The notes under the pieces were generated by a model that was given only the letters and a program-made list of their open reading frames with translations, was not told where the DNA came from and ran no database searches. A DNA stretch of 64,000 nt from Saccharicrinis aurantiacus (GTDB lineage: Bacteria > Bacteroidota > Bacteroidia > Bacteroidales > Marinilabiliaceae): contig NZ_LYBV02000023.1 of NCBI RefSeq assembly GCF_001660705.2, forward strand, positions 124,001-188,000, in the 5' to 3' direction. This document shows, one piece after another, positions 1 to 64,000 of the stretch (positions are counted from its first letter, which is position 1; every line of letters starts with the position of its first letter). The translations under genes were made by a program, and so were the position numbers.

Positions 1-164
1 TCACCGTTAAACTCACCAACGCTCGATAGCGTTTTCATTTTTTGCGATGCATCAACAGCATTCGAAACTAACTCACGTAAAAAGATCTCGTGATCTGAGT
101 ATAAAAACTTCTTAATGATGGGGAATATATTCTCGGTAGTAACCCCAATATTACCTTTTGACAT
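1..164 (-). CDS. htpG: Molecular chaperone HtpG (Hsp90), N-terminal fragment
   Basis: Only the first 54 codons are present; the gene runs leftwards off the start of the window. The translation begins [20 protein letters not shown] and continues through [11 protein letters not shown]. That is the first helix of the Hsp90 GHKL ATPase domain, including the E and N/D residues that bind Mg-ATP. The product is a cytosolic ATP-dependent chaperone. The start ATG is at 162-164 and no other in-frame start is plausible. The assignment is from the conserved N-terminus alone, which is very distinctive. Confidence 0.93.
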
Positions 165-608
165 AATATTTTAGTTTATATTGATAAAACAATTTCTTCA
201 CTCAGTTTATCAAAGCCTGTGCCAAGTCATTTCCCATGCCACAAAGGCAGTTTTACTGCCATCAGACTGACACATCTTCAAGCCAACACCCTTTGTTCTG
301 ACAAGCTTTCACCTCTCCCACAAATCACAATATAAACTTTCTATTATTTGGGCAGACAAACGGGCTATACACTATAATAAAGCTTCCGTTTTTGCAAACG
401 CTGCATGGTCGTTGCGGGGGCTCCTATGGTCGCCTCCACTCTCCCTGCATCGTGGCAAAACAAAAGCTTTATTGCCGTTGCTATCCCTGCTGCACCCATG
501 CACTACATCTTTGCACCTCGTCATGGCGAGGAACGCGGCCACCTCAAGGCGCCTTGAGATCGCTTCATGCTTCGCGAATACGAGCCGCATTAAAAATTCA
601 AAAACAAT
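165..608. other. Non-coding stretch with REP-like palindromes
   Basis: No gene is supported here. The left part (165-360) is ordinary AT-rich DNA upstream of htpG and probably holds its promoter. The right part (about 380-600) is suddenly GC-richer and made of hairpin-forming sequence. Short open frames in it translate to strings such as RLEVAAFLAMTR, typical of spurious reading through REP-like repeats, so they are not annotated as genes. Confidence 0.6.
525..583. repeat. REP-like palindromic repeat, copy 1
   Basis: The sequence contains a perfect 16-bp palindrome CTCAAGGCGCCTTGAG (543-558), flanked by CGTCATGGCGAGG on the left and CTTCATGCTTCGCG on the right. The right half matches 14730-14765 (GCGCCTTGAGAT, then CTTC, then CGAG). 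The pattern is the widespread intergenic motif built on gTCATtGCGAGG...CAAGG. No transposase is nearby. Confidence 0.6.
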
Positions 609-1286
609 CTACTGCTTAGCAAACAAGCTATTGATATTTACGCCAACGGTAAACTCATAAAACTTATCGCTAATGGATAAAGCACTATTATCATAAATAC
701 TACTAAATGGCGGACAATACTCAAATTCGATATAAACCAACTCTTTGTAATCAAAGCCAAGGCCTAATATTCCACTCAGTAATGTACTCTTATACTCATC
801 AACAATCTCTTTATAAATGCCAATAGAATTCTCACCTTGCCCCACCTGAACATCGTTATATGCTATTAGAAAATCACTTCGTAAACCTAGTAGTAAATAA
901 GGTTTAAAAGTAGTCTCAATTGGAGTAAACTTACCTGCTAAATTTAGCACAATATTATGAAGCACTAGGTTCTGCTTTGTATCAGAAAATACAGGATCAG
1001 CCTCATCTGTCAAAATTTGAAGGCTTTCGTTAAAGCCTTTCTGTGCATAGCCTATTTCAGGTCGGAGTGCTATAAACTTATTAAACTGCTTCTCAACATT
1101 GGCATAAACCGAAAAACCAGTGTAATTATCCTTCCAATCTGTTAAATCACCAAACATATCACTTTTATACTTCCATTGCTGATTAGCTATGCCCACCCCT
1201 AGTCGGATTCCATAATTATCAATCACTTGTGCTTTCGCAATACTACCAGCTACAAGTATTAGTACTAATACAATTACTTTTCTCAT
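609..1286 (-). CDS. Outer-membrane beta-barrel protein (porin-family/PorT-like)
   Basis: 225 residues with a signal peptide (residues 1-19, cleavage after SIAKA) and a C-terminus ending in alternating hydrophobic residues. The body has repeated amphipathic strands such as FSVYANVEKQF, FIALRPEIGYAQKG and YVSIEFEYCPPF-type segments, as in the small 8-stranded barrels common in Bacteroidota (outer membrane protein beta-barrel domain). The expected place is the outer membrane and no enzymatic motif is visible. It lies 44 bp downstream of an erythromycin-esterase-like gene on the same strand, so the two may be co-transcribed. The specific role is unknown. Confidence 0.72.
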   Translation of the reverse strand: MRKVIVLVLILVAGSIAKAQVIDNYGIRLGVGIANQQWKYKSDMFGDLTDWKDNYTGFSVYANVEKQFNKFIALRPEIGYAQKGFNESLQILTDEADPVFSDTKQNLVLHNIVLNLAGKFTPIETTFKPYLLLGLRSDFLIAYNDVQVGQGENSIGIYKEIVDEYKSTLLSGILGLGFDYKELVYIEFEYCPPFSSIYDNSALSISDKFYEFTVGVNINSLFAKQ

Positions 1287-1330
1287 TATTATAGTTTAAG
1301 TTAGTTAAAAATCGTGTTTCTCTTTTCTAC

Positions 1331-2530
1331 TTATATTCCTTCATCAAGCTTTATGCAAGGCTCCATTGTTGGAATATAAATTATACCATCAAAAATATTT
1401 GCCCATTCCTTTTTCATTGAAACTTCATAAATGATATTGGCCGAAAACTTGGTGTTTTTTTCTGGTAAACCCCTTAAATTAATAAATGAAGTTTGATGGT
1501 TATTATTCTTCATCCAAGCTTCCAATGATTTTGAGTTAGGCTTGTTTTTTTTAGTTGCTACATTGCCACTAGAAAACCTAGAAAAGCCATCGTATGAGGT
1601 GAAACCAATATTATACATATCCTCACCTAAAACATCGTGCAAGCCTGTACCAAAATAATAAAAAGACGTTTCAACATCTTTAGATATATGAACGTTATGC
1701 GCCCAAACAATAGCCTTTTTATTAGGATACCTTTCTTGTAACAACCACAATAAATTATTAGTCATTGCACTATCCCTTACATTATGGTATTCGTATTTTT
1801 TAACACCTTTTCTATATTCTGTTTGCTTTAATTCAAAATACGCCAATAGGCATTTAACTTCTTGATGAAAAAAATCATTGTCTTCAATATGCCAGGCCTT
1901 AACACATTTAATTAGTTTACTTATTTCCTCTTTTGAGTTGCTGTTGCCAAACTTTAAGGACTTTCTAATGGCCGAATAAAACCAAGCAGTATCAGGTATA
2001 AGTACATTATTCTCAATGCATAGCTCTTTTAATTCTGCAACATAGTCGAACTTATAGAAATACTTCTGATTATCAATGGCACTTACAATTAGTGGCTTAT
2101 TACTTTGGTAGCTCGATTCTAAATATGTAAATAAATCAGAACATTGGGTACAATTAGTCCAAATTGGAAAAATGTATTTCTTTACTTCATTAAAATCAGG
2201 ATTGTCATCTTCTCGCAGTTTTTGTATGGGATAAAAATTAGATTCAAAAATGAGCAGATCAAAATCACACTCCTCATGAAGATACTTTACCAAATCTGTC
2301 TTAAATTGCATGGTAGTGCCATCGCCATGATTTTGTTCTCCCAATAGCACAACACGGGCATCTCCAATAGATTCTTTAATATGTTTAAAACGAGAATCAT
2401 GATCTGAGTCTGATATTGAACTTACATTGGCCTCTAAATAAGTCTTTATATTTTGAGGTTGCGCATTGCTATTATGCGATAAGAATACTAGTAATAGAAT
2501 TGTTAATTGTAGACATTTATGGTAGATCAT
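1331..2530 (-). CDS. Erythromycin esterase family protein
   Basis: 399 residues with an N-terminal signal peptide (ends near SNA-QPQ, residue 23). The family signature is clear: LLGEQNHGDG at residues 62-71 (E65, H68), FESNF at 95-99, RDSAM at 252-256 and WAHNVHIS at 276-283. These match the Glu/His/Arg cluster of the EreA/EreB hydrolase superfamily. Family members include macrolide esterases, but many Bacteroidota homologues have unknown substrates, so resistance should not be assumed. The signal peptide implies a periplasmic or exported enzyme, unlike cytosolic EreB. The neighbouring barrel gene follows in the same direction. Confidence 0.85.
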   Translation of the reverse strand: MIYHKCLQLTILLLVFLSHNSNAQPQNIKTYLEANVSSISDSDHDSRFKHIKESIGDARVVLLGEQNHGDGTTMQFKTDLVKYLHEECDFDLLIFESNFYPIQKLREDDNPDFNEVKKYIFPIWTNCTQCSDLFTYLESSYQSNKPLIVSAIDNQKYFYKFDYVAELKELCIENNVLIPDTAWFYSAIRKSLKFGNSNSKEEISKLIKCVKAWHIEDNDFFHQEVKCLLAYFELKQTEYRKGVKKYEYHNVRDSAMTNNLLWLLQERYPNKKAIVWAHNVHISKDVETSFYYFGTGLHDVLGEDMYNIGFTSYDGFSRFSSGNVATKKNKPNSKSLEAWMKNNNHQTSFINLRGLPEKNTKFSANIIYEVSMKKEWANIFDGIIYIPTMEPCIKLDEGI

Positions 2531-2804
2531 GGTTCTGTTTATTATAAGGAATACCTACAGTAATATCCCATTAAGGTTAATGCGCGCAAGTTAACAAAAT
2601 ATTTTATTGTGAATAAAAGCACCTCACTAGTAAATGATATTTGTCTATAATTTAATTTACCAAGTCTTGTAAAACAATGAATACCACAAATTTAATCAAT
2701 GCAAAAAACCCATCATTAACAAACACAAGTTGAAGGCATTTTAAGTGAATATCATTTAGTGATTAAATATTCATTTTAAGTATATTTTACACATTTGTAT
2801 TTTA

Positions 2805-2812
2805 TATATTTG
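2805..2812 (+). promoter_or_regulatory. Putative -7 promoter box of the chemoreceptor gene
   Basis: TATATTTG matches the Bacteroidota -7 consensus TAnnTTTG and lies 60 bp before the ATG at 2872. A good -33 TTTG at the usual spacing was not seen. If used, transcription would start near 2818, which rules out a GTG start at 2812. The rest of the 340-bp gap 2531-2871 shows nothing else recognisable. Confidence 0.4.
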
Positions 2813-2871
2813 TGGCACTCAAATCCTCCCCTACGATAACTAAAGCACAATTTACACACAACTACAATTTC

Positions 2872-3975
2872 ATGAATGTTTACCTTGAATACTTATTGCT
2901 ATTAACTGCCTGCTCAACTATATACATACCCGTTGTTTATCGCATAGGAAAAAACTCCGTTACTTGGCATGTTGCACTATTTTTTTTACCATGCTTAGCT
3001 ATATTAGCTTTCACCGCATTTTCATTTGGCGTATCGCACAATTACTGGCTATTCTTACCAGCATTATCAGCCTTATTTGCCACCATATATGTACTACAAA
3101 AGGTAATTAAGAAACCCATAAAAGAACTCCAATCATTAATTGAAAAATTAGAACAGGGTGACCTAACAAAAGGGAACAAAATTTCACTTGTGCATAGAAA
3201 CGATGAGTTCGGGGTAATAAGTCGAGATCTTGAAAAAATGAGTACTAAAATTGCCGAAATGATTACCAATATGAAAACTATCTCAGAAGAAATTTTGGTT
3301 AATGGCAATCAATTGTCAAACTCAGCTGAACATTTAAGCACCACATCCAATACGCAAGCTGTTAATATAGAAGAAATAAGCGCTAACATAGAAGAGATTA
3401 ATTGTAATGTACAAGAAAGCTCTACCCATGCCAACACAGCAGGAACTATATCTAAAAAAGCGGAAAATGGAATTAAAAATGTAGCCAACACCTCTGCTTT
3501 AGCAAGCGATGCCATTCAGAATATTAATAAAGAAGCGCTGTTAATAAACGGAATAGCCTTAAATACAAAGATACTAGCATTAAACGCCTCTATAGAGGCT
3601 GCCAAAGCCAATGAACACGGTAAAGGCTTTGCTGTAGTGGCCAAGGAAGTTCGAAAATTAGCTGAGAATACTGAAGCTATAGCTGCAAATATTACAAAAA
3701 AAGCTTCTGATACAATGGAACTAACTACCACATCAAACAATCAAGTAAAAAGCACTATTCCTGAGGTTAATAAAACAATGACTTTGGTGAGCAAAATAGC
3801 TTATAGTTCTACTGAACAAACAAAGGCAATGGAGCAAATATCTATATCAATGCAACAGCTTAACGAAATTACCCAGGAACATAGTGCCAGCAGTGAGGAA
3901 TTAAGTGCTAGTGCAGCACGCCTATTTCAGCAGTCGGATGATTTAAACAAACAGATTAGTGCTTTTGCAGTTTAG
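2872..3975 (+). CDS. Methyl-accepting chemotaxis-type receptor without a periplasmic domain
   Basis: 367 residues from the ATG at 2872. An upstream in-frame GTG at 2812 overlaps a likely -7 box and is not preferred. Three hydrophobic segments occupy the first ~95 residues. They are followed by a HAMP-like linker ([20 protein letters not shown]) and a long coiled-coil signalling domain. Its hairpin tip, with [20 protein letters not shown] followed by [12 protein letters not shown], is diagnostic of MCPs and binds CheA/CheW. There is no extracytoplasmic ligand-binding domain between the membrane helices, so any signal must come through the membrane or cytoplasm. No che genes lie in the window. 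An alternative is a non-chemotactic signalling role. Confidence 0.88.
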
Positions 3976-3996
3976 TGCTGCAATTCATTCAAAGAA

Positions 3997-4044
3997 TACA
4001 TATAAACAGGATAATCTGAATAACTCAGATAGCCTGTTTATGTA
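3997..4044. terminator. Long hairpin between convergent genes
   Basis: A nearly continuous inverted repeat: TACATATAAACAGG (3997-4010) pairs with CCTGTTTATGTA (4033-4044), and ATCTGA (4014-4019) pairs with TCAGAT (4025-4030). It lies just after the chemoreceptor stop and covers the last codons of the convergent ferredoxin gene. It is likely a bidirectional transcription stop, though it lacks a long T-tract. Confidence 0.5.
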
Positions 4045-4333
4045 TAGCAAATTCATGACACTGTTTCATACACAACCCACACGAAGTGCAAGCATCAGTA
4101 TTGATGGTGGCTTTACTATTGCCCTTTATCCAAACTTTTAAACGGCCCTTAAACGGCAATTCCTTTACCTCATCTGATGATAAAGATTTAATGGAGATTG
4201 CAGAAAATGGGCAAACATCAACACAGCTTGTACAACCATCGCACGATGTTTGATTTACCTTAACAACACCATCCTTTATACTTAATTCTTCTGCTAACTT
4301 TTTAGCAACTATTTTCTGTTTAAAATTCTTCAT
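4025..4333 (-). CDS. Small 2x[4Fe-4S] ferredoxin-like protein
   Basis: 102 residues with two cysteine clusters spaced as in bacterial dicluster ferredoxins: C31-x2-C34-x2-C37-x3-C41-P and C82-x2-C85-x2-C88-x3-C92. No signal peptide is seen, so it should be cytosolic or bound to the inner face of the membrane. It is the last gene of a leftward set with a DUF4405-like membrane protein and an uncharacterised membrane protein, downstream of a Crp-type regulator. The second cluster has HE rather than P after the last Cys. A role as electron carrier to or from the membrane partner is inferred. Confidence 0.85.
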   Translation of the reverse strand: MKNFKQKIVAKKLAEELSIKDGVVKVNQTSCDGCTSCVDVCPFSAISIKSLSSDEVKELPFKGRLKVWIKGNSKATINTDACTSCGLCMKQCHEFAIHKQAI

Positions 4334-4358
4334 TTTGTTTTCTTATTAATTTCAATAC

Positions 4359-4853
4359 TTAGTTTTTGCCAAAAACGTTTTTAGTTAAGGCAACGATCCA
4401 TTTAGAATAACTGAGTACATGGATTACAAAAAAGATGATTAATAATAAGCCAAATTTATTGTGTAATCCAAGCACTAACTTTGAGCTACTTGTATCTTCC
4501 ATAACAAGCCATGGTATTAGCGATGTGAGCGTTGTTGCTATAAATAGAATAAGTAAAATAAGGTTACGAATCCATTTTTTACTTTTGCCTCCCTTGATAA
4601 ATAACTTTTTAAACCAACTTATATGCTGATATAAATGAACACACACCAAGCCTATTGTTATTATGGATGTAACAATATGAGCATTAAGCCAGAAGTTACT
4701 ACTCATACTCAATGTAAGCTGAGAAGTAGATTTACCTGCATGATAGCCTAATAATATTATACCTGTAAATATCATTAACAGAAATGGCAACAGACTCGCC
4801 ATATCCACATAATAATTCCTTTTGGCTTTCTGTAATTTGTTAGGCTCCTTCAT
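4359..4853 (-). CDS. DUF4405-like four-helix membrane protein (possible b-type cytochrome)
   Basis: 164 residues with four predicted membrane helices (about 16-38, 52-75, 93-117 and 129-150). Histidines sit inside or at the ends of helices (HIVTSI, VCVHLYQHI, HNKFG, FVIHVLSY), the pattern of heme-ligating membrane cytochromes grouped as DUF4405 and cytochrome b561-like. It is co-transcribed with the downstream ferredoxin (25-bp gap), and its start overlaps the preceding gene by 14 bp. Inferred job: quinone or heme side of a small electron-transfer module with that ferredoxin. Heme binding is not proven. Confidence 0.68.
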   Translation of the reverse strand: MKEPNKLQKAKRNYYVDMASLLPFLLMIFTGIILLGYHAGKSTSQLTLSMSSNFWLNAHIVTSIITIGLVCVHLYQHISWFKKLFIKGGKSKKWIRNLILLILFIATTLTSLIPWLVMEDTSSSKLVLGLHNKFGLLLIIFFVIHVLSYSKWIVALTKNVFGKN

Positions 4854-5223
4854 AATTCAATGTTGTTTCGTTCGTTTTTTTCTTTACCATCCCCCTTACT
4901 TTAATGCCAATGCGCGTGCCAATAAGTAGCACAGAAAAACACAATACAATGGTACGCTCATTAACCGCAAGTCCTAAATGATCACCTGCAAAACCTGAAC
5001 TCCATGAAGCAAATTCGTTAATGCCAATTTTTAATAGGTTACGAACCAAAGTGAATAATCCGAGAATGACAGGAATTATAGCATACTTTAAATTAGGATA
5101 TTGATTTAAAACGGGGAATCGCTTTGTAAGCGGACTATATATATTGGTAATTTTTGTGTTAATGGTTTTATAAACCCATAACACAGCGCTTTTGCCTTTT
5201 TGTAAAAATGTAGAATAAGTCAT
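4840..5223 (-). CDS. Uncharacterised membrane protein in redox operon
   Basis: 127 residues, no family recognised. Two hydrophobic segments are visible (YAIIPVILGLFTLVRNLLKI and TIVLCFSVLLIGTRIGIKV) with basic stretches at both ends. Its 3' end overlaps the start of the DUF4405-like gene by 14 bp (translational coupling), and it is the first gene of the leftward three-gene operon ending in a ferredoxin. That arrangement suggests a membrane subunit of the same system. The 70-bp gap to the Crp-type gene could hold the operon promoter. Confidence 0.6.
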   Translation of the reverse strand: MTYSTFLQKGKSAVLWVYKTINTKITNIYSPLTKRFPVLNQYPNLKYAIIPVILGLFTLVRNLLKIGINEFASWSSGFAGDHLGLAVNERTIVLCFSVLLIGTRIGIKVRGMVKKKTNETTLNYEGA

Positions 5224-5293
5224 CTGTTATAATTTTTGTACACCACAAAGTTGCGACTATACAAAACCTAAAACATTGACAAATGATAAAAAA

Positions 5294-5863
5294 TCACTTT
5301 TTGGCCTTTATTCTGCTTAAACTTTCTTGAGTAATACCCAGATAACTGGCCAAGTTTTTATTGGAGAGACGCTGAACCATTTCTTTTTTATGAGTCAACA
5401 AATATTCATAACGTTCCTTGGCACTTAATCGCAAAAACGTTTCAATACGCCAGTGATTATTCAAATAAGTAGTTTCGAGCATTTTAATATAGAAATCTCT
5501 AAATAGAGTAGTTTCACTTATTAGTTTCTGAAAATCATTGTACGATATAAATTGCAATTCCGATGCTTCAATAGCATATATAAATTCAGTAGACGCAGTT
5601 TGTTTAATAAAGCTATGTAAGGAGGATAAGAACTGATTCTCGAAGGCAACATGACGAATGGTTTCTTGTCCTTTGGCATCAATAAAGGAAGTCTTCAAAC
5701 TTCCGCTGACAATAAAATAGAGCGAGTGACATACCATTCCGCTTTCTAACAAGAGCTCATCTTTGGCAACCTTAAGCGGTTTAAAATACTGAACAACTTC
5801 AGGTATTTCATTATCCGCATCGGTAAATCTATTGGCAAAAAAATGTTCTAAACTAACTTTCAT
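5294..5863 (-). CDS. Crp/Fnr-family transcriptional regulator
   Basis: 189 residues. The N-terminal ~120 residues form a cyclic-nucleotide-binding-type beta-roll (LLLESGMVCHSLYFIVSGSL, then ETIRHVAFENQFL). The C-terminus is a short helix-turn-helix (NLASYLGITQESLSRIKAKK). This is the common short Bacteroidota Crp-like form in which the recognition helix nearly ends the protein. There is no Cys cluster of the Fnr type, so it is not an obvious iron-sulfur oxygen sensor, and the conserved cAMP-binding RxS signature is not evident. It lies directly upstream of the redox operon on the same strand and is a plausible controller of it. Confidence 0.82.
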   Translation of the reverse strand: MKVSLEHFFANRFTDADNEIPEVVQYFKPLKVAKDELLLESGMVCHSLYFIVSGSLKTSFIDAKGQETIRHVAFENQFLSSLHSFIKQTASTEFIYAIEASELQFISYNDFQKLISETTLFRDFYIKMLETTYLNNHWRIETFLRLSAKERYEYLLTHKKEMVQRLSNKNLASYLGITQESLSRIKAKK

Positions 5864-6008
5864 GTTGTTTCTGGTCTATTATCTCAGGCGAAACAAATGT
5901 ACAAAAAGACAAGTCAACTTATTTACAATAATAAAATGATTTGATAAGTATGAAGGAAGTTTATAGCTATTTATTATTTTTGAGTCCTCACATAATATCT
6001 CGTAATAT

Positions 6009-8711
6009 ATGCGCTTTACTAAAAAAGTCACTCAAACTATAATACTCATACTTTGTATCTGTACGTTTAGTCACGCACAAAGCATAGAATCATTACAAAA
6101 GCAAATTAAAGATAGCTCGTCAGATACTGAAAGTCTGCGCCTTTACAATAAAATTGGCGTTGCCTACCGCGATATTAATTACCACAGCAAAGCCATACAA
6201 GCACACAATCAAGCATTAATACTGGCTAAACAAGGTAATGATAGTAGCACAATAGCTTCAACCCTTAGTTTATTGGGTACAGCCTATTTACGCAACATGC
6301 AAACAGAAGAGGCTGAAGGCAATTACCTAAAAGCTTTGTCCATAGCAAAAAACAATAATATCTATTCCGAAGAGATCAACACACTCAATAGTTTAGGTCT
6401 TTGCTACAAACAAATGGGCAAGCATACACAAGCGCTAAAATACCACAAGCAAGCATTGGAGCTTATAAAAACCAACAATCAGACAGAGAAACAAGCTGCT
6501 ACCTTAAATCACATTGCCAACCTCTATTTATCAATGAATCAGCATAACAATGCATTAAATTATTACAATGAGGCATTGGATTTTTATGCTTCTGAAAACG
6601 ATAGTATTGGCATGGCAGATATCTATCGAAATTTAGGCATATCGTATCGTAACCAAGGGAAATATACCGATGCTGTAGCGCAAATAGATAACGCCATACA
6701 AATAGTACATAGCAGAAATATGGAGGCTAAAATGGCCGATTACCATCACCTATTAGGTGGTATTTATTGGCAAAGCAAAGCCTATAAAGATGCACTCGAC
6801 AACTACCTAATTGCTTTGGAGATAAGAGAGCGCTTAAACTTGGCTATTCCAATGGCATCGACCTTAAATAACATTGGCCTCATTTATAAGGATCTTAATA
6901 ATTATGAGATGGCCATTAATTATTACAAGCAATCCCTAGGTATCTATAAAAAACTGAACGACATTAAACTAATGGCGCACATCTACAATTTATTGGGTAG
7001 TGTGAATTGGCAAATGAAGAATTTTGACCAGGCACTGGATTATTACCTAGAAGCTTTGGCCCTCAGAGAGCAAATTAACGATCCTAAACTCATGGCTGCA
7101 TCCTACAATAATTTAGGATTGGTTTATCGTAGTATGGGTGATCTAGAAACCTCGAAAGAAAATTACGAAACGGCACTTAATTTATATCAAAAAGCCAACG
7201 ATAAAACCAACGTTGCCGCTGTATACCACAAACTGGGTAGCCTATATCTTAGTTTTGATGATGTAGCAAAAGCAGAAATTGAGTATAAAAAAGCACTTGC
7301 TTTGCGCGAGGAAGCCAAGGACAAATTAGGAAAAGCCTCCACGCTAGTTGCTTTAGGTAAGATAGAACTAAACCAATCGAACACAGCCAAAGCAACAGAA
7401 ATGTACAACGAAGCATTGGACATAGCCTTGGCTTATGATAATATAAACCTTGAAGCTAGCGTACGCAATGCCATTGCTGCTGCTTATGCAAAATTGGGTA
7501 AATATGATGAAGCCTACGAACAGCTTCAGAAATATAATTCATTACGCTCTAAAATACTGAATAGCGAAAGCATCAAAAAAATTGCTGATATGCAAATTCG
7601 CTACGAGATGGAAAAGAAAGAACGTGCTTTGCAAGAGCAGAAACTAACCATATTCAAACAGCAAGAGCGCAACAAAAATCAACTCAACCTTATCTATTTT
7701 ATATTAGCCATAGTATTGGTAACCTCGTATTTCTTGTTCTCCATTGCGCGTAAAAATAAGCTCATTAAAAAATCGAACTTACAATTGGCCGCTCAAAACA
7801 CCGAGATTTTAGAACAGAAAGAGGAAATAATGGCGCAGCGCGATGCCATTGAAGTGCAAAAAAATGAAATTGAAAAACAACACGATATACTAGAGGTACA
7901 AAAGAAAAAAATAACCGATAGTATTTCCTATGCAGCCCGCATTCAACAGGCAGTTATGCCTCCCGAAGAACAAAAGAACAGCGTAATTCCTAATCATTTT
8001 ATCCTATTTAAACCTAAGGATATTGTGAGTGGCGATTTTTATTGGATGACCGAGATTGATGGTAAATCGATTGTGGCCACTGTAGATTGTACCGGACATG
8101 GTGTTCCGGGTGCTTTTATGAGTATGTTGGGTACTTCGCTACTTACCGAAATTGTGAATAGTCGCCAATGGAACGATGCCGCTGATATATTAAATGAGTT
8201 AAGAACTAAGGTGAAAAAAGCCCTGCACCAAACAGGTAGTAAAAACGAAGCCCGCGACGGCATGGATTGTACACTTTGTATTATAGATTACAAAGCAATG
8301 CAGGTAGATTTTGCCGGTGCATATAACCCGCTTTACATTATCCGACAAGGCGAATTGATTGAGCAAAAATCGGATCGTATGCCTATTGGTGTATATGCCC
8401 GAGGCGAAAAACCGTTTACCAACCATAATATACAATTACAAACTGATGACTTAATGTACACCTTCTCCGATGGTTATCACGATCAGTTTGGTGGCGAAAA
8501 AGGACGCAAGTTATTGGCCAAAAACTTTAAACAATTGCTACTCGATAATTCGCACCTACCAATGGAAAATCAGAAAGAAGTATTGGATTCTCATTTCGAA
8601 AATTGGAGAGGAAACTACAATCAGCTTGATGATGTATTGGTTATTGGTGTTAAGGTGTGCGTTAATCAAACAGTTTCTAATGTTGTACCGGAATTAGAAA
8701 GTGTGAATTAA
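6009..8711 (+). CDS. TPR-containing SpoIIE/PP2C-type serine phosphatase
   Basis: 900 residues: signal peptide (1-23), then about a dozen tetratricopeptide repeats (roughly 40-510) with the usual A-Y-x-G-x-Y pattern. A membrane helix follows near 557-578 (NLIYFILAIVLVTSYFLF), then a charged coiled coil (590-640) and a SpoIIE-type PP2C domain (about 650-890). The phosphatase motifs are SGDFYW, VDCTGHGVPGAFMS, DGMD and FSDGYHDQFGG; their Asp residues bind the metals. The layout puts TPRs in the periplasm and the phosphatase in the cytoplasm. Usual targets are STAS anti-anti-sigma proteins, but none is encoded nearby. A TAttTTTG-like box precedes the start codon. Confidence 0.88.
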   Translation: MRFTKKVTQTIILILCICTFSHAQSIESLQKQIKDSSSDTESLRLYNKIGVAYRDINYHSKAIQAHNQALILAKQGNDSSTIASTLSLLGTAYLRNMQTEEAEGNYLKALSIAKNNNIYSEEINTLNSLGLCYKQMGKHTQALKYHKQALELIKTNNQTEKQAATLNHIANLYLSMNQHNNALNYYNEALDFYASENDSIGMADIYRNLGISYRNQGKYTDAVAQIDNAIQIVHSRNMEAKMADYHHLLGGIYWQSKAYKDALDNYLIALEIRERLNLAIPMASTLNNIGLIYKDLNNYEMAINYYKQSLGIYKKLNDIKLMAHIYNLLGSVNWQMKNFDQALDYYLEALALREQINDPKLMAASYNNLGLVYRSMGDLETSKENYETALNLYQKANDKTNVAAVYHKLGSLYLSFDDVAKAEIEYKKALALREEAKDKLGKASTLVALGKIELNQSNTAKATEMYNEALDIALAYDNINLEASVRNAIAAAYAKLGKYDEAYEQLQKYNSLRSKILNSESIKKIADMQIRYEMEKKERALQEQKLTIFKQQERNKNQLNLIYFILAIVLVTSYFLFSIARKNKLIKKSNLQLAAQNTEILEQKEEIMAQRDAIEVQKNEIEKQHDILEVQKKKITDSISYAARIQQAVMPPEEQKNSVIPNHFILFKPKDIVSGDFYWMTEIDGKSIVATVDCTGHGVPGAFMSMLGTSLLTEIVNSRQWNDAADILNELRTKVKKALHQTGSKNEARDGMDCTLCIIDYKAMQVDFAGAYNPLYIIRQGELIEQKSDRMPIGVYARGEKPFTNHNIQLQTDDLMYTFSDGYHDQFGGEKGRKLLAKNFKQLLLDNSHLPMENQKEVLDSHFENWRGNYNQLDDVLVIGVKVCVNQTVSNVVPELESVN

Positions 8712-8739
8712 AGGGATAAATACTCTTAATATTAAATGA

Positions 8740-8774
8740 GAACTCCGGCAGTTTCTCCATAACTGACGGAGTTC
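8740..8774 (+). terminator. Stem-loop after the TPR-phosphatase gene
   Basis: GAACTCCG (8740-8747) pairs with CGGAGTTC (8767-8774), and CAGTT with AACTG inside it, giving 13 base pairs with a 7-nt loop. No T-run follows, so it may be an mRNA end-protecting hairpin or a weak or Rho-assisted terminator rather than a canonical intrinsic terminator. Confidence 0.5.
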
Positions 8775-8849
8775 AATATCAGTATTTTCCATACTGAACC
8801 TAGGCCTCCCCTCCTCAATCTGGAATTAATATAAATTAGATAGGATTTA

Positions 8850-8879
8850 GTTGGTTCTTTTGTTCCGAAAATATATTTG
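8850..8879 (+). promoter_or_regulatory. Bacteroidota-type promoter of the cobalamin riboswitch operon
   Basis: TTG (8851-8853) and TATATTTG (8872-8879) are separated by 18 bp. This matches the Bacteroidota primary-sigma pattern of a -33 TTTG/TTG and a -7 TAnnTTTG. Predicted transcription start is near 8885, just before the riboswitch. Confidence 0.55.
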
Positions 8880-8895
8880 TTTACGTTTGCAGTCA

Positions 8896-9119
8896 AATAG
8901 GTGAACAATTAATGCATCGGATTTTTTGTTAAAAGGGAATGCCGTTAAAATCGGCAACAGTGCCCGCTACTGTAAGTCTCACGTTCTTAATACAAGAACA
9001 GGCGTTTTACAACATACTCATTACCATTGCCAAGTTGGCGAGAAGGTTTTTGTAAAACAGAGATAAGTCAGGAAACCTGCCTATAGATTATACTAATGAA
9101 ACTTCCGGGATAAGAAGTT
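8896..9119 (+). promoter_or_regulatory. Cobalamin (B12) riboswitch with expression platform
   Basis: The conserved core is readable: AAAAGGGAATgccGTTAAAA (8930-8949), TCGGCAACAGTGCCCGCTAC (8951-8970) followed by TGTAA, and the B12 box AAGTCAGGAAACCTGCC (9065-9081). After the box, AACTTC and GAAGTT (9100-9119) form a small hairpin that probably belongs to the expression platform. The element lies between a good promoter and a TonB-dependent receptor start 107 nt downstream, so it should turn the receptor and following lipoproteins off when adenosyl- or other cobalamins are plentiful. The 5' limit is approximate. Confidence 0.9.
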
Positions 9120-9226
9120 AGTTTGTGACATTGAAATCCACATACTAAAATTACATTGCTTTATTGGCTATAAAGCAGTTATGGCATTCCCTCAGGTTTC
9201 AGTTTATAGATTTTTTTAAACTGATC

Positions 9227-11584
9227 ATGAAGACGAAAACTGTATTACTATTACTTATTTTGTGCATAGGGCATCATCAGCTTAATGCTTCTGACATTAA
9301 AGGAAGAGTGCTGAACAGGCATAAGCAACCACTACCCTATACAACCATCAGTGTAAACCCAGGAGAACTTGGGGCTATTTGCGACAATAATGGAAACTTT
9401 GTATTAGAGAATCTGAAAAATGGCACTTATAATTTAACCATATCCTACCTAGGTTTTAATACCATTAAAAAAACCATCAACCTTAAAAACAAAGACTTAA
9501 ACCTAAGCTTCATCCTTGAAGAAAACGACGAAAATATTGCAGAAGTAAGCGTTACCGCAGATAGGTATGCACGCGAAGTAAAAATGCAAAGTGTGACTGC
9601 CGTTAAAGTTGATCAGCAATTTATTAGCGAAAATGCTTCGGGTAGTTTAATGCAAACGCTGAGTAAAATACCTGGCGTTAGTTCTATTGATGTGGGCTCA
9701 TCGGCTTCAAAGCCGATAATTAGAGGCATGAGTTTTAACCGTGTGGCCGTAATTAATAATGGCGTTAAGTTAGAAGGTCAGCAATGGGGCGAAACACATG
9801 GACTTGAGCTCGATCAGTATGCCATTGAAAATGTAAAGGTGATAAAAGGCCCTGCCTCTATTCAATTTGGTAGCGATGCCTTGGCCGGTGTTATTGAAAT
9901 ATTGCCCTCAAACATACCTGCTCCCAATAGTATGGTTGGCGAGGTGAAATTAATAGGTAAAACCAACAACGACCTTGTAGGAACTAGCTTTTTAATTAAG
10001 CAACGTAAAAACCAATATTACTATACTTTGCGAGCCACTTATCTCGACTTTGCTGATTTGATGGTTCCTAAAGATTCTATTGAATACAACACCTACAATC
10101 TTATCCTTAACAACAATGTAAAAAACACGGCTGGACGCGAGGCTGCCATCACAACGGAAATAGGCAAACTGTTTGATCGGGGCAACACATCGTTTCAAAT
10201 CTCAAACCTCTATCGAAAAACGGGCTTTTATGCCGATGCCTTTGGGGTGGAAATTAGAACACAAATTCCCATAGATCATGATGCAAGTAAACGCGATATC
10301 CAAATTCCGTATCAAATGGTAAATCACTTTCGAGTTTCGAACCATACGAGCATAAATTATGGCGAAAACCAGCTAAATACCAATATTGCCTATCAAAATA
10401 ACATCCATAACGATTACGATCACCTTACGGATATTACAGGAAAAACTCAGGTGTTTCCGGATGATCACCTCAGTACCGGACTGCAACTACATACCCTATC
10501 GGCCAATGCCAATTATAAAATAAAGTGGAGCACTGCTACACTAACTTCTGGCTTTAGCGGGCAGTACATTAAAAACCTGCGCAGTGGTTTTAACTTTAAC
10601 ATACCTGCCTACGAAAAGGCAATTGGTGGCATTTTTACGCACTACCAAAAACAACTGCGATCCGAAACTTTTTTTGATGCAGGATTACGTTATGATTACG
10701 GATTTATTGATGTGGAAGAATACATTAATCCGCGTAACCAAAACGAAACGGATTCCATATTATCTACACCTATAAATCGCAACTTTAGCAGTATTACAGG
10801 TACCATTGGTATATCAAGTCAATTGAGCGAGAAGCTTCATGGCAAGGCCAGTTTTGGCAAAAGCTTTCGCGTTCCGTCAATACGAGAACTGAGTGCCTAT
10901 GGTATGATTTGGAGCTCGGCACGCTTCGAAATAGGTAATCCTGACCTGAACCCAGAAGAGGTGTATCAGCTTGATGGGGAATTGAGTTTTCTAAGTGAAT
11001 ATATCGACCTTACAGGAGGTGCTTTCTATAGCTACTTTTCTAATTATATTTTTCCGCATCCTAGCGGTGGATTTAACGATATAGTGGGTGCCGGACAAGT
11101 TTACAATTACCAAGAGACGGAAGCAATTAGAACTGGTGGCGAGCTTAGTTTATTTGTTAAGCCCACTGCTAATTTGGGTTTTGATGTTTTGGCCGAATAT
11201 GTATATGCCTTAAATCTGGATAACAATGCACCGCTACCGTTTACACCGCCTTTAAGTGTGGATGCATCTGTAAATTATAAAATCAAGTTATCTAAAACCA
11301 GAGCGTATTTGCTCAATACCTTTTTAGGCGCCAAGCATATGGCCGAACAAACACGTGTGGTACAAAACGAGGTTCCTGGCAATATTACCAATGCATCTAC
11401 CATTGTATACTTGGGTGTAAGTGGCAAACTTGGAACTAAAAGTCAATCGCCTGATTTTATGCTGCGTGTAGATAATTTATTAAACACCGAATATTACAAT
11501 CACCTAAGTATATACCGACGCATTAACATGCCCGAAGCAGGGCGCAACATACAACTAACAGTTAATATTCCATTCGGAAACTAA
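9227..11584 (+). CDS. TonB-dependent receptor under cobalamin riboswitch control
   Basis: 785 residues from ATG 9227, chosen because a signal peptide (KTKTVLLLLILCIGHHQLNA) follows directly. The upstream in-frame ATG at 9164 would add 21 residues ahead of it. Domains: carboxypeptidase-D-like regulatory domain (about 22-105), plug (about 120-235, with PGVSSIDVG and ISKPIIRGMSFNRV-type strands), then a 22-strand barrel ending in an aromatic-rich C-terminal strand. Riboswitch control suggests a BtuB-like cobalamin receptor or a receptor for cobalt or another metal complex. The two following His-rich lipoproteins favour metal involvement. Substrate identity is inferred. Confidence 0.87.
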   Translation: MKTKTVLLLLILCIGHHQLNASDIKGRVLNRHKQPLPYTTISVNPGELGAICDNNGNFVLENLKNGTYNLTISYLGFNTIKKTINLKNKDLNLSFILEENDENIAEVSVTADRYAREVKMQSVTAVKVDQQFISENASGSLMQTLSKIPGVSSIDVGSSASKPIIRGMSFNRVAVINNGVKLEGQQWGETHGLELDQYAIENVKVIKGPASIQFGSDALAGVIEILPSNIPAPNSMVGEVKLIGKTNNDLVGTSFLIKQRKNQYYYTLRATYLDFADLMVPKDSIEYNTYNLILNNNVKNTAGREAAITTEIGKLFDRGNTSFQISNLYRKTGFYADAFGVEIRTQIPIDHDASKRDIQIPYQMVNHFRVSNHTSINYGENQLNTNIAYQNNIHNDYDHLTDITGKTQVFPDDHLSTGLQLHTLSANANYKIKWSTATLTSGFSGQYIKNLRSGFNFNIPAYEKAIGGIFTHYQKQLRSETFFDAGLRYDYGFIDVEEYINPRNQNETDSILSTPINRNFSSITGTIGISSQLSEKLHGKASFGKSFRVPSIRELSAYGMIWSSARFEIGNPDLNPEEVYQLDGELSFLSEYIDLTGGAFYSYFSNYIFPHPSGGFNDIVGAGQVYNYQETEAIRTGGELSLFVKPTANLGFDVLAEYVYALNLDNNAPLPFTPPLSVDASVNYKIKLSKTRAYLLNTFLGAKHMAEQTRVVQNEVPGNITNASTIVYLGVSGKLGTKSQSPDFMLRVDNLLNTEYYNHLSIYRRINMPEAGRNIQLTVNIPFGN

Positions 11585-11610
11585 TAGATAATCATAATTA
11601 ATAAACAAAC

Positions 11611-12423
11611 ATGAAAAATTTTAAATCACTGGGCCTATTCGTAGCTATTGCTGCGTTAACATTCACATCGTGTGAAAAAGAAGACAATACCAAACAAGCT
11701 CTACACCCTGTTATTTCTGAATTTAGCGTTGGCGCAGAGATAGGCGATGGCGCAGAAATTCCTCTTGGCGGACAAGTATCATTTACTTTTAATGTAGAGA
11801 TGGAAACTGAAGACAGAATTATCAGTTACCATGTTGAAATGCATAGCGAGGCAGCTACTGAAGCAGATGAATTTAAAGTTATTGATGAAACCTTTGAAGT
11901 TGCTGAATTACGAAATACGCATATTCACGATCATTTTGCGGTTCCTACAGATGCGCCACTTGGCGCCTACCACTTTCATGTAAAAGTTACTAGTAAAGAT
12001 GGTTACGAATCAGAAGTAGGTCAAGAGTTAAAAGTAATTGCCAACCCAGCCTTACCTATTATCTCAAACTTTTCGATTGAAGATGAATCTGGTGCACCTA
12101 AAAAAGACTTTAAAAAGGGCGATGTAATAGTTGTTAAGTTTACTGCCGAAGCAACAGAGGGAAGTACCTTAGATCATTTCGCATTAGAGATTCACGACGA
12201 GCCTAAATCGGGTGAGTTAGAGGATGAATTTAAACAAGTTGATGGTGAATTTACTACTGACACTGAAGGTACAACTGTTAAAGGTGAAACTAAGGTAAAT
12301 GTAGTACACAAGGTGACCATTAACGAAGTTGGTGAAGCGGGCATAAACCACTTCCACCTGCATGTTTACGATAATAAAAATAACGGATCTGCCGCAACCG
12401 ATAAATTAACCATCAATGAATAA
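11611..12423 (+). CDS. DUF4625 lipoprotein, two tandem domains, His-rich
   Basis: 270 residues with a lipobox (LTFTSC-E, lipidated Cys near residue 21). Two homologous DUF4625-type beta-sandwich repeats are visible: HPVISEFSVGAEIGDGAEIP (from residue ~32) and PIISNFSIEDESGAPKKDFK (from ~150). Each ends in a His-containing strand pair (HIHDHF and GAYHFHVKV; GINHFHLHVYD). It follows the riboswitch-controlled receptor by 26 bp and overlaps the next gene by 8 bp, so all three share the transcript. Likely a surface or periplasmic ligand- or metal-binding partner of the receptor, analogous in position to BtuG/BtuH lipoproteins but unrelated in sequence as far as can be seen. Confidence 0.78.
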   Translation: MKNFKSLGLFVAIAALTFTSCEKEDNTKQALHPVISEFSVGAEIGDGAEIPLGGQVSFTFNVEMETEDRIISYHVEMHSEAATEADEFKVIDETFEVAELRNTHIHDHFAVPTDAPLGAYHFHVKVTSKDGYESEVGQELKVIANPALPIISNFSIEDESGAPKKDFKKGDVIVVKFTAEATEGSTLDHFALEIHDEPKSGELEDEFKQVDGEFTTDTEGTTVKGETKVNVVHKVTINEVGEAGINHFHLHVYDNKNNGSAATDKLTINE

Positions 12424-12877
12424 GTTTATAATCAGTACGCTATTTGCAGGCATCCTATTATTAGGAGCCTGCTCTGAGGACAAAGAAGAGTTTGACACTG
12501 AGGCTCCAACTATAACAGTTGAGTATCCGGCCCCTTGTGCCATTGAAAAATTTGGCGATATGATTCGCCTAAAAGCCAATTTAAGCGACAACGAAGGTTT
12601 AGGAAGTTATAAGTTGAATATTCACCACAACTTCGACCACCATACACATGGCAACCACCAAGAGGTTTGTCAGATGGATGAGATAAAGACAGCCACAAAT
12701 CCGTTTTTAAAAGACTGGTCGGCTAATTTACCTAACGAAAAGTCAATGGTGCTTGATACCTCATTTCAGTTACCTGCCGATATGCAAGGTGGCGATTACC
12801 ATGCTTTATTATATGTAACCGATATTAACGGTAACCAAAGTTGGACAGGTATTAGTATTAAGATAATTGAAAACTAA
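12416..12877 (+). CDS. DUF4625 lipoprotein, single domain, His-rich
   Basis: 153 residues, lipobox LLLGAC-S with Cys at 19. It has one DUF4625-like domain (PTITVEYPAPCAIEKFGD, and SLGSYKLN-like strands). A striking histidine cluster, HHNFDHHTHGNHQEVC near residues 70-85, looks able to bind divalent metal. GGDYHALLYVTDINGNQSW closes the fold. The start codon lies inside the end of the preceding gene (8-bp overlap), which implies translational coupling. A terminator follows about 100 bp downstream. Proposed: second binding lipoprotein of the riboswitch-controlled uptake system. Confidence 0.76.
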   Translation: MNKFIISTLFAGILLLGACSEDKEEFDTEAPTITVEYPAPCAIEKFGDMIRLKANLSDNEGLGSYKLNIHHNFDHHTHGNHQEVCQMDEIKTATNPFLKDWSANLPNEKSMVLDTSFQLPADMQGGDYHALLYVTDINGNQSWTGISIKIIEN

Positions 12878-12973
12878 TAGAAGAGGTAAATGATTAGTGG
12901 TAAGTTATAAATTGACTTACTCCCTTGCCGTTAAATTACTTGATACTTGCTATTGTACAGCATAAAATAAACT

Positions 12974-13008
12974 AAGCCCATTGCAACACAAAAGCAATGG
13001 GCTTTTTT
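12974..13008 (+). terminator. Intrinsic terminator of the riboswitch operon
   Basis: AAGCCCATTGC (12974-12984) and GCAATGGGCTT (12994-13004) form an 11-bp perfect stem with a 9-nt loop, followed by TTTT. It lies between the second DUF4625 gene and the next + strand gene and overlaps an upstream in-frame ATG (12997) of the latter. That supports the later start at 13033. Confidence 0.88.
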
Positions 13009-13032
13009 ACGAATAATACTTACTTTAGCAGC

Positions 13033-13629
13033 ATGACATCATTTGACTTTAGCAATCAAAACCATATTGTATTTTCCATTCTGGCTATCATTATTGTAGT
13101 CCTTATATTTTTATTACTGCGCTATAAAACCATTGCTTTCCTGAAGGAAAGAAAGGTAAAAAAACGCTTCGAACGAGGGAACAAACTCGAACTGCAAGCC
13201 AAGTCTTTTCTGAAAAGTAAAGGATATACGGTGGTAGATTATCAAAGCACCTACCAACATAAATACCGTGTGGATGGAGTGACCTATACCTCAGAAATTG
13301 AACCCGACTATATTGTAAAAAAGAACGGCAAAAAATATATTGTTGAAGTTAAAAGTGGTACTTCGGCCATTAGCGTGCGTAACAGAAATACCCGCAGGCA
13401 ATTGTTAGAGTATGATTATGTGGTTGAAAACGATGGTGTTTTTCTATTGGATATGGAGAATCGTAATTTACAACTCATCGAATTTAAACCCAAGGGTGAA
13501 AAACGTGCTAACAAATTGATTAAAGCCATAATAATATTGGCGATAATTGGAATAGCTATTCCCTATTGGCAAGTTAAAGTAGCCATCGGTGCTATTTTAG
13601 CTTTGGCCTTTTTTAAGGATCGGTTTTAG
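13033..13629 (+). CDS. Membrane-anchored PD-(D/E)XK nuclease-like protein
   Basis: 198 residues from ATG 13033; the earlier ATG 12997 lies in the terminator hairpin. Order: membrane helix (residues 11-30), basic linker, nuclease-like domain (about 50-145), then one or two C-terminal hydrophobic helices (about 155-190). The catalytic pattern of the superfamily is visible: E54, D92 in EPDYIV, E105-V-K107 in YIVEVKSG, and Q123 in RRQLLEYD. The active site would face the cytoplasm between the membrane segments. Family members include Mrr/RecB-like and restriction-type nucleases; this one has no methyltransferase or helicase partner. Function unknown. Confidence 0.72.
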   Translation: MTSFDFSNQNHIVFSILAIIIVVLIFLLLRYKTIAFLKERKVKKRFERGNKLELQAKSFLKSKGYTVVDYQSTYQHKYRVDGVTYTSEIEPDYIVKKNGKKYIVEVKSGTSAISVRNRNTRRQLLEYDYVVENDGVFLLDMENRNLQLIEFKPKGEKRANKLIKAIIILAIIGIAIPYWQVKVAIGAILALAFFKDRF

Positions 13630-13644
13630 ATAGATATCAGTAAA

Positions 13645-14370
13645 CTAATCCTTGCTCAAAATTCGATAAGTCTCTAACTCATCGTAAGGTTTAAAGCCTA
13701 GTCGCTTATAAATTGACTCGCCCATTGCAGAAGCATGTAAAACACACTTATCGGCTTTATTCAATTTCGCTTCTTTTAGCAAACGTTCTGTGATACTTTT
13801 GCCAATTCCCTTGCCTCTTCCTTCGGGCAAAGTTCCTATCATATGCAAACCTGCAATATTATCTGAATCAAAGAAAACCATACCACAACCTAGGCTAACG
13901 GCATCTTCTTTATAGATGAAAAGCCGGATGGCATCAGCATGCTGTACAATACTGTATATAACTTTGGGGTCTACTCTATAACCGAAACAATTTGATGCTG
14001 TTTGAGCAAAGCTAAAAGAATCTGCTTCACTTTCTACTGGTTTGATATGGGCATCAACATTTAAATCATTTGAGATTATACTTAAATCAAGCGCCATATT
14101 GCGTTGCTTCATCATAAACTGCAAATTCGGATTGTCATCCTGAATGCTTCCTTTTTCAAGGGCAATAATTTCGGGCAATTTCCCTTCCTGACTTAAACAA
14201 ATAAGCTCATTAAGTAATCCATCATCGCCACTTAATTTAAATATGCGATTGGGCCAATCAGAATCACCCATAGATACGGCGCAGTAATACTCAGTTTTTA
14301 CAAGTTTATTGGTGATAGTGCCAACTAACTCCCATAGCTGGTATAAGTTATTTATGATTTGTTGATTCAT
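13645..14370 (-). CDS. GNAT-family N-acetyltransferase
   Basis: 241 residues from ATG 14370 (MNQQIINNLYQL). A longer open frame to 14529 reads into intergenic repeat sequence and is not believed. The C-terminal half carries the acetyl-CoA-binding motif GTLPEGRGKGIGKSITERLL (R/Q-x-x-G-x-G/A type), preceded by a beta-bulge strand IAGLHMIG and followed by CVLHASAMGESIYKRLGFKP. The N-terminal ~110 residues are a divergent half seen in two-domain GNATs. It is convergent with the nuclease-like gene (15 bp apart). Substrate unknown; probably cytosolic. Confidence 0.83.
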   Translation of the reverse strand: MNQQIINNLYQLWELVGTITNKLVKTEYYCAVSMGDSDWPNRIFKLSGDDGLLNELICLSQEGKLPEIIALEKGSIQDDNPNLQFMMKQRNMALDLSIISNDLNVDAHIKPVESEADSFSFAQTASNCFGYRVDPKVIYSIVQHADAIRLFIYKEDAVSLGCGMVFFDSDNIAGLHMIGTLPEGRGKGIGKSITERLLKEAKLNKADKCVLHASAMGESIYKRLGFKPYDELETYRILSKD

Positions 14371-14505
14371 CGTTACTTGTATGTAGCAATTCTTATATGG
14401 GTTAGTTTTAAGATGGAAAGTTAATTTCAAATTGAACAATGCGGAAATAAACGCCAAATATCTGAAGCTATTTTTTTTTACGGAAGCCAATAAATATAGG
14501 TCGGG

Positions 14506-14613
14506 CAAGCCTACCCATACCCCGAGCAAAGCTTACCCTATCCCAGAGCAAGCCTTACCAGGCATCAAGCAATCACTTACCAAGCATGTAGCAATGCCTA
14601 CCTATACCCAAAG
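14506..14613. repeat. Array of five degenerate 21-22-bp direct repeats
   Basis: Units start with CAA and carry a TTACC or CTACC core: 14506-14526, 14527-14548, 14549-14569, 14570-14591 and 14592-14613 (lengths 21, 22, 21, 22, 22). A sixth, decayed unit may follow. Unit 2 (CAAAGCTTACCCTATCCCAG) resembles a unit at 34235 (CAAAGCTTAGCCATTCCATA), so the family is dispersed. There are no constant repeats with unique spacers, so this is not a CRISPR array. Confidence 0.6.
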
Positions 14614-14729
14614 CATAGCAAGCATTGAAGTGGCTTTATATAGCGAGCGTGACTCCCGCGACTAAGGAAGCGACTCTAGCTTAGCTGTAATGCCTGTTTT
14701 TTTACTTTTGATTTTTCTTATTTATTGTT

Positions 14730-14770
14730 GCGCCTTGAGATTCCTTCGTGCCTCGGAATGACGAGGCGCT
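14730..14770. repeat. REP-like palindromic repeat, copy 2
   Basis: The outer stem GCGCCT/AGGCGC and inner stem ATTCC/GGAAT enclose CGTGCCTC. The left side, GCGCCTTGAGAT followed by CTTC, matches 549-569. It belongs to the same family as the element near 525-583. Confidence 0.55.
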
Positions 14771-14949
14771 TTGTTTTACTTCTTGCTTTACCCTCACTCA
14801 GCAAAGCGTCTCGCTTCGTTGTCCTTCTCAGGCCTCTGGCCAGCTAAATGAAAATGCTGATATATAAGTTTTGTACAAAACAAAGGCGAGAAGCTATGCC
14901 GAACTTATACTTTGGTGCTTAGCTGAGCGAGGGGCACCATTACACCTTA

Positions 14950-15906
14950 TTAATATATGCCAATACTTTTTATAAATATCTCATTTTCATATGGGCTTAA
15001 TCCTATTTTTGTACCATATGTTCTAAAATCAACTTCAAAACCCGATGTTTTTATATATTCTTTTAAAGCATCACCTTGATATTCTAAAACACCATTTATT
15101 GTTAAATATAGCGTAGTATCTTTCGATATGCAAAAGTCGACTAAATTTACATCTCCTACGTTTTCTTTTAGGCCTTGAGATTTACCTGCCACTATACTTT
15201 CTGTAACAAAAGGTAATTTAGTATCAAATGAATATGTTTTTATGCGATAATTCACATCTTTCTGGTCTGGGTATATTTGTAACCGAAGGTAAGCCAAACA
15301 TTTACTTCCTTTAGATTTTGTAAAGTGAAACGATAGGTAATAATAATCATTAATACTTTCAAACCTTTGGGTTAACCCAATATAGGTCGATATTCCCATC
15401 GGAATATTTCGGTATGGTTGAAACATAGGAGAGGAAATAGCTGCATTCATGTGATTATTAGTGTTCTTCACATTCAAGCGACCATCCTGAAAATAGGTAT
15501 GCGTACTTTTGTTGTTTCCAATAAAGCCTGATAAGCTATTTTTACTGAAATCTGCAAGTATCGGAACAACTTGAATTTTAATATGAAAGTTTTCAATTTT
15601 ACCGTTATGATGTTTTTCTACAGTAATTTGGCACACTTTTTCACTTTTGCCAATGGGTGCTGTCCAAATAGCCTTTAAACCAATATTACTTTCAAATTTA
15701 CCACTAGTTGATTTCCATTTGTAGGTAGTAAGACTATCGACCTGAATATCTAAAAAAGATAAATTAATCGTTTCGCCTGGACTAACAAAATTTCTATTTG
15801 TAATTATTAATGGCGTCTTTGTTATTGATGTTGTTTCTTTCAGACTACTACATTTAATTAATGATAGTGTAATAATCAATAGATTAATTAGAAATACTTT
15901 TTTCAT
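14950..15906 (-). CDS. Uncharacterised lipoprotein
   Basis: 318 residues from ATG 15906 (MKKVFLINLLIITLSLIKCS, lipobox with Cys about residue 19). The frame continues upstream to 15981, but without a signal sequence at that start. Residues about 35-125 resemble an Ig-like/PKD fold (TYKWKSTSGKF and TAPIGKSEKVCQITVEK). Residues 140-318 look like a beta-sandwich (LNVKNTNNHMNAAIS, TLYLTINGVLEYQGD, FEVDFRTYGTKIGLSP), possibly lectin/LamG-like. No catalytic motif was seen. It stands alone between non-coding regions. Function unknown; probably periplasmic or surface exposed. Confidence 0.6.
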   Translation of the reverse strand: MKKVFLINLLIITLSLIKCSSLKETTSITKTPLIITNRNFVSPGETINLSFLDIQVDSLTTYKWKSTSGKFESNIGLKAIWTAPIGKSEKVCQITVEKHHNGKIENFHIKIQVVPILADFSKNSLSGFIGNNKSTHTYFQDGRLNVKNTNNHMNAAISSPMFQPYRNIPMGISTYIGLTQRFESINDYYYLSFHFTKSKGSKCLAYLRLQIYPDQKDVNYRIKTYSFDTKLPFVTESIVAGKSQGLKENVGDVNLVDFCISKDTTLYLTINGVLEYQGDALKEYIKTSGFEVDFRTYGTKIGLSPYENEIFIKSIGIY

Positions 15907-16241
15907 AGACTTAATTTTCTTGTTTTTAATAATTTTAGGTAACGTTAACTGAGTTGAATCTGCAAGCGATTTAAAAAGCAAACTGACAAAAATACCGCAT
16001 ATTCTATATATACCCTTTGATGTTTCTATAAGTTATTAGCTGTAAACTGCTAATGAAAATAGATAATTTAAATTTAAATACAAGCACTTATGTTCTATTT
16101 ACATTGATATTAAACTAAAGGTTTAGAAGTAAAATACTGAGATGTAACCATCCGTATTAAGTTTAAGGTCTCCGCCCAAAATAAATTGGTTTGATTTATC
16201 ACATAGTAATATTAACCAACCAAATGATAGCAGGGGAATCT
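15907..16241. other. Intergenic region, nothing recognised
   Basis: 335 bp of AT-rich sequence upstream of the lipoprotein gene and downstream of the next leftward gene. It probably holds the lipoprotein promoter. No hairpin with a T-run, repeat or small gene stood out. Confidence 0.5.
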
Positions 16242-16760
16242 TTATTGAATTGTACCACCTAACCAATTTATTTGAAAGATCCCATCTGATAATCGCGTAT
16301 AATAAATATCAGACCCACTAGGTCCAAATGTTTCAAAAATTGCAGTATTATCTTTTACATAAACTGGAGAATGAATCTTTGTCAGCGAAACATGAGGATT
16401 ATTCAATGTCTTTGTACAAGTAATAATTCTTTTTAATGATTTATTGTCCTGAAATATTTCAATTATGTCGCCTTTATCGGTTACAAAACCAATTGTTTGT
16501 TTTGAATTAGAGATACCTTTAAGGAGGTTTCTATAATCGCCAATATCAAAATACTCTGGTTTTTGGATGATTTCAATTTTTGTCGAGTCTAGTAAGAGTA
16601 TAAATAAAAAATCATATTTATTTACTAGTCCCGAAATATTATCCGAAGATTCTAACTCTAGAATCACTTCATTATGACTAACAAACTGTGGCTCCCCTAC
16701 AGTCTGCCCATAAACAGCAATCTGCAAAGCAATAAATATAATTAACAAAGACTTTTTCAT
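16242..16760 (-). CDS. Secreted hypothetical protein
   Basis: 172 residues with a clear signal peptide (MKKSLLIIFIALQIAVYGQ, cleavage near residue 19). The mature part is predicted mostly beta with no recognised family. Segments such as YDFLFILLLDSTKIEIIQKP and IFETFGPSGSDIYYTRLSDG suggest a small propeller-like or sandwich domain. It stands alone, about 190 bp downstream of nothing obvious on its own strand. Function unknown. It is called real because of the signal peptide and its length free of competing frames. Confidence 0.55.
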   Translation of the reverse strand: MKKSLLIIFIALQIAVYGQTVGEPQFVSHNEVILELESSDNISGLVNKYDFLFILLLDSTKIEIIQKPEYFDIGDYRNLLKGISNSKQTIGFVTDKGDIIEIFQDNKSLKRIITCTKTLNNPHVSLTKIHSPVYVKDNTAIFETFGPSGSDIYYTRLSDGIFQINWLGGTIQ

Positions 16761-16946
16761 AGTTCTCTTTTAGCGATATTGTATTAGTTCTGGCAATTTC
16801 CTGATACCTCTTCACAATACAAAACAACAGTAAGTGCTCCATAATCACCCCTCTAATTAATATACGTATCGGTAAGGATATATTAATTGGCTATGAAAAT
16901 AGTAAAACTTCTATTAAATTCAGCTTTAAAGCTTCATTTCGGGATA

Positions 16947-17693
16947 CTAAAAATTTAGCATCTCGCGCAAGCGTTTATACCCCGTACGACTAACTTTTAG
17001 CTTAACATCGGGCGAAATAATGGCCAAATAGGTATCCTTATCGTAGGGTTCTAATCCTTTAATGGCATTGGTATTTACAATATAACTTCGATGAATTCTG
17101 ATGAAATTATTTGATGGTAAATGCGCCTCAAAGTAAGCCATGGTTTTCGATTTCAGAAAACGTTCTTCTTCGGTATGTATACTCACAAAATCAGTCTGTG
17201 CCTCTATATACAATACTTTATCAAGCGACAACACGCTTAGGTTGATTCCTTTTTTTACCACAATACGATCGAGCAGGGCATCTTCTTTTATATCGGATGG
17301 CGATGGCAAATTAGTGGCTGCAACTCCACCCTGTAACTGAGCCAGCACTTTATTCACTGCCTCATCGAAGCGCTGCACCGAAAAAGGCTTTAATAAATAA
17401 TCTACCGCATTAAGCTCAAAGGCTTTGAGTGCATACTGATCGTATGCCGTAGTAAAAATAACCTGGGGAGCCTCATCGAGCACTTCGAGTAACTCTAGTC
17501 CCGTAACTTTGGGCATCTGAATATCTAAAAATATAAGATCGGGTTTATGCTCTTTAATGGCTTTTAATGCTTCAAAACCATTGGCACACTCACCAACAAC
17601 CTTCAGCTGTGTCCACTTTTCTAAATAACTTTTTATGAGCGCACGTGCAGGTGCCTCATCATCAATAATTAAAGTAGTATATGTATGTTTCAT
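16947..17693 (-). CDS. LytTR-type response regulator
   Basis: 248 residues from ATG 17693 (a TTG three codons upstream is rejected). Receiver domain residues 1-120 with phosphoacceptor D57 in LIFLDIQMPKVTGLE, acidic pocket D11-D12 and the conserved K in YLLKPF. A LytTR DNA-binding domain occupies about 145-248 (IVVKKGINLSVLSLDKVLYI, FIRIHRSYIVNTNAIKGLEP). It lies 59 bp downstream of its cognate histidine kinase on the same strand, and a LiaF-like gene precedes both. Cytosolic transcription factor of an envelope-related two-component system. Confidence 0.92.
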   Translation of the reverse strand: MKHTYTTLIIDDEAPARALIKSYLEKWTQLKVVGECANGFEALKAIKEHKPDLIFLDIQMPKVTGLELLEVLDEAPQVIFTTAYDQYALKAFELNAVDYLLKPFSVQRFDEAVNKVLAQLQGGVAATNLPSPSDIKEDALLDRIVVKKGINLSVLSLDKVLYIEAQTDFVSIHTEEERFLKSKTMAYFEAHLPSNNFIRIHRSYIVNTNAIKGLEPYDKDTYLAIISPDVKLKVSRTGYKRLREMLNF

Positions 17694-17752
17694 GAGTATC
17701 AAGTATCAAGATATAGCAATTAATTAGTCCTTCTGGTTTTAAGAGTTTAGTA

Positions 17753-18814
17753 TTACAGTGTTTTGTTGATGTGCTGAGGAATTACAAGCGAAACCCTAAA
17801 GGTATTCTCTGTGCGATGAGTTTCAAAAGAAGCCTCATCGCCATACAAAACCCTTAGTCGATTACTAATGTTACGCAAGCCTACCCCTTCACCCTTTTGG
17901 GGTGTTCCGTCTGGATCAAAATTATTTTGAATAACAATCTGCAATTTCCCATTTTCAGCCTCACTGCTAATAGCAATAGTAACCGTTTCAATACTCTCGT
18001 AAACGCCATGTTTTATGGCATTTTCAACCAAGGGCTGAAGTAACAAAACGGGTATTTGCATTTTCGTGGTAGCATCGCTAATTGTAAATTCGCATTGCAA
18101 GCGATCGCCAAATCTGATTTTCTCTATATCGAGATAACGCTTCATATTATCTAGCTCATCGCTGAATAGCAATAGGGTTTGTTCGTTCTTTTTAAGGGCA
18201 TAACGCATAAAATCAGATAACTTATGAATCATATCTCGTGCTGCTTCGGCATCAGTAACGGTAAGCGCACTAATGCTGTTTAAGCCATTGAATAAGAAAT
18301 GCGGATTAATTTGTGCCTTGAGTGCTTTTAGTTCTGCCTCGCGCAACTGACGCAGCATAGCTTCGTGCTGATGGGCTTTTTCTTGAACATCGCCATAGTA
18401 TTTCATGGCCAGAAATACCAGAAAATAAGTGGCTATAAAAAGGCTTCCTACCACAATGCGTTGGATAATATTAGATTGCTGATAAACCATTGCATACATA
18501 TCGGCAGAGACAATCCACTTCACTATTTGCAGAGCCAACATTAACCAAATAGCCAATAAAAATGCCGCGGCCAAAATATGCTGAAATAGGATGTTAAGTA
18601 GCGATTTATTAGCATTTGTATAGTAAATAGGATACCAGATGCTTAAAGCAATAAAAGCCATTAACATATCAAAAACCAAGGCGTCGGCCACAGCCACCTT
18701 TAGCGGAAGGTTGTAAAAACCATGCCCTACACCTACGTGGATGAGAATGATACCCAAGCATACTGCAATATATATGCTCAGGTTTTTTGAGTATGAAAAT
18801 ATAGGATGATGCAT
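17753..18814 (-). CDS. LytS/YehU-type sensor histidine kinase
   Basis: 353 residues. Four membrane helices (about 11-32, 45-64, 76-100 and 118-138) are followed by a coiled coil and the His_kinase (PF06580) box KAQINPHFLFNGLNSISAL with phosphorylated H172. A HATPase domain follows, with N-box LLQPLVENAIKHGVYE and G-box GEGVGLRNISNRL. There is no large periplasmic sensor, so the membrane region itself is likely the sensor, possibly with the LiaF-like protein encoded 54 bp upstream. It phosphorylates the LytTR regulator encoded downstream. Confidence 0.92.
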   Translation of the reverse strand: MHHPIFSYSKNLSIYIAVCLGIILIHVGVGHGFYNLPLKVAVADALVFDMLMAFIALSIWYPIYYTNANKSLLNILFQHILAAAFLLAIWLMLALQIVKWIVSADMYAMVYQQSNIIQRIVVGSLFIATYFLVFLAMKYYGDVQEKAHQHEAMLRQLREAELKALKAQINPHFLFNGLNSISALTVTDAEAARDMIHKLSDFMRYALKKNEQTLLLFSDELDNMKRYLDIEKIRFGDRLQCEFTISDATTKMQIPVLLLQPLVENAIKHGVYESIETVTIAISSEAENGKLQIVIQNNFDPDGTPQKGEGVGLRNISNRLRVLYGDEASFETHRTENTFRVSLVIPQHINKTL

Positions 18815-18868
18815 GTGATTTGGGGTTTCTGTTATAACAATAATAGAGCGCTGAAATATATAAATATA

Positions 18869-19567
18869 CTAGCTAGTAAATAACTCTCCCCCTCCAAATA
18901 TAGTAACTCCTTTTATGGTAAGCACTTTATCAGGATTAACCCCTTCTGCAGAACCTGAATAACGTTTATCGGAGAAAGCACCAAATATTGATACCACTTC
19001 GGTACGCACGGTCCAATCGCGAGGAACTGTAATTTTAGCTCCACCAAAAATAGCTACCAACTCAATATTTGCGCCTTCGGGGGCAATGGTGCTTTCGTTC
19101 AGCATTAATTCGCTACCACCAAATACACATACTATTTGTCCGCCTTTAAAGCTATCGGATTGGATGCGCTTATTATTACCGCCAAATACGGATACATCGT
19201 TTAGCAAATCTTGATTACTGACCTTTCCGGTACTAAACATTCCCATGCCTGCACCATCGTTACCAAAGAAAAAGGCAATTCCGGCCACTATTAGTAATAC
19301 TGGCCAAAATTGAAATACGTTAAAGGCCGGAAACATACGTGAGGTTATGAAAAAACCGCCTACTAGAAATAACATGATGGCTGGTTTTACAGCGCCTTTT
19401 GCAAAGTTGAATATTCCCACGAGAATTAAAATGGATGGCCATCCGAAAAAGGTATAACTAATGTGAGGTGGAACCATTCCGCTATTGCGCAATAATAAGG
19501 CAACTCCTGCAATTATTAATATTAAACCACCTGCTACTTTTTGTCTGTTTTGATCTTGCTTTTCCAT
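18869..19567 (-). CDS. LiaF-like membrane protein (DUF5668 / cell-wall-active response domain)
   Basis: 232 residues. The first ~100 residues form four membrane helices. The second half is a soluble beta-helix-like domain with the motif V/I-F-G-G recurring at short intervals (VSVFGGNN, VCVFGGSE, VAIFGGAK, VSIFGAFS, VTIFGGGE). This is the hallmark of the LiaF/YvqF C-terminal family. LiaF proteins inhibit or modulate the paired LiaS kinase in Firmicutes; here the gene is first in an operon with a LytS/LytT pair, so a similar modulating role is inferred. Expected in the cytoplasmic membrane. Confidence 0.83.
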   Translation of the reverse strand: MEKQDQNRQKVAGGLILIIAGVALLLRNSGMVPPHISYTFFGWPSILILVGIFNFAKGAVKPAIMLFLVGGFFITSRMFPAFNVFQFWPVLLIVAGIAFFFGNDGAGMGMFSTGKVSNQDLLNDVSVFGGNNKRIQSDSFKGGQIVCVFGGSELMLNESTIAPEGANIELVAIFGGAKITVPRDWTVRTEVVSIFGAFSDKRYSGSAEGVNPDKVLTIKGVTIFGGGELFTS

Positions 19568-19916
19568 ATCGTAAAGTTTTAAATTTTTATTTGATAATGC
19601 TAAAGTAGTGCACTAAAAATGATTGCGGAACAGCAAATCTGTGAGTTGCGAAATTTTTGGGGTAAATTGCGAAAACGGACAAAAATACCGGCGAAGGACT
19701 GATTTATGCAAATTGGCTTAGGGACAGAAGCGGCATCCTTTGTGAGCCCATTTTGGCGAAGCAAAGATATAGCGGATGGCCCGACCCGCAGGGGAAGCCC
19801 CAATTGATAGGTCTGAAAAGAATTGGTGATTGATTATTTGCAGGATGGAACAGGGATAAAAAAAACGGCCGATACAGGGTTGTATCAGCCGTTTTGAGTG
19901 TATCATGTAGTTGGTA
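19568..19916. other. Intergenic region with GC-rich element and terminator
   Basis: 349 bp with no gene. It holds the LiaF-like operon promoter (left part), a GC-rich block near 19748-19802 (GCGGATGGCCCGACCCGCAG, then GGGGAAGCCCC), and the terminator of the GH127 operon. Short frames across the GC-rich block are not credible genes. Confidence 0.5.
19862..19895 (-). terminator. Intrinsic terminator of the sulfatase/GH127 operon
   Basis: AAAACGGC-c-GATACA pairs with TGTATC-a-GCCGTTTT around a 4-nt loop (one mismatch). Read leftwards it is followed by a T-run (complement of 19858-19865). It lies 21 bp after the GH127 stop codon. Confidence 0.85.
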
Positions 19917-21926
19917 TTATTCCCACATTACAGGAATCCAAACCGACATTTCTGATTTTCCGCGATTACTCCATGCAAAATAAGGTATTAACTGCACTTT
20001 TGCAGTTTCCCATGTTGGCTTTTGCATTTCGTTATACATTTCTTGGTTTTTATCCTGACGTATTTTCAGGTTACCCTCTACGGTTGTTACTCCTCCTAAG
20101 AAATCGGGCTTGTAAGTGGCATCCATTTTGGTGCTTGATGGAAGGTATAAATCTAAGATTTTAGCATTGCTAGGTAAATCAGTCGACTCAGCGCAATATA
20201 CTACCGGCCCTCTTTTTACGGCTACCTGGTTACGTACTTCTTCAATACGCTCGTGCCCTTCAAGATACTTTACATCCATAGGCATATCGATGGTAATTAC
20301 ATCGCCTTTTTTCCATTTGCGGTCTATTTTAGCATAGGTACCTGGTGTTGCTGCAACTCCGGCATCGGTTCCGTTTACCAATAATTTTGAACCTTTTGCC
20401 CACTCAGGAATACGCACTTGCACTTCGAAGGCATCTTTTTTACACTTCTCAAGGGTTATATCTACTTTACCCTCCCATGGGTATTTTGTTACTTGAGTAA
20501 GCGATAGTTTTGAGCCATCTAACATTTGAGTGTTTAATTTATTTCCGCCGTAAAGGTTTACTGCTACCCCATTATTGGTTAAACTATAGGCCCAACCTGA
20601 TACTTTAGCAATAGTACGCACAATGTTTGGAGGGCAACAAAAACACTCTAAGTAAGGCTTGCGATGCTGTACGATATGGGTTTTTGCCATTTTACGCGAC
20701 GCTAATGAGCGAAGTGGATTGGCGTAGAAATATTTGTTGCCTTGGATATTAATGCCTGACAATGCTGAGTTGTATAATACCAACTCCATAACATCAGAAT
20801 ACTTGGCATCGCCATCGAGACCCAACATACGGTAACTGAACATTGAGTTACAGATATTGGCACAGGTTTCGTTATAAGCCGTTAGGTTAGGCATCATATA
20901 ATCGTTGATAAATGCCTCGTGAACCATATCAACTCTTGACGAAACACCATGGTGTGTTTGACCGCATGCACCGGTTACATACATTTTTTGATTCACCACG
21001 TTAGACCACAAACGATCTAAAGCATCTTTTAACTCCTTTTCGCCTGTTTCAGCAACCACATCGGCCGCACCTGCATAAAAGTACAAGGCCAATACTGCAT
21101 GCCCTACTGCTTCGTTCTCTTTGCGGATAGGCTTGCGCTCTTGAACCATATCGCCCAGATGCTTATAACTAGCAACTTTTGAAGGCTCTACTTTTTGTGT
21201 ACCTCGCATGTTGATGAACAATTCTGCTAGATCTAAGTATTTTTTATCGCCCAGAGTACGATACATTTCAACCAATCCCATAATTTGTGTTTGGTTAAAA
21301 CCGAAACGTGCTAACTCCTTTGGTTTTGGCATAAAAGTATCATATAAGAAATCTGCGTTCTTTTTGGCAATATCCATAAAGTTAGTTTGCCCCGTTATAC
21401 GATAGTGAATACAAGCACTTGTCATTAAGTGACCTGAATTATACATCTCGTGATATTGACGATTACCAAAACGTTTTTGTCCCTTTATATCAACTGAAGT
21501 CTGTAAATAACCATCTTCATGTTGCGCCTTTCCAATAATTGAGATGTACTCATCAAGGCTTTTTAGTATCTCTTTATCTTTATTTTGAGCGTAAATATAC
21601 ATGCATGCTTCCATGTATTTATAAAAGTCGCCATCGTGCCAATTGTGTCCTCCATGCTCACCTTCCTTCATGCCGGCAACAATTTTAAAGTTATTTAGGG
21701 CATGACCCACATCGCCACAAAGCACTTCGCCCATATAAGGCACCATAGTTTCTTCACATACTTTCCATTTATCGGCCCAAAACCCCTCTGTCCACTGGCA
21801 ATCGCCAAAGTTTACGCTTCGGAATTTTACATTCGGACTTTTACTGTTATCGATAATTCCTTTCTCTTGGGCAAATACATGGTTACCAACAATTAAACAC
21901 AAAATTAGCGTTACAATCTTTCTCAT
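19917..21926 (-). CDS. GH127 beta-L-arabinofuranosidase-like protein
   Basis: 669 residues with signal peptide (cleavage after NHVFA, residue 19). It has the (alpha/alpha)6 barrel of DUF1680/GH127 and the Zn-thiolate catalytic centre of the family: E353-T-C355 (ETCANICNSM) and C430-C431 (ECFCCPPNIVRT). In characterised GH127 enzymes these correspond to the zinc ligands and the nucleophilic Cys. A C-terminal beta domain follows from about 480. Family members remove beta-L-arabinofuranose or related sugars, but marine sulfatase-linked members may act on other sugars. Last gene of a leftward operon with an FAD oxidoreductase and a sulfatase; exported. Confidence 0.88.
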   Translation of the reverse strand: MRKIVTLILCLIVGNHVFAQEKGIIDNSKSPNVKFRSVNFGDCQWTEGFWADKWKVCEETMVPYMGEVLCGDVGHALNNFKIVAGMKEGEHGGHNWHDGDFYKYMEACMYIYAQNKDKEILKSLDEYISIIGKAQHEDGYLQTSVDIKGQKRFGNRQYHEMYNSGHLMTSACIHYRITGQTNFMDIAKKNADFLYDTFMPKPKELARFGFNQTQIMGLVEMYRTLGDKKYLDLAELFINMRGTQKVEPSKVASYKHLGDMVQERKPIRKENEAVGHAVLALYFYAGAADVVAETGEKELKDALDRLWSNVVNQKMYVTGACGQTHHGVSSRVDMVHEAFINDYMMPNLTAYNETCANICNSMFSYRMLGLDGDAKYSDVMELVLYNSALSGINIQGNKYFYANPLRSLASRKMAKTHIVQHRKPYLECFCCPPNIVRTIAKVSGWAYSLTNNGVAVNLYGGNKLNTQMLDGSKLSLTQVTKYPWEGKVDITLEKCKKDAFEVQVRIPEWAKGSKLLVNGTDAGVAATPGTYAKIDRKWKKGDVITIDMPMDVKYLEGHERIEEVRNQVAVKRGPVVYCAESTDLPSNAKILDLYLPSSTKMDATYKPDFLGGVTTVEGNLKIRQDKNQEMYNEMQKPTWETAKVQLIPYFAWSNRGKSEMSVWIPVMWE

Positions 21927-21968
21927 TATACTGTTTTTAGTTTATTTCATTTTTTACAATTCATATAA

Positions 21969-21992
21969 CGGTGTCAGACATTTCTGACACCG
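21969..21992 (-). promoter_or_regulatory. Intercistronic stem-loop between FAD oxidoreductase and GH127 genes
   Basis: CGGTGTCAGA and TCTGACACCG form a 10-bp perfect stem with a 4-nt loop in the 84-bp gap between the two genes. There is no T-run on either side. It may protect or process the message rather than end it. Confidence 0.5.
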
Positions 21993-22010
21993 CTAGAATC
22001 TAATACAAAA

Positions 22011-23939
22011 TCAACCTTCGTAGGCTCTAACTTCATAGAGCTTAGGATCTGGCACTCCATAAGTCTCTTGTAAAACCAAACGAATAGCTGTGGTTTCGAC
22101 TGAATCAAAATTGAATTTGATTAGTCTTGTTCTATTATTATCTGTTGCTCCAACCTTTACCCATTTACCCTTTACACGCGCCTCTACTGAAATTGTTTTT
22201 AATAGCTCATGTGGCACATCGTTCCAAAAGTTATGACTCACCTTTGAATCTTTACGCATTAATATGTTGCGCTGCAAGTTGGTGTCGCACTTTACCTCTA
22301 CCTTAGAAATTTTAACCGGTTTCTTCCACTCCATTTGCAAGTGTGCTGGTAAACCAGATGATTGCCAATGGTGAACTTTACCATTAAAATCGCGAGACAT
22401 ACCATCAATTACCAAATTCGCATCGCCCGATTGGGTGCTTGATGCAAATATTTGAGAGGCTTTTTTAGCTAAATCTTTAGAATCTTTCGATGGTCTGTTG
22501 GGTATAAAAGCATCATCGCGCATCAGGTTCTCTTGCAATTCATTAATATATTTCTGAGAGATATCGCGGGGATTTACTCCTTTTTGCACACATAAGTTAG
22601 CTGCTGTTCCTGCTGCCTGCCCCATAAGCGAACAAGTAGACATTACTCTTGACGAGGATAAAGCAATATGTGTTTGACTAATATTACGCCCTGCAAATAA
22701 AAGGTTGGTAATGTTTTTAGAATACAAACTACGATAAGGTATTTCGTACACCTTTTTAAAGTGATAATGGAAATAACTTGGCGGATCTTGTAAATTTTCG
22801 ATACCTGCCCAACAGTGCTCGTCTAAAGACCAACCGCCAAAGGCTACAGCATCGGAAAAGTGGCGGTGCTCAGTTAAGTCTTTTTCCGATAAAATATAAT
22901 CGCCAATAAATCGGCGCGACTCTCTTTTACTTGGTAAAGACCCCAACCAATCTAAGGCTAAATTGTCTGCCTCAGGGAAATTTCCGGAGTTTTTAATGTA
23001 ATCCCAAACACCATGTAAATACCCCATTAGCTTATGGCGATTGATTTCCTGATCGGCTATAATATCATTATCACTGCCAATTTCAATCCACCAAATACCA
23101 TCTTTAAAGCCTTTAAATTTACGCTTAGGATGGGATTCCTCTGCTTTGTATTTAATGGCAAAATGTGGTGCCTCGTAAGGTGTTGGTTTACCCATATCCT
23201 TGGCCGACAATAATAATGTAGCTCCCATTTGCCAACCGTCTGGTTTTTCTGGGGCATACTTTTCGTTAAACTCGTCGCGCCCTTCGCGCCCGGTTCTGTA
23301 CTCGGCCCCTGCTGCTGCGGCTAGTAAACCATCACCAGAACAATCGATAAACATTTGGGCGTTTACCGTAATCTCAGTTTCCGTAGTTAATTGCCAACAA
23401 CGTGCTGCCTTTATGGTGTTTCCACTCATAATAGGCTCAACAGCCTGCGTATTTAATAATAACTCAATGTTTGGTTCTCGAGTTACAAAATCGTACATCA
23501 CATGGTCGAACATTGGAAAGGACTCTTGCTTATTTAAGAAACGATTGTGTAATAATATCTCCTCAATAATACCCGTTTCTCGCTCAGCCTTATTATCTGG
23601 TTTCAAATGATTAACCCCATTCACATGAACCCGCATTTCACTAGATGCATTGCCACCCAATACCGGACGATCTTGCACCAAAGTAACCTTAGATCCATTG
23701 CGAGCTGCAGATACCGCAGCACAAATACCTGCTAAACCACCTCCCATAACTGCCACATCGCATTTAATGCTTCGTTTACGATTAGGGATACCAACTTTAC
23801 CTGTACCCAGGTTTGTCCACTTATCTTTATCTCTTGTTCCTAAGTCGTCTGCTTTCGTATCAGCTTTTGCAATACTAGGCACCATGGATGCCCCTACGGC
23901 ACCCACAACTCCTTTTCTAAAAAAATCTCTTCTCTTCAT
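22011..23939 (-). CDS. Secreted FAD-dependent oxidoreductase (FAD_oxidored, PF12831-like) with discoidin-like tail
   Basis: 642 residues. The N-terminus MKRRDFFRKGVVGAVGASMV has a twin-arginine-like signal. The FAD dinucleotide motif is CDVAVMGGGLAGICAAVSAA (about residues 58-78), followed by ELLLNTQAVEP and the family's DCSGDGLLAAAAGAEYRTGR. Residues about 510-642 form a beta-sandwich like F5/8 type C carbohydrate-binding domains (DGMSRDFNGKVHHWQSSGLP). It sits 6 bp after the sulfatase. Such enzymes are frequent in polysaccharide utilisation loci, but their reactions are mostly unknown; oxidation or elimination on a sugar is inferred. Tat export would allow folding with FAD in the cytoplasm. 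Confidence 0.82.
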   Translation of the reverse strand: MKRRDFFRKGVVGAVGASMVPSIAKADTKADDLGTRDKDKWTNLGTGKVGIPNRKRSIKCDVAVMGGGLAGICAAVSAARNGSKVTLVQDRPVLGGNASSEMRVHVNGVNHLKPDNKAERETGIIEEILLHNRFLNKQESFPMFDHVMYDFVTREPNIELLLNTQAVEPIMSGNTIKAARCWQLTTETEITVNAQMFIDCSGDGLLAAAAGAEYRTGREGRDEFNEKYAPEKPDGWQMGATLLLSAKDMGKPTPYEAPHFAIKYKAEESHPKRKFKGFKDGIWWIEIGSDNDIIADQEINRHKLMGYLHGVWDYIKNSGNFPEADNLALDWLGSLPSKRESRRFIGDYILSEKDLTEHRHFSDAVAFGGWSLDEHCWAGIENLQDPPSYFHYHFKKVYEIPYRSLYSKNITNLLFAGRNISQTHIALSSSRVMSTCSLMGQAAGTAANLCVQKGVNPRDISQKYINELQENLMRDDAFIPNRPSKDSKDLAKKASQIFASSTQSGDANLVIDGMSRDFNGKVHHWQSSGLPAHLQMEWKKPVKISKVEVKCDTNLQRNILMRKDSKVSHNFWNDVPHELLKTISVEARVKGKWVKVGATDNNRTRLIKFNFDSVETTAIRLVLQETYGVPDPKLYEVRAYEG

Positions 23940-23945
23940 AGTAAG

Positions 23946-25607
23946 CTAATTTAGTGGAACCTGTGCTCGCACGGCTCTCGATTCTTTCTCAAAAAGTTCT
24001 AATAACTCATTGGTTAATTCTTCTTGCTCTGGTGCAATGTTTTTGGTTTCATTCGGATCTAATTTATGATCGTACAACTCAACAAACAGTGGCTTTTCGT
24101 TCGGAACTTTCCTGTCTTTCCACACTATCAGTCTGTATCTATCGGTACGCATACCATAGCCCATTACATCATTTTCGAAGGTTGCTCTATCCCACTCTTC
24201 TTTAAACTCAGCTCTAATTTTTTCTTCAACATCTTCAATCAATGGTAAGAAATAGGTTTCGCGCATTCCTGGGCGTAAAGGATAGGCACCCCATTCGCGT
24301 AAAGCAGGGTTCGGGAACTGTGTAAATACGGCTTTCTTCCACTTTTGGTGTGGCTCTTCCAATAAAGGAGCAAAGCTTTTTCCATCTAAGTGCGATGGTT
24401 TTTCTAGTCCTGCTAAATCACAAAGCGTTGGATATATATCTACTAACTCAACCAAAGCATCCGTTATTTCTCCTCTATTTTTCTTTAACATATCAGGCGT
24501 CCAAATCATCATTGGAACACGTGCCGCAACTTCGTATGTGGTTGCTTTACCCCAAATACCCATATCACCAAGGTGCCATCCATGATCGCCCCAAAGCACA
24601 ATAATGGTATTGTCTTTAACACCTGCCTCATCTAAAGCATCAATCATTCTGCCCAATTGAGCATCGATATAACTTACACAAGCCAAATAAGCATGCTTTA
24701 GTTTACGTTCTAATTTAGGATCTAAATCGCCATACTTAGGTATATTTGAACGAACCCTTAATTCAAATGATGGATGTAAGCCCATTGGTGAACCGTTTTC
24801 TGGTGCCTCAGTATTCTCGGCCATTGGAATTTCATCCTCATTATACATATCCCAATACTTTTTAGGAGCAACCCAATTTAAATGCGGTTTCTTCATACCT
24901 AAACCCAGAAAAAACGGTTTGTCAGGATTCTTCTTTAGCATATCTTTTAAGGTAGCAATGGCCAATGTGGTATTGTAACCATCCTCGTAAGTTACATCCG
25001 GAACATCAGCACATTCGTAGGCAGGCCCCATCGCTAAACCGTATTTTGCTTGTTCTCCGTATTTAGCAAACATAGCTTTTCTATCCTCAGCCCTACTTTT
25101 CATATTTTCTTCCAGAGCAAAACCAACTGGCTTCTTTAAACCTTTCATTTCAGGTGCATTTTTGGCTGCTTTACGTGTCCAGGCTAGTGTATCTAAAGCA
25201 TCTTTACCATGAAATACTTTTCCGCAATAAACGGTTTCGTACCCATTTTCCTTAAAATGCTGTGGTAAGGTTATTATATCAGGACTACCCTCGCGTAATA
25301 AGGTATAGTTATGTGTTACTCCAATGGCCTCAGGTCTACCGCCCGACATTAAACTGCATCTTGAAGGACCACAAATGGATTGCTGGCAATAGGCTCTATT
25401 GAATAATAAACCATCACCAGCTAACTTATCTAAATTGGGTGAAACAGCAATTGGAGATCCGTAACATCCCAATTCTGGTCGTAAATCATCAACTGCAAGA
25501 AATAAGATATTAGGCTTCCTTTTCTCTTCAGTTTTGTTTTTACCATTACATGATGAAAATGAAATAACCATGCATGCAATTACGACAGCATTAATAATTT
25601 TATTCAT
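23946..25607 (-). CDS. Type I sulfatase lipoprotein (iduronate-2-sulfatase-like)
   Basis: 553 residues with a lipobox (VISFSSC-N, Cys about residue 20). The alkaline-phosphatase-fold start PNILFLAVDDLRPELGCYGS supplies the metal-binding DD. The formylglycine motif C79-G-P-S-R83 (SICGPSRCSLMSG) requires an anaerobic or FGE-type maturase not seen in this window. Further motifs are YCGKVFHG, WGDHGWHLGDMGIWGK and a C-terminal LYDHKLDPNETKNI. The overall pattern resembles iduronate-2-sulfatases (S1_7-like). First gene of the operon; it would desulfate an algal or host glycan in the periplasm or at the surface. Confidence 0.88.
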   Translation of the reverse strand: MNKIINAVVIACMVISFSSCNGKNKTEEKRKPNILFLAVDDLRPELGCYGSPIAVSPNLDKLAGDGLLFNRAYCQQSICGPSRCSLMSGGRPEAIGVTHNYTLLREGSPDIITLPQHFKENGYETVYCGKVFHGKDALDTLAWTRKAAKNAPEMKGLKKPVGFALEENMKSRAEDRKAMFAKYGEQAKYGLAMGPAYECADVPDVTYEDGYNTTLAIATLKDMLKKNPDKPFFLGLGMKKPHLNWVAPKKYWDMYNEDEIPMAENTEAPENGSPMGLHPSFELRVRSNIPKYGDLDPKLERKLKHAYLACVSYIDAQLGRMIDALDEAGVKDNTIIVLWGDHGWHLGDMGIWGKATTYEVAARVPMMIWTPDMLKKNRGEITDALVELVDIYPTLCDLAGLEKPSHLDGKSFAPLLEEPHQKWKKAVFTQFPNPALREWGAYPLRPGMRETYFLPLIEDVEEKIRAEFKEEWDRATFENDVMGYGMRTDRYRLIVWKDRKVPNEKPLFVELYDHKLDPNETKNIAPEQEELTNELLELFEKESRAVRAQVPLN

Positions 25608-25801
25608 AGGTAATATTTTTAACAGAATACTTTTCTGTTCGTTAGTTGTTTAATAATTGAATACCTCAAAATTATTGCAAACGAAGGTTTTTTATATCAT
25701 ATTTGCCCTTACATGGAGTTAACATGAGGATATAATTTTGGTATTATTAGTTAACACACGCCATTTACTACAGGAAACACAAAGACTTTAAACTACTGAA
25801 A

Positions 25802-27433
25802 ATGTTACTATTAAGACTTAGGAGCAAATACACTGTACTCATATTAACATTATACACACTCTCTTTAGGCTTATTACATGGCCAGCAATTCAATCATTTT
25901 TTAGAAGACCCCTTAATTAAGCATAACAATATCTCTTCGGAGGAATTAATGGCAGAATTAAGTTCACAATTAGAAGAATCTATTAGAGATAATGATAGTA
26001 TTGCCATTGTTCAACTTCAAATATTATTGAGTAATATTTCAAGAGCTAATTTAAAATATGGCAAAGCATTTGACTATGCTGGCGAAGCTTTATTTTTAGC
26101 AGAGGAAACCAATAATGACCTTTTAATAGCTAAAGCCAATGAAGAGTATGGCATACTTTGCTATCTTTTTAAGCAAGATAAACAAACCGGTGATTTGTTT
26201 AAAAAAGCACATCAAGCTTACTTAAATTGCTATTTAAACAATGAGATAACTATTGATATTTTACATCGTTCGTACTACAACCTCCTACTATATTATCAGA
26301 ATATTAGAGATAAAGATAACACACAAGCCTATATTGATACTTGCTCTGCTATTGCAGATACAGCGGATATTGCTCCTATATACAGCACTTTTTTAAAGGA
26401 AAAGAAATCGAGCATTTATAATTGGGAAAAGAACTTCGCGGCTTCAGGCAAATTACTATCAAAGGCCATTGATGAACTGGAGCAATTAAAAAAAGACTCG
26501 CATGCCGCCTACAAGAACAACGACTTTTTAACGGTTCTTTATGCTGGCATGGCCATTTACCATAGTAACGTAAAAGACTTTAATAACGCTCAAACCTATT
26601 TTAAAAAAGCACTTGCTCAAAAAGATGTGTTTGGTGAATATACTTTTTATAAGGAATACATCTATCGCCGGTATGCATGGTCGTTGTACAAAAATGGAGA
26701 TTATAAGGAGTCGTATTTGAACTCAGAGCGTTCAAGAAAAATATTGGATAATTATTTAAATCCTAGAAGTAAAAGCACACAGGGCTTTATCTCATTAAAA
26801 AATAGATACACCGAAGAATTACGCCTAAAAAATAATGAACTGCACGTTCAGCAGCTTGAACTAGCCATGAGCAAACAACGCATGTTGGTGCTTCAAATCA
26901 TTTTTATTGTGTTTATAGCTCTTATTATTGTGGCATACTTAGTAATCCTTTCAAAAAAGAGATACCACAGATACCAAAAGGAGAAACAACTCAACGAGAA
27001 AAAACATAAACAATCGCAAGATGAGTTGGAGCACAAAAACAAGGAGCTCACCACCTCTATCTTACAATTGGTTGAAAAGGAAGAAATTATTAAAAGACTC
27101 AGCAATGAGCTAAAAGAAAATGTAAATACACCTCAAACCAAAGTACTACTGAAAAGCATTGAAAAACAATCGGGTAATTTATGGGATGCTTTTAACAGTC
27201 GATTTGTTGAGCAGAATGAATCCTTCTATGAAAAGTTAAAACTCAAAGCACCGAACCTTAGTCCGAATGACTTAAAACTTTGCGCACTCCTAAAATTGAA
27301 TTTTAGTGGTAAAGAAATGGCATACTTACTAGGTATTTCTCACGGAAGTGTAAATGTAGCATGCCATCGCTTGAGAAAAAAGCTTGATATTGATAAAGAG
27401 GTGCGACTATCATCGTATATCAATAGCTTATAA
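25802..27433 (+). CDS. TPR-transmembrane-LuxR-type HTH regulator
   Basis: 543 residues: signal-anchor (1-28), degenerate tetratricopeptide repeats (about 70-340), one membrane helix (about 362-384, MLVLQIIFIVFIALIIVAYL), a Lys/Glu-rich coiled coil (385-450), and a C-terminal helix-turn-helix (about 485-540, LSPNDLKLCALLKLNFSGKE followed by MAYLLGISHGSVNVACHRLR). The periplasmic TPRs likely sense a protein or peptide, and the cytoplasmic end binds DNA. It is divergent from the sulfatase operon across a 194-bp gap and is therefore a good candidate controller of it. No kinase or receiver domain is present. Confidence 0.78.
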   Translation: MLLLRLRSKYTVLILTLYTLSLGLLHGQQFNHFLEDPLIKHNNISSEELMAELSSQLEESIRDNDSIAIVQLQILLSNISRANLKYGKAFDYAGEALFLAEETNNDLLIAKANEEYGILCYLFKQDKQTGDLFKKAHQAYLNCYLNNEITIDILHRSYYNLLLYYQNIRDKDNTQAYIDTCSAIADTADIAPIYSTFLKEKKSSIYNWEKNFAASGKLLSKAIDELEQLKKDSHAAYKNNDFLTVLYAGMAIYHSNVKDFNNAQTYFKKALAQKDVFGEYTFYKEYIYRRYAWSLYKNGDYKESYLNSERSRKILDNYLNPRSKSTQGFISLKNRYTEELRLKNNELHVQQLELAMSKQRMLVLQIIFIVFIALIIVAYLVILSKKRYHRYQKEKQLNEKKHKQSQDELEHKNKELTTSILQLVEKEEIIKRLSNELKENVNTPQTKVLLKSIEKQSGNLWDAFNSRFVEQNESFYEKLKLKAPNLSPNDLKLCALLKLNFSGKEMAYLLGISHGSVNVACHRLRKKLDIDKEVRLSSYINSL

Positions 27434-27444
27434 TATTTGCGCTA

Positions 27445-28302
27445 CTATATGGCTAATCTGTATGCCTTTGGTGTAGTGCCCATTATTTGCTTAAACTGAC
27501 GATTAAAATTAGTAATGGACTTGTAGCCTACCACATCACAAACTTCTGAAATGGGCAATTCCTCCTGAGCCAATAAACGGGATGCATTTCTAACTCTAAC
27601 TTCGTTTAAGAACTGTGTAAACGATTTATTGGTTATTTTTTTAAAGAACCTGCAGAAGGAGTTCGTGGTCATACAAGCAATTTCAGCCACATCATTTAAC
27701 GAGATATTACCGGCATAGTTATCAGAAACATACTTTATCACGTCATCAATCCGCTGAGAACTCTCGGTTGTATACTGTCGCATATCCGATGACGAAAGTA
27801 CTTTTACATCCTCAGTTAATGATAGCTTACACAATATATCCAATAGTTTTATAGATTGAGCTGCGGGCGACAAGTCGAGAATACTTACCAAATCGGAGTG
27901 TACTTTTGGGCTCATTGATTTACCAAAATACAAGCCGTATTTAGACTGCTCTAACATGTGATTGATTTCTGTAAATTCGGGATTATTAAAAGTTCCCTCT
28001 CCAATAAAATCTTTAGTGAATTTTAAGATGATTGTTTTTACCTTATTCGTATTGTCTTCTTTATAAAAAGAAACATCATTTCGCCACAGGTGTGGTAAAT
28101 AAGGACCCACAAGAACTAAATCGCCAGGGAAAAATTGAGAAACATTATCACCCACAAATCTAATTCCGTTACTCTGCGATATATACAAAAGCTCATACTG
28201 GGCATGATAATGCCATGAAGAATCTAAACAAGGAATTTCCTTTTTTGTAATATTTAAGCGTCTATTTGCTGCACTCTCTGAATTTTTCAATATCAACTTC
28301 AT
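27445..28302 (-). CDS. AraC-family transcriptional regulator with cupin-type sensor
   Basis: 285 residues. The N-terminal ~150 residues form a cupin/jelly-roll (SWHYHAQYELLYISQSNGIR and FPGDLVLVGPYLPHLWRND), as in sugar-responsive AraC proteins. The C-terminal ~100 residues hold two HTH motifs (SLNDVAEIACMTTNSFCRFF; PISEVCDVVGYKSITNFNRQ then FKQIMGTTPKAYR). It is convergent with the TPR-HTH gene (11 bp between stops), next to the sulfatase/GH127 operon. It probably senses a mono- or oligosaccharide released by that pathway. Confidence 0.88.
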   Translation of the reverse strand: MKLILKNSESAANRRLNITKKEIPCLDSSWHYHAQYELLYISQSNGIRFVGDNVSQFFPGDLVLVGPYLPHLWRNDVSFYKEDNTNKVKTIILKFTKDFIGEGTFNNPEFTEINHMLEQSKYGLYFGKSMSPKVHSDLVSILDLSPAAQSIKLLDILCKLSLTEDVKVLSSSDMRQYTTESSQRIDDVIKYVSDNYAGNISLNDVAEIACMTTNSFCRFFKKITNKSFTQFLNEVRVRNASRLLAQEELPISEVCDVVGYKSITNFNRQFKQIMGTTPKAYRLAI

Positions 28303-28481
28303 CCCATCAAATTTTTCGCTACTTCTTACACACGCTAACTGTATTCCCTCAGAAGTACTAATTAATAATTCACTACAAAATTAACAGACTTGAGCTTTGC
28401 AGATGTGTTGATGCGTACATTCCTATACATCATTTGTACGTAAAGATAAATTTTACAGAAATAAGACAACGGTTTATAAAT

Positions 28482-28510
28482 GAAAAAGGACATCCTGTAA
28501 AGAATGCCCT
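28482..28510 (-). terminator. Intrinsic terminator of the envelope operon
   Basis: AGGACATCCT (28487-28496) and AGAATGCCCT (28501-28510) pair over 10 positions (two G-U) with loop GTAA. Read leftwards it is followed by TTTTT (complement of 28483-28487). It lies 24 bp past the stop of the beta-barrel gene. Confidence 0.75.
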
Positions 28511-28533
28511 CAAACTAATATAATTTAAAAATC

Positions 28534-29130
28534 TTAGTAAATAAATCTGAATCCAACCGAAACTGACAACCAGTTTTCTGCAGGATTATCACTTGTTTTC
28601 ACAGCCATATTATACTGTGCATTCAAGTTGATGCTTGTTTTATAATTGATTGGAAAGCTAGCGCCCAACTGAGGTGCTAATCCGAAATGCCAAGTAGTCG
28701 TATAAAGACTGGTTAAGCCCATGTCGAGCTGCTTATCGATATAATAGGTACCAACTCCTAAACCAACATGAGGTATCACTTTTGTTTCTTGCCCGAAAGG
28801 ATAAAACATTCCATTAGCCAAAATTGGCACTGCGGATAGATACCTGTATTGCTTACCTGTTACCGCACCATTCTCAAGCGGATAAGTTGTTTTGGGTAAC
28901 TCCTTATAAAAACTTTGAAAGCCCGATTGAATTCCAACACTAAATTTATCTTCAAGAACGTATTGTCCGAATTCTAATTGAAAGCCACTAAAGCTTGATT
29001 GGTCAATAAATTCGTTTGTATCGCCTGTTCCAAATCCCATTGAATATCCTACGATACTATATTTTTCTTGCGCTTCTAATTGTATTCCTAAAGCAAATAC
29101 AAAAAGCATTGTATATAATATTTTTTTCAT
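28534..29130 (-). CDS. Outer-membrane beta-barrel protein
   Basis: 198 residues with signal peptide (MKKILYTMLFVFALGIQLEA, cleavage near residue 20). It has alternating-hydrophobicity strands with aromatic girdles (FSGFQLEFGQYVLEDKFSVG, GVGTYYIDKQLDMG, TSINLNAQYNMAVKT) and ends in LSVSVGFRFIY, a typical barrel C-terminal strand. No other domain. It is the third gene of a leftward operon after a DUF4251 protein and a DUF4136 lipoprotein, all of envelope type. Likely a small 8-10-strand barrel of unknown role. Confidence 0.75.
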   Translation of the reverse strand: MKKILYTMLFVFALGIQLEAQEKYSIVGYSMGFGTGDTNEFIDQSSFSGFQLEFGQYVLEDKFSVGIQSGFQSFYKELPKTTYPLENGAVTGKQYRYLSAVPILANGMFYPFGQETKVIPHVGLGVGTYYIDKQLDMGLTSLYTTTWHFGLAPQLGASFPINYKTSINLNAQYNMAVKTSDNPAENWLSVSVGFRFIY

Positions 29131-29163
29131 TGCAAATTGTTTTAATATAGTTATTCTATAAGA

Positions 29164-29841
29164 TTAATAAGGCGCTTGATTAAACATATCATCTAAGCCC
29201 GTTTGAATACGTGCATCAATATATGCATCAGAACCTTGCAATAAACCATTTATGGCACCCATATAAATAACTGGATAAACAATCTCGTTTTCTCCTCCTT
29301 CTATCGGGTTTTCTATTGGATTTTTAATATCAGCAAACTCAACTAACAATGTACCTACTTTATAACTGTACGAAACAGGATAGCCCCAACCTGGATAACC
29401 AGGGTAACCTGGATAACCCCAACCTGGATAACCCCAACCTGGATAATAGCCCCAACCTGGGTAACCCCACCAATAATAACCGTAATTCTTATTAGATATG
29501 GCAGAAACCATTACCATAAATGAAGATTCTAAATCTTCTGGCAATTGAGTAGCCGGGTCAAACTCTTCCCTCTCATAACCTTGATCGGCAAGGTGCTTAT
29601 TTATAGAAGCTAAAATCTCAGCATCCCATTCTCTATCAACATCATCAACCTCTTCGCCATCAGCGATATGAATGATTGTATCAGACATGATGTATTTATG
29701 GGCAGCTGTGAAATCAAACTCAGGATCATACCTACTAATGGTGACATCTAACTCATCAACATATTCGGCTCCTTTATGCGAACAGCTAGCTAGAAATGCT
29801 ATGCATAACGCAACTAATTGTAATCGAATTAATTTGTTCAT
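29164..29841 (-). CDS. DUF4136-like lipoprotein with Gly-Tyr-Pro-Trp repeat
   Basis: 225 residues; lipobox LASC-S with Cys at 20. The N-terminal part (DVTISRYDPEFDFTAAHKYI) and the closing region fit the DUF4136 family of envelope lipoproteins. Residues 121-152 are an unusual insertion rich in G, Y, P and W, built from GWGYPG-like units, replacing what is normally a plain strand or loop. The central gene of a three-gene operon, 33 bp before the beta-barrel gene. The function of the family is unknown; the aromatic repeat could bind glycan or protein, which is inference only. Confidence 0.74.
   Translation of the reverse strand: MNKLIRLQLVALCIAFLASCSHKGAEYVDELDVTISRYDPEFDFTAAHKYIMSDTIIHIADGEEVDDVDREWDAEILASINKHLADQGYEREEFDPATQLPEDLESSFMVMVSAISNKNYGYYWWGYPGWGYYPGWGYPGWGYPGYPGYPGWGYPVSYSYKVGTLLVEFADIKNPIENPIEGGENEIVYPVIYMGAINGLLQGSDAYIDARIQTGLDDMFNQAPY
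29386..29481 (-). repeat. In-frame coding repeat encoding G/Y/P/W tract
   Basis: On the + strand, CCCAACCTGGATAA-like units recur about every 9 or 18 bp through 29386-29481. They encode residues 121-152 of the DUF4136 lipoprotein in register. The unit length is a multiple of three, so copy changes would keep the frame. Confidence 0.8.
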
Positions 29842-29857
29842 TTTTTAAATTATTTAG

Positions 29858-30433
29858 TTAAAATATTGGAGTTCCTTTATAAATAGAAGACATGGTGGTT
29901 GGCAAAAGCCTGCCATTATATCTTACACTTTGAGGTCCGTTACCCTTAATGGTTGCATCAACCATATCGCCAGTGTTATTGGTATTCATTCGTATATCAA
30001 AAGTTCCCAACGAAGAACTAACAATTAATACAATAAAGTAGGTGCCTTTTTTCTCATTATAATCTACTTCGTATTTTGTTACTCTACCATCTACAGTAAC
30101 ACCCCCTACTCCATTATAACCAATACCGGAATTACGGCCCAATTGAACCGTTGCGTATTTATTGGTTACACCAATAAAATTGAGTGTAGATGAAACGTTA
30201 ACTGATTTACCATAACGATCGAATAACATATCTGCTTCAAGCACCCAATTGGCACTATCAATGGCCAGCTTAATAAGTGCTGATTGTTGCTCTTCATAAA
30301 GCTTTTGTTCAGCTTCTTTTTGTTCTTTTTCTAATGCTCGCCTTTCTTTACGAGTCATCTTCTTTTCAGTTTCTTGAGCGGTAATTATGCTACAAGTAAA
30401 GAATAGGATAAATACGATTATTAAGTTTTTCAT
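29858..30433 (-). CDS. DUF4251 family protein
   Basis: 191 residues with signal peptide (cleavage after IITA, near residue 19). A strongly charged helix follows (MTRKERRALEKEQKEAEQKL, residues ~25-45) and then a compact beta-domain (VNVSSTLNFIGVTNKYATVQ, GYNGVGGVTVDGRVTKYEVD). This is the standard layout of DUF4251, a Bacteroidota-specific periplasmic family of unknown function. First gene of the leftward operon with the DUF4136 lipoprotein and the barrel, 16 bp before the former. Confidence 0.83.
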   Translation of the reverse strand: MKNLIIVFILFFTCSIITAQETEKKMTRKERRALEKEQKEAEQKLYEEQQSALIKLAIDSANWVLEADMLFDRYGKSVNVSSTLNFIGVTNKYATVQLGRNSGIGYNGVGGVTVDGRVTKYEVDYNEKKGTYFIVLIVSSSLGTFDIRMNTNNTGDMVDATIKGNGPQSVRYNGRLLPTTMSSIYKGTPIF

Positions 30434-30816
30434 AAGTTCATAATTTGTTCTTAAGCCATTACCAATATGTAATTTAACAAAAGCATGTTGGATAATAAAG
30501 AAATTAAGAGCTCAACTTTACTTTATTTGATTAAAGCATTTCTGTTTGAAGTTGCGCTACAAAATATAAACATAAGCATTTGGTATTTGTTTAATAATGG
30601 CGCCAAAATAGATACCTAAATAACAAGTACAAGCCTTAATTATAGCTATTCACAAGCCTAAATATTTGCTGCGAAAATATTTTTTACAAAATATAATGGT
30701 TTGGTTTTGTTTTTGCTTGATAGCTGGGAATAGCTTAGAAATATTGAAACAAATAAGATCTAACAATAGTAATAACTGTAATTAACAACATTAAAAATTG
30801 GTAAGCACCAATATTT
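30434..30816. other. Divergent promoter region
   Basis: 383 bp between the leftward DUF4251 gene and the rightward LpxR-like gene. It is AT-rich, presumably carrying both promoters; no riboswitch-like or repeat structure was recognised. Confidence 0.5.
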
Positions 30817-31806
30817 ATGAACCGACGGATCAGTAACATATATCTACTTTTCACAATAATTAATTTTATTGCATTGGGTTTTGGAGCTAACTTAAAGGCT
30901 CAAAACAATGACAATATCATTGATGTATCTCAATTTTCATCGTACAAACTACTTTGGGATAATGACGTGATGATGCAAACAGACTATTACTATACCCAAG
31001 GGCTTGGGATGGAAATAATTTTGCCTGCGTTAGAAAAAAATCCGCTCAACTTCCTATTTTTTAAACCCAAAGGATACCAATCGGTTTATGGTTTATCAAT
31101 TCATCAAGAAACCTATACGCCTACTATTATTAAAATTCAGGAAGTATTAATTGGAGACAGACCATATGCTGGTGCTTTGTATGCCAAATCGTTTATCAGA
31201 AGCTCAAACTACGAGAAAAAGCTTTTTATTAATAATGAATTTGATTTCGGGTTTATTGGTCCTAACTCATTAGCTGGCATTACTCAATATCAATTTCATG
31301 TTCTATCAGATAATCATTTACCATTGGGGTGGGCTAATGAAATTAAGCAAGTTCCGGTATTTAATTACAACCTTACGGTGAATAAGGGCTTAATTACAGA
31401 TGAGTTTCACGAAGTTCAGGCTCTAAGTAGAATAAGAGTTGGTACTATGTACGATGACCTTTCTCTTGGTTTAACATACAGAGTTGGTTTAATGAATTCA
31501 ACCTACCAAAGCGCGGGTGAAAACATATACCTTTTTAAAAAGTTTCAGGCCTATTTCACCTTTGGGCCACAGGTAAAATTTGTAGGTTATAACGCCACTA
31601 TGCAAGGTAGTCCGTTTGTAACTGATTCTGATCAGTATGTTATACTTCCCCATCAGGTAGAACGTATTGTGTATTCAGTGAAATCGGGCGTAACACTCAT
31701 GTATAAAAATGTAGGTGCGTCATTTCATTTAAACTGGCAATCGCCCGAATTTAATGGTGGACTAAATCACACCTATCATTCATTTATTTTCTTTTATAAC
31801 TTCTGA
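30817..31806 (+). CDS. LpxR-like lipid A deacylase (DUF2219)
   Basis: 329 residues with signal peptide (cleavage near ANLKA, residue 28). The family's opening strand carries the catalytic Asn-Asp pair in LLWDNDVMMQTDYYYTQGLG (N49, D50, T55, D56, YTQG). It is followed by YGLSIHQETYTP (His/Glu) and GDRPYAGALYAKSF, all typical of LpxR/DUF2219 12-strand outer-membrane barrels that remove the 3'-acyloxyacyl group of lipid A. The enzyme would act in the outer leaflet of its own outer membrane. It lies 114 bp before a 5'-nucleotidase-domain gene on the same strand. Confidence 0.84.
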   Translation: MNRRISNIYLLFTIINFIALGFGANLKAQNNDNIIDVSQFSSYKLLWDNDVMMQTDYYYTQGLGMEIILPALEKNPLNFLFFKPKGYQSVYGLSIHQETYTPTIIKIQEVLIGDRPYAGALYAKSFIRSSNYEKKLFINNEFDFGFIGPNSLAGITQYQFHVLSDNHLPLGWANEIKQVPVFNYNLTVNKGLITDEFHEVQALSRIRVGTMYDDLSLGLTYRVGLMNSTYQSAGENIYLFKKFQAYFTFGPQVKFVGYNATMQGSPFVTDSDQYVILPHQVERIVYSVKSGVTLMYKNVGASFHLNWQSPEFNGGLNHTYHSFIFFYNF

Positions 31807-31920
31807 AAAAACAATACTTAATTTACAAACTGGAGTAATGCATTACTCAAATCATAACATTAACTTTAAGTCTATTATAGTTGGATAGATTACTTTTGAT
31901 AAAAATATAGATTATTAGAT

Positions 31921-32688
31921 ATGCAAAAACACTTTACTATTATTGCAACACTCGCACTGTTAAGCTTTTCGTTTTATTCGTGCGATAATATCAGTCATAA
32001 ACAGCATTACTCTGGCCAATTAATGAGCATTGACTCAACTATTACAGGTAATGCTGTGATGCAAGATTATATAAAACCGTATCAATTACAACTCGACTCG
32101 CAGATGAATCGGGTAATTGGAGTAAGCTCTGAAACTTTAATTGCTAAAAAACCAGAAAGTCCTCTTTCGAACCTTGTTGCTGATATAATGCAAGATAAAA
32201 CTGCTGAGTATATTTCAAAAAACAAACTAGAAAGCTTACCCCTATTCTCACTTGTAAATACCCGAGGTTTACGATCTGACATTCCAAAAGGCGAGGTTTT
32301 ACTAAGAGATATATATGAAGTAATGCCTTTTGAGAATCAAATTGTGTTGGTAAAGCTAACAGGAGAAACTGTATTAGCATTAGTAGACCATATTGTTAAA
32401 TCAAAAGGAGATGGAATTGCAGGCTTAAGCTTTACCATAGAACATGGCGAGGCAAAAAACATTAAGCTAAATAATAAAACCATCGATACTAAAGCCCACT
32501 ACTACCTATCAACATCCGATTATCTTGCCAATGGAGGAGATAACTATAGCATGTTACTAAATCCGATTAGTAGAGCCAACATTGAACTAAAAGTACGTGA
32601 AGCTATTGTTTCTCATATCGAATCGCTCTCAGAACAAAACCTTAGCATTGAGGCAAATAACAACAAACGCATTACTCTGTTAAACTAA
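31921..32688 (+). CDS. 5'-nucleotidase C-terminal domain lipoprotein
   Basis: 255 residues; lipobox FYSC-D with Cys about 21. The body matches the substrate-binding C-terminal domain of UshA-type 5'-nucleotidases: SPLSNLVADIMQDKTAEYIS, SLVNTRGLRSDIPKGEVLLR, YEVMPFENQIVLVKLTGETV and YLSTSDYLANGGDNYSML. The metallophosphatase half is absent here but is encoded 15 bp downstream as a separate protein. In canonical enzymes both are one chain with the metal domain first. Here the halves are separate and in reverse order. A two-subunit periplasmic nucleotidase is inferred. Confidence 0.88.
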   Translation: MQKHFTIIATLALLSFSFYSCDNISHKQHYSGQLMSIDSTITGNAVMQDYIKPYQLQLDSQMNRVIGVSSETLIAKKPESPLSNLVADIMQDKTAEYISKNKLESLPLFSLVNTRGLRSDIPKGEVLLRDIYEVMPFENQIVLVKLTGETVLALVDHIVKSKGDGIAGLSFTIEHGEAKNIKLNNKTIDTKAHYYLSTSDYLANGGDNYSMLLNPISRANIELKVREAIVSHIESLSEQNLSIEANNNKRITLLN

Positions 32689-32703
32689 GCAAACGGTCAT
32701 AAA

Positions 32704-33609
32704 ATGTCACATTCAAGAAGAAACTTTGTAAAAACGCTTACCCTAGCAAGCGCTTCTGCTGCATTACTACCCACTGCTTGTAGTAGTAATAAGGATAAAA
32801 AACTAACCATACTGCACACTAACGATGTGCATAGTCATATCGATCCTTTTCCGGCCAACGATAAAAAATTCGGCAATAAAGGAGGCTATGCACGCAGGGC
32901 TGCCTTGGTTAAAAAAATAAGAGCTACTGAGCCCAATGTAATACTATTAGATTGCGGTGATATTTTTCAGGGCACACCCTACTTTAATGTATTTGATGGC
33001 AAGCTTGATATCAGCTTAATGAGCAAAATGAAATACGATGCCGCAACAATCGGAAACCACGAGTTTGATAGTGGTGCCGAAAACTTAGCCGAACGTGTTA
33101 AAGAAGCTCAGTTCCCTTTTGTTTGCTCTAATTACGATTTCACAAACTCACCTCTTGAATCGCTAACAAAGCCTTACGAAATCATTAAAAAGGGCGATTT
33201 AAAAATTGGTATTATCGGACTTGGCATAAAACTGCAAGGCTTAGTTGACCCCAGAATGTGTGGAAATATTACATACAACAACCCCATTGAGGTTGCCAAT
33301 CGTCTGGCAAAAAAGCTAAAGGTCGACGACCAATGCGATGTGGTAATTTGCATATCGCATTTAGGCTACAAATACGAATCGGATAAGGTTAGCGATGTAG
33401 AAGTAGCCACAAAATCAGAAAACATTGATGTGATTTTAGGGGGCCATACGCATACCTTTTTAGACGAACCCACCATTGTAACTAACCTTAATCAAGAACC
33501 TGTTATTATCAATCAAGCAGGCTGGGGAGGTGTTAAATTAGGCAGAATTGATTTAACCATGCACGCGCACAAAAAAAGCAAAACATTAGCTTACCATAAA
33601 ATGGTTTAA
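32704..33609 (+). CDS. Metallophosphoesterase, catalytic half of a split 5'-nucleotidase
   Basis: 301 residues. The N-terminus has a twin-arginine motif (SRRNFVKT, residues 4-11) and a lipobox with C26, so a Tat-exported lipoprotein is likely. Metal-binding motifs: LHTNDVHSHID (D41, H43), DCGD (D86), GNHEFDSG (N118, H119), SHLG (H219) and GGHTHTF (H248, H250). It ends before the nucleotide-binding domain, which is the preceding gene. It would hydrolyse 5'-nucleotides with its partner outside the cytoplasm. Last gene of the rightward operon. Confidence 0.9.
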   Translation: MSHSRRNFVKTLTLASASAALLPTACSSNKDKKLTILHTNDVHSHIDPFPANDKKFGNKGGYARRAALVKKIRATEPNVILLDCGDIFQGTPYFNVFDGKLDISLMSKMKYDAATIGNHEFDSGAENLAERVKEAQFPFVCSNYDFTNSPLESLTKPYEIIKKGDLKIGIIGLGIKLQGLVDPRMCGNITYNNPIEVANRLAKKLKVDDQCDVVICISHLGYKYESDKVSDVEVATKSENIDVILGGHTHTFLDEPTIVTNLNQEPVIINQAGWGGVKLGRIDLTMHAHKKSKTLAYHKMV

Positions 33610-33662
33610 AATAAGACTTTCAACTAATAATGTGAACCAAGGGTTGATAAGCTTTTATTTAG

Positions 33663-33846
33663 AGCGCCTCGTTTTATTGGCCTCATTTTTAAATAGCTTT
33701 TGTTTGTGTTAAAACTTTAGTAAGACTGGGAAGCAGAGAGCTTTGCTCGATGATCACCCAGCCGCACTTAAGTTTTAGCATAATAAAAAGGCTATTTAAA
33801 AAGCAGCCTTGATTTTCTTTGCCCTGCCTTTGCCGGCAGGCAGGTT
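33663..33846 (+). repeat. Structured interspersed repeat, copy A (3' of nucleotidase operon)
   Basis: The core 33663-33822 aligns along its length with the reverse complement of 38473-38631. Shared blocks are AGCGCCT, GGCCTC, GCTTTTGTTT, CTTTAGTAAGACTGG, AGAGCTTTGCTC, CCAGCCGCACTTAAG and AAAGCAGCCTTGA. It folds into one long hairpin: 33686-33701 pairs with 33786-33802, 33708-33717 with 33770-33779, CTGGG (33726-33730) with CCCAG (33757-33761), and GAGC with GCTC. A second hairpin, CCTGCC/GGCAGG (33823-33840), and CAGGTT follow. It sits 54 bp after the stop and upstream of the terminator. Confidence 0.75.
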
Positions 33847-33936
33847 ACTTTCTTTTATCAAGAAAAGAAAAGTAAGTCAGGGTTTAAGGGATGAAATCCC
33901 TTAGTGCATACTAATCTTGATTCGCATTAATAAAAC

Positions 33937-33968
33937 GAGGGTATCTATTCAATAGATACCCTCTTTTT
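33937..33968 (+). terminator. Intrinsic terminator of the LpxR/5'-nucleotidase operon
   Basis: GAGGGTATCTATT (33937-33949) and AATAGATACCCTC (33951-33963) are perfectly complementary, giving about 11 bp plus a tight loop, followed by TTTTTG. It is 327 bp past the last stop codon, with repeat copy A in between. Confidence 0.88.
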
Positions 33969-34575
33969 GTAGGTTTACTTTCCTTCCTCTTAAGCATACG
34001 CCCACTTGCACCACAGGCATTACTAAAGTACGCATTGGGGCGCCATATCCTGCTATGCGTTTTAGCCTTTATGTTTTAGCTTAAGTCAGCCTAAAGCGTG
34101 CGTGTGCTTCCTGCGGTCGCATCCGCCACTTAAAGCTGCCTAAACCCAAACCACAAAGGGCTACCACTCCTATCAGGGCCGCACATTGGCATAAATCAGT
34201 AATTGGTGCCTTAACATTAGCAAAACCCATCTAGCAAAGCTTAGCCATTCCATAGAAAGTTGCGAGCAATAATCAATACAAGAGCAAACATCCATTTTTT
34301 ATTAAAACCCAGTGTTTACAAGGCGAGCGCCAATACAAAGTACGCACCATCCAGTGTAAACTGAGGGACATCCAGTGCAAACTGAGCATCATCTAATACC
34401 AACTACACACCAGCGCGTGTGTTTTATGTGTAAGCAAATGCGCATTACAAGCCATCCCATATAAATTACAAACAAGCTGATGCAAATTACCGGCAAGCAA
34501 ATATAAATTACGCACCATCCATCACTAAAAATAGAAGATCTAATACCAAATTTGACCCATCAGGTGAAACCATAC
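33969..34575. other. Non-coding region, partly GC-rich, with repeat array
   Basis: No gene is supported in about 600 bp. 33990-34200 is GC-richer (GGCGCCATATCC, TGCGGTCGCATCCGCC) and of unknown origin; 34206-34560 is a degenerate short-repeat array. It separates the rightward nucleotidase operon from the leftward receptor operon. Confidence 0.55.
34206..34560. repeat. Degenerate ~21-bp repeat array
   Basis: The clearest units are CATCCAGTGTAAACTGAGGG (34348-34368) and CATCCAGTGCAAACTGAGCA (34369-34389), adjacent 21-bp direct repeats. A decayed third copy (34390-34410, CATCTAATACCAACTACACA) follows. ATAAATTAC/CAAATTAC units recur at 34460-34511. A unit at 34235 resembles unit 2 of the 14.5-kb array. 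Boundaries are approximate. Confidence 0.5.
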
Positions 34576-34621
34576 AAAAAAAGCAGTAACACAAGGTTTA
34601 AACCCTCGCATTACTGCTTTT
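34576..34621 (-). terminator. Terminator of the first TonB receptor/lipoprotein operon
   Basis: AAAAGCAGTAA (34579-34589) pairs with TTACTGCTTTT (34611-34621), with a nested GGTTTAAACC palindrome in the loop. Read leftwards it is followed by T's (complement of 34576-34582). It lies 50 bp after the lipoprotein stop. Confidence 0.78.
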
Positions 34622-34671
34622 ATAGTATTTGCGGCCGCTCCTTAAGAACAACCTTTATAATTTATCAAGAA

Positions 34672-35376
34672 CTAGTCTATAATCACTTCTAAATACATTG
34701 GTGAAGTAATTACCTCAGAGCCTTCGCCATATGTAGCAAAAGAAACTTGCCAAATTTGGCCTTCTTCAAGATCTAACATGTGGTGCGATTTGATGATAGT
34801 ATTGATTTTTTCAATAATATCTGCTTTGGTATTGTAGCGTAAATCAAAGTTTGGATAACCTTCACCCACCATTGTATAATCAGAAGCAATTAAAGTATAA
34901 GTGTTTGTACTTTCTTTATTATCTGATTCAATAAGTTCATAATTAGGTACTACTTGCCAATAAGATGAATCGGCAGGTGTTTCGCGCACGTAGGTTACAA
35001 AGCAAGTTGAATCAACTGTTCCGCCTTCGCTACCTAAATAATAGGCAAATTGTACAGTTACTAATTCGCCATTGTTTCCGTATAAATTATGAATGGTTTC
35101 TGGTAAATACTCATCAAAAGGTGCACTATCCGAAAAATTCTTGTAATCGGCTACTGATTTATTTGAAGACATTTCGTAGTCCTCATCAGTTAAAACATAA
35201 GGAGAATTTGCGTTGTATTCTGCTTCTGTAGCTAAATCCCTTTCAGAGATAAAGATGTACCAATCATCGTCAGCCTCAAGGTTATCATTTAAATCATCTC
35301 TATATTCATCTAAAGGATCGCAAGAGAAAAACGTAAATGCTACGGATAAAAATAATATGCTTTTAAATAAATTCAT
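34672..35376 (-). CDS. Uncharacterised lipoprotein paired with TonB-dependent receptor
   Basis: 234 residues; lipobox TFFSC-D with Cys about 19, then an acidic linker (DPLDEYRDDLNDNLEADDD). The remaining domain (DYEMSSNKSVADYKNFSDSA, VTVQFAYYLGSEGGTVDSTC) resembles in layout the first ~130 residues of the lipoprotein at 42944-43873, which also starts C-E-P-L-E and accompanies a paralogous receptor. It is not a SusD. It lies 26 bp downstream of its receptor. Inferred: surface-exposed ligand-binding partner of the receptor. Confidence 0.68.
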   Translation of the reverse strand: MNLFKSILFLSVAFTFFSCDPLDEYRDDLNDNLEADDDWYIFISERDLATEAEYNANSPYVLTDEDYEMSSNKSVADYKNFSDSAPFDEYLPETIHNLYGNNGELVTVQFAYYLGSEGGTVDSTCFVTYVRETPADSSYWQVVPNYELIESDNKESTNTYTLIASDYTMVGEGYPNFDLRYNTKADIIEKINTIIKSHHMLDLEEGQIWQVSFATYGEGSEVITSPMYLEVIID

Positions 35377-35402
35377 TGTTCTGTTTCTTTAATAATCAAA
35401 TA

Positions 35403-37934
35403 CTAAAAGTCAAGCTTTAAACCAAACGACCAAGTTCTACCTAAACCAATATACATCGATGATGCATCCCAAGTTCTGCCATCATTAGCATCGGCAATAT
35501 ACCACTCGTCTAAAAGGTTACTAATTTGAGTAAATGCAGAAGCATTTAGATTTCCAATTTTGAATCGGTAAGATGCATTTACGTCTAATAAACCAAAGTT
35601 TGGTAACTGCCAAGCCTGAACGCCTGATGAAGCTTCATCAGTTCTATCTTCTGGCGAGAAGTTAGCGTAGTTTTTAGCAAAATAAGTATAGTCGGCACCA
35701 ACACTTAGGCCTTCTAAAATTTCGTATTTAGCACCTAAAGCAGCTGTTATTTGTGCTGAGTTACCTACTTTTAAACCTTCAGTATAAAGCTTATAATCGC
35801 CAATAATATTTTGATCTTGATCAACAAAAGTAGCGTTTACATCGTTTGCCCAAGTCCAATCACCAACAGATCCCATACCGGTAACTGTAAGCTTAGTTGT
35901 AGGTCTCCATTCAAAATCAACTTCAACACCCATGTGTTGTGCATCCAAACCTAAAATGTTTGCATATCCGAAGAACTCGCCATTGTCATCGTACATTGAT
36001 TGAATCATGGTTTTATCTTGCCAATAGGTATAATAAGCATTCGCATTAACCGATAAAGTATTACTACGGTAACCGTATCCTAACTCAACACTATAAATAC
36101 CTTCATTTTTAGCTCCATCGTTCACATTGTTTGTATTGTTAATAAATACAGCGTTCATCATCGGAGGACGTTGGAAATAACCTGTATTGAAAAATACGTT
36201 GTTTTTTCCGTCAATATTAAAGTTAACACCTGCTTTTGCAGAAATAGTTTGGTGGTGTTGCCAATCGGTAATATGATCGCCTTTTGCATGATCTTCAAAA
36301 TCGTAACGACGGTATGAAACATTTGCAGCAGCCATGTTAACGAAAGATGATAAACGACCTTCGCTATACTCTAACTGAGCAAAAGCAGATTCCCACAATA
36401 CTTCTCCATCACTATGGTAACCTACAATATCGCCTTCACGAACAACCACATCCATGTTCTGACCATATTTATTACGGTTTACAACCGCATATTGACCACC
36501 CATTAAATCATCTAATACTTGGTAATGCTCGCCATAATAATAACGTCCATCTAATCCACCAATAAACTTAAGGTTGTTATTCACATTCCAGTCTAAGGTA
36601 GAAACTCCACCATACCAATCGTGATTATTTACAGATGATGCCATATATGTAGATGACTCACCGTTTTGTGCATTTTCGCGGTATAAACGATCAAAATCGA
36701 TTAAGCTTCTGCTGTCGCCTACACGATAATCGTTGAAGTTACGATCCTCGCCAAAACCAGCTACACCACCACCTCTACCTTGAGAGGCATATAATACAGT
36801 TTTAAGATTCAAATCATCGTTAATATTCCAAAAGTGATTTAACGACATTTGAGGCTTGCTATAATAATTTGTACGTGCATTGTACTCGCTTCCGTTAAGG
36901 TAACCCCAATCGGCATTGTGCTTACGTCCGTATTGATTCCACTCATCTAAGCTCATCATTGTACGACGCTGTCCGTGCGATTGATTTGCTCCAAATACAT
37001 TGAATGAAAGTGTATGCTTATCATTAATTACTTTTGAAACATTGGCAAAGTAACTCCACCCTTCAAATTGTAATCCATCAGCCCAACCTTTACCTTCGGT
37101 ATGAGAACCAGAGAATGTAAAAGCCCAACCTTTATCATTTAAACCTGTTGAGGCAGTAAATGCCATTTTTTCGTAACCATCGTTACCAATTCCATAGTAG
37201 ATATTTCCACCTGGTTTACTATCGGTAGTGGCCGTTAATATATTAATTGTACCTCCGGCAGATGGAACCGCTAATTTAGAAGCTCCCATACCACGCTGAA
37301 CTTGCATTGTACGAGTAACATCTGATAAACCAGACCAGTTACTCCAATAAACGGCACCATTTTCCATATCGTTTACCGGAACACCATTAATCATTACTGC
37401 AATGTTATCGGTATCAAAACCACGTAAAGTAATACGTGAGTCACCAAATCCTCCACCTGAGTTAGTAGCATAAACACCTGGTGTGGCCTTTAATACTTGA
37501 GGGAACTCTTGAGAACCCAATTTTTCTTCAATCATTTTTGGTTGAATGGTAGATACTGCAACCGGTGTTTTACGGTCTACCGCAAAGTTGGCCACAACCT
37601 TAACCTCATCAAGGCCAACATCGTTACTTCCTAATGTAACAATACCCATGTCAACAGGAGTACCATTTAAGCTTACATTTTTCTCAATAGCATCGTAACC
37701 GATGTAGCTAAACACTAGGGTGTGATCTCCATTTTCAACTTCAAGAGTAAAGGTTCCATCAAATGAAGAAACTGTTCCATTAACTGTACCTTTAACAACA
37801 ACAGATGCCCCAATTAGCTCCTCTCCCGTTTTAATATCGGTAATTGTTCCTGTAACAGTTGTTTGTGCAATGGCTGATAGTGGTAATAAGCCCAAACTTA
37901 AAAGCCAAACGAACCTGAATAATCGGATTCTCAT
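35403..37934 (-). CDS. TonB-dependent receptor, paralogue 1
   Basis: 843 residues: signal peptide (cleavage after PLSAIA, about 22), carboxypeptidase-D-like domain (25-105), plug (about 120-245, VLKATPGVYATNSGGGFGDS, MINGVPVNDMENGAVYWSNW), and a 22-strand barrel ending WSFGLKLDF. The plug is very similar to that of the receptor at 43885-46476 (the same VPVNDMENG and MQVQRG stretches), so the two arose by duplication. There is no SusD neighbour; a small lipoprotein follows instead. Outer-membrane active transport; the substrate may be nucleic-acid derived, judging by the paralogue's operon. Confidence 0.88.
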   Translation of the reverse strand: MRIRLFRFVWLLSLGLLPLSAIAQTTVTGTITDIKTGEELIGASVVVKGTVNGTVSSFDGTFTLEVENGDHTLVFSYIGYDAIEKNVSLNGTPVDMGIVTLGSNDVGLDEVKVVANFAVDRKTPVAVSTIQPKMIEEKLGSQEFPQVLKATPGVYATNSGGGFGDSRITLRGFDTDNIAVMINGVPVNDMENGAVYWSNWSGLSDVTRTMQVQRGMGASKLAVPSAGGTINILTATTDSKPGGNIYYGIGNDGYEKMAFTASTGLNDKGWAFTFSGSHTEGKGWADGLQFEGWSYFANVSKVINDKHTLSFNVFGANQSHGQRRTMMSLDEWNQYGRKHNADWGYLNGSEYNARTNYYSKPQMSLNHFWNINDDLNLKTVLYASQGRGGGVAGFGEDRNFNDYRVGDSRSLIDFDRLYRENAQNGESSTYMASSVNNHDWYGGVSTLDWNVNNNLKFIGGLDGRYYYGEHYQVLDDLMGGQYAVVNRNKYGQNMDVVVREGDIVGYHSDGEVLWESAFAQLEYSEGRLSSFVNMAAANVSYRRYDFEDHAKGDHITDWQHHQTISAKAGVNFNIDGKNNVFFNTGYFQRPPMMNAVFINNTNNVNDGAKNEGIYSVELGYGYRSNTLSVNANAYYTYWQDKTMIQSMYDDNGEFFGYANILGLDAQHMGVEVDFEWRPTTKLTVTGMGSVGDWTWANDVNATFVDQDQNIIGDYKLYTEGLKVGNSAQITAALGAKYEILEGLSVGADYTYFAKNYANFSPEDRTDEASSGVQAWQLPNFGLLDVNASYRFKIGNLNASAFTQISNLLDEWYIADANDGRTWDASSMYIGLGRTWSFGLKLDF

Positions 37935-38304
37935 TTTTTACGTAGTTTTTGTGTAATAATAAATTAATATAAACGACCTTTTTGGTCGCTGCCACAACAA
38001 CTAAGAGTATGCCAATTTGTAATTGAGAATTAAAACTTTTGTTAAAATTGGTGTTATTTAATTGTAACCATTAAGGTAATTTAACTAATGACAATACTGG
38101 CTGAAAATAAACTAAACAGGCACATGCACCTACAATTCAAATACTTAACACAAGCCTAAAGAATTAACTTATATTTTTTTAACCCACTTATATTACCTTA
38201 GTGTTAATTATAGAGGATAAACGAAGATATATTCATTACAAAAATTATCTAATTTTCACTTTCGATCACATCTTTATTGAGGAAAAACATCTTCTTTTAA
38301 AAAA
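37935..38304. other. Upstream region of receptor paralogue 1
   Basis: 370 bp of AT-rich sequence, presumably holding the receptor promoter (reading left). No clear regulatory motif was recognised. Confidence 0.45.
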
Positions 38305-38338
38305 AAAGAGGAATACAATTCGAATTGCATTCCTCTTT
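38305..38338 (-). terminator. Terminator of the nuclease operon
   Basis: AAAGAGGAATACAATTC and GAATTGCATTCCTCTTT are complementary except one position (17-bp arms meeting at a CG centre). Read leftwards, a run of T's follows (complement of 38298-38307). It is about 400 bp past the endonuclease/exonuclease/phosphatase stop codon, with repeat copy B in between. Confidence 0.82.
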
Positions 38339-38413
38339 ACAGAAGTTTATAGTGAAGTTGCTTAAGAGACGAATATTTTCCTAAATAATATTACGTGTTG
38401 GGCTATTTGCCCA

Positions 38414-38631
38414 AACCTGCCTACCAGCAGGTAGGCCCAACTTCATTTCTTGCCTTGAAGCAAGAAACAGAAGCAAAGAAATTCAAGGCTGCTTTCCAAA
38501 AAACTTTCTTATTTATTTGAAGCTTAAGTGCGGCTGGCGGATCTAAGAGCAAAGCTCTTAGCTAGCCAGTCTTACTAAAGCTCCAACTAAAACAAAAGCC
38601 TTTTGTAAAGAGGCCAGCCTAACAAGGCGCT
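38414..38631 (-). repeat. Structured interspersed repeat, copy B (3' of nuclease operon)
   Basis: The reverse complement of 38473-38631 aligns with copy A (33663-33822). On the - strand it folds the same way with different bases. CTGGC (38565-38569) pairs with GCCAG (38534-38538), where copy A has CTGGG/CCCAG. TTGGAGCTT pairs with AAGCTTCAA (38578-38586 with 38517-38525), where copy A has TTAAAACTT/AAGTTTTAG. CTAAGAGC pairs with GCTCTTAG. The distal CCTACC/GGTAGG hairpin (38420-38435) matches CCTGCC/GGCAGG in A, and both are followed by CAGGTT. It lies in the sense orientation between stop and terminator. Confidence 0.75.
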
Positions 38632-38735
38632 TAAATACAAGCCTACAATAAAACACATTCCAATAACAAATTATTCATTAGTGAGTTAGCCTTAATCTTA
38701 AAAATCCTTTAAAACGCTATTGTTAAGATACCATA

Positions 38736-39788
38736 CTATTTGGTCAGTATCATGTACACTGGTAAATGGTCGCTATATCCATCAAGGTATGTTCTACCAC
38801 CAAAAGTACGCAACAAGTGGCCTTTGTATTTTCCTTCTTGCTGAATTAAATAAGGTTTATTATAGATTTTAGCCGTATCATATTTTAAACCTTCATTACT
38901 TTTATCCATTAAAGCTTTAGTTATAATCATCTGATCAAACAGGTTCCACTTTCCTCTATACATCAAAGTACCTATAGAATCGGGCTGATGTAATTGCTCC
39001 ATGGCATTAAACAATGAACAATTATTATTAGCACAACAGTTGGTGAAACTACAAGCTTGTAATCCTTGTTTAAGAGAAACGTTGTGGGGATCATCGTTTA
39101 AATCGCCCATGCTTATAATTTTAGCATTGGCATTAACATGTAATATAGAATCGATAATAGATTTATTAAGTTGAGCTGCGGCTAAACGCGATGGTCGGCT
39201 TCGCTCCTCGCCTCCATATCGGCTTGGCCAATGGTTTACTATCAGATAAACAAAATCGCCTTTTAACTCACCTTCTACTAATAATTGATCGCGTGTATAT
39301 ACTCTATCACCTGATTCTTTATCGTGAATAATTAGTGGGTGAATGCTCGATTTAGCTAATTTAAAATCGGAAACTTTATAAAACAAAGCCACATCTATGC
39401 CACGTTTATCCGGAGAATCATAATGTACAATCTCGTATCCTAATGGATCTATTTGGTCGTTAGCAACTAAATCTTCTAAAACGGCTTTATTCTCAACCTC
39501 GCATAAACCAATCACCGAAGGCCCATCAAATCCTTCATCGGCACCCAAATCGGCAATTACCTCTCCTAGTTTATTTAACTTACTGGCATACCTAGCAGCA
39601 TCCCATTGGTACTTTCCTTCAGGTGTAAAATCGATATCATTAACCCCTGGTGTATCAATGGTATCAAATAGGTTCTCGACATTATAAAATGCCACAACTG
39701 CACCTTTACTTACCTTATCCTTTTTAGTTACTGTACAGGCATTAAACACTAGCAAACCTGCCGTTATGAAATATAAAACTCTCTTCAT
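38736..39788 (-). CDS. Endonuclease/exonuclease/phosphatase-family lipoprotein
   Basis: 350 residues from ATG 39788 (MKRVLYFITAGLLVFNAC, lipobox Cys at 18); an upstream TTG in frame is rejected. The DNase I-like fold motifs are in order: FYNVENLFDTID, VIGLCEVENKAV (metal Glu), LIVNHWPSRYGGEE (catalytic His), ISMGDLNDDPHN (D-x-N) and GYSDHLPVYMIL (terminal Asp-His). It is therefore expected to be an active phosphodiesterase/nuclease anchored in the envelope. Last gene of the leftward operon that also encodes a secreted endonuclease I and a TonB-dependent receptor. Confidence 0.88.
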   Translation of the reverse strand: MKRVLYFITAGLLVFNACTVTKKDKVSKGAVVAFYNVENLFDTIDTPGVNDIDFTPEGKYQWDAARYASKLNKLGEVIADLGADEGFDGPSVIGLCEVENKAVLEDLVANDQIDPLGYEIVHYDSPDKRGIDVALFYKVSDFKLAKSSIHPLIIHDKESGDRVYTRDQLLVEGELKGDFVYLIVNHWPSRYGGEERSRPSRLAAAQLNKSIIDSILHVNANAKIISMGDLNDDPHNVSLKQGLQACSFTNCCANNNCSLFNAMEQLHQPDSIGTLMYRGKWNLFDQMIITKALMDKSNEGLKYDTAKIYNKPYLIQQEGKYKGHLLRTFGGRTYLDGYSDHLPVYMILTK

Positions 39789-39859
39789 GGTAATTATTTT
39801 AAACAACGAAAGCTACCAAAGATACTGGTAGCTTTCAATTTTAATAATACTTTACTTAT

Positions 39860-41773
39860 TTATTCTGATAATATTTCAAAATGATCTTCAGTTTTAATGC
39901 CTTTTAAGCCCGGATTTGAACCAAAATAATTCTCTAAAGAACCATTTAACTTAAGTTCATATCCTAATGAAGCACCATTGGTAAAACCAATTCCAAGTTG
40001 AGATCTTACAGGACCTGTATCATCACCAGATAATTGTACAAATATCATTTTAGAAACATCTGTTTCTGAAGCATTATCTGCTAATGCCAAGTTCGTATTA
40101 GCGGCTCCTTCAATTTCTGTTTTTACAAGAGGATCTCCATTATTATAATCAATCCAACCAATAACGTATCCTTTTACCCACGCGTTAGATCCATCTTGAA
40201 TAGTTCTAGCTTTTTCAACTGTATAAGGATTTGAATTTGATCCTTCCTCACCAGAACCACCGTCACCTCCTGAGCCATCAGTATCATATCCAAATACAAA
40301 ATTATCTACCTGAAAGGTTGATGTTTGGCCTGTAGTAGCTAAATATTTAAAACCAAAGTAAATTTTACCAGAATAAGCTGATAAATCAATATCACCTGAG
40401 CTTACAAAATCTGAATAGCCACTTGAGTTATCCTCTGGTCTTGTAAATGTTAACTCATCCATTACTGAGGCAGTCGATGGATCATTTGTGTCCATCACAT
40501 AAACTGTAAATATAGCTCCATTTGTATACCCTAATTTTGTATCGAACTTCACGAAACTACCATTTGCCTTATCAAGATCCATTTCTGCTGAAATCATCCA
40601 AGACTCATAGTCTGTCCCGGCGGCTCCATAAGCTGAAATATTAGCATAAAGATCTTCATTATATTCACCATATACCCATTGTTTATCAGAATCGGAACCT
40701 TTATTAATTACTAACCAATCACTTTTATTAATTGGGTCATCTTTAGTTCCATCATTAAAATCGTAAATATAAGTTGGCTCTGTTACAACAGGAGTTCCTG
40801 GTATATCTTCATCACCATAAACAAAATCAGTTACTCTAAATGTGGTTGAATTATCCTTACCTCCATTGGCTTTATAATAAAACGCTACATACTGAATTCC
40901 GGTATAACTTGATAAGTCAACTTCACCTGATTCAACCCACTCAGCATCTACAGAAGATTTACCAGCCAAATTAGCATCAGTTAATTCAACTTTTTTAGCT
41001 GTTATAGGATTCGGCCCATCCATTAGGTACACTTGAAAATCTGTACCATTAGTCCACAATATTTGCGCAGTTTTAAACCAAACTCTTTTATTTGTTGCTC
41101 CATCTAAATCAAGCGCTGGGGATACCATGTAAGAAGTATAACTCGACTCCTCTCCTGTTTCAACTGATGCTTCTGCAAATTTTTCACCATTAGCTTCACC
41201 ATATGCCCAACCTCTATCTGCACCTTCAATGGCATCGACTGTTGACCAACCATTCAATTCTACTTTGTCATATTTTTTACCATCTGAAAAATCATAATAC
41301 AATGCTGTAGTTCCATCAATATCGACCTCAGGATTAAATTCAACTAATTCTAAAGAAAATGTAGAAGTTTCTCCTTCCAATACATTTGTTTTTAATGGCA
41401 AAAACGACTCCTCTCCTATCTGGCTTGATCTTTCATCATCTTCATCTACACCAACGTAAGTAGCATCTCCATCATATAAAAGTGTTACTTGTTGTAGTTG
41501 CCAATTACCATACTCAATTATTTCGGCAGCTGAAACCAATTCTCCAGATTCAGTAATTGATTCAACTTTTAAAGTCACATCTACTAACTGACCTGAATAT
41601 TCTCTGAAAAATTTTGCCTTAATAGTATAGTCCGCAGGATCACTAATTTCTTCTGCAACCTTAACCATTACCTTAACTTGTCCCTTCGGAACAATTTCTC
41701 CATCTTCTTTAATACAAGAAAATGCAGTGATAGCAATAAGTGCTATTGATAAATATTTTAAAAATGCTTTCAT
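39860..41773 (-). CDS. Modular lipoprotein with two choice-of-anchor-J-like domains and an OB-fold-like tail (DUF6359-like)
   Basis: 637 residues; lipobox TAFSC-I with Cys at 20. Residues ~30-150 are an N-terminal beta-domain. Two homologous jelly-roll modules follow (about 155-325 and 335-495), each with YDF-x-D-G-x-K, a W, a Y-x-S-W/Y-M-S/I motif and a closing F-x-V-x-x-F-V-Y/F-G. A Gly/Ser linker near 500 leads to a C-terminal domain (about 515-637, TIQDGSNAWVKGYVIGWIDY) typical of DUF6359/OB-fold nucleic-acid-binding-like tails of secreted nucleases. It lies between endonuclease I and the phosphatase gene. Likely a surface binding protein, perhaps for DNA. Confidence 0.7.
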   Translation of the reverse strand: MKAFLKYLSIALIAITAFSCIKEDGEIVPKGQVKVMVKVAEEISDPADYTIKAKFFREYSGQLVDVTLKVESITESGELVSAAEIIEYGNWQLQQVTLLYDGDATYVGVDEDDERSSQIGEESFLPLKTNVLEGETSTFSLELVEFNPEVDIDGTTALYYDFSDGKKYDKVELNGWSTVDAIEGADRGWAYGEANGEKFAEASVETGEESSYTSYMVSPALDLDGATNKRVWFKTAQILWTNGTDFQVYLMDGPNPITAKKVELTDANLAGKSSVDAEWVESGEVDLSSYTGIQYVAFYYKANGGKDNSTTFRVTDFVYGDEDIPGTPVVTEPTYIYDFNDGTKDDPINKSDWLVINKGSDSDKQWVYGEYNEDLYANISAYGAAGTDYESWMISAEMDLDKANGSFVKFDTKLGYTNGAIFTVYVMDTNDPSTASVMDELTFTRPEDNSSGYSDFVSSGDIDLSAYSGKIYFGFKYLATTGQTSTFQVDNFVFGYDTDGSGGDGGSGEEGSNSNPYTVEKARTIQDGSNAWVKGYVIGWIDYNNGDPLVKTEIEGAANTNLALADNASETDVSKMIFVQLSGDDTGPVRSQLGIGFTNGASLGYELKLNGSLENYFGSNPGLKGIKTEDHFEILSE

Positions 41774-41869
41774 CTGTTTCTAATTTTTTATTGTCAGATG
41801 GAACAAAGAACAAGTTCATCTCAAAATATATTATTGAGGTAAACTAAGTTAGTTGTTTCATTTCATTGA

Positions 41870-42931
41870 TTAGTTTATAGAATATACAACACCACCATCC
41901 CATGCTACATCTTGCTTATCACCATAAATATGGTCTACAAGCTCGGGATGATCTACAAATGGATTTCTGTTATTCTGATGCTTATATACAATATTATTTC
42001 GTCTTACTTCAAAAGGATCAACAGGGTCAATACTATGCCAATCAACAAGACTTGATACTCTTCCTTGACGTGCAGGACCTCCATCACCTGAGTTTGAACT
42101 ATTTTCACTTAAATCATCAAGGTATAAACCACTTGCATCAGCCCAACGCAATTCCATATAAAACATAATACGCGCAACATCGCCGCGCGCAGAAGTCATT
42201 GGCACATACGAATATACCCCATGAGTCCCATAAAAGTCAGCATCAGCATTAGATTCAAAATCTCGATTACTTTTTGTTGAATTTACACTAGGATTCTCTG
42301 CTTTAAGATTATGTATATCAGATGCAATACTTATAGTACTATTGTCTGCATTACTACCTCCCTCTGGTCGTAATCCGCGAGATTGTGCCCACACATGTTC
42401 TCTGTTCCATGTTTCACCAGAATCCCACTTAGCCTCACCTGTCATTTCATTGTAGAAACACCAAGTATCGCCACTTACAGGATCATTATCGGCATCTTCG
42501 AGAACATACCTCGCATCACCGTATGATACTCCTTTATAATCAGCAATAATAATTGCAGCTATCGCACTTTTAAGATCATCTCCTTTTTTACCTACTGCAG
42601 ATGCATAATAGGATTGAAGATCGAATAAGGTTGTATCCGATAAGTTATAAGGTACCGACACAACATGATACTTGGCTGTATCTGTATACATCGGAGGGTT
42701 ACCTTTAACATAGATACGACCATCAGAAGTATGCACTCTTGGAATAATATAACTATAGCCCTTCAAATTGGTTGGTAAGCCAACAGTATCAATTGGTAAA
42801 ACAGGTAATACTTCTTCATAATCAGGAGGTAATGCTCCTTCATTATATTCGTATTCTTTAACACATGAACTTAGTGTACATATTGCAACTAAAAGACCAA
42901 ATGTGATATATTTAATATTTACTATTTTCAT
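41870..42931 (-). CDS. Endonuclease I family lipoprotein nuclease
   Basis: 353 residues; lipobox TLSSC-V with Cys at 23. The domain from about 85 to 345 is of the endonuclease I (EndA/Vvn, PF04231) type. The His-Me finger is TWNREHVWAQSRGL with catalytic H179, then SDIHNL (D205, H207) and NSTKSNRDF (N and R ligands), the metal-binding pattern of Vibrio periplasmic/secreted nuclease. It should cut DNA (and RNA) without sequence preference outside the cytoplasm. Third gene of the operon, 12 bp after a choice-of-anchor-J lipoprotein. Confidence 0.9.
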   Translation of the reverse strand: MKIVNIKYITFGLLVAICTLSSCVKEYEYNEGALPPDYEEVLPVLPIDTVGLPTNLKGYSYIIPRVHTSDGRIYVKGNPPMYTDTAKYHVVSVPYNLSDTTLFDLQSYYASAVGKKGDDLKSAIAAIIIADYKGVSYGDARYVLEDADNDPVSGDTWCFYNEMTGEAKWDSGETWNREHVWAQSRGLRPEGGSNADNSTISIASDIHNLKAENPSVNSTKSNRDFESNADADFYGTHGVYSYVPMTSARGDVARIMFYMELRWADASGLYLDDLSENSSNSGDGGPARQGRVSSLVDWHSIDPVDPFEVRRNNIVYKHQNNRNPFVDHPELVDHIYGDKQDVAWDGGVVYSIN

Positions 42932-42943
42932 TATAATGTACTT

Positions 42944-43873
42944 TTACTTTTCTATTTCGTAATCGAATACAAAGTTATCAACTTGATAAGTTGTTGTTTG
43001 AGTATCTCCTTCAGCTGTATAAAGGAAACCTATAAATACTTTTCCTGAGAACTCTGAAATATCAATATCTCCAGAAGGAATCATGGTATAATTATTATCA
43101 CTAGAACTGGCTATAATTACATCTTCTAATTCAACCATTACTTTAGCTTCCTTTGGATCATGATTATCTAATACATAAACTTTCAAAGTTGCTCCATTAT
43201 CGTATGCTTGTGCTGATTCAAATTTGATATTCTTGGCAGTATAAATGTTATCTAAATCTAACTCTGGAGACACCATCCATGCTTCGTAGCCTGAACCCTC
43301 ACCTCCATAAGCGCTGATTTGTGCATATCTATTACCTCCATATGATCGGTAAGCCCATTCTCTATCAGTACTACCTCCAACGTTGTAGATTCCCCAACCA
43401 TTTTGGTCAACTACTTCATAGTCGGTACCATCTTCAAAATCATATTCGTAGCCTGCATCAGGCCTAAATGCCCACGAATTTAATGTGTTTTTCAGGTAGT
43501 AAGAATAAGTATCTTCTAAAAAAGCGCCAGTATTATCGGCTAATCTATAATTTACTTTCATCATAGACCCTACAGCGTATCCGCCATATTGAACTTTATC
43601 CTCTATTACACGTGCAATATAGTACTCTGTAACGTCTGCAAACAGTAGAGTATCCTCTTGAATTTTCGCCCCCATTTGAGCTTCTTCCTCAGTAGTTGCA
43701 TCAGCTACAACTCGCTCACTAATATTCTTATAATCTGCATAAACTAAATCATACTCTAAAGCTTCGTTAACAGGCCCTGTATATGAATTGTCAAGTTCAT
43801 TTTGAATATCTTCCAATGGTTCACATGCAACTGCAAATACCATTAACATTAATAATAAATATTGAAATTTCAT
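42944..43873 (-). CDS. Lipoprotein with choice-of-anchor-J-like domain, receptor partner
   Basis: 309 residues; lipobox FAVAC-E with Cys at 17. An N-terminal domain (about 20-140) resembles the lipoprotein at 34672-35376 in its C-E/D-P-L start and following strands. The C-terminal jelly-roll (about 145-305, YEYDFEDGTDYEVVDQNGWG ... VDNFVFDYE) is homologous to the two modules of the 637-residue protein in the same operon. It lies 11 bp downstream of the receptor. Inferred: surface lid or ligand-capturing partner of the receptor, in the place SusD occupies in glycan systems. Confidence 0.72.
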   Translation of the reverse strand: MKFQYLLLMLMVFAVACEPLEDIQNELDNSYTGPVNEALEYDLVYADYKNISERVVADATTEEEAQMGAKIQEDTLLFADVTEYYIARVIEDKVQYGGYAVGSMMKVNYRLADNTGAFLEDTYSYYLKNTLNSWAFRPDAGYEYDFEDGTDYEVVDQNGWGIYNVGGSTDREWAYRSYGGNRYAQISAYGGEGSGYEAWMVSPELDLDNIYTAKNIKFESAQAYDNGATLKVYVLDNHDPKEAKVMVELEDVIIASSSDNNYTMIPSGDIDISEFSGKVFIGFLYTAEGDTQTTTYQVDNFVFDYEIEK

Positions 43874-43884
43874 TAGTTCTTTTT

Positions 43885-46476
43885 TTAGAAATTAACTTTT
43901 AAACCTAAAGAATAAGTTCTCCCAAATCCGTAATAAACAGGAGATGATTGCCAATCGTGGTTTTGACCATCTTGTGCATCAGTAATATATACTGTATCAA
44001 ATAGGTTGTTTACTCTACCTGAAATACGAGCTCTTAAACTTGCAATATTGAAGTTATACCCCGCATTCATATCTATTAAATAGGCATCTGGAATCTGCCA
44101 TGCATCTACTCCTTTCGAATCTTCACCCGTTCTTGTTGAAGGATCAAAATCTGCAAAATTTCTCCCAAAGTAATTACCATCAACTCCTATATTAAATCCA
44201 TTCAAAAAACGATAATCAACTCCTAAAGCTGCTGTTGTTTGTGCTGAGTTACCAACACTAACATCTTTTACAAAAGCATTAAACTCTCCTATAAGGTTGT
44301 TTTCATCATCAAATTGTTGGAAACGAACATCATCAGTATATTTCCAATCACCAATAGATGCCATTGCTCTTATTGTAAAGTTTTTAGAAGGTTTATATGT
44401 ACCTTCAAATTCAACACCTTGGTGTAAAGAGTTCAAACCTAACAAACTAAATGATTGATCACCAATACTACGTCTTAAACCTTGATCCTTCCACGCTGTT
44501 CTATAATAACCTAATTTTACATTCACAGTTCGTGTTTGAAATCCATATCCTCCCTCAAAGGTCATTACCTTTTCATATTGAGTTTCATCAAGAATATCAT
44601 TTGTATATCCATCGAAAACAAAACTTACAAATGGTGAGCGAATAAAGTAACCACCATTTATGAATACGTTATGGTGATCGTTGATATTATAATTAGCTCC
44701 AGCTTTAGCACTCCAATCTACAAAATTAGCCCAATCAGAAACTTGATTTCCTGGTTCATATTGGATATAATCGATTCTACGGATATTTTGATACGACGAA
44801 GCTGCAGAAACAAAGGCTGACCATTGATCCATCACAAACTCAGCTTGACCGAATATACCATTACGCACTACCTGCATATCATTATGAAAGCTATAAATAT
44901 CACCTTCTTTTAAAGCTGTATTAGTAGGTCTATTAACACTATTATCATCAAGATAATATTGTCCTCCTAATAAATCATCTACTTGTTCGTAATGCTCACC
45001 TCTGTAGTAACGAGAATCTAAACCGAAAGTTAAGTTTACATTATCCACTACTGTATTTAGTGTAGATAATAAACCATACCACTCATGAGAATTTATTGAG
45101 TTACCAATGATGAAATCTGATTGACCATTTATTTCCTTATTATGCTCAATCATTTTATCAAAATCAATATATCCATCACCAGTTCGCCATTCCATACTGT
45201 TAAACTTATGATCTGTTCTATTATAATCTACCTCAGATGATTTATCACCACGCAATCTACGCCCTCCTCCTTGAGAAACAGAAGCATAGACCGATGTACT
45301 TAAAGTTGTAGTGCCATTAATAGTCCAAAAATGGTTTAAAGAGGCTTGAGGTTTATGATAGAAGTTATAACCATATCCACCACCATACTCTTCTCCATTA
45401 CGAATACCTGCCTCTGAGTTAAATTTAGCTCCTGCAGTATTAGAAAAAGGTAGATTTTCATTCTTATTCTCGAAAGTAGAAATTAAATGCATATTACCTC
45501 TTTGATCGTGTGTTTGTGGCGCACCAAAAATCTGAAAAGATAAACGATGGTTTTCATTAATTACCTTTGTAATATTAGCGAAGTAGTTATACCCCTCAAA
45601 ACTTGTTCCGTTAATGTAACCATCACCTTTAACAGCACCTCCCATTAAAGTTAAGGCCCAACCATTTTCCATTAGACCGGTGGAAACATTAAAGTTGGTT
45701 TTCATATAACCATCATTACCCATACCTGCATAAAAAGAACCGCCTTCTTGTGCATCAGCACTTTTGGTCAAAATATTCATTGTTCCCCCTACAGATGAGA
45801 TGGCCAATTTAGACGCCCCTAAACCACGCTGTACCTGCATTACAGATGTTACATCGTTAAGACCTGCCCAGTTTGAGAAGTATACTTTACCATTTTCCAT
45901 GTCGTTAACAGGAACACCGTTAATAAGTACACCAATATTACTAGTATTAAAGCCTCTAATATTTACTCTAGAATCACCGAAACCTCCGGCTCCTTTAGTG
46001 GCATAAACAGAAGGTGTAGATTTTAGCACCTCTGGAAACTCTTGATTACCTAATTTCTCTTGAATAACGGCAGCTGGTATATTAGAAATAGCCACTGGTG
46101 TTTTTCTGTCAGTTGCAAATGATGCCACTACTGATACTTCTGATAAACCAACTGATGATGACTCCATTTTTATCTGACCTAAGTCAACATCACCAGTAAC
46201 ATTAACTGTTCTTTTTTGATCAATAAAACCTAAATAGTTAAATACAAGGTTATATTTACCATCACTCAGTGGTAACTCAAAAACACCATCAAAATCTGTG
46301 ATTGTGCCAACACCTTTATCTTTCTCAAGATAAATAGCTACACCTATTAATGGTTCATTATTTGATGCATCCACCAAAACCCCACTAATTTTATTCTGTG
46401 CAAATAAGCTTAACGGCATAAATACCATTAAGAGCACCCATAAAATTTTTTGTCCTTTAAAATCCATTTTTTTCAA
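43885..46476 (-). CDS. TonB-dependent receptor, paralogue 2 (nuclease operon)
   Basis: 863 residues: signal peptide (cleavage near SLFA, residue 26), carboxypeptidase-D-like domain (28-110), plug (about 125-250, VLKSTPSVYATKGAGGFGDS, LINGVPVNDMENGKVYFSNW) and a barrel closing in TYSLGLKVNF. First gene of a leftward operon with a lipoprotein, endonuclease I, a modular lipoprotein and an EEP nuclease, all with gaps under 100 bp. Being co-encoded with two extracytoplasmic nucleases, it is a good candidate importer of oligonucleotides or other nucleic-acid breakdown products. Substrate not demonstrated. Confidence 0.88.
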   Translation of the reverse strand: MKKMDFKGQKILWVLLMVFMPLSLFAQNKISGVLVDASNNEPLIGVAIYLEKDKGVGTITDFDGVFELPLSDGKYNLVFNYLGFIDQKRTVNVTGDVDLGQIKMESSSVGLSEVSVVASFATDRKTPVAISNIPAAVIQEKLGNQEFPEVLKSTPSVYATKGAGGFGDSRVNIRGFNTSNIGVLINGVPVNDMENGKVYFSNWAGLNDVTSVMQVQRGLGASKLAISSVGGTMNILTKSADAQEGGSFYAGMGNDGYMKTNFNVSTGLMENGWALTLMGGAVKGDGYINGTSFEGYNYFANITKVINENHRLSFQIFGAPQTHDQRGNMHLISTFENKNENLPFSNTAGAKFNSEAGIRNGEEYGGGYGYNFYHKPQASLNHFWTINGTTTLSTSVYASVSQGGGRRLRGDKSSEVDYNRTDHKFNSMEWRTGDGYIDFDKMIEHNKEINGQSDFIIGNSINSHEWYGLLSTLNTVVDNVNLTFGLDSRYYRGEHYEQVDDLLGGQYYLDDNSVNRPTNTALKEGDIYSFHNDMQVVRNGIFGQAEFVMDQWSAFVSAASSYQNIRRIDYIQYEPGNQVSDWANFVDWSAKAGANYNINDHHNVFINGGYFIRSPFVSFVFDGYTNDILDETQYEKVMTFEGGYGFQTRTVNVKLGYYRTAWKDQGLRRSIGDQSFSLLGLNSLHQGVEFEGTYKPSKNFTIRAMASIGDWKYTDDVRFQQFDDENNLIGEFNAFVKDVSVGNSAQTTAALGVDYRFLNGFNIGVDGNYFGRNFADFDPSTRTGEDSKGVDAWQIPDAYLIDMNAGYNFNIASLRARISGRVNNLFDTVYITDAQDGQNHDWQSSPVYYGFGRTYSLGLKVNF

Positions 46477-46878
46477 TAATTATGTTTATTCCGCAAATTT
46501 ATAAAAATTCACTAACTTTTAACGGGACGAAGGAATAGAAAAAAGCAAGCACCCATCTAAAACTAACATTATGGATTAGTTATGTAAATATTAACACCAA
46601 TACTTGACTTTATTTATGGTATTAATAAGAATTACCCCCCATTTTTTAAGGTTAATTGTCATGATTAAATATTCACCTTAGACTTTAACCGAAGAATAGC
46701 ATACACTTTTGTGTAAAAAAAAATCAGACTAGAATTACGTATTTAACAACTATTGGTGTTTTTACCTATCTAAACTTGGATAACTAACCTTAAAAAAATG
46801 TTATCTTTTTTACTTCAGCACGAATCTTTACAATAGTTTGTAACGTTAATATTATTAATAAATATTAAAATTGGAGTT

Positions 46879-46941
46879 ATGCATTCAAAATATAAGAATA
46901 TTGATAGCCCTGATTTAACGACTATAGGTGGTAAAAAGTAG
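46879..46941 (+). CDS. Possible 20-residue small protein
   Basis: ATG at 46879 is preceded by TTGGAG, and a 20-codon frame ends in TAG at 46941. The peptide starts MHSKYKNIDS and ends in IGGKK. There is no homology basis. It is listed only because of the purine-rich leader and its position upstream of the DUF748 gene. It could easily be chance. Confidence 0.18.
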   Translation: MHSKYKNIDSPDLTTIGGKK

Positions 46942-46974
46942 AACCTTTATTACGTCTAATTATCAGTCAAACCA

Positions 46975-46982
46975 TATATTTG
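46975..46982 (+). promoter_or_regulatory. Putative -7 box of the DUF748 gene
   Basis: TATATTTG matches TAnnTTTG and lies 65 bp before the preferred ATG at 47048. The -33 partner is poor (TTTAT at 46946-46950, 24 bp away). If used, it excludes the upstream in-frame start at 46928. Confidence 0.38.
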
Positions 46983-47047
46983 CAATACATAAATTCTTAT
47001 ACTTAAGTAACGCCTTTGTATATTATTACGCTTTCAAACCAGAACAC

Positions 47048-49228
47048 ATGAAATTAAAATATAAAATATTACTACTAATCTGTGTTTTAAGTATCATAAC
47101 CATTACAAGCTGCTCTGTATTAATAAAAAAATATATCACCAAAAATTCGATTGAACTAATAGGTAATAGAATTGATATTGGATCTTTGCACTTTAATCCT
47201 CTAACATTTGCTATAAAAGCCAATGATGTAAAAATATTTGAAACCAATAATATTAATACGCTTGCAAGCATCGATCAGATTTTTCTAGATTTTTCTCCGA
47301 TTAAGTTAATAGATAATGAATACTCAATATCTAAATTTACCATCAGTGGTTTAAATGTAAAGATTAGCCAATACGATTCTCGTTTCAATTTTGATGATGC
47401 ATTTGAACCTTTGAGGAATAAAAGTAACAAGAGCAATACACAAGAATTGAAGTATTCAATTTATAATATAGAGCTCAAAGAATCTAATATTGTTTTTTCT
47501 GACAAAAATACTGGAAAACAGATTTCTCTTAATGCTATAAATTTCCAGTTACCAAAATTGGCATGGAATAACACTGAATCAGAAGCAGGTTTGAATCTGA
47601 AATTAGGTGATAATGGAAGCCTATATCTTCGAGCCCAGCTTGATGATAAGAATAAACGATATCAGATAAACTGTAAAGTAAATGAATTTGATTTAAATGG
47701 CTTTGAAGATTATATATCAGAATACTTTAATATAACTAAGCTAAATGGCTTATTAAATTTCAACTATAACATAGAAGGAAGCCTATCTGACATAAACGAC
47801 ATTAAAATATCAGGTGTTACAACAATAAACGACTTATCGGTTTTTGATGGTAGTAAAACTGAAATAGCTAATATCAAAGATATAGAAGCAGACATATATT
47901 ATTACAAACCTACAAAGTCAAGCCTCTACCTCAGAACGATAGAAATACGTGAACCCAATACCAAACTTATTATTGATGCTACATCTAATAATTGGAGTAA
48001 ATTCCTGCAAAAAAAACACTCTGATAGCGTTGTTGAAAAATCAACTATGAATTATATGATTCGTAAAATCAGTGTTGTGAATGGAAACCTTTTATTTAAT
48101 GACAAAAGATTGAACCCTGAAATAAGTACAGAAATTCAGAACATTACTGCCTCCATCTCAAATATTAGTAACGAAACCAATGACATTAGTGCTACTTACG
48201 AAGGACTTATTAAGAGCGGAGGTAAATTACACGGAACTGCAAGTTTAAGCACTGGCGATATAAAAGAATGGCAAGTAAATGCGAATCTAACTGATTTGCC
48301 ATTGGTTAACTATTCTAAATTTTCGAGTCACTACTTAAGCAGGCCAATATTAAATGGCTCGTTAGATTATCAGTTTAAACTAAAACTTAGCAATAATCAT
48401 ATCACAAATAACAATAAACTTACTTTCTCAAACATAGTATTCGGAGACAAACAAAAAAGTAAAACGGCATATAAAGTACCTGTGCAAACAGCCTTTAATA
48501 TTCTAAAAGATAAGAGGAATACCGTTACGATAGATATCCCTATTGTTGGAGATCGTAACAATGAAAATTTTATTTTAACAGAGGAAATAAGAACGGCATT
48601 TATCCAATACCTTAAAGGCGCGGGAAAAACTAAAATTAAACACGTTGGTAAATCTATTAACGAACTAACTAAGGATGCTGAGGCAATAAGGCTCAATTTT
48701 GGCAAATCAAAAATCCCATTTAAACAAGAAGTAATTTTATCAAAGGCAGCTGATAAAATAAAATCAGGCGAATTAAAAAAACTCCAATTTTATCCTATAA
48801 CTAATCCGCAATTAGATAAAGAAGAATTGGCATTTCAACAAGTAAAAATACAATATCTTAAATCTAAGCAACGCTCAAAAAAAACCAACGACAATTTATT
48901 AAAAGTCAAACTAAAGTTATTATCTGATAATAAACCCGCACTTATAAAGTACATTAATGCACAAACAAGTTTGAACCAGAATGAAAGCATTTATTCAAAA
49001 TGTATAAATATAATTGGCGCAAATGAAACAGAAAAGCTTTATCAAAGATTAATAGAAGATAGAAATGTAGAACTTGTTAAACAACTTACTTCTAAACTTA
49101 ATTTAAATCCAAGTCATTTTGAAATAAAAACAACAACACATTCTAACGAATTATCCTCGCCTATATATCAATTAAAAGAAATTACGGCAGGCAGTGGAAT
49201 TCATATAGAGTTTGAAGATAATTTTTAG
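47048..49228 (+). CDS. DUF748 (AsmA-like) envelope protein
   Basis: 726 residues from ATG 47048 (KLKYKILLLICVLSIITITS follows, a membrane anchor or lipoprotein-like signal). An open frame extends 40 codons upstream, but the putative promoter lies inside it. The DUF748 opening IDIGSLHFNPLTFAIKANDV (about residues 39-58) and the later conserved region near 515-560 (VTIDIPIVGDRNNENF) fit the AsmA-like/DUF748 superfamily of long beta-rich proteins. These sit between the membranes and are linked to lipid transport and envelope maintenance. The C-terminal 150 residues are Lys/Glu-rich helices. It stands alone on its strand. Confidence 0.78.
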   Translation: MKLKYKILLLICVLSIITITSCSVLIKKYITKNSIELIGNRIDIGSLHFNPLTFAIKANDVKIFETNNINTLASIDQIFLDFSPIKLIDNEYSISKFTISGLNVKISQYDSRFNFDDAFEPLRNKSNKSNTQELKYSIYNIELKESNIVFSDKNTGKQISLNAINFQLPKLAWNNTESEAGLNLKLGDNGSLYLRAQLDDKNKRYQINCKVNEFDLNGFEDYISEYFNITKLNGLLNFNYNIEGSLSDINDIKISGVTTINDLSVFDGSKTEIANIKDIEADIYYYKPTKSSLYLRTIEIREPNTKLIIDATSNNWSKFLQKKHSDSVVEKSTMNYMIRKISVVNGNLLFNDKRLNPEISTEIQNITASISNISNETNDISATYEGLIKSGGKLHGTASLSTGDIKEWQVNANLTDLPLVNYSKFSSHYLSRPILNGSLDYQFKLKLSNNHITNNNKLTFSNIVFGDKQKSKTAYKVPVQTAFNILKDKRNTVTIDIPIVGDRNNENFILTEEIRTAFIQYLKGAGKTKIKHVGKSINELTKDAEAIRLNFGKSKIPFKQEVILSKAADKIKSGELKKLQFYPITNPQLDKEELAFQQVKIQYLKSKQRSKKTNDNLLKVKLKLLSDNKPALIKYINAQTSLNQNESIYSKCINIIGANETEKLYQRLIEDRNVELVKQLTSKLNLNPSHFEIKTTTHSNELSSPIYQLKEITAGSGIHIEFEDNF

Positions 49229-49274
49229 TTAAGCTTTGATAATTATAATCACGTTTCGTAAGTTTTAATACTAT

Positions 49275-49311
49275 AAAAAAAGCCTCCTGAACCAAAGGTG
49301 GTTGAGAAGGC
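49275..49311 (-). terminator. Terminator of the T9SS cargo gene
   Basis: GCCTCCTGAACC (49282-49293) pairs with GGTTGAGAAGGC (49300-49311) at 10-11 of 12 positions. Read leftwards it is followed by T's (complement of 49275-49281). It lies between convergent genes and may serve both. Confidence 0.72.
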
Positions 49312-49352
49312 CATTATAGTAAAACTAGAGTGAGTTTAAATTTCTGTAACAA

Positions 49353-50822
49353 TTATCGTTTCACAAGCTTCTGTACTTTAGAAGTCCCATTGCTATAATT
49401 CACTTTCAAAAGATAAACTCCAATGTTTAGTGAGTTAGTATTTATAACAACTTTATCGCCTGATACAATAACTTTATTTATAATTTGACCTACAGTATTC
49501 ATTAATTCAACATTTGCAATGGTTTCATTACTTGAAACTGTTAATTGGGCACTAAATGGATTTGGATAAACTGAAACTCCATAATCAGAAGGTGATTCAA
49601 CATTAGTAGATCCATCAAGCTTAAATAATTGAAGAGCCTGTTGTCCGGACAAATAACAAGCAAATCTTGGGCTACTAGGGTTATAACGTAAATATCTATC
49701 AACGTCTGCATTCTTAACAATAAACACACCGTCTTCTTCAGTAATAACCCACTCTTCAGAACTAGTAGCAGCATCTACTAAATAAGCTGCATTACTATCC
49801 CCTGTATAAGAAACATATTTCATCTCTGTTTCATTATAAATAAGCCAATTTTCACCTTCCTTAATTAAAGACCAAACTACACCTTGGTTTGGCCCTTCAA
49901 TTGTGGTGGCATCTGCATCATTAGTTTCAATAAATCGGTATATATATGCGCTCGCTGCTTCATTAAGCATGAAATTACCATTGTAACCAAGCAAATATTT
50001 CCCTTCTTTCAAATCATCAATTGATGATATCCTAGTAAAAGACCCATCCTCCGCAATGAATTTAGTGAATTCTTGAGATACTACATTACTATTGTCATAA
50101 CCACTTGCAACAGCAATAGCCTTTACAGTTGTACTTTCATCAATAAATATAGGTGAAGCATATTCTATAGAAGTTTCATCTGGCTCAGATCCATCAATCG
50201 TATAATAGATACTTGCTCCTTCTGTTTTTGACGAAAGCTCTAGATCAAATGATTCAGAAAAATATTCATCTAAGTGAGAGAACTCAGGTGCTATGGCTGC
50301 ACTACTTACTGTTTCTTCGACCTCTAAATTATCATAATAAACCACTGCCCCAGAATAGGTCCTCAATTCAAAATACAAACCATCAACAGTAGCTGGAGCT
50401 GTTAATTCAACTTCATACTGCGACCACTCAGCTTTAGACTCAAAAAAACCATTATTAGGACCTCTTAATTCATCACCATTATCATCAACATTATTAGAAC
50501 CAGATTTCCAATATGACCAAATACGTGCGTCACTACCATCGCCTTTTTCTGTATCAACATAATACCACATTGATATTCTATATGTTTTTCCTGCTTCTAT
50601 TGGAACATTTACAGCTATTTTTTTTGTTCCACCGGTATGTTTCGCACTGAAATTACCCGAGTGCACAATAACACTCTCTTGTTCGACATTTTCAATAGTT
50701 GAAAAATCTGAAGGTGTATTTACGTCTTCCCACGATTCAAAATTACCATTAGGCACTAAATTTTGGGCATAATTGAATGTACAGATAAAAAATACTGTAG
50801 TAAAAAGTAAAAGTTGTTTCAT
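49353..50822 (-). CDS. T9SS-sorted secreted protein with carbohydrate-binding-like and chitobiase C-terminal-like domains
   Basis: 489 residues: signal peptide (cleavage after FNYAQ, residue 20); a jelly-roll module (about 21-170, LVPNGNFESWEDVNTPSDFS ... VVYYDNLEVEE) like family 4/9 carbohydrate-binding domains; and a chitobiase/hexosaminidase C-terminal-type domain (about 180-255, GASIYYTIDGSEPDETSIEY). A beta-trefoil-like region (260-405) and a type IX sorting domain (about 412-489, VSVYPNPFSAQLTVSS ... YLLKVNYSNGTSKVQKLVKR) follow. No catalytic domain is seen. Exported through the type IX machinery to the cell surface; probably binds a glycan. Confidence 0.82.
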   Translation of the reverse strand: MKQLLLFTTVFFICTFNYAQNLVPNGNFESWEDVNTPSDFSTIENVEQESVIVHSGNFSAKHTGGTKKIAVNVPIEAGKTYRISMWYYVDTEKGDGSDARIWSYWKSGSNNVDDNGDELRGPNNGFFESKAEWSQYEVELTAPATVDGLYFELRTYSGAVVYYDNLEVEETVSSAAIAPEFSHLDEYFSESFDLELSSKTEGASIYYTIDGSEPDETSIEYASPIFIDESTTVKAIAVASGYDNSNVVSQEFTKFIAEDGSFTRISSIDDLKEGKYLLGYNGNFMLNEAASAYIYRFIETNDADATTIEGPNQGVVWSLIKEGENWLIYNETEMKYVSYTGDSNAAYLVDAATSSEEWVITEEDGVFIVKNADVDRYLRYNPSSPRFACYLSGQQALQLFKLDGSTNVESPSDYGVSVYPNPFSAQLTVSSNETIANVELMNTVGQIINKVIVSGDKVVINTNSLNIGVYLLKVNYSNGTSKVQKLVKR

Positions 50823-51171
50823 CTTTTTGTTATAAAGTTAAATTATGGTGGTAAATATAATATGAGTTCTGCAACACAACTTTATCACATGGTAACATTT
50901 ATGTTAATTATAAAATTAAAAATATATTGCTATTATACAAATAGTTAATATTGAAATCATCTCAAAAAAAATCAAAAAACATATTGTAAGAATGGAGATA
51001 GTGCATTTTGTTATGTTAGTACAAAACAATTCACGAATCTTAACTAAATATCGTATCTGACAAATTGTCAATGGACTGATATTTGATACATCAAGACTAT
51101 AAATTGAATATTAGATATTTTATCCATTACTTTGGATAAATAGGATCAACTAAAAAATAAGTATAGTAACT
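50823..51171. other. Divergent promoter region
   Basis: 349 bp between the T9SS cargo gene and lemA. It is AT-rich and presumably contains both promoters; TGCATTTTG near 51003 is the nearest -7-like string. No other structure seen. Confidence 0.45.
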
Positions 51172-51750
51172 ATGAAGAATTTAAAGAAGATGATTTGGGC
51201 ATTATTAATGGTTCCATTTCTTACATCGTGCGGATACAACTCAATGGTAGAGTTAGGTGAAAATGTTGATGCCAAATGGTCACAGGTAGAGAATGTATAT
51301 CAAAGAAGAGCGGATCTAATTCCTAATTTAGTAAATGTAGTAAAAGGATATGCAGCCCACGAAAAAGAAACCTTGCAAGGCGTTGTTGAGGCTCGATCAA
51401 AAGCAACAGGGATTAACGTAAACGCTGATGGTTTAACCGAAGATAAAATTGCACAATTTCAACAAGCACAACAAGGCTTAAGTAGCGCCCTATCACGTTT
51501 AATGGTTGTGGTTGAAAAATATCCTGACCTAAAGGCAAACGAGAATTTTAGAGATTTACAAGCTCAATTAGAAGGTACTGAGAATAGAATTGCTGTTGAG
51601 CGTCGTAATTTTAATGAGGCTACGCGTGCTTACAATACTTATATTAAGAAATTCCCTCGTGCCATTTATGCAAGCTGGTTTGACTTTGAAAAGAAACCGT
51701 ACTTTAAGGCAGATGAAGGTAGTAATCAAGCACCAAAAGTAGAATTTTAA
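51172..51750 (+). CDS. lemA: LemA family protein
   Basis: 192 residues. An N-terminal hydrophobic segment with lipobox-like FLTSC-G (Cys about 20) is followed by the LemA four-helix domain. The conserved features are VDAKWSQVENVYQRRADLIP, NLVNVVKGYAAHEKETL, and NFRDLQAQLEGTENRIAVER with RRNFNEATRAYNTYIKKFP. LemA proteins are membrane-linked and often co-occur with TPM-domain proteins, as here: two TPM genes follow, 1 bp and 11 bp apart. The role may be in envelope or photosystem-II-like membrane protein maintenance; it is poorly defined in Bacteroidota. Confidence 0.93.
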   Translation: MKNLKKMIWALLMVPFLTSCGYNSMVELGENVDAKWSQVENVYQRRADLIPNLVNVVKGYAAHEKETLQGVVEARSKATGINVNADGLTEDKIAQFQQAQQGLSSALSRLMVVVEKYPDLKANENFRDLQAQLEGTENRIAVERRNFNEATRAYNTYIKKFPRAIYASWFDFEKKPYFKADEGSNQAPKVEF

Positions 51751-51751
51751 G

Positions 51752-52186
51752 ATGGCAAAAGACTTTTTTAACAAGGACGAACGAAAGCTAATAGTTGATG
51801 CTATTAAAGAGGCTGAATTAAATACATCGGGCGAAATACGAGTGCATATAGATAGCAAATGTGAAGAAGATGTTATGGATAGGGCCGCCTATTGGTTTGA
51901 AAAACTACAAATGCACAAAACTGAACTTCGTAATGGTGTATTGTTTTATTTAGCTTATGAGGATCATAAATTCGCAATATTAGGTGATGCAGGAATAAAC
52001 CAAAAGGTAGATGCTAATTTTTGGGAGAAAGATAAAGAAACTATGCTTAACTATTTTAAGCAAGGTGAATTTGCCAAGGGACTATCAGAGGGTATTAAAT
52101 TAAGCGGTGAACAACTAAAAGTACACTTTCCATACCAATCTGATGATGTAAACGAACTTTCAGATGAGATTTCGTTTGGAAAATAA
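51752..52186 (+). CDS. TPM-domain protein, soluble (TLP18.3/Psb32/MOLO-1 family)
   Basis: 144 residues with no signal peptide or membrane helix. TPM domain features: FFNKDERKLIVDAIKEAELN, TSGEIRVHIDSKCEEDVMDR (strand with the acidic residues of the family), GVLFYLAYEDHKFAILGDAG and KGLSEGIKLSGEQLKVHFPY. The start codon is one base after the lemA stop, so translation is coupled. Cytosolic location is inferred. It is paired with the secreted TPM protein encoded next, a common three-gene arrangement. Confidence 0.88.
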   Translation: MAKDFFNKDERKLIVDAIKEAELNTSGEIRVHIDSKCEEDVMDRAAYWFEKLQMHKTELRNGVLFYLAYEDHKFAILGDAGINQKVDANFWEKDKETMLNYFKQGEFAKGLSEGIKLSGEQLKVHFPYQSDDVNELSDEISFGK

Positions 52187-52197
52187 TTATTGAACTT

Positions 52198-53031
52198 ATG
52201 AAGAATAGTAAAAATAGTACTCCTATGGTTTTTAGGGCCAGTAATGTATTTTCTAAACTAGGTGTGATAGCTTTTATGCTTCTATTAAGCATTTCTGTAA
52301 TGGCACAGGATATACCAAGTAAGCCTAATCCTCCACGATTAGTGAACGACTTGGCAGGTATTTTAAACCAACAACAGGTATCGCAATTAGAAAATTACTT
52401 GGTACAATTTGCCAAAGAAACATCAACGCAAGTTGTTGTGGTTACTACCCCTGATTTGGGCGGAACCGACAAAGCTGATTTCACCTTTAAACTAGGAGAT
52501 AAATGGGGAGTTGGTCAAGCTGGTAAAAACAATGGTATTGTAGTTATGGTGAAGCCAAAAACCAGAACTTCAAACGGAGAAGCTTTTATTGCTACAGGTT
52601 ATGGCCTTGAAGGAGTGGTACCTGATGCGATTGCCAAGCAAATTGTTGAAAATGATATGATCCCTCGTTTTAAACAAAACGATTATTTTGGAGGTATCGC
52701 ATCAGGGGTACAAGTAATTGCTGATATAACACGCGGCGAATATACTGCTGATGAATATACTGCAAAGCATGAGAGTAGTCCTTTTTCTGGCATTATCGGG
52801 ATTGTGGTGATTTTTGTATTGGTTTCATTTATCAGTAGAGGATCAAAACACGATAAAAACAATATGGGTGGCCGAGGAAGTAGTCTACCATTTTGGCTTA
52901 TGATGAGCATGATGGGTGGTTCTTCTCGAAGTCATGGAGGTAGCTTTGGCAATTTCTCATCAGGAAGCGGCGGTTTTGGCGGCTTTGGTGGTGGAAGTTT
53001 TGGCGGAGGTGGAGCTGGCGGAAGCTGGTAA
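52198..53031 (+). CDS. TPM-domain membrane protein with Gly-rich tail (YgcG-like)
   Basis: 277 residues: signal peptide (cleavage after VMAQ, about residue 38), TPM domain (about 45-180, LVNDLAGILNQQQVSQLENY ... VVVTTPDLGGTDKADFTFKL, GYGLEGVVPDAIAKQIVEND), a membrane helix (about 198-215, FSGIIGIVVIFVLVSFISRG), and a C-terminal tail of Gly/Ser/Phe repeats ending in GGGGAGGSW. The domain lies in the periplasm. The tail is typical of YgcG proteins and of unknown use. Last gene of the LemA operon; its terminator lies inside the convergent gene. Confidence 0.9.
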   Translation: MKNSKNSTPMVFRASNVFSKLGVIAFMLLLSISVMAQDIPSKPNPPRLVNDLAGILNQQQVSQLENYLVQFAKETSTQVVVVTTPDLGGTDKADFTFKLGDKWGVGQAGKNNGIVVMVKPKTRTSNGEAFIATGYGLEGVVPDAIAKQIVENDMIPRFKQNDYFGGIASGVQVIADITRGEYTADEYTAKHESSPFSGIIGIVVIFVLVSFISRGSKHDKNNMGGRGSSLPFWLMMSMMGGSSRSHGGSFGNFSSGSGGFGGFGGGSFGGGGAGGSW

Positions 53032-53044
53032 AAACCAAGATAAG

Positions 53045-54478
53045 TTATAATTTACTCAGTGCCATATCTATTTTTGTAGATATGGCATTTTTGTATTCTC
53101 CATTATTTAGATCATTACCCAACTTATAATATTGAAGAGCATTCTTTCTATCATTCTTTCTATCATAAATTTGGGCCGAGTAAAACGCAGCATAAGGTCC
53201 AAAATAGCGTTTATCATTCGCTGATAAGCCAATTGCTTTTTCGTAATAGATTAATGCTTCATTCGTTCTACCTAAATATTCTAATGCCCGTGCATATCTA
53301 TAATAAAACTCTAATAAGTCACTTTTCTCAACACTCAACTTCCCTGAGTCGAAGTTTGCAATAGCCTGCTTAAAGTAACCGGCATCAAATAACATCCTTC
53401 CAAGCAAAATACATTCATTAGGATATTGATGTAATTCCGCCTCGTACTTGGCCTTTTTATCCTCAGATGTGGGGTAATCCTCCAATTGCAATAAAGCCTT
53501 TTGGCAATGCCAATAAGCTGCTGTATCAGAATTAATAGCATAATACCAACTTAGCAAATTATATCCATCTGCTTTATAATCCTTGAAAGTGTTAGAGGCC
53601 AAATAGTCTGTCATCTCTTTTATCCCTCTAGCATCATTATGCAACAATTTGTTTTTAGCATTTAAATAGCGTAACATCCAAAACTGAGAATCGGAATTTG
53701 AGACATAAGCATTAAACAAATCAGGTTGCCTAATTTTAAAGGCACATTGTAAAGTAATGGCCTGTAAGAATGGAGATGTTAGAGTTTTTCCATGTTCTTC
53801 AAAAAATTGAGTAATCTGATCATCCTCTACATTAAATTTTAATAAGGAATATACATTAAAAAGTAAAGCCTCGCTGTGTAAACCATCTTCTGCTTTAACA
53901 TCCTGCAAATATTCATTAAGTAACTTGAACCCCAATTCTTGATTACCTGACATTCCGAACCACGAGGCTACATTAGAGTGCATTTTTGGCAGATTACTAA
54001 ACAGCAAATTATAAAGTGCATTTAGTTTTTTATTAGCTCGTAAACCAGGATGCCCCGACTTGCTTTTCTTATAATACGAATAGGCATTAGAGAATGACGA
54101 TAGAGCGGAAAATAAATTGTTATTCTGATATTGAATTAAACTTTTTTGAAGATACACCTCTGATATAAATGCCATTTTATTAGGATGGTCATCCGCCTCT
54201 TGCAAGCCTTTCAAAGTTTGAGATACCATTTTAGAATAATTGCCATTTGCAACCGCATCCTTATTTACTAAAATGGCAAAAAATACAGAATAATGTTTTA
54301 AATAGAGCCGTTCGGCATTATTATCAATTTTACTGATGGTATATCTTGCAGAATCAAATTGTAGGTTTATGATTTGGTTTAGACCCACGTTGAAATGCAT
54401 TATCTTACCCTCCGCCAGGGCATAATTACAGCTCAATGCAATAAACATCAAATAAACAAATGCTATTTTCTTTACCAT
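53045..54478 (-). CDS. TPR-repeat periplasmic protein
   Basis: 477 residues with signal peptide (cleavage after CNYALA, residue 22). The protein is almost wholly helical, with tetratricopeptide-like repeats best seen at the C-terminus (LLEFYYRYARALEYLGRTNE, ALIYYEKAIGLSANDKRYFG, ALQYYKLGNDLNNGEYKNAI). No enzymatic domain. Convergent with the LemA operon (13 bp between stops), and followed on its own strand only by that operon. It is upstream-flanked by a terminator that separates it from the zinc-ribbon gene. Probably a scaffold in the periplasm; function unknown. Confidence 0.75.
   Translation of the reverse strand: MVKKIAFVYLMFIALSCNYALAEGKIMHFNVGLNQIINLQFDSARYTISKIDNNAERLYLKHYSVFFAILVNKDAVANGNYSKMVSQTLKGLQEADDHPNKMAFISEVYLQKSLIQYQNNNLFSALSSFSNAYSYYKKSKSGHPGLRANKKLNALYNLLFSNLPKMHSNVASWFGMSGNQELGFKLLNEYLQDVKAEDGLHSEALLFNVYSLLKFNVEDDQITQFFEEHGKTLTSPFLQAITLQCAFKIRQPDLFNAYVSNSDSQFWMLRYLNAKNKLLHNDARGIKEMTDYLASNTFKDYKADGYNLLSWYYAINSDTAAYWHCQKALLQLEDYPTSEDKKAKYEAELHQYPNECILLGRMLFDAGYFKQAIANFDSGKLSVEKSDLLEFYYRYARALEYLGRTNEALIYYEKAIGLSANDKRYFGPYAAFYSAQIYDRKNDRKNALQYYKLGNDLNNGEYKNAISTKIDMALSKL
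53060..53092 (+). terminator. Intrinsic terminator of the LemA/TPM operon inside the convergent gene
   Basis: TGCCATATCTA (53060-53070) and TAGATATGGCA (53077-53087) form an 11-bp perfect stem with loop TTTTTG, followed by TTTTTG on the + strand. The structure lies within the last codons of the TPR gene on the other strand, so those codons are also constrained by RNA structure. Confidence 0.85.
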
Positions 54479-54487
54479 GCTCTAAAA

Positions 54488-54521
54488 ATAAAAAAGCTGC
54501 TTTCAAAAAGAAAGCAGCTTT
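54488..54521 (-). terminator. Intrinsic terminator downstream of the zinc-ribbon gene
   Basis: AAAGCTGCTTTC (54493-54504) and GAAAGCAGCTTT (54510-54521) are a 12-bp perfect stem around AAAAA. Read leftwards a T-rich tract follows (complement of 54482-54495). It separates the Nif3/zinc-ribbon transcript from the TPR gene. Confidence 0.88.
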
Positions 54522-54542
54522 AATATATAATTCAAATTAGAA

Positions 54543-55307
54543 CTATTCCATTGTGTTTGGACCCTCGATATCATCATCCACTAAGATTCTACCACAGTAC
54601 TCACAAACAATTACTTTTTTACGAGATTTAATGTCTAACTGACGTTGAGGTGGAATTTTGTTAAAACAACCACCACATGCATCACGCTGAACAGTAACCA
54701 CCGCTAAACCATTGATTGCATTTGATCTGATACGCTTAAAAGCGATTAGTAAACGCTCATCAATTGTTGATTCGATTTGAGCGATTTTATCAACCATCTT
54801 CTCCTCATCAACTTGAGTTTCGCCAACAATTTCTGTAAGCTCTTTCTTTTTAGCAGCTAAATCTTCTTTACGATCTTCAAAAAGTTGTTTTGAAGCATCT
54901 AAAGCATCCTTTTTATTGTTTAACTCACCAGTAAACTCTTTAATACGCTTCTCTGATAACTCAATTTCAAGAGTTTGAAACTCAATTTCTTTAGATAAAG
55001 AATCAAACTCACGGTTGTTACGCACATTAGATTGTTGCGCTTCGTATTTTTTAATTAATACGCCTGATTCCTTAATTTCATTCTTTTTAGCAGAAATTGA
55101 GTCATTTAAGCTTTTAATGTCTGCATCAAAGTTTGAAATACGAGTCTCTAATCCTTCGAGTTCGTCTTCCAAATCCTGAACTTCAAGTGGTAACTCACCT
55201 CTAAGTGTTCTGATTTTATCCATCTCAGTGGCCACTTTCTGTAAGTCATATAATGCCTTTAACTTTTCCTCTACTGACATTTCAGCGTTTTTATTTGTTT
55301 TTGCCAT
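54543..55307 (-). CDS. C4-type zinc-ribbon coiled-coil protein (DUF164/CT398-like)
   Basis: 254 residues. The first ~190 form a long antiparallel coiled coil (VQDLEDELEGLETRISNFDA, EIEFQTLEIELSEKRIKEFT). The C-terminal ribbon has C211-x2-C214 and C235-x2-C238 (RDACGGCFNKIPP and VCEYCGRIL). This is the layout of the CT398/DUF164 family, described as possibly nucleic-acid-binding or linked to secretion or export in some species. Cytosolic. It lies 3 bp after the Nif3-like gene, an arrangement common in Bacteroidota, so the two are co-expressed. Confidence 0.88.
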   Translation of the reverse strand: MAKTNKNAEMSVEEKLKALYDLQKVATEMDKIRTLRGELPLEVQDLEDELEGLETRISNFDADIKSLNDSISAKKNEIKESGVLIKKYEAQQSNVRNNREFDSLSKEIEFQTLEIELSEKRIKEFTGELNNKKDALDASKQLFEDRKEDLAAKKKELTEIVGETQVDEEKMVDKIAQIESTIDERLLIAFKRIRSNAINGLAVVTVQRDACGGCFNKIPPQRQLDIKSRKKVIVCEYCGRILVDDDIEGPNTME

Positions 55308-55310
55308 TAG

Positions 55311-56405
55311 CTACAAATATTTTATTGGATTTGTATTTACGTTCGATAAACAGACCGCAAAATTAGGGATTTTTTTTGTAAGTAACTCATAAAAAAGTTC
55401 TTTAGTAAACTGTTCGCTCTCAAAATGTCCAATATCCGCTATTACTAGCTGATTTTCAGCATCAAAATATTGATGATATTTAAAGTCGCCACTAATAAAC
55501 ACATCAGCACCCAAAGCCTTGGCTTTATTGACAAGGAAGCTTCCCGCTCCACCGCAAAGTGCTACTTTTTTTACTGGTTTATTAAGTAATGAGGTATATT
55601 TTATGCATCCTACATTAAATATTTTTTTTATTCTTTTTAAGAAATCTAATTCCGATTCGTCTTCTGGTAATTCACCAATCATACCTGAGCCTACCTCATT
55701 CCATACATTTTCTAAGGGAAATAAATCGAAAGCAACCTCTTCGTATGGATGCGATTTTAAAAGCGCACTTACAACCTTGTTCTTTAAATAAGCTGGAACT
55801 ACTGTTTCTATTCTTATCTCCTCTTCTTGGTGAAGTTCGCCAAGATTACCAACATGAGGATTGGCATCAGCATTAGCCTTAAATGTACCTGTTCCTTCTG
55901 TATTAAAGCTACATGAGTCGTAATTACCAATATTACCTGCTCCTGCACTAAAAATAGCATCGCGCACAGCATCGGCATTAGCCTTTGGTGCATAAGTTAC
56001 CAGTTTAAGCAGACTATTCTTTTTAGGATCGAGTATTTTACAATTTTGCAGACCAATTTTTTTGCTAATCATACCATTAACGCCTGTTTTAACACTATCA
56101 GCATTGGTATGACAGGCATAAATGGCAATATTATTTTTAATGGCTTTTATTACCGATCGCTCCACATAGTTATTGCCATTTAAGCGTTTTATCCCTCCCA
56201 TTATAATGGGATGATGCGAGATTATTAAATCACACTTTCTATCAATCGCTTCCTGAACTACTTCCTCTGTAATATCTAAACTGATTAATGCAGCAGATAC
56301 AGCATCGTTGCTATTGCCAACAATTAAACCCGCATTATCATAACTCTCCTGAAATGAAGGAGGGGCAAATAGCTCCAACTCCTTTATTATATCTTTAACT
56401 TGCAT
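55311..56405 (-). CDS. Nif3-like dinuclear metal-centre protein (GTP cyclohydrolase 1 type 2 homologue)
   Basis: 364 residues. N- and C-terminal halves form the Nif3 fold: SYDNAGLIVGNSNDAVSAAL, CDLIISHHPIIMGGIKRLNG (H64, H65), IYACHTNADSVKTGVN (H99, D103) and, at the C-terminus, VFISGDFKYHQYF with IADIGHFESEQFTKELF (His and Glu metal ligands). A CutA/PII-like insertion occupies about 130-240. The family forms hexamers with two metals; the true substrate is uncertain. Cytosolic. First gene of a two-gene unit with the zinc-ribbon protein. Confidence 0.9.
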   Translation of the reverse strand: MQVKDIIKELELFAPPSFQESYDNAGLIVGNSNDAVSAALISLDITEEVVQEAIDRKCDLIISHHPIIMGGIKRLNGNNYVERSVIKAIKNNIAIYACHTNADSVKTGVNGMISKKIGLQNCKILDPKKNSLLKLVTYAPKANADAVRDAIFSAGAGNIGNYDSCSFNTEGTGTFKANADANPHVGNLGELHQEEEIRIETVVPAYLKNKVVSALLKSHPYEEVAFDLFPLENVWNEVGSGMIGELPEDESELDFLKRIKKIFNVGCIKYTSLLNKPVKKVALCGGAGSFLVNKAKALGADVFISGDFKYHQYFDAENQLVIADIGHFESEQFTKELFYELLTKKIPNFAVCLSNVNTNPIKYL

Positions 56406-56517
56406 ATTTAGTAGTTTGTTTGTGTATAGTTATAAGTCTGTAGTGAAGCTATCTTAAGCTAAACAACTCCATCCTTGACTAATAACTTTAAGTCCTCATT
56501 AGATTTGGACTTCTTTA

Positions 56518-56862
56518 TTATCTATCTTCTAAATCTTCTCTTACCTCTAGTAGCATTGCTTTAATATCTTTAAGCTTAGAAACTACTTCGAAATTATTGA
56601 TGGTGTCTTCGCGATTGTCTTCCATCTTCTTTTGTGCCCCTTTCAAAGTCATGCCCTTTTCCTTAACCAAGTGAAAGATTAAATGAAAATTTTGAACATC
56701 GGCAGGTGTAAAAAGGCGATTGCCCTTTTTGTTTTTATGAGGCTTTATGATATCGAAACTCTTTTCCCAAAAGCGGATTAAAGAAGTTTTTACTTCAAAC
56801 ATTTCGGCCACCTCGCCAATGGTGTAATATAATTTTTCTATTGTAGGTTCTTTATATGGCAT
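56518..56862 (-). CDS. MerR-family transcriptional regulator
   Basis: 114 residues. The N-terminal winged HTH is of MerR type (YYTIGEVAEMFEVKTSLIRF, then WEKSFDIIKPHKNKKGNRLF, TPADVQNFHLIFHLVKEKG). A short C-terminal coiled coil follows (about 85-114), with no Cys metal site or large effector domain. Such short MerR-like proteins are near-universal in Bacteroidota beside Nif3/zinc-ribbon genes and other housekeeping genes. Target unknown. It is transcribed leftwards, 112 bp before the Nif3-like gene. Confidence 0.88.
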   Translation of the reverse strand: MPYKEPTIEKLYYTIGEVAEMFEVKTSLIRFWEKSFDIIKPHKNKKGNRLFTPADVQNFHLIFHLVKEKGMTLKGAQKKMEDNREDTINNFEVVSKLKDIKAMLLEVREDLEDR

Positions 56863-57180
56863 AACGCGTGCTTTTTTACAAATATAATATCCAATTTCTT
56901 ATATTTATCATCATTGATCGATTGTATTTCATTCAAAGGCATAAATAAATAGCAGCATGGCAGATAAGAATGATTTCAGGTCAGTTGGGAAGGGCTCTAG
57001 GTCAAGCTAAAACCACTCAAGATTAGTAAAATATTATTCTTTATTAAAACGTCAATGGTTCTGTTACTATTGGTATCGTATCATAATTTAAACTTATTAA
57101 AACAACCTACGGCTAACTGAAGCTATTTCAAATATAACCCCTAGCTAGTTAAAGCATTAATACTTCTATTTAGTCCATTA
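56863..57180. other. Intergenic region, nothing recognised
   Basis: About 320 bp of AT-rich sequence upstream of the MerR-like gene, presumably with its promoter. No small gene, repeat or riboswitch stood out. Confidence 0.5.
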
Positions 57181-57181
57181 A

Positions 57182-57213
57182 AAAAGAGGATGCTCGTTTA
57201 TAATAGCATCCTC
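57182..57213 (-). terminator. Terminator of the 967-residue T9SS protein gene
   Basis: GAGGATGCT (57186-57194) and AGCATCCTC (57205-57213) form a 9-bp stem with a 10-nt loop. Read leftwards it is followed by TTTTTT. It lies 37 bp after the stop codon. Confidence 0.82.
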
Positions 57214-57249
57214 CTTAACATGATATAATCCAATTTATATAAAAGACTC

Positions 57250-60153
57250 TTATCTTTTAATAATCTTCTGAGTATAGCGACCTCCGTTAACATCGTATAC
57301 TTCAAGTATAAATATGCCTTGCGGTAAACTACTTGTATTAATAGTAGCCTTTGAATTAACTATTTGCTCTGTTAACAATACGGATCCTGCAATATTATTA
57401 ACAGATACTCTTTCAATAACCTCTGACGATTCAATTACAAACCTATTACTGAAAGGGTTTGGATAAACCTGCGTTATACTTCCATTATTATCAAGTGCAA
57501 GAGGAATCACATCTTTCGCAAAAAATGTCACAATCCTTTTAGGGAATGCATTTCTCCAAGTTCCAGCTGGAGGCATAAACCACATCTCTAACTTATACTC
57601 TGTTTCTTCTAGAAGTGCACCTGCTTCTATATTTAAATTAACATCAAAACTTCCTGTACCAGCAGTATTTCCATTTACACGAGCAAATGATACATGCTGA
57701 TCTCCAGCAGGATCAACTGTTTTAATAGCTGCTGCAAAATCGCAAAGAATTGTAGATGTGTAATTAATTTTTAGTTGAATGGAAGTTGTTGCTAAAGCAA
57801 TTGCAACAGGCATATTATGAGCATCTAAAACAGGTTCTTCAACAATAGGATCTGTGACATCATCTTCTACACCACAAATTGAGATACTTCTCCAACGCCC
57901 ACGAGCGGTAGCAAAACCATCACCTTCGGGCACTAAACCGTTAGACACTTGATTTGAAGTTACCCTTATTATATCACCTGTTTTAAGAGCTACTGTTTCA
58001 GTATTCATTACCAATTCTTGATAGGTATATGCTGGCGTAGAAGTTCCAAATATTTTACTATTCTGCTGCTCTCCTACTTTAACATCATTGATCCAAACAG
58101 TATAAGTAGACTCTCCATCAGGCTCGCCAACCGTTTTTAGCGTAAAAGTAACGTCACCCTCATCTCCGGTATAAGTTATCTCGGCAGCTATAGATTGATT
58201 TAGTCCATTACTCCCTCCACAACCAATTACAGGCTCACCTTTATTCACACCGTCAGAAGGGGTACCTGGTACAGATTGCTTTGCAGCAACATCGTAACCT
58301 GCCACACTTAAGGTAGTAAACTCCTGAGCGTTAATTATTTTACATTGAGGTTTATCTCCCGTTCCACAATCTTCGCATGGTGCAGCTCCTGGTCGCATAT
58401 ATTCTGGTGAATTAGTGGCCAAATCAAGCTTCTCAGCAATTTTCACGTCAGAGCCTTGCTTATAGAATAAATAATAATCAACGCAGGTACGTTGGGCTCT
58501 TCCACTCACAGAGAATATATACTCTTCGCCTGCTTTAAATGAATATTTCATGATAGCCTTATTGTTATGAGTTGGTTCACCTTTCACAAAGCAACCCCAA
58601 TCTTCAAGTCCTCGACCATAAAGCTTACACCAATTTGATAATTCTGCTTTGGTAGCACCACCCGCCTCTTCAAAATCACCAGCCATTTTCACATAAATAT
58701 CATTACACTTGTCCCATGCTGCTCCATTTTGGTTTTGAGCCATACGTCCTGTTAAAAAATATATGCCACTTGTTTTAGGTGTAAAACGATACACGAGTAC
58801 ATCCTGACCTGAAGCATTTCCATTTTCATCACCACCAGTATACTCTAGGTAGGTATTATACAAAGGCTTCACTCCTGATGTTCCTTCAATATATTCAGCC
58901 CATCCAGGTTTACGTAATTTCCACTTTCCAAGGTCTGATTTAGTAGACTCTGCTTCAAAGGAAATAAAATCGTTACCTACTGTTGTTTCTCCAGCATCTG
59001 CTATTCCTACTTGAATACTTGCAGTACCAATTTTACCACCTTCAACTGAAGTAGCAGTAATAGTTGTCATACCAAGTTTATGACCTGTAACAAGTCCTGT
59101 TTCATCTACCGAAGCTATATCACTTGCACTAGATGCCCATGTTACATTTTTATTTAAAGCAGTAGCTGGACTTATCTCCGTTTCTAATTGAACTGTCCCT
59201 TCAAGATTTGTAATATGGTATGAATATGGACTAATAGTTACAAAAGCCACTTTTTCTGGGTCTATTAGTGTTGCAATTACATCAGTCCCAATCCAGTTTT
59301 TTAGTTTAGTGGGGTTACCGAATTCATCACCACGTACTCCATTTAAATTCGCGCAAAAATAATAAGCCATTCCTGCATCGGAAAAATCACCACCTTTCGC
59401 CTTCGAATATATCCAATTAATATTTGGATCTTGATGCGTTTGCATCCAATCCCAATGTTGTTTTGTAGGCGCTGAGAATTTATCTTTACTCTTATAAGCA
59501 TCAGACCCTTCTCCAGTACCATTCTGGTCAGAAATATCTACGTAATTCACCTTTGGGAAATTACTTTTTAGCATTGCCCAATCCCAACCATCATGATTTG
59601 TGGTCTCCTCGTGACTTTTACTCTGACTATGCTTTTCATTCCATGTAGAGTGCGAAATAATAGTTACCCATTCTAAGGCATCAGGAGCAATTGCATTGGC
59701 TCTATTAATTCCTTCGCCAATAACATGCATTGGACCAGCTGCTATTATAAACAAAGGGTTATCTTCAGTTGAAATAACCATGGCATCGCGCATAGCATTG
59801 TATGCATCTTCTGGTCGTTCAACTGCAGCAATAAAATTACACTCTGTAAATCCAAAACGTTGGCCTGCACCTTCAGCATGCTCTCTCATAACCTCAAGAT
59901 CATTACTTTCGCTACCCCATATATGATCAGCATAGGTATACAAAACCGTGTTGGGTTGCAAGCCAGCCTTAGCTAATATCATTAATGTTAACATACATGC
60001 ATTATGATCATCATTATCATGTTTGTTACCATCTGAACTAAGAGCTATACGACCTTTCTGTTCCCATAAACCAGAATTTGATGCATAAAGATTCCCCAAT
60101 AATACAAAGCATAAGCCAATTGCAAATAAGCATTTAAATAGTTGTTTTTTCAT
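57250..60153 (-). CDS. T9SS-sorted protein with nucleoside-hydrolase-like N-terminal domain, Ig-like and carbohydrate-binding-like modules
   Basis: 967 residues: signal peptide (1-24). An N-terminal alpha/beta domain (25-320) opens with the Asp cluster IALSSDGNKHDNDDHNACML and has LFIIAAGPMHVIGEG, reminiscent of the Asp-rich site and GPxTN-like strand of nucleoside hydrolases (DUF1593-like). A BIG2 Ig-like domain follows (about 315-395, VTISPYSYHITNLEGTVQLE ... GHKLGMTTITATS), then a CBM6-like module (400-570), another beta-sandwich (600-760), a small domain (770-870), and a type IX tail (885-967, VYPNPFSNRFVIESSE ... YTQKIIKR). Surface-exposed. Enzymatic activity is uncertain. It is divergent from a membrane-spanning regulator. 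Confidence 0.78.
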   Translation of the reverse strand: MKKQLFKCLFAIGLCFVLLGNLYASNSGLWEQKGRIALSSDGNKHDNDDHNACMLTLMILAKAGLQPNTVLYTYADHIWGSESNDLEVMREHAEGAGQRFGFTECNFIAAVERPEDAYNAMRDAMVISTEDNPLFIIAAGPMHVIGEGINRANAIAPDALEWVTIISHSTWNEKHSQSKSHEETTNHDGWDWAMLKSNFPKVNYVDISDQNGTGEGSDAYKSKDKFSAPTKQHWDWMQTHQDPNINWIYSKAKGGDFSDAGMAYYFCANLNGVRGDEFGNPTKLKNWIGTDVIATLIDPEKVAFVTISPYSYHITNLEGTVQLETEISPATALNKNVTWASSASDIASVDETGLVTGHKLGMTTITATSVEGGKIGTASIQVGIADAGETTVGNDFISFEAESTKSDLGKWKLRKPGWAEYIEGTSGVKPLYNTYLEYTGGDENGNASGQDVLVYRFTPKTSGIYFLTGRMAQNQNGAAWDKCNDIYVKMAGDFEEAGGATKAELSNWCKLYGRGLEDWGCFVKGEPTHNNKAIMKYSFKAGEEYIFSVSGRAQRTCVDYYLFYKQGSDVKIAEKLDLATNSPEYMRPGAAPCEDCGTGDKPQCKIINAQEFTTLSVAGYDVAAKQSVPGTPSDGVNKGEPVIGCGGSNGLNQSIAAEITYTGDEGDVTFTLKTVGEPDGESTYTVWINDVKVGEQQNSKIFGTSTPAYTYQELVMNTETVALKTGDIIRVTSNQVSNGLVPEGDGFATARGRWRSISICGVEDDVTDPIVEEPVLDAHNMPVAIALATTSIQLKINYTSTILCDFAAAIKTVDPAGDQHVSFARVNGNTAGTGSFDVNLNIEAGALLEETEYKLEMWFMPPAGTWRNAFPKRIVTFFAKDVIPLALDNNGSITQVYPNPFSNRFVIESSEVIERVSVNNIAGSVLLTEQIVNSKATINTSSLPQGIFILEVYDVNGGRYTQKIIKR

Positions 60154-60444
60154 AATAAATAGTTTGTAAATTTTAGGGTTACTGAAACATCGTTACTAGA
60201 TTACAATTACCCATATACTTAAATAGAATAGATACTAATCAATATAAATCTAAACCATTAGTAAAACACTTAACTATGGCCTAAATTCAAATAGCATACA
60301 CTTAGTAAAATGCTTACCAATTGGATTAAACTCCCCTTAATTAAAAGCATTTGCACACTAATATTATTATTAGAAAATATAATATCCAACCATAAAAAAC
60401 TTAGTTTTATTTTATATTTATTATTGAAAAACAATTCATATTTT

Positions 60445-62928
60445 ATGATTAAGACCAAAATAAGCCTCTGCTCTTGCTTAATAGTTTTATTATTTTGGGG
60501 TAGCTCCTATTTAAGCCATGCACAAAATTTCAATGTTTTAACAAGCCCCAAAGTAAACTCATGGTTGATACTTAATACAGAAACGTGCACTTATAATGAA
60601 ACTTGGTTTGATGAATGGATTCATAGTATGAAGGGCATTTATAAGTTGGGAATAATTACACACATAGTAACTGATACTATTAGTGGAGAGTTGCATGTTA
60701 AATTAGATAACAACATTAACTATAGGTTAGCCGATTTATTAAACCAGATTAATAAATTCCTAGAAGAAGAAGGCAAGCAGTTTACCATAATATATAACGC
60801 TGATTATAATACTAATTCTCTAATAAATAAGGTGTCATCATCTTTAGCTAAAGAACTCAACTATACCTATAAACAAAAGAATTATACGCTAGATAACATA
60901 TTTAAAAACGAGAAATTAATTTGGTTCTCAATGCACAATCATACCAATAAGAACAATACAATTCACTTGTTAAATAACTTCATTCAAAAACAATCAATAA
61001 TTAATCCCTGCAACAAAACCATCTCAAGCTTTGACATACCTCAGGGTTCAATATTATTTGATTTAGAACACCTTAAACAAGAAACTCACATTAAAAATAC
61101 AGAAAGAGCACGTTTTAAACAGAAACAAGTCTGGTTAAATGCAATATTCAACAATTGGTACTCAACAGGTATACAACCTGTTTTTATTGTAATGAATACT
61201 AAAAAGCATTACCCCACTTATAAAAACACAATAAGGGCACTACAAAAAACAACTAGCATTAATGGGGTTATTACCAATTATGCAGACGTACCTATCAATA
61301 ATATTTTATGGGAACATAATAATTTCATGCAAACTAATGGCTTATTCAATTTTCCGATTAGGCAAATGAACCAACTCAAACCTTACAAGGCTGGATATGA
61401 ATTTCACCCTAACTCGTACGATATTTCTATTGAAGATATTAACAAGCAATTCTATTTCAAGGCACAAGCCTTACCCATTAATGAAGCATTAAAGCTAAAT
61501 ATTAGCTTCAATGACAATAAAGTGTGCAAACCATCATCAAATCATGAGGTAACAAGAATTATTAAGGACAGAGGTCGTGGCTCTGTTCTGTCTGTTATTC
61601 CAAACTCTGAATTACCTATCGGAAATGTATCAGATTATGAAATTGCCAATAATAGTTTTACCATCTCTTTTTGGATTAAAACATACTCCTCTATCCCACG
61701 CAATTGTAATATAATTGGTAATAACACACGCGAACGTCGTAAAGGTTTGCACATTACCATTAGAGATAATAAACCATACTTTGGCTTTTATGACAATGAT
61801 ATATGGTCTGATTTTGAAATTAAACCATATATATGGAACCATTGCACCTTTGTTTATGATAAAACACTAAAACAACAAAGTATCTATATTAATGGAAACC
61901 TAAGTAAAACAGAACCCAATAAACTATCGTTTATTGGACAAGATACCCTTTTTATAGGAAGAGCCATTAATATAAATACGACTTATCCCTTTCTATTGGA
62001 TGATTTAAATATTTGGAACCGAGCATTAAACGCAAAAGAAATAAAGAAACTTGATAAAACCCTTCAATCTAAAACAAATAGAACAAACCTAATTCTATTA
62101 TTTAGTTCAATATTTATCGCATTAGCAGTGTTTTACTATCTAAAACGAAAACAGGTTTCAATCCCTTTACCAAATAAACAAAATGTAGAATTAAAAAATG
62201 CTATTTTAGTATTTGGGCAATTTTCTTTATTGGATAGGCAAAGGAATGATGTCAGTCTACATATGCCTCCATTGGCTAAAGAAATTTTTACTTTGTTACT
62301 ATGTGCATGTTTTTCTGATAAGAAAGGCCTTGAAACTCAAGAACTATCTAACCACTTTTGGGATGACCTACCTACTGCTAAGGCTCGGAATAATAGAAAT
62401 GTAGCCATTGCCAAACTACGAAAGTGTATTGAAAACATAGAAGGTTTATCCATTGAATATGAAAAGAAAACACTACATCTAAAAATAGAAAAACCATGCT
62501 ATTGCGATTACATTGAGGCTAAAGAGTGTGCTAATAAAATTGAAACCAACCAAGCTAACAAATACTATAGTATTGTAAAGCGTGGTATGTTTTTACCTTT
62601 TACAGACTGGAATTGGCTAACGGACTTTAAAACTCAATACAATGATGAAGTAATAGAGAATCTTAGTATTTTTCTTATTCAAGCTGGCAAGCAAAAACAG
62701 ATTAAACTCCAAGAACAAATTTGCAGACATATCCTATCTATCGATGATCTTCATCCCAAAGCATGTTATCATTTAATACAAATACTGTGCAAAACAAACC
62801 GACTTACTTTGGCAAAGTCATATTTTAATCGCTTCTCAAAAACCTACTTTAAAGCCTATAACGAACAGTATAAATATTCGTTTGATGATTTTAGAGAAAT
62901 CCCTACTAAACAGCTAGATGATATTTAA
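60445..62928 (+). CDS. Membrane-spanning one-component regulator: exported sensor with LamG domain, TM helix, OmpR-type winged helix, BTAD-like tail
   Basis: 827 residues from ATG 60445, followed by a signal peptide (TKISLCSCLIVLLFWGSSYL). The frame stays open to an ATG at 60310, but the hydrophilic extra 45 residues are unlikely. Residues 30-350 are an unrecognised alpha/beta exported domain. A LamG/concanavalin-like jelly roll spans about 382-537 (NSFTISFWIKTYSSIP, LLDDLNIWNRAL), then a membrane helix (about 549-567). A cytoplasmic OmpR/PhoB-type winged helix follows (about 585-683, LAKEIFTLLLCACFSDKKGL, NRNVAIAKLRKCIE), and a BTAD-like helical domain ends the chain. There is no kinase or receiver, so a sensed ligand would control DNA binding directly. 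It is divergent from the 967-residue T9SS gene, its likely target. Confidence 0.76.
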   Translation: MIKTKISLCSCLIVLLFWGSSYLSHAQNFNVLTSPKVNSWLILNTETCTYNETWFDEWIHSMKGIYKLGIITHIVTDTISGELHVKLDNNINYRLADLLNQINKFLEEEGKQFTIIYNADYNTNSLINKVSSSLAKELNYTYKQKNYTLDNIFKNEKLIWFSMHNHTNKNNTIHLLNNFIQKQSIINPCNKTISSFDIPQGSILFDLEHLKQETHIKNTERARFKQKQVWLNAIFNNWYSTGIQPVFIVMNTKKHYPTYKNTIRALQKTTSINGVITNYADVPINNILWEHNNFMQTNGLFNFPIRQMNQLKPYKAGYEFHPNSYDISIEDINKQFYFKAQALPINEALKLNISFNDNKVCKPSSNHEVTRIIKDRGRGSVLSVIPNSELPIGNVSDYEIANNSFTISFWIKTYSSIPRNCNIIGNNTRERRKGLHITIRDNKPYFGFYDNDIWSDFEIKPYIWNHCTFVYDKTLKQQSIYINGNLSKTEPNKLSFIGQDTLFIGRAININTTYPFLLDDLNIWNRALNAKEIKKLDKTLQSKTNRTNLILLFSSIFIALAVFYYLKRKQVSIPLPNKQNVELKNAILVFGQFSLLDRQRNDVSLHMPPLAKEIFTLLLCACFSDKKGLETQELSNHFWDDLPTAKARNNRNVAIAKLRKCIENIEGLSIEYEKKTLHLKIEKPCYCDYIEAKECANKIETNQANKYYSIVKRGMFLPFTDWNWLTDFKTQYNDEVIENLSIFLIQAGKQKQIKLQEQICRHILSIDDLHPKACYHLIQILCKTNRLTLAKSYFNRFSKTYFKAYNEQYKYSFDDFREIPTKQLDDI

Positions 62929-63038
62929 TAAAAGATCAGCCTTACTTTGTAATAAAAATAAACACTCAATTGATACGATTATGCTGTAAGGCTGAACAAC
63001 TATACCATCAGTTGAAAAACAATGACTAATGTGAAATT

Positions 63039-64000
63039 TTAACGAATAACCACTTTGCCCTCTAAAATTACGGGTGGCTGATTATTTTGGAATATGGTAA
63101 CTCTGGTATTTGCCACCTCGCCCCTATTGGCAAATTTACTTTTGTGCAGAGTGATGGTAGTTTTTTGATAGGGTGCTATTGAAGCAATAACTGATTCGCC
63201 TAACTTAATCCATTTACCATCCTTAAATACCTCTATCAATAACTTAGAATTCTCAGACTTTACTTGTCCGAAATTCTGAAGCTCAATATCTACTTTCAAT
63301 TTTTTAGAGTTTAGTGAAAATGTAGGATAAGAGGCCGAAAGGGCAGCTTGATTATAATTTAACCAAGGCAAACGAGCAAAGCCAAACAATAAATCACCTC
63401 GCCTGGTTTTTCCCAATAACTTGGTTGCAAAGTTAGCTTCAGTAAGTCCATTACCCTTGGCTTCAAAGGTTACAACTAGGTCATCACCTTGCTTGCGTGT
63501 GGCTTTAACTTTGGCTCCTCTTCCATAATCTACTTCTTCAGAAGCTCCAAAACGAAGCGACTTCAGGTTGATATCTTTATGCGGATTAAAACCGTCCTCA
63601 GCCTTTACTAAAACATCAATAGTTTTGGTATCATCGTTAATCGTATCAGTATCTAAAATGCTAATTAAACGACCCACAGTTAAAGGGATGCTGATGTTCT
63701 TTGAGCTATGATTATCACTCCCCTTATCTTGCTTTTTAATGGTATCGCAAACCGCAAAGTTGGCCTGCGTGGCTCTTCCATATTCATCTTGAAACATTTT
63801 AATCCGCTCAAATTTATACCAATCTTCTTTTCTACCATTTTCATGGAAAGCAATACCGGGCGCATAGGCTTCTCCCTCATCAAGTTTCCAATGGATACCA
63901 TCCTTAGAGCGCAGATAATAAGCTATTCGTCCTAACCAATCGTTCACAATCATGTGGTATTGAATATTGGTGCGCCAAACAACCGGATCTTCGTATTTTC
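63039..64000 (-). CDS. Glycosidase-like beta-propeller protein, C-terminal part (GH43-like), truncated by window end
   Basis: 320 codons are present and the frame continues to base 64000 without a stop, so the 5' end lies outside. The first residues seen, YEDPVVWRTNIQYHMIVNDW, and SKDGIHWKLDEGEAY and WYKFERIKMFQDEYG, are typical of five-bladed propeller glycosidase-like proteins found in sulfated-polysaccharide loci. The catalytic D of the EDP blade is kept. The C-terminal ~200 residues hold two beta-domains without a sorting tail. An internal ATG at 63953 is not a start. It probably belongs to a carbohydrate operon beyond the window. Confidence 0.68.
   Translation of the reverse strand, partial: KYEDPVVWRTNIQYHMIVNDWLGRIAYYLRSKDGIHWKLDEGEAYAPGIAFHENGRKEDWYKFERIKMFQDEYGRATQANFAVCDTIKKQDKGSDNHSSKNISIPLTVGRLISILDTDTINDDTKTIDVLVKAEDGFNPHKDINLKSLRFGASEEVDYGRGAKVKATRKQGDDLVVTFEAKGNGLTEANFATKLLGKTRRGDLLFGFARLPWLNYNQAALSASYPTFSLNSKKLKVDIELQNFGQVKSENSKLLIEVFKDGKWIKLGESVIASIAPYQKTTITLHKSKFANRGEVANTRVTIFQNNQPPVILEGKVVIR

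Follow-up and report, generated by a model that had tools for sequence, protein, structure and literature searches.

The NEMIS or Correia elements, ERIC and the Yersinia palindromic sequence are described as bacterial miniature transposons (MITEs) with a transcribed secondary structure, and transcripts upstream of ERIC are reported to be affected in an orientation-dependent way (PMC2229807). In Coxiella burnetii QMITE1 and QMITE2 reach about 50 copies per genome, some of which are transcribed as small RNAs; QMITE1 measures 300-400 bp and is flanked by direct repeats of 2-3 nt (PMC5896051). Within the Bacteroidota, a MITE of Porphyromonas gingivalis contains a minisatellite (PMC4596501), and Bacteroides thetaiotaomicron possesses FopS, a 14-member family of paralogous sRNAs composed of a single-stranded 5' stretch plus a terminator (PMC11697453).

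The window analysed here comprises 64,000 nt of Saccharicrinis aurantiacus (contig NZ_LYBV02000023.1, positions 124,001 to 188,000) and holds two related repeats, A and B (Table 1), which with a probability of about 0.8 are non-autonomous miniature transposons carrying a structured RNA. As far as NEMIS/Correia, ERIC and the Yersinia palindromic sequence are described, they are likewise short, non-autonomous, intergenic and folded when transcribed; compared by description they have other hosts, whereas the elements here show an apical RNA motif that is near-invariant over families and orders, at least two types of ends in one genome and interchangeable arms. The QMITE elements are similar in copy number and QMITE1 also in size, but the direct repeats of QMITE1 differ from the 9 bp found here, and expression of QMITE is demonstrated in C. 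burnetii while the present elements are known from sequence alone. FopS is, like them, a multicopy noncoding RNA family in Bacteroidota; the elements here, however, have a long structured arm enclosed by transposon ends, and the passages on FopS mention no transposon ends. The P. gingivalis MITE also belongs to Bacteroidota and, again compared by description, differs in the minisatellite described there. None of the titles and abstract openings returned by a literature search describes the element, which does not prove that a description is absent.

Table 1 Features of elements A and B in the window (duplications and motifs of B are read on the minus strand)
Feature	Position	Strand	Remarks
Element A, MITE with A-type ends	33632-33925	+	294 nt; 5' GTGAACCAAGGGTTG, 3' end ...CTTGATTCGC
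Left target duplication of A	33623-33631		ACTAATAAT; 7/9 match with 33926-33934
Right target duplication of A	33926-33934		ATTAATAAA
Type-1 arm of A	33679-33808	+	GGCCTC ... GCAGCC; aligned copies, covariation
Near-invariant apical motif of A	33717-33771	+	conservation over 96 sequences; pattern in named genomes
Possible pseudoknot partner in A	33808-33813	+	CTTGAT; loop 33857-33862 (ATCAAG)
Small REP-like palindrome nested in A	33822-33844	+	insertion relative to other copies
3' hairpin of A	33845-33875	+	loop ATCAAG
Terminator-like hairpin past A	33937-33963	+	host sequence outside the element
Element B (MITE, ends of the B type)	38722-38371	-	352 nt; 5' CAATAGCGTTTTAAA, 3' ...AATATTC
Target duplication 5' of B	38723-38731		GTATCTTAA; 8/9 match with 38362-38370
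Target duplication 3' of B	38362-38370		GTCTCTTAA
Type-1 arm of B	38487-38615	-	GGCCTC ... GCAGCC; aligned copies, covariation
Near-invariant apical motif of B	38524-38579	-	conservation
3' hairpin of B	38441-38473	-	loop TTCAAGG (38459-38453) able to pair with CCTTGAA (38488-38482)
Small palindrome nested in B	38416-38435	-	different point than in A
Terminator-like hairpin past B	38305-38338	-	host sequence outside the element

Both copies lie in sense to the upstream gene (open reading frames ending at 33609 and 38736) and just upstream of a hairpin resembling an intrinsic terminator, as an earlier sequence-only reading had noted. The proteins encoded upstream are a Metallophos protein and a 5'-nucleotidase C-terminal protein for A and an Exo_endo_phos_3 protein for B. 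The alignment of A and B claimed in that reading holds over the arm and the 3' hairpin. Of the three covarying stems named there, two indeed differ between the copies and yet pair; the third is not homologous, CCTGCC/GGCAGG of A and CCTACC/GGTAGG of B being small palindromes that sit at separate insertion points, the 3' hairpin in A and the GGG hairpin in B. The borders first proposed, 33663-33846 and 38414-38631, give way to those of Table 1, which are set by the inverted ends and the 9-bp duplications. Such small nested palindromes occur at various places within A, B and other copies in L009-L040, for instance CCTGCC..GGCAGGCAGG or a TCGGGACGATTAAGAATTGAGTATTC-like insert, and they look like separate small mobile repeats.

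The same window contains further RNA features and repeats. Two matches to the Flavo-1 RNA (RF01705) exceed the gathering score, at 34042-34184 (-), just past the terminator of A, and at 19711-19790 (+). A cobalamin riboswitch at 8882-9098 (+) (75.4 bits) precedes an 806-aa open frame. The stretch 34016-34801 has a 91% copy at G000:C10:19055-19841, and 34263-34496 has an 88% copy at C29:228562.

The pair had been taken for a two-copy element. A DNA search of the S. aurantiacus genome with copy A as query gave 57 matches, by which a two-copy, operon-specific element was rejected. From these loci 40 distinct copies were excised with their flanks and aligned, and the 40 arms form the covariance model R1. 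It finds 78 matches in this genome, both strands together, as the element is palindromic; counted with one strand per place and after exclusion of a weak 70-nt match on contig C67, 42 copies were used. A covariance-model search of the genome and its relatives, which the earlier reading had proposed, thus brought further copies to light, with R1 matches in 9 of 61 genomes including that of S. aurantiacus. Within the genus eight further genomes were searched: G001, G004, G005, G006 and G007 were positive, and G002, G003 and G008 gave no R1 match. Other genera of the family contributed G018, G019 and G032. In named genomes the exact pattern of the apical motif occurs in at least 110 stretches. 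The matches listed include records of Carboxylicivirga, Labilibacter, Saccharicrinis, Puteibacter, Marinifilum, Labilibaculum and Ancylomarina, of Prolixibacteraceae and Salinivirgaceae, and of several Flavobacteriales such as Cryomorpha and Crocinitomicaceae.

When genomes were drawn evenly over the phylum, model R2 matched one of 395, that of S. aurantiacus itself; this is a weak test with strict filters and eight candidates scored per genome among the matches listed, and by it the family is probably uncommon across the phylum as a whole. No match was obtained in plasmids with copy A as query, in phages with copy B as query, or in viral contigs with the exact apical pattern. The total set comprises 187 copies, 107 from S. 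aurantiacus and its relatives and 80 from named genomes, which are related, so that the counts given below are not counts of independent events. Some copies are clustered (L197, L202, L012 and L128), e.g. two about 300 nt apart in Marinifilum, and the close spacing suggests local or nested duplication.

The inverted ends of A differ from those of B, and the target duplications of both are decayed (7/9 and 8/9); one arm family therefore sits on at least two scaffolds within one genome. The ends of A match those of the sister copies L009 and L013, which have 9-bp duplications of 8/9 and 9/9. In genome G007 both ends were recognised in 9 of 12 copies examined (5' CACATCTGTCCTAAA and 3' TTTTGGACAGCTCTG, small changes allowed), and 9-bp direct repeats flank all nine of these two-ended copies, seven exactly (e.g. 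ATTTAAATA, ATTTCAGGT and ATATGGACT) and two at 8/9. Over the whole set, most of the 187 copies are without a recognised pair of ends. A combined score for ends plus duplication of at least 19 is reached by 20 of the 187, compared with 3 of 187 when each 5' flank is joined to a foreign 3' flank. The 41 of 187 copies with motif-defined ends and neighbours called on both sides were kept, and 26 of them have a duplication of at least 7/9 (13 exact), the other 15 one of at most 5/9.

The elements thus combine terminal inverted repeats, recognised in part of the copies, with a target duplication of 9 bp and a length of 280-480 nt wherever both ends were found, and many short copies exist without a transposase gene; the arms at the S. 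aurantiacus and named loci share no protein family. Taken together, the sequences support the mobility of the elements well. A palindromic mobile element, one of three possibilities raised in the sequence-only reading, is the one borne out by the inverted ends, the 9-bp duplications and the similar ends of IS4-type sequences in relatives.

Scaffold and arm behave as separate modules. Two copies are armless, L036 with an A-type flank and tail and L144, a B-type copy of 179 nt with the duplication TAAATGAAG. In both the arm is absent between short AGC-containing repeats, and its loss may be explained by slippage deletion of the hairpin. Furthermore, a second arm occupies the same scaffold with similar borders and has no evident sequence likeness to the first; its loci (L299-L328, L143, L145 and L153-L156) show a conserved apex of their own. 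The pattern of this second arm occurs at 40 places in five genomes, nine of them in S. aurantiacus. Among 31 copies read from 30 of these loci, the sense strand folds better in 30, copies between tandem genes comprise 12 sense and 3 antisense, and six show recognisable ends with an exact 9-bp duplication.

The B-type end CAATAGCGTCCTAAA recurs with minor changes at the borders of IS4-family (DUF4372) insertion sequences in relatives. A run of the end pattern (B-type plus G007-type) on three genomes led to L140 of G007, in which CAATACCGTCCTAAACG and CAATCGCGTCCTAAACG, with the duplication GTATTAGGA, enclose a stretch containing transposase sequence. Matches to Pfam DUF4372 occur in 10 of 15 genomes searched. 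Two DUF4372-holding remnants, L281 (G008, duplication GTTTAATTT) and L275 (G003, duplication ATTACAGAC), carry CAATAGCGTCCTAAA on either side, a single change being present in one of these four ends, and L288 of G007 contains an intact 389-aa open frame with DUF4372 and DDE_Tnp_1 adjoining the end CAATCCTGTCCTAAA. Partner insertion sequences with B-type ends are thus found in the relatives G003, G007 and G008; for A-type ends no partner was found. These IS4-family sequences (DUF4372 plus DDE_Tnp_1) resemble the elements in the end CAATAGCGTCCTAAA, or one close to it, and in the 9-bp duplications; the elements differ in having no transposase gene, and the likeness is established at the ends.

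Because IS4 sequences of relatives share their terminal sequence with the B-type scaffold, an IS4 transposase acting in trans is the likely mover of the B type. The S. aurantiacus genome and G005 gave no DUF4372 match, though copies are present, and in G003, G008 and G034, which have DUF4372 matches, a type-1 copy was not found; this lack of genome-by-genome correspondence between IS4 and type-1 copies counts against our reading. G007 contains another DUF4372 insertion sequence, which ends differently (CATTAATGTCCCATTAAAGT) and occurs at the ends of four contigs (L270, L279, L284 and L287).

Conservation of the fold by covariation, which had been derived from two copies, was confirmed on 96 sequences (95 distinct) of many genera, aligned with R1, so that the alignment is fitted to the model structure and favours it. 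Standard pairs make up 89.1% of cells, compared with 64.5% when the letters of the 3' sides are shuffled, and changes on both sides occur in 36 of 38 pairs (28.3 after shuffling). The covariation score is 0.613 as against 0.176 for shuffled sequences, none of 500 shuffles reaches 0.613, and slid controls stay at or below 0.167. The apical motif of the arm, which is about 130 nt long, is near-invariant across genera, and this extends to positions that are not paired in the model (UUAGUAAGAC ... AAG ... AUCA ... GCCGCACUU). Over the arms in the window Rfam 15 gave no match, nor did it in 19 further loci (E up to 0.5). At L111 (1842-1958), just downstream of an element, part of a group II intron is weakly matched (35.2 bits, below the gathering score of 49); no long open frame is listed nearby downstream. 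A coding function of the arm was rejected, since the spacing from AAGn to RATCA varies by single bases and the stems covary: among 117 copies bearing the pattern this stretch measures 16 nt in 59, 17 nt in 40 and other lengths in 18.

The modelled pairs contain 173 G-U or U-G compared with 51 A-C or C-A, and counted per sequence (n = 96) G-U is in excess in 65, A-C in 11 and neither in 20. The sense strand has the lower folding energy in 157 of 186 copies, with 92 of 107 for S. aurantiacus and its relatives and 65 of 79 for the remainder, one of the 80 named copies having dropped out of this test. This advantage of the sense strand points to RNA; folding of one strand as single-stranded DNA would be expected to give the same asymmetry. 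Selection at the level of RNA appears supported by these sequence patterns, and the relevance of the RNA is deduced from the G-U pairs, which stand well above A-C, together with the sense bias described below. In 74 of 187 copies the loop of the 3' hairpin can form 6 bp or more with upstream sequence, compared with 5.5% for shuffled loops, and loop and upstream partner show paired changes, e.g. CTTGAT/ATCAAG and CTTGAC/GTCAAG. That no more than these 74 copies show the pairing counts against our reading.

Orientation and position genome-wide had been named beforehand as the observations to be made, random orientation and position speaking against the earlier reading. Orientation is non-random, in favour of that reading. 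Between tandem genes, as called automatically, 104 copies are in sense and 29 in antisense (p=4e-11 against one half), with 61:14 in S. aurantiacus and relatives and 43:15 in the named set, from which 9 duplicates of 115 had been removed; copies in convergent or divergent regions give no information on orientation. By genome the ratios are 29:5 in S. aurantiacus, 9:1 in G032, 7:3 in G007 and 3:3 in G005. Against 70%, a rough assumed ceiling for a pure effect of replication direction, the bias gives p=0.022 for both sets together, 0.019 for S. aurantiacus and relatives and 0.3 for the named set, and thus exceeds this assumed ceiling only modestly.

For position no comparable rule emerged, which counts against the earlier reading, and the placement between stop codon and terminator, true for A and B, does not extend to the other copies. 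Among tandem copies with known ends 15 of 25 are nearer to the stop than to the next start (p=0.47). Around the 42 S. aurantiacus copies terminator-like sites in sense lie downstream in 8 and upstream in 5, those in antisense downstream in 5 and upstream in 4, and relatives and named genomes show no excess of downstream sites; this lack of enrichment counts against our reading. Folding energy is equal in sense (94) and antisense (25) copies (p=0.98), which speaks against a role of the fold at host level; as stability does not depend on orientation, what preserves the fold seems to be the success of the element itself rather than use at individual sites. The resemblance between the operons of A and B is not general: the commonest neighbour family of the S. 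aurantiacus copies is found at 5 loci and includes a sulfatase, and that of the named set at 9 of 110 loci. A linked helper gene in the flanks of the S. aurantiacus and named loci was rejected.

A 3'-UTR regulatory RNA or released sRNA which co-regulates the two flanking operons would agree with the sense position of A and B between stop and terminator and with the phosphoesterase-like proteins (Metallophos and Exo_endo_phos_3) upstream of both. The 42 copies adjoin diverse genes, however, proximity to stops or terminators is not general and fold stability does not depend on orientation, so that this regulatory link, suggested when two copies were known, is very unlikely. Only a little better, and still very doubtful, is a multicopy family of sRNA genes with their own promoters, spread by transposons in the manner of FopS. 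The elements are multicopy structured RNAs, and a promoter-like stretch was seen by eye upstream of some B-type copies; on the other hand the upstream regions listed, compared by eye, differ between scaffolds and show no common promoter, an own terminator is absent, and FopS is described as a single-stranded stretch plus terminator.

Two further explanations place the palindrome at the level of DNA. Copying from arm to arm at replication (quasipalindrome correction) would make covariation uninformative on RNA, and the element is indeed a long palindrome that matches its own reverse strand. Such correction is very unlikely in view of the marked excess, on one strand, of G-U pairs over A-C mismatches, the better folding of this strand and near-invariant apical positions that are unpaired. 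Movement as single-stranded DNA through a Y1 transposase, as in a REP/RAYT or IS200/IS605-type element, is hardly credible: the strand-specific hairpin, four Y1_Tnp matches in the S. aurantiacus genome and the small REP-like palindromes nested in copies fit it, but the inverted ends with 9-bp duplications largely refute it for the whole element, and the longer Y1 loci L043 and L044 contain no GGCAGGCAGG-like 10-mer within one mismatch. Y1 enzymes are not known to produce inverted ends with 9-bp duplications.

In the preferred reading, that of miniature transposons with a structured RNA, an IS4 transposase in trans would move the B-type elements, and the payload is the long arm with its near-invariant apex followed by a hairpin whose loop often can pair upstream. 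The fold would act as RNA made by read-through from the upstream gene, as strand asymmetry and sense bias suggest, and selection would concern the element's own spread rather than each host site, to which the equal stability of sense and antisense copies points. As a tentative guess from the sequences, the RNA may make an untranslated insert tolerable in a transcript by serving as an insulator or stabiliser. A bolder proposal, rather doubtful, sees in the arm itself a functional, selfish RNA module which rides on differing transposon ends across Bacteroidota, can be replaced by the second, unrelated arm and acts on the transcribing host machinery. It might, for example, be an antiterminator or insulator in nascent RNA with the near-invariant apical loops as putative binding site, and arm-carrying transposons could then live inside operons.

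Folded transposon repeats are common in bacteria; a fold whose internal loop is near-invariant over families and orders, occurs on transposons with different ends and has no Rfam name points to a specific function of the RNA. If this RNA works for the transposon, it would be a novel means by which mobile elements coexist with transcription; one class of intergenic hairpin repeats of marine Bacteroidota would be explained as well, and a model for the family provided.
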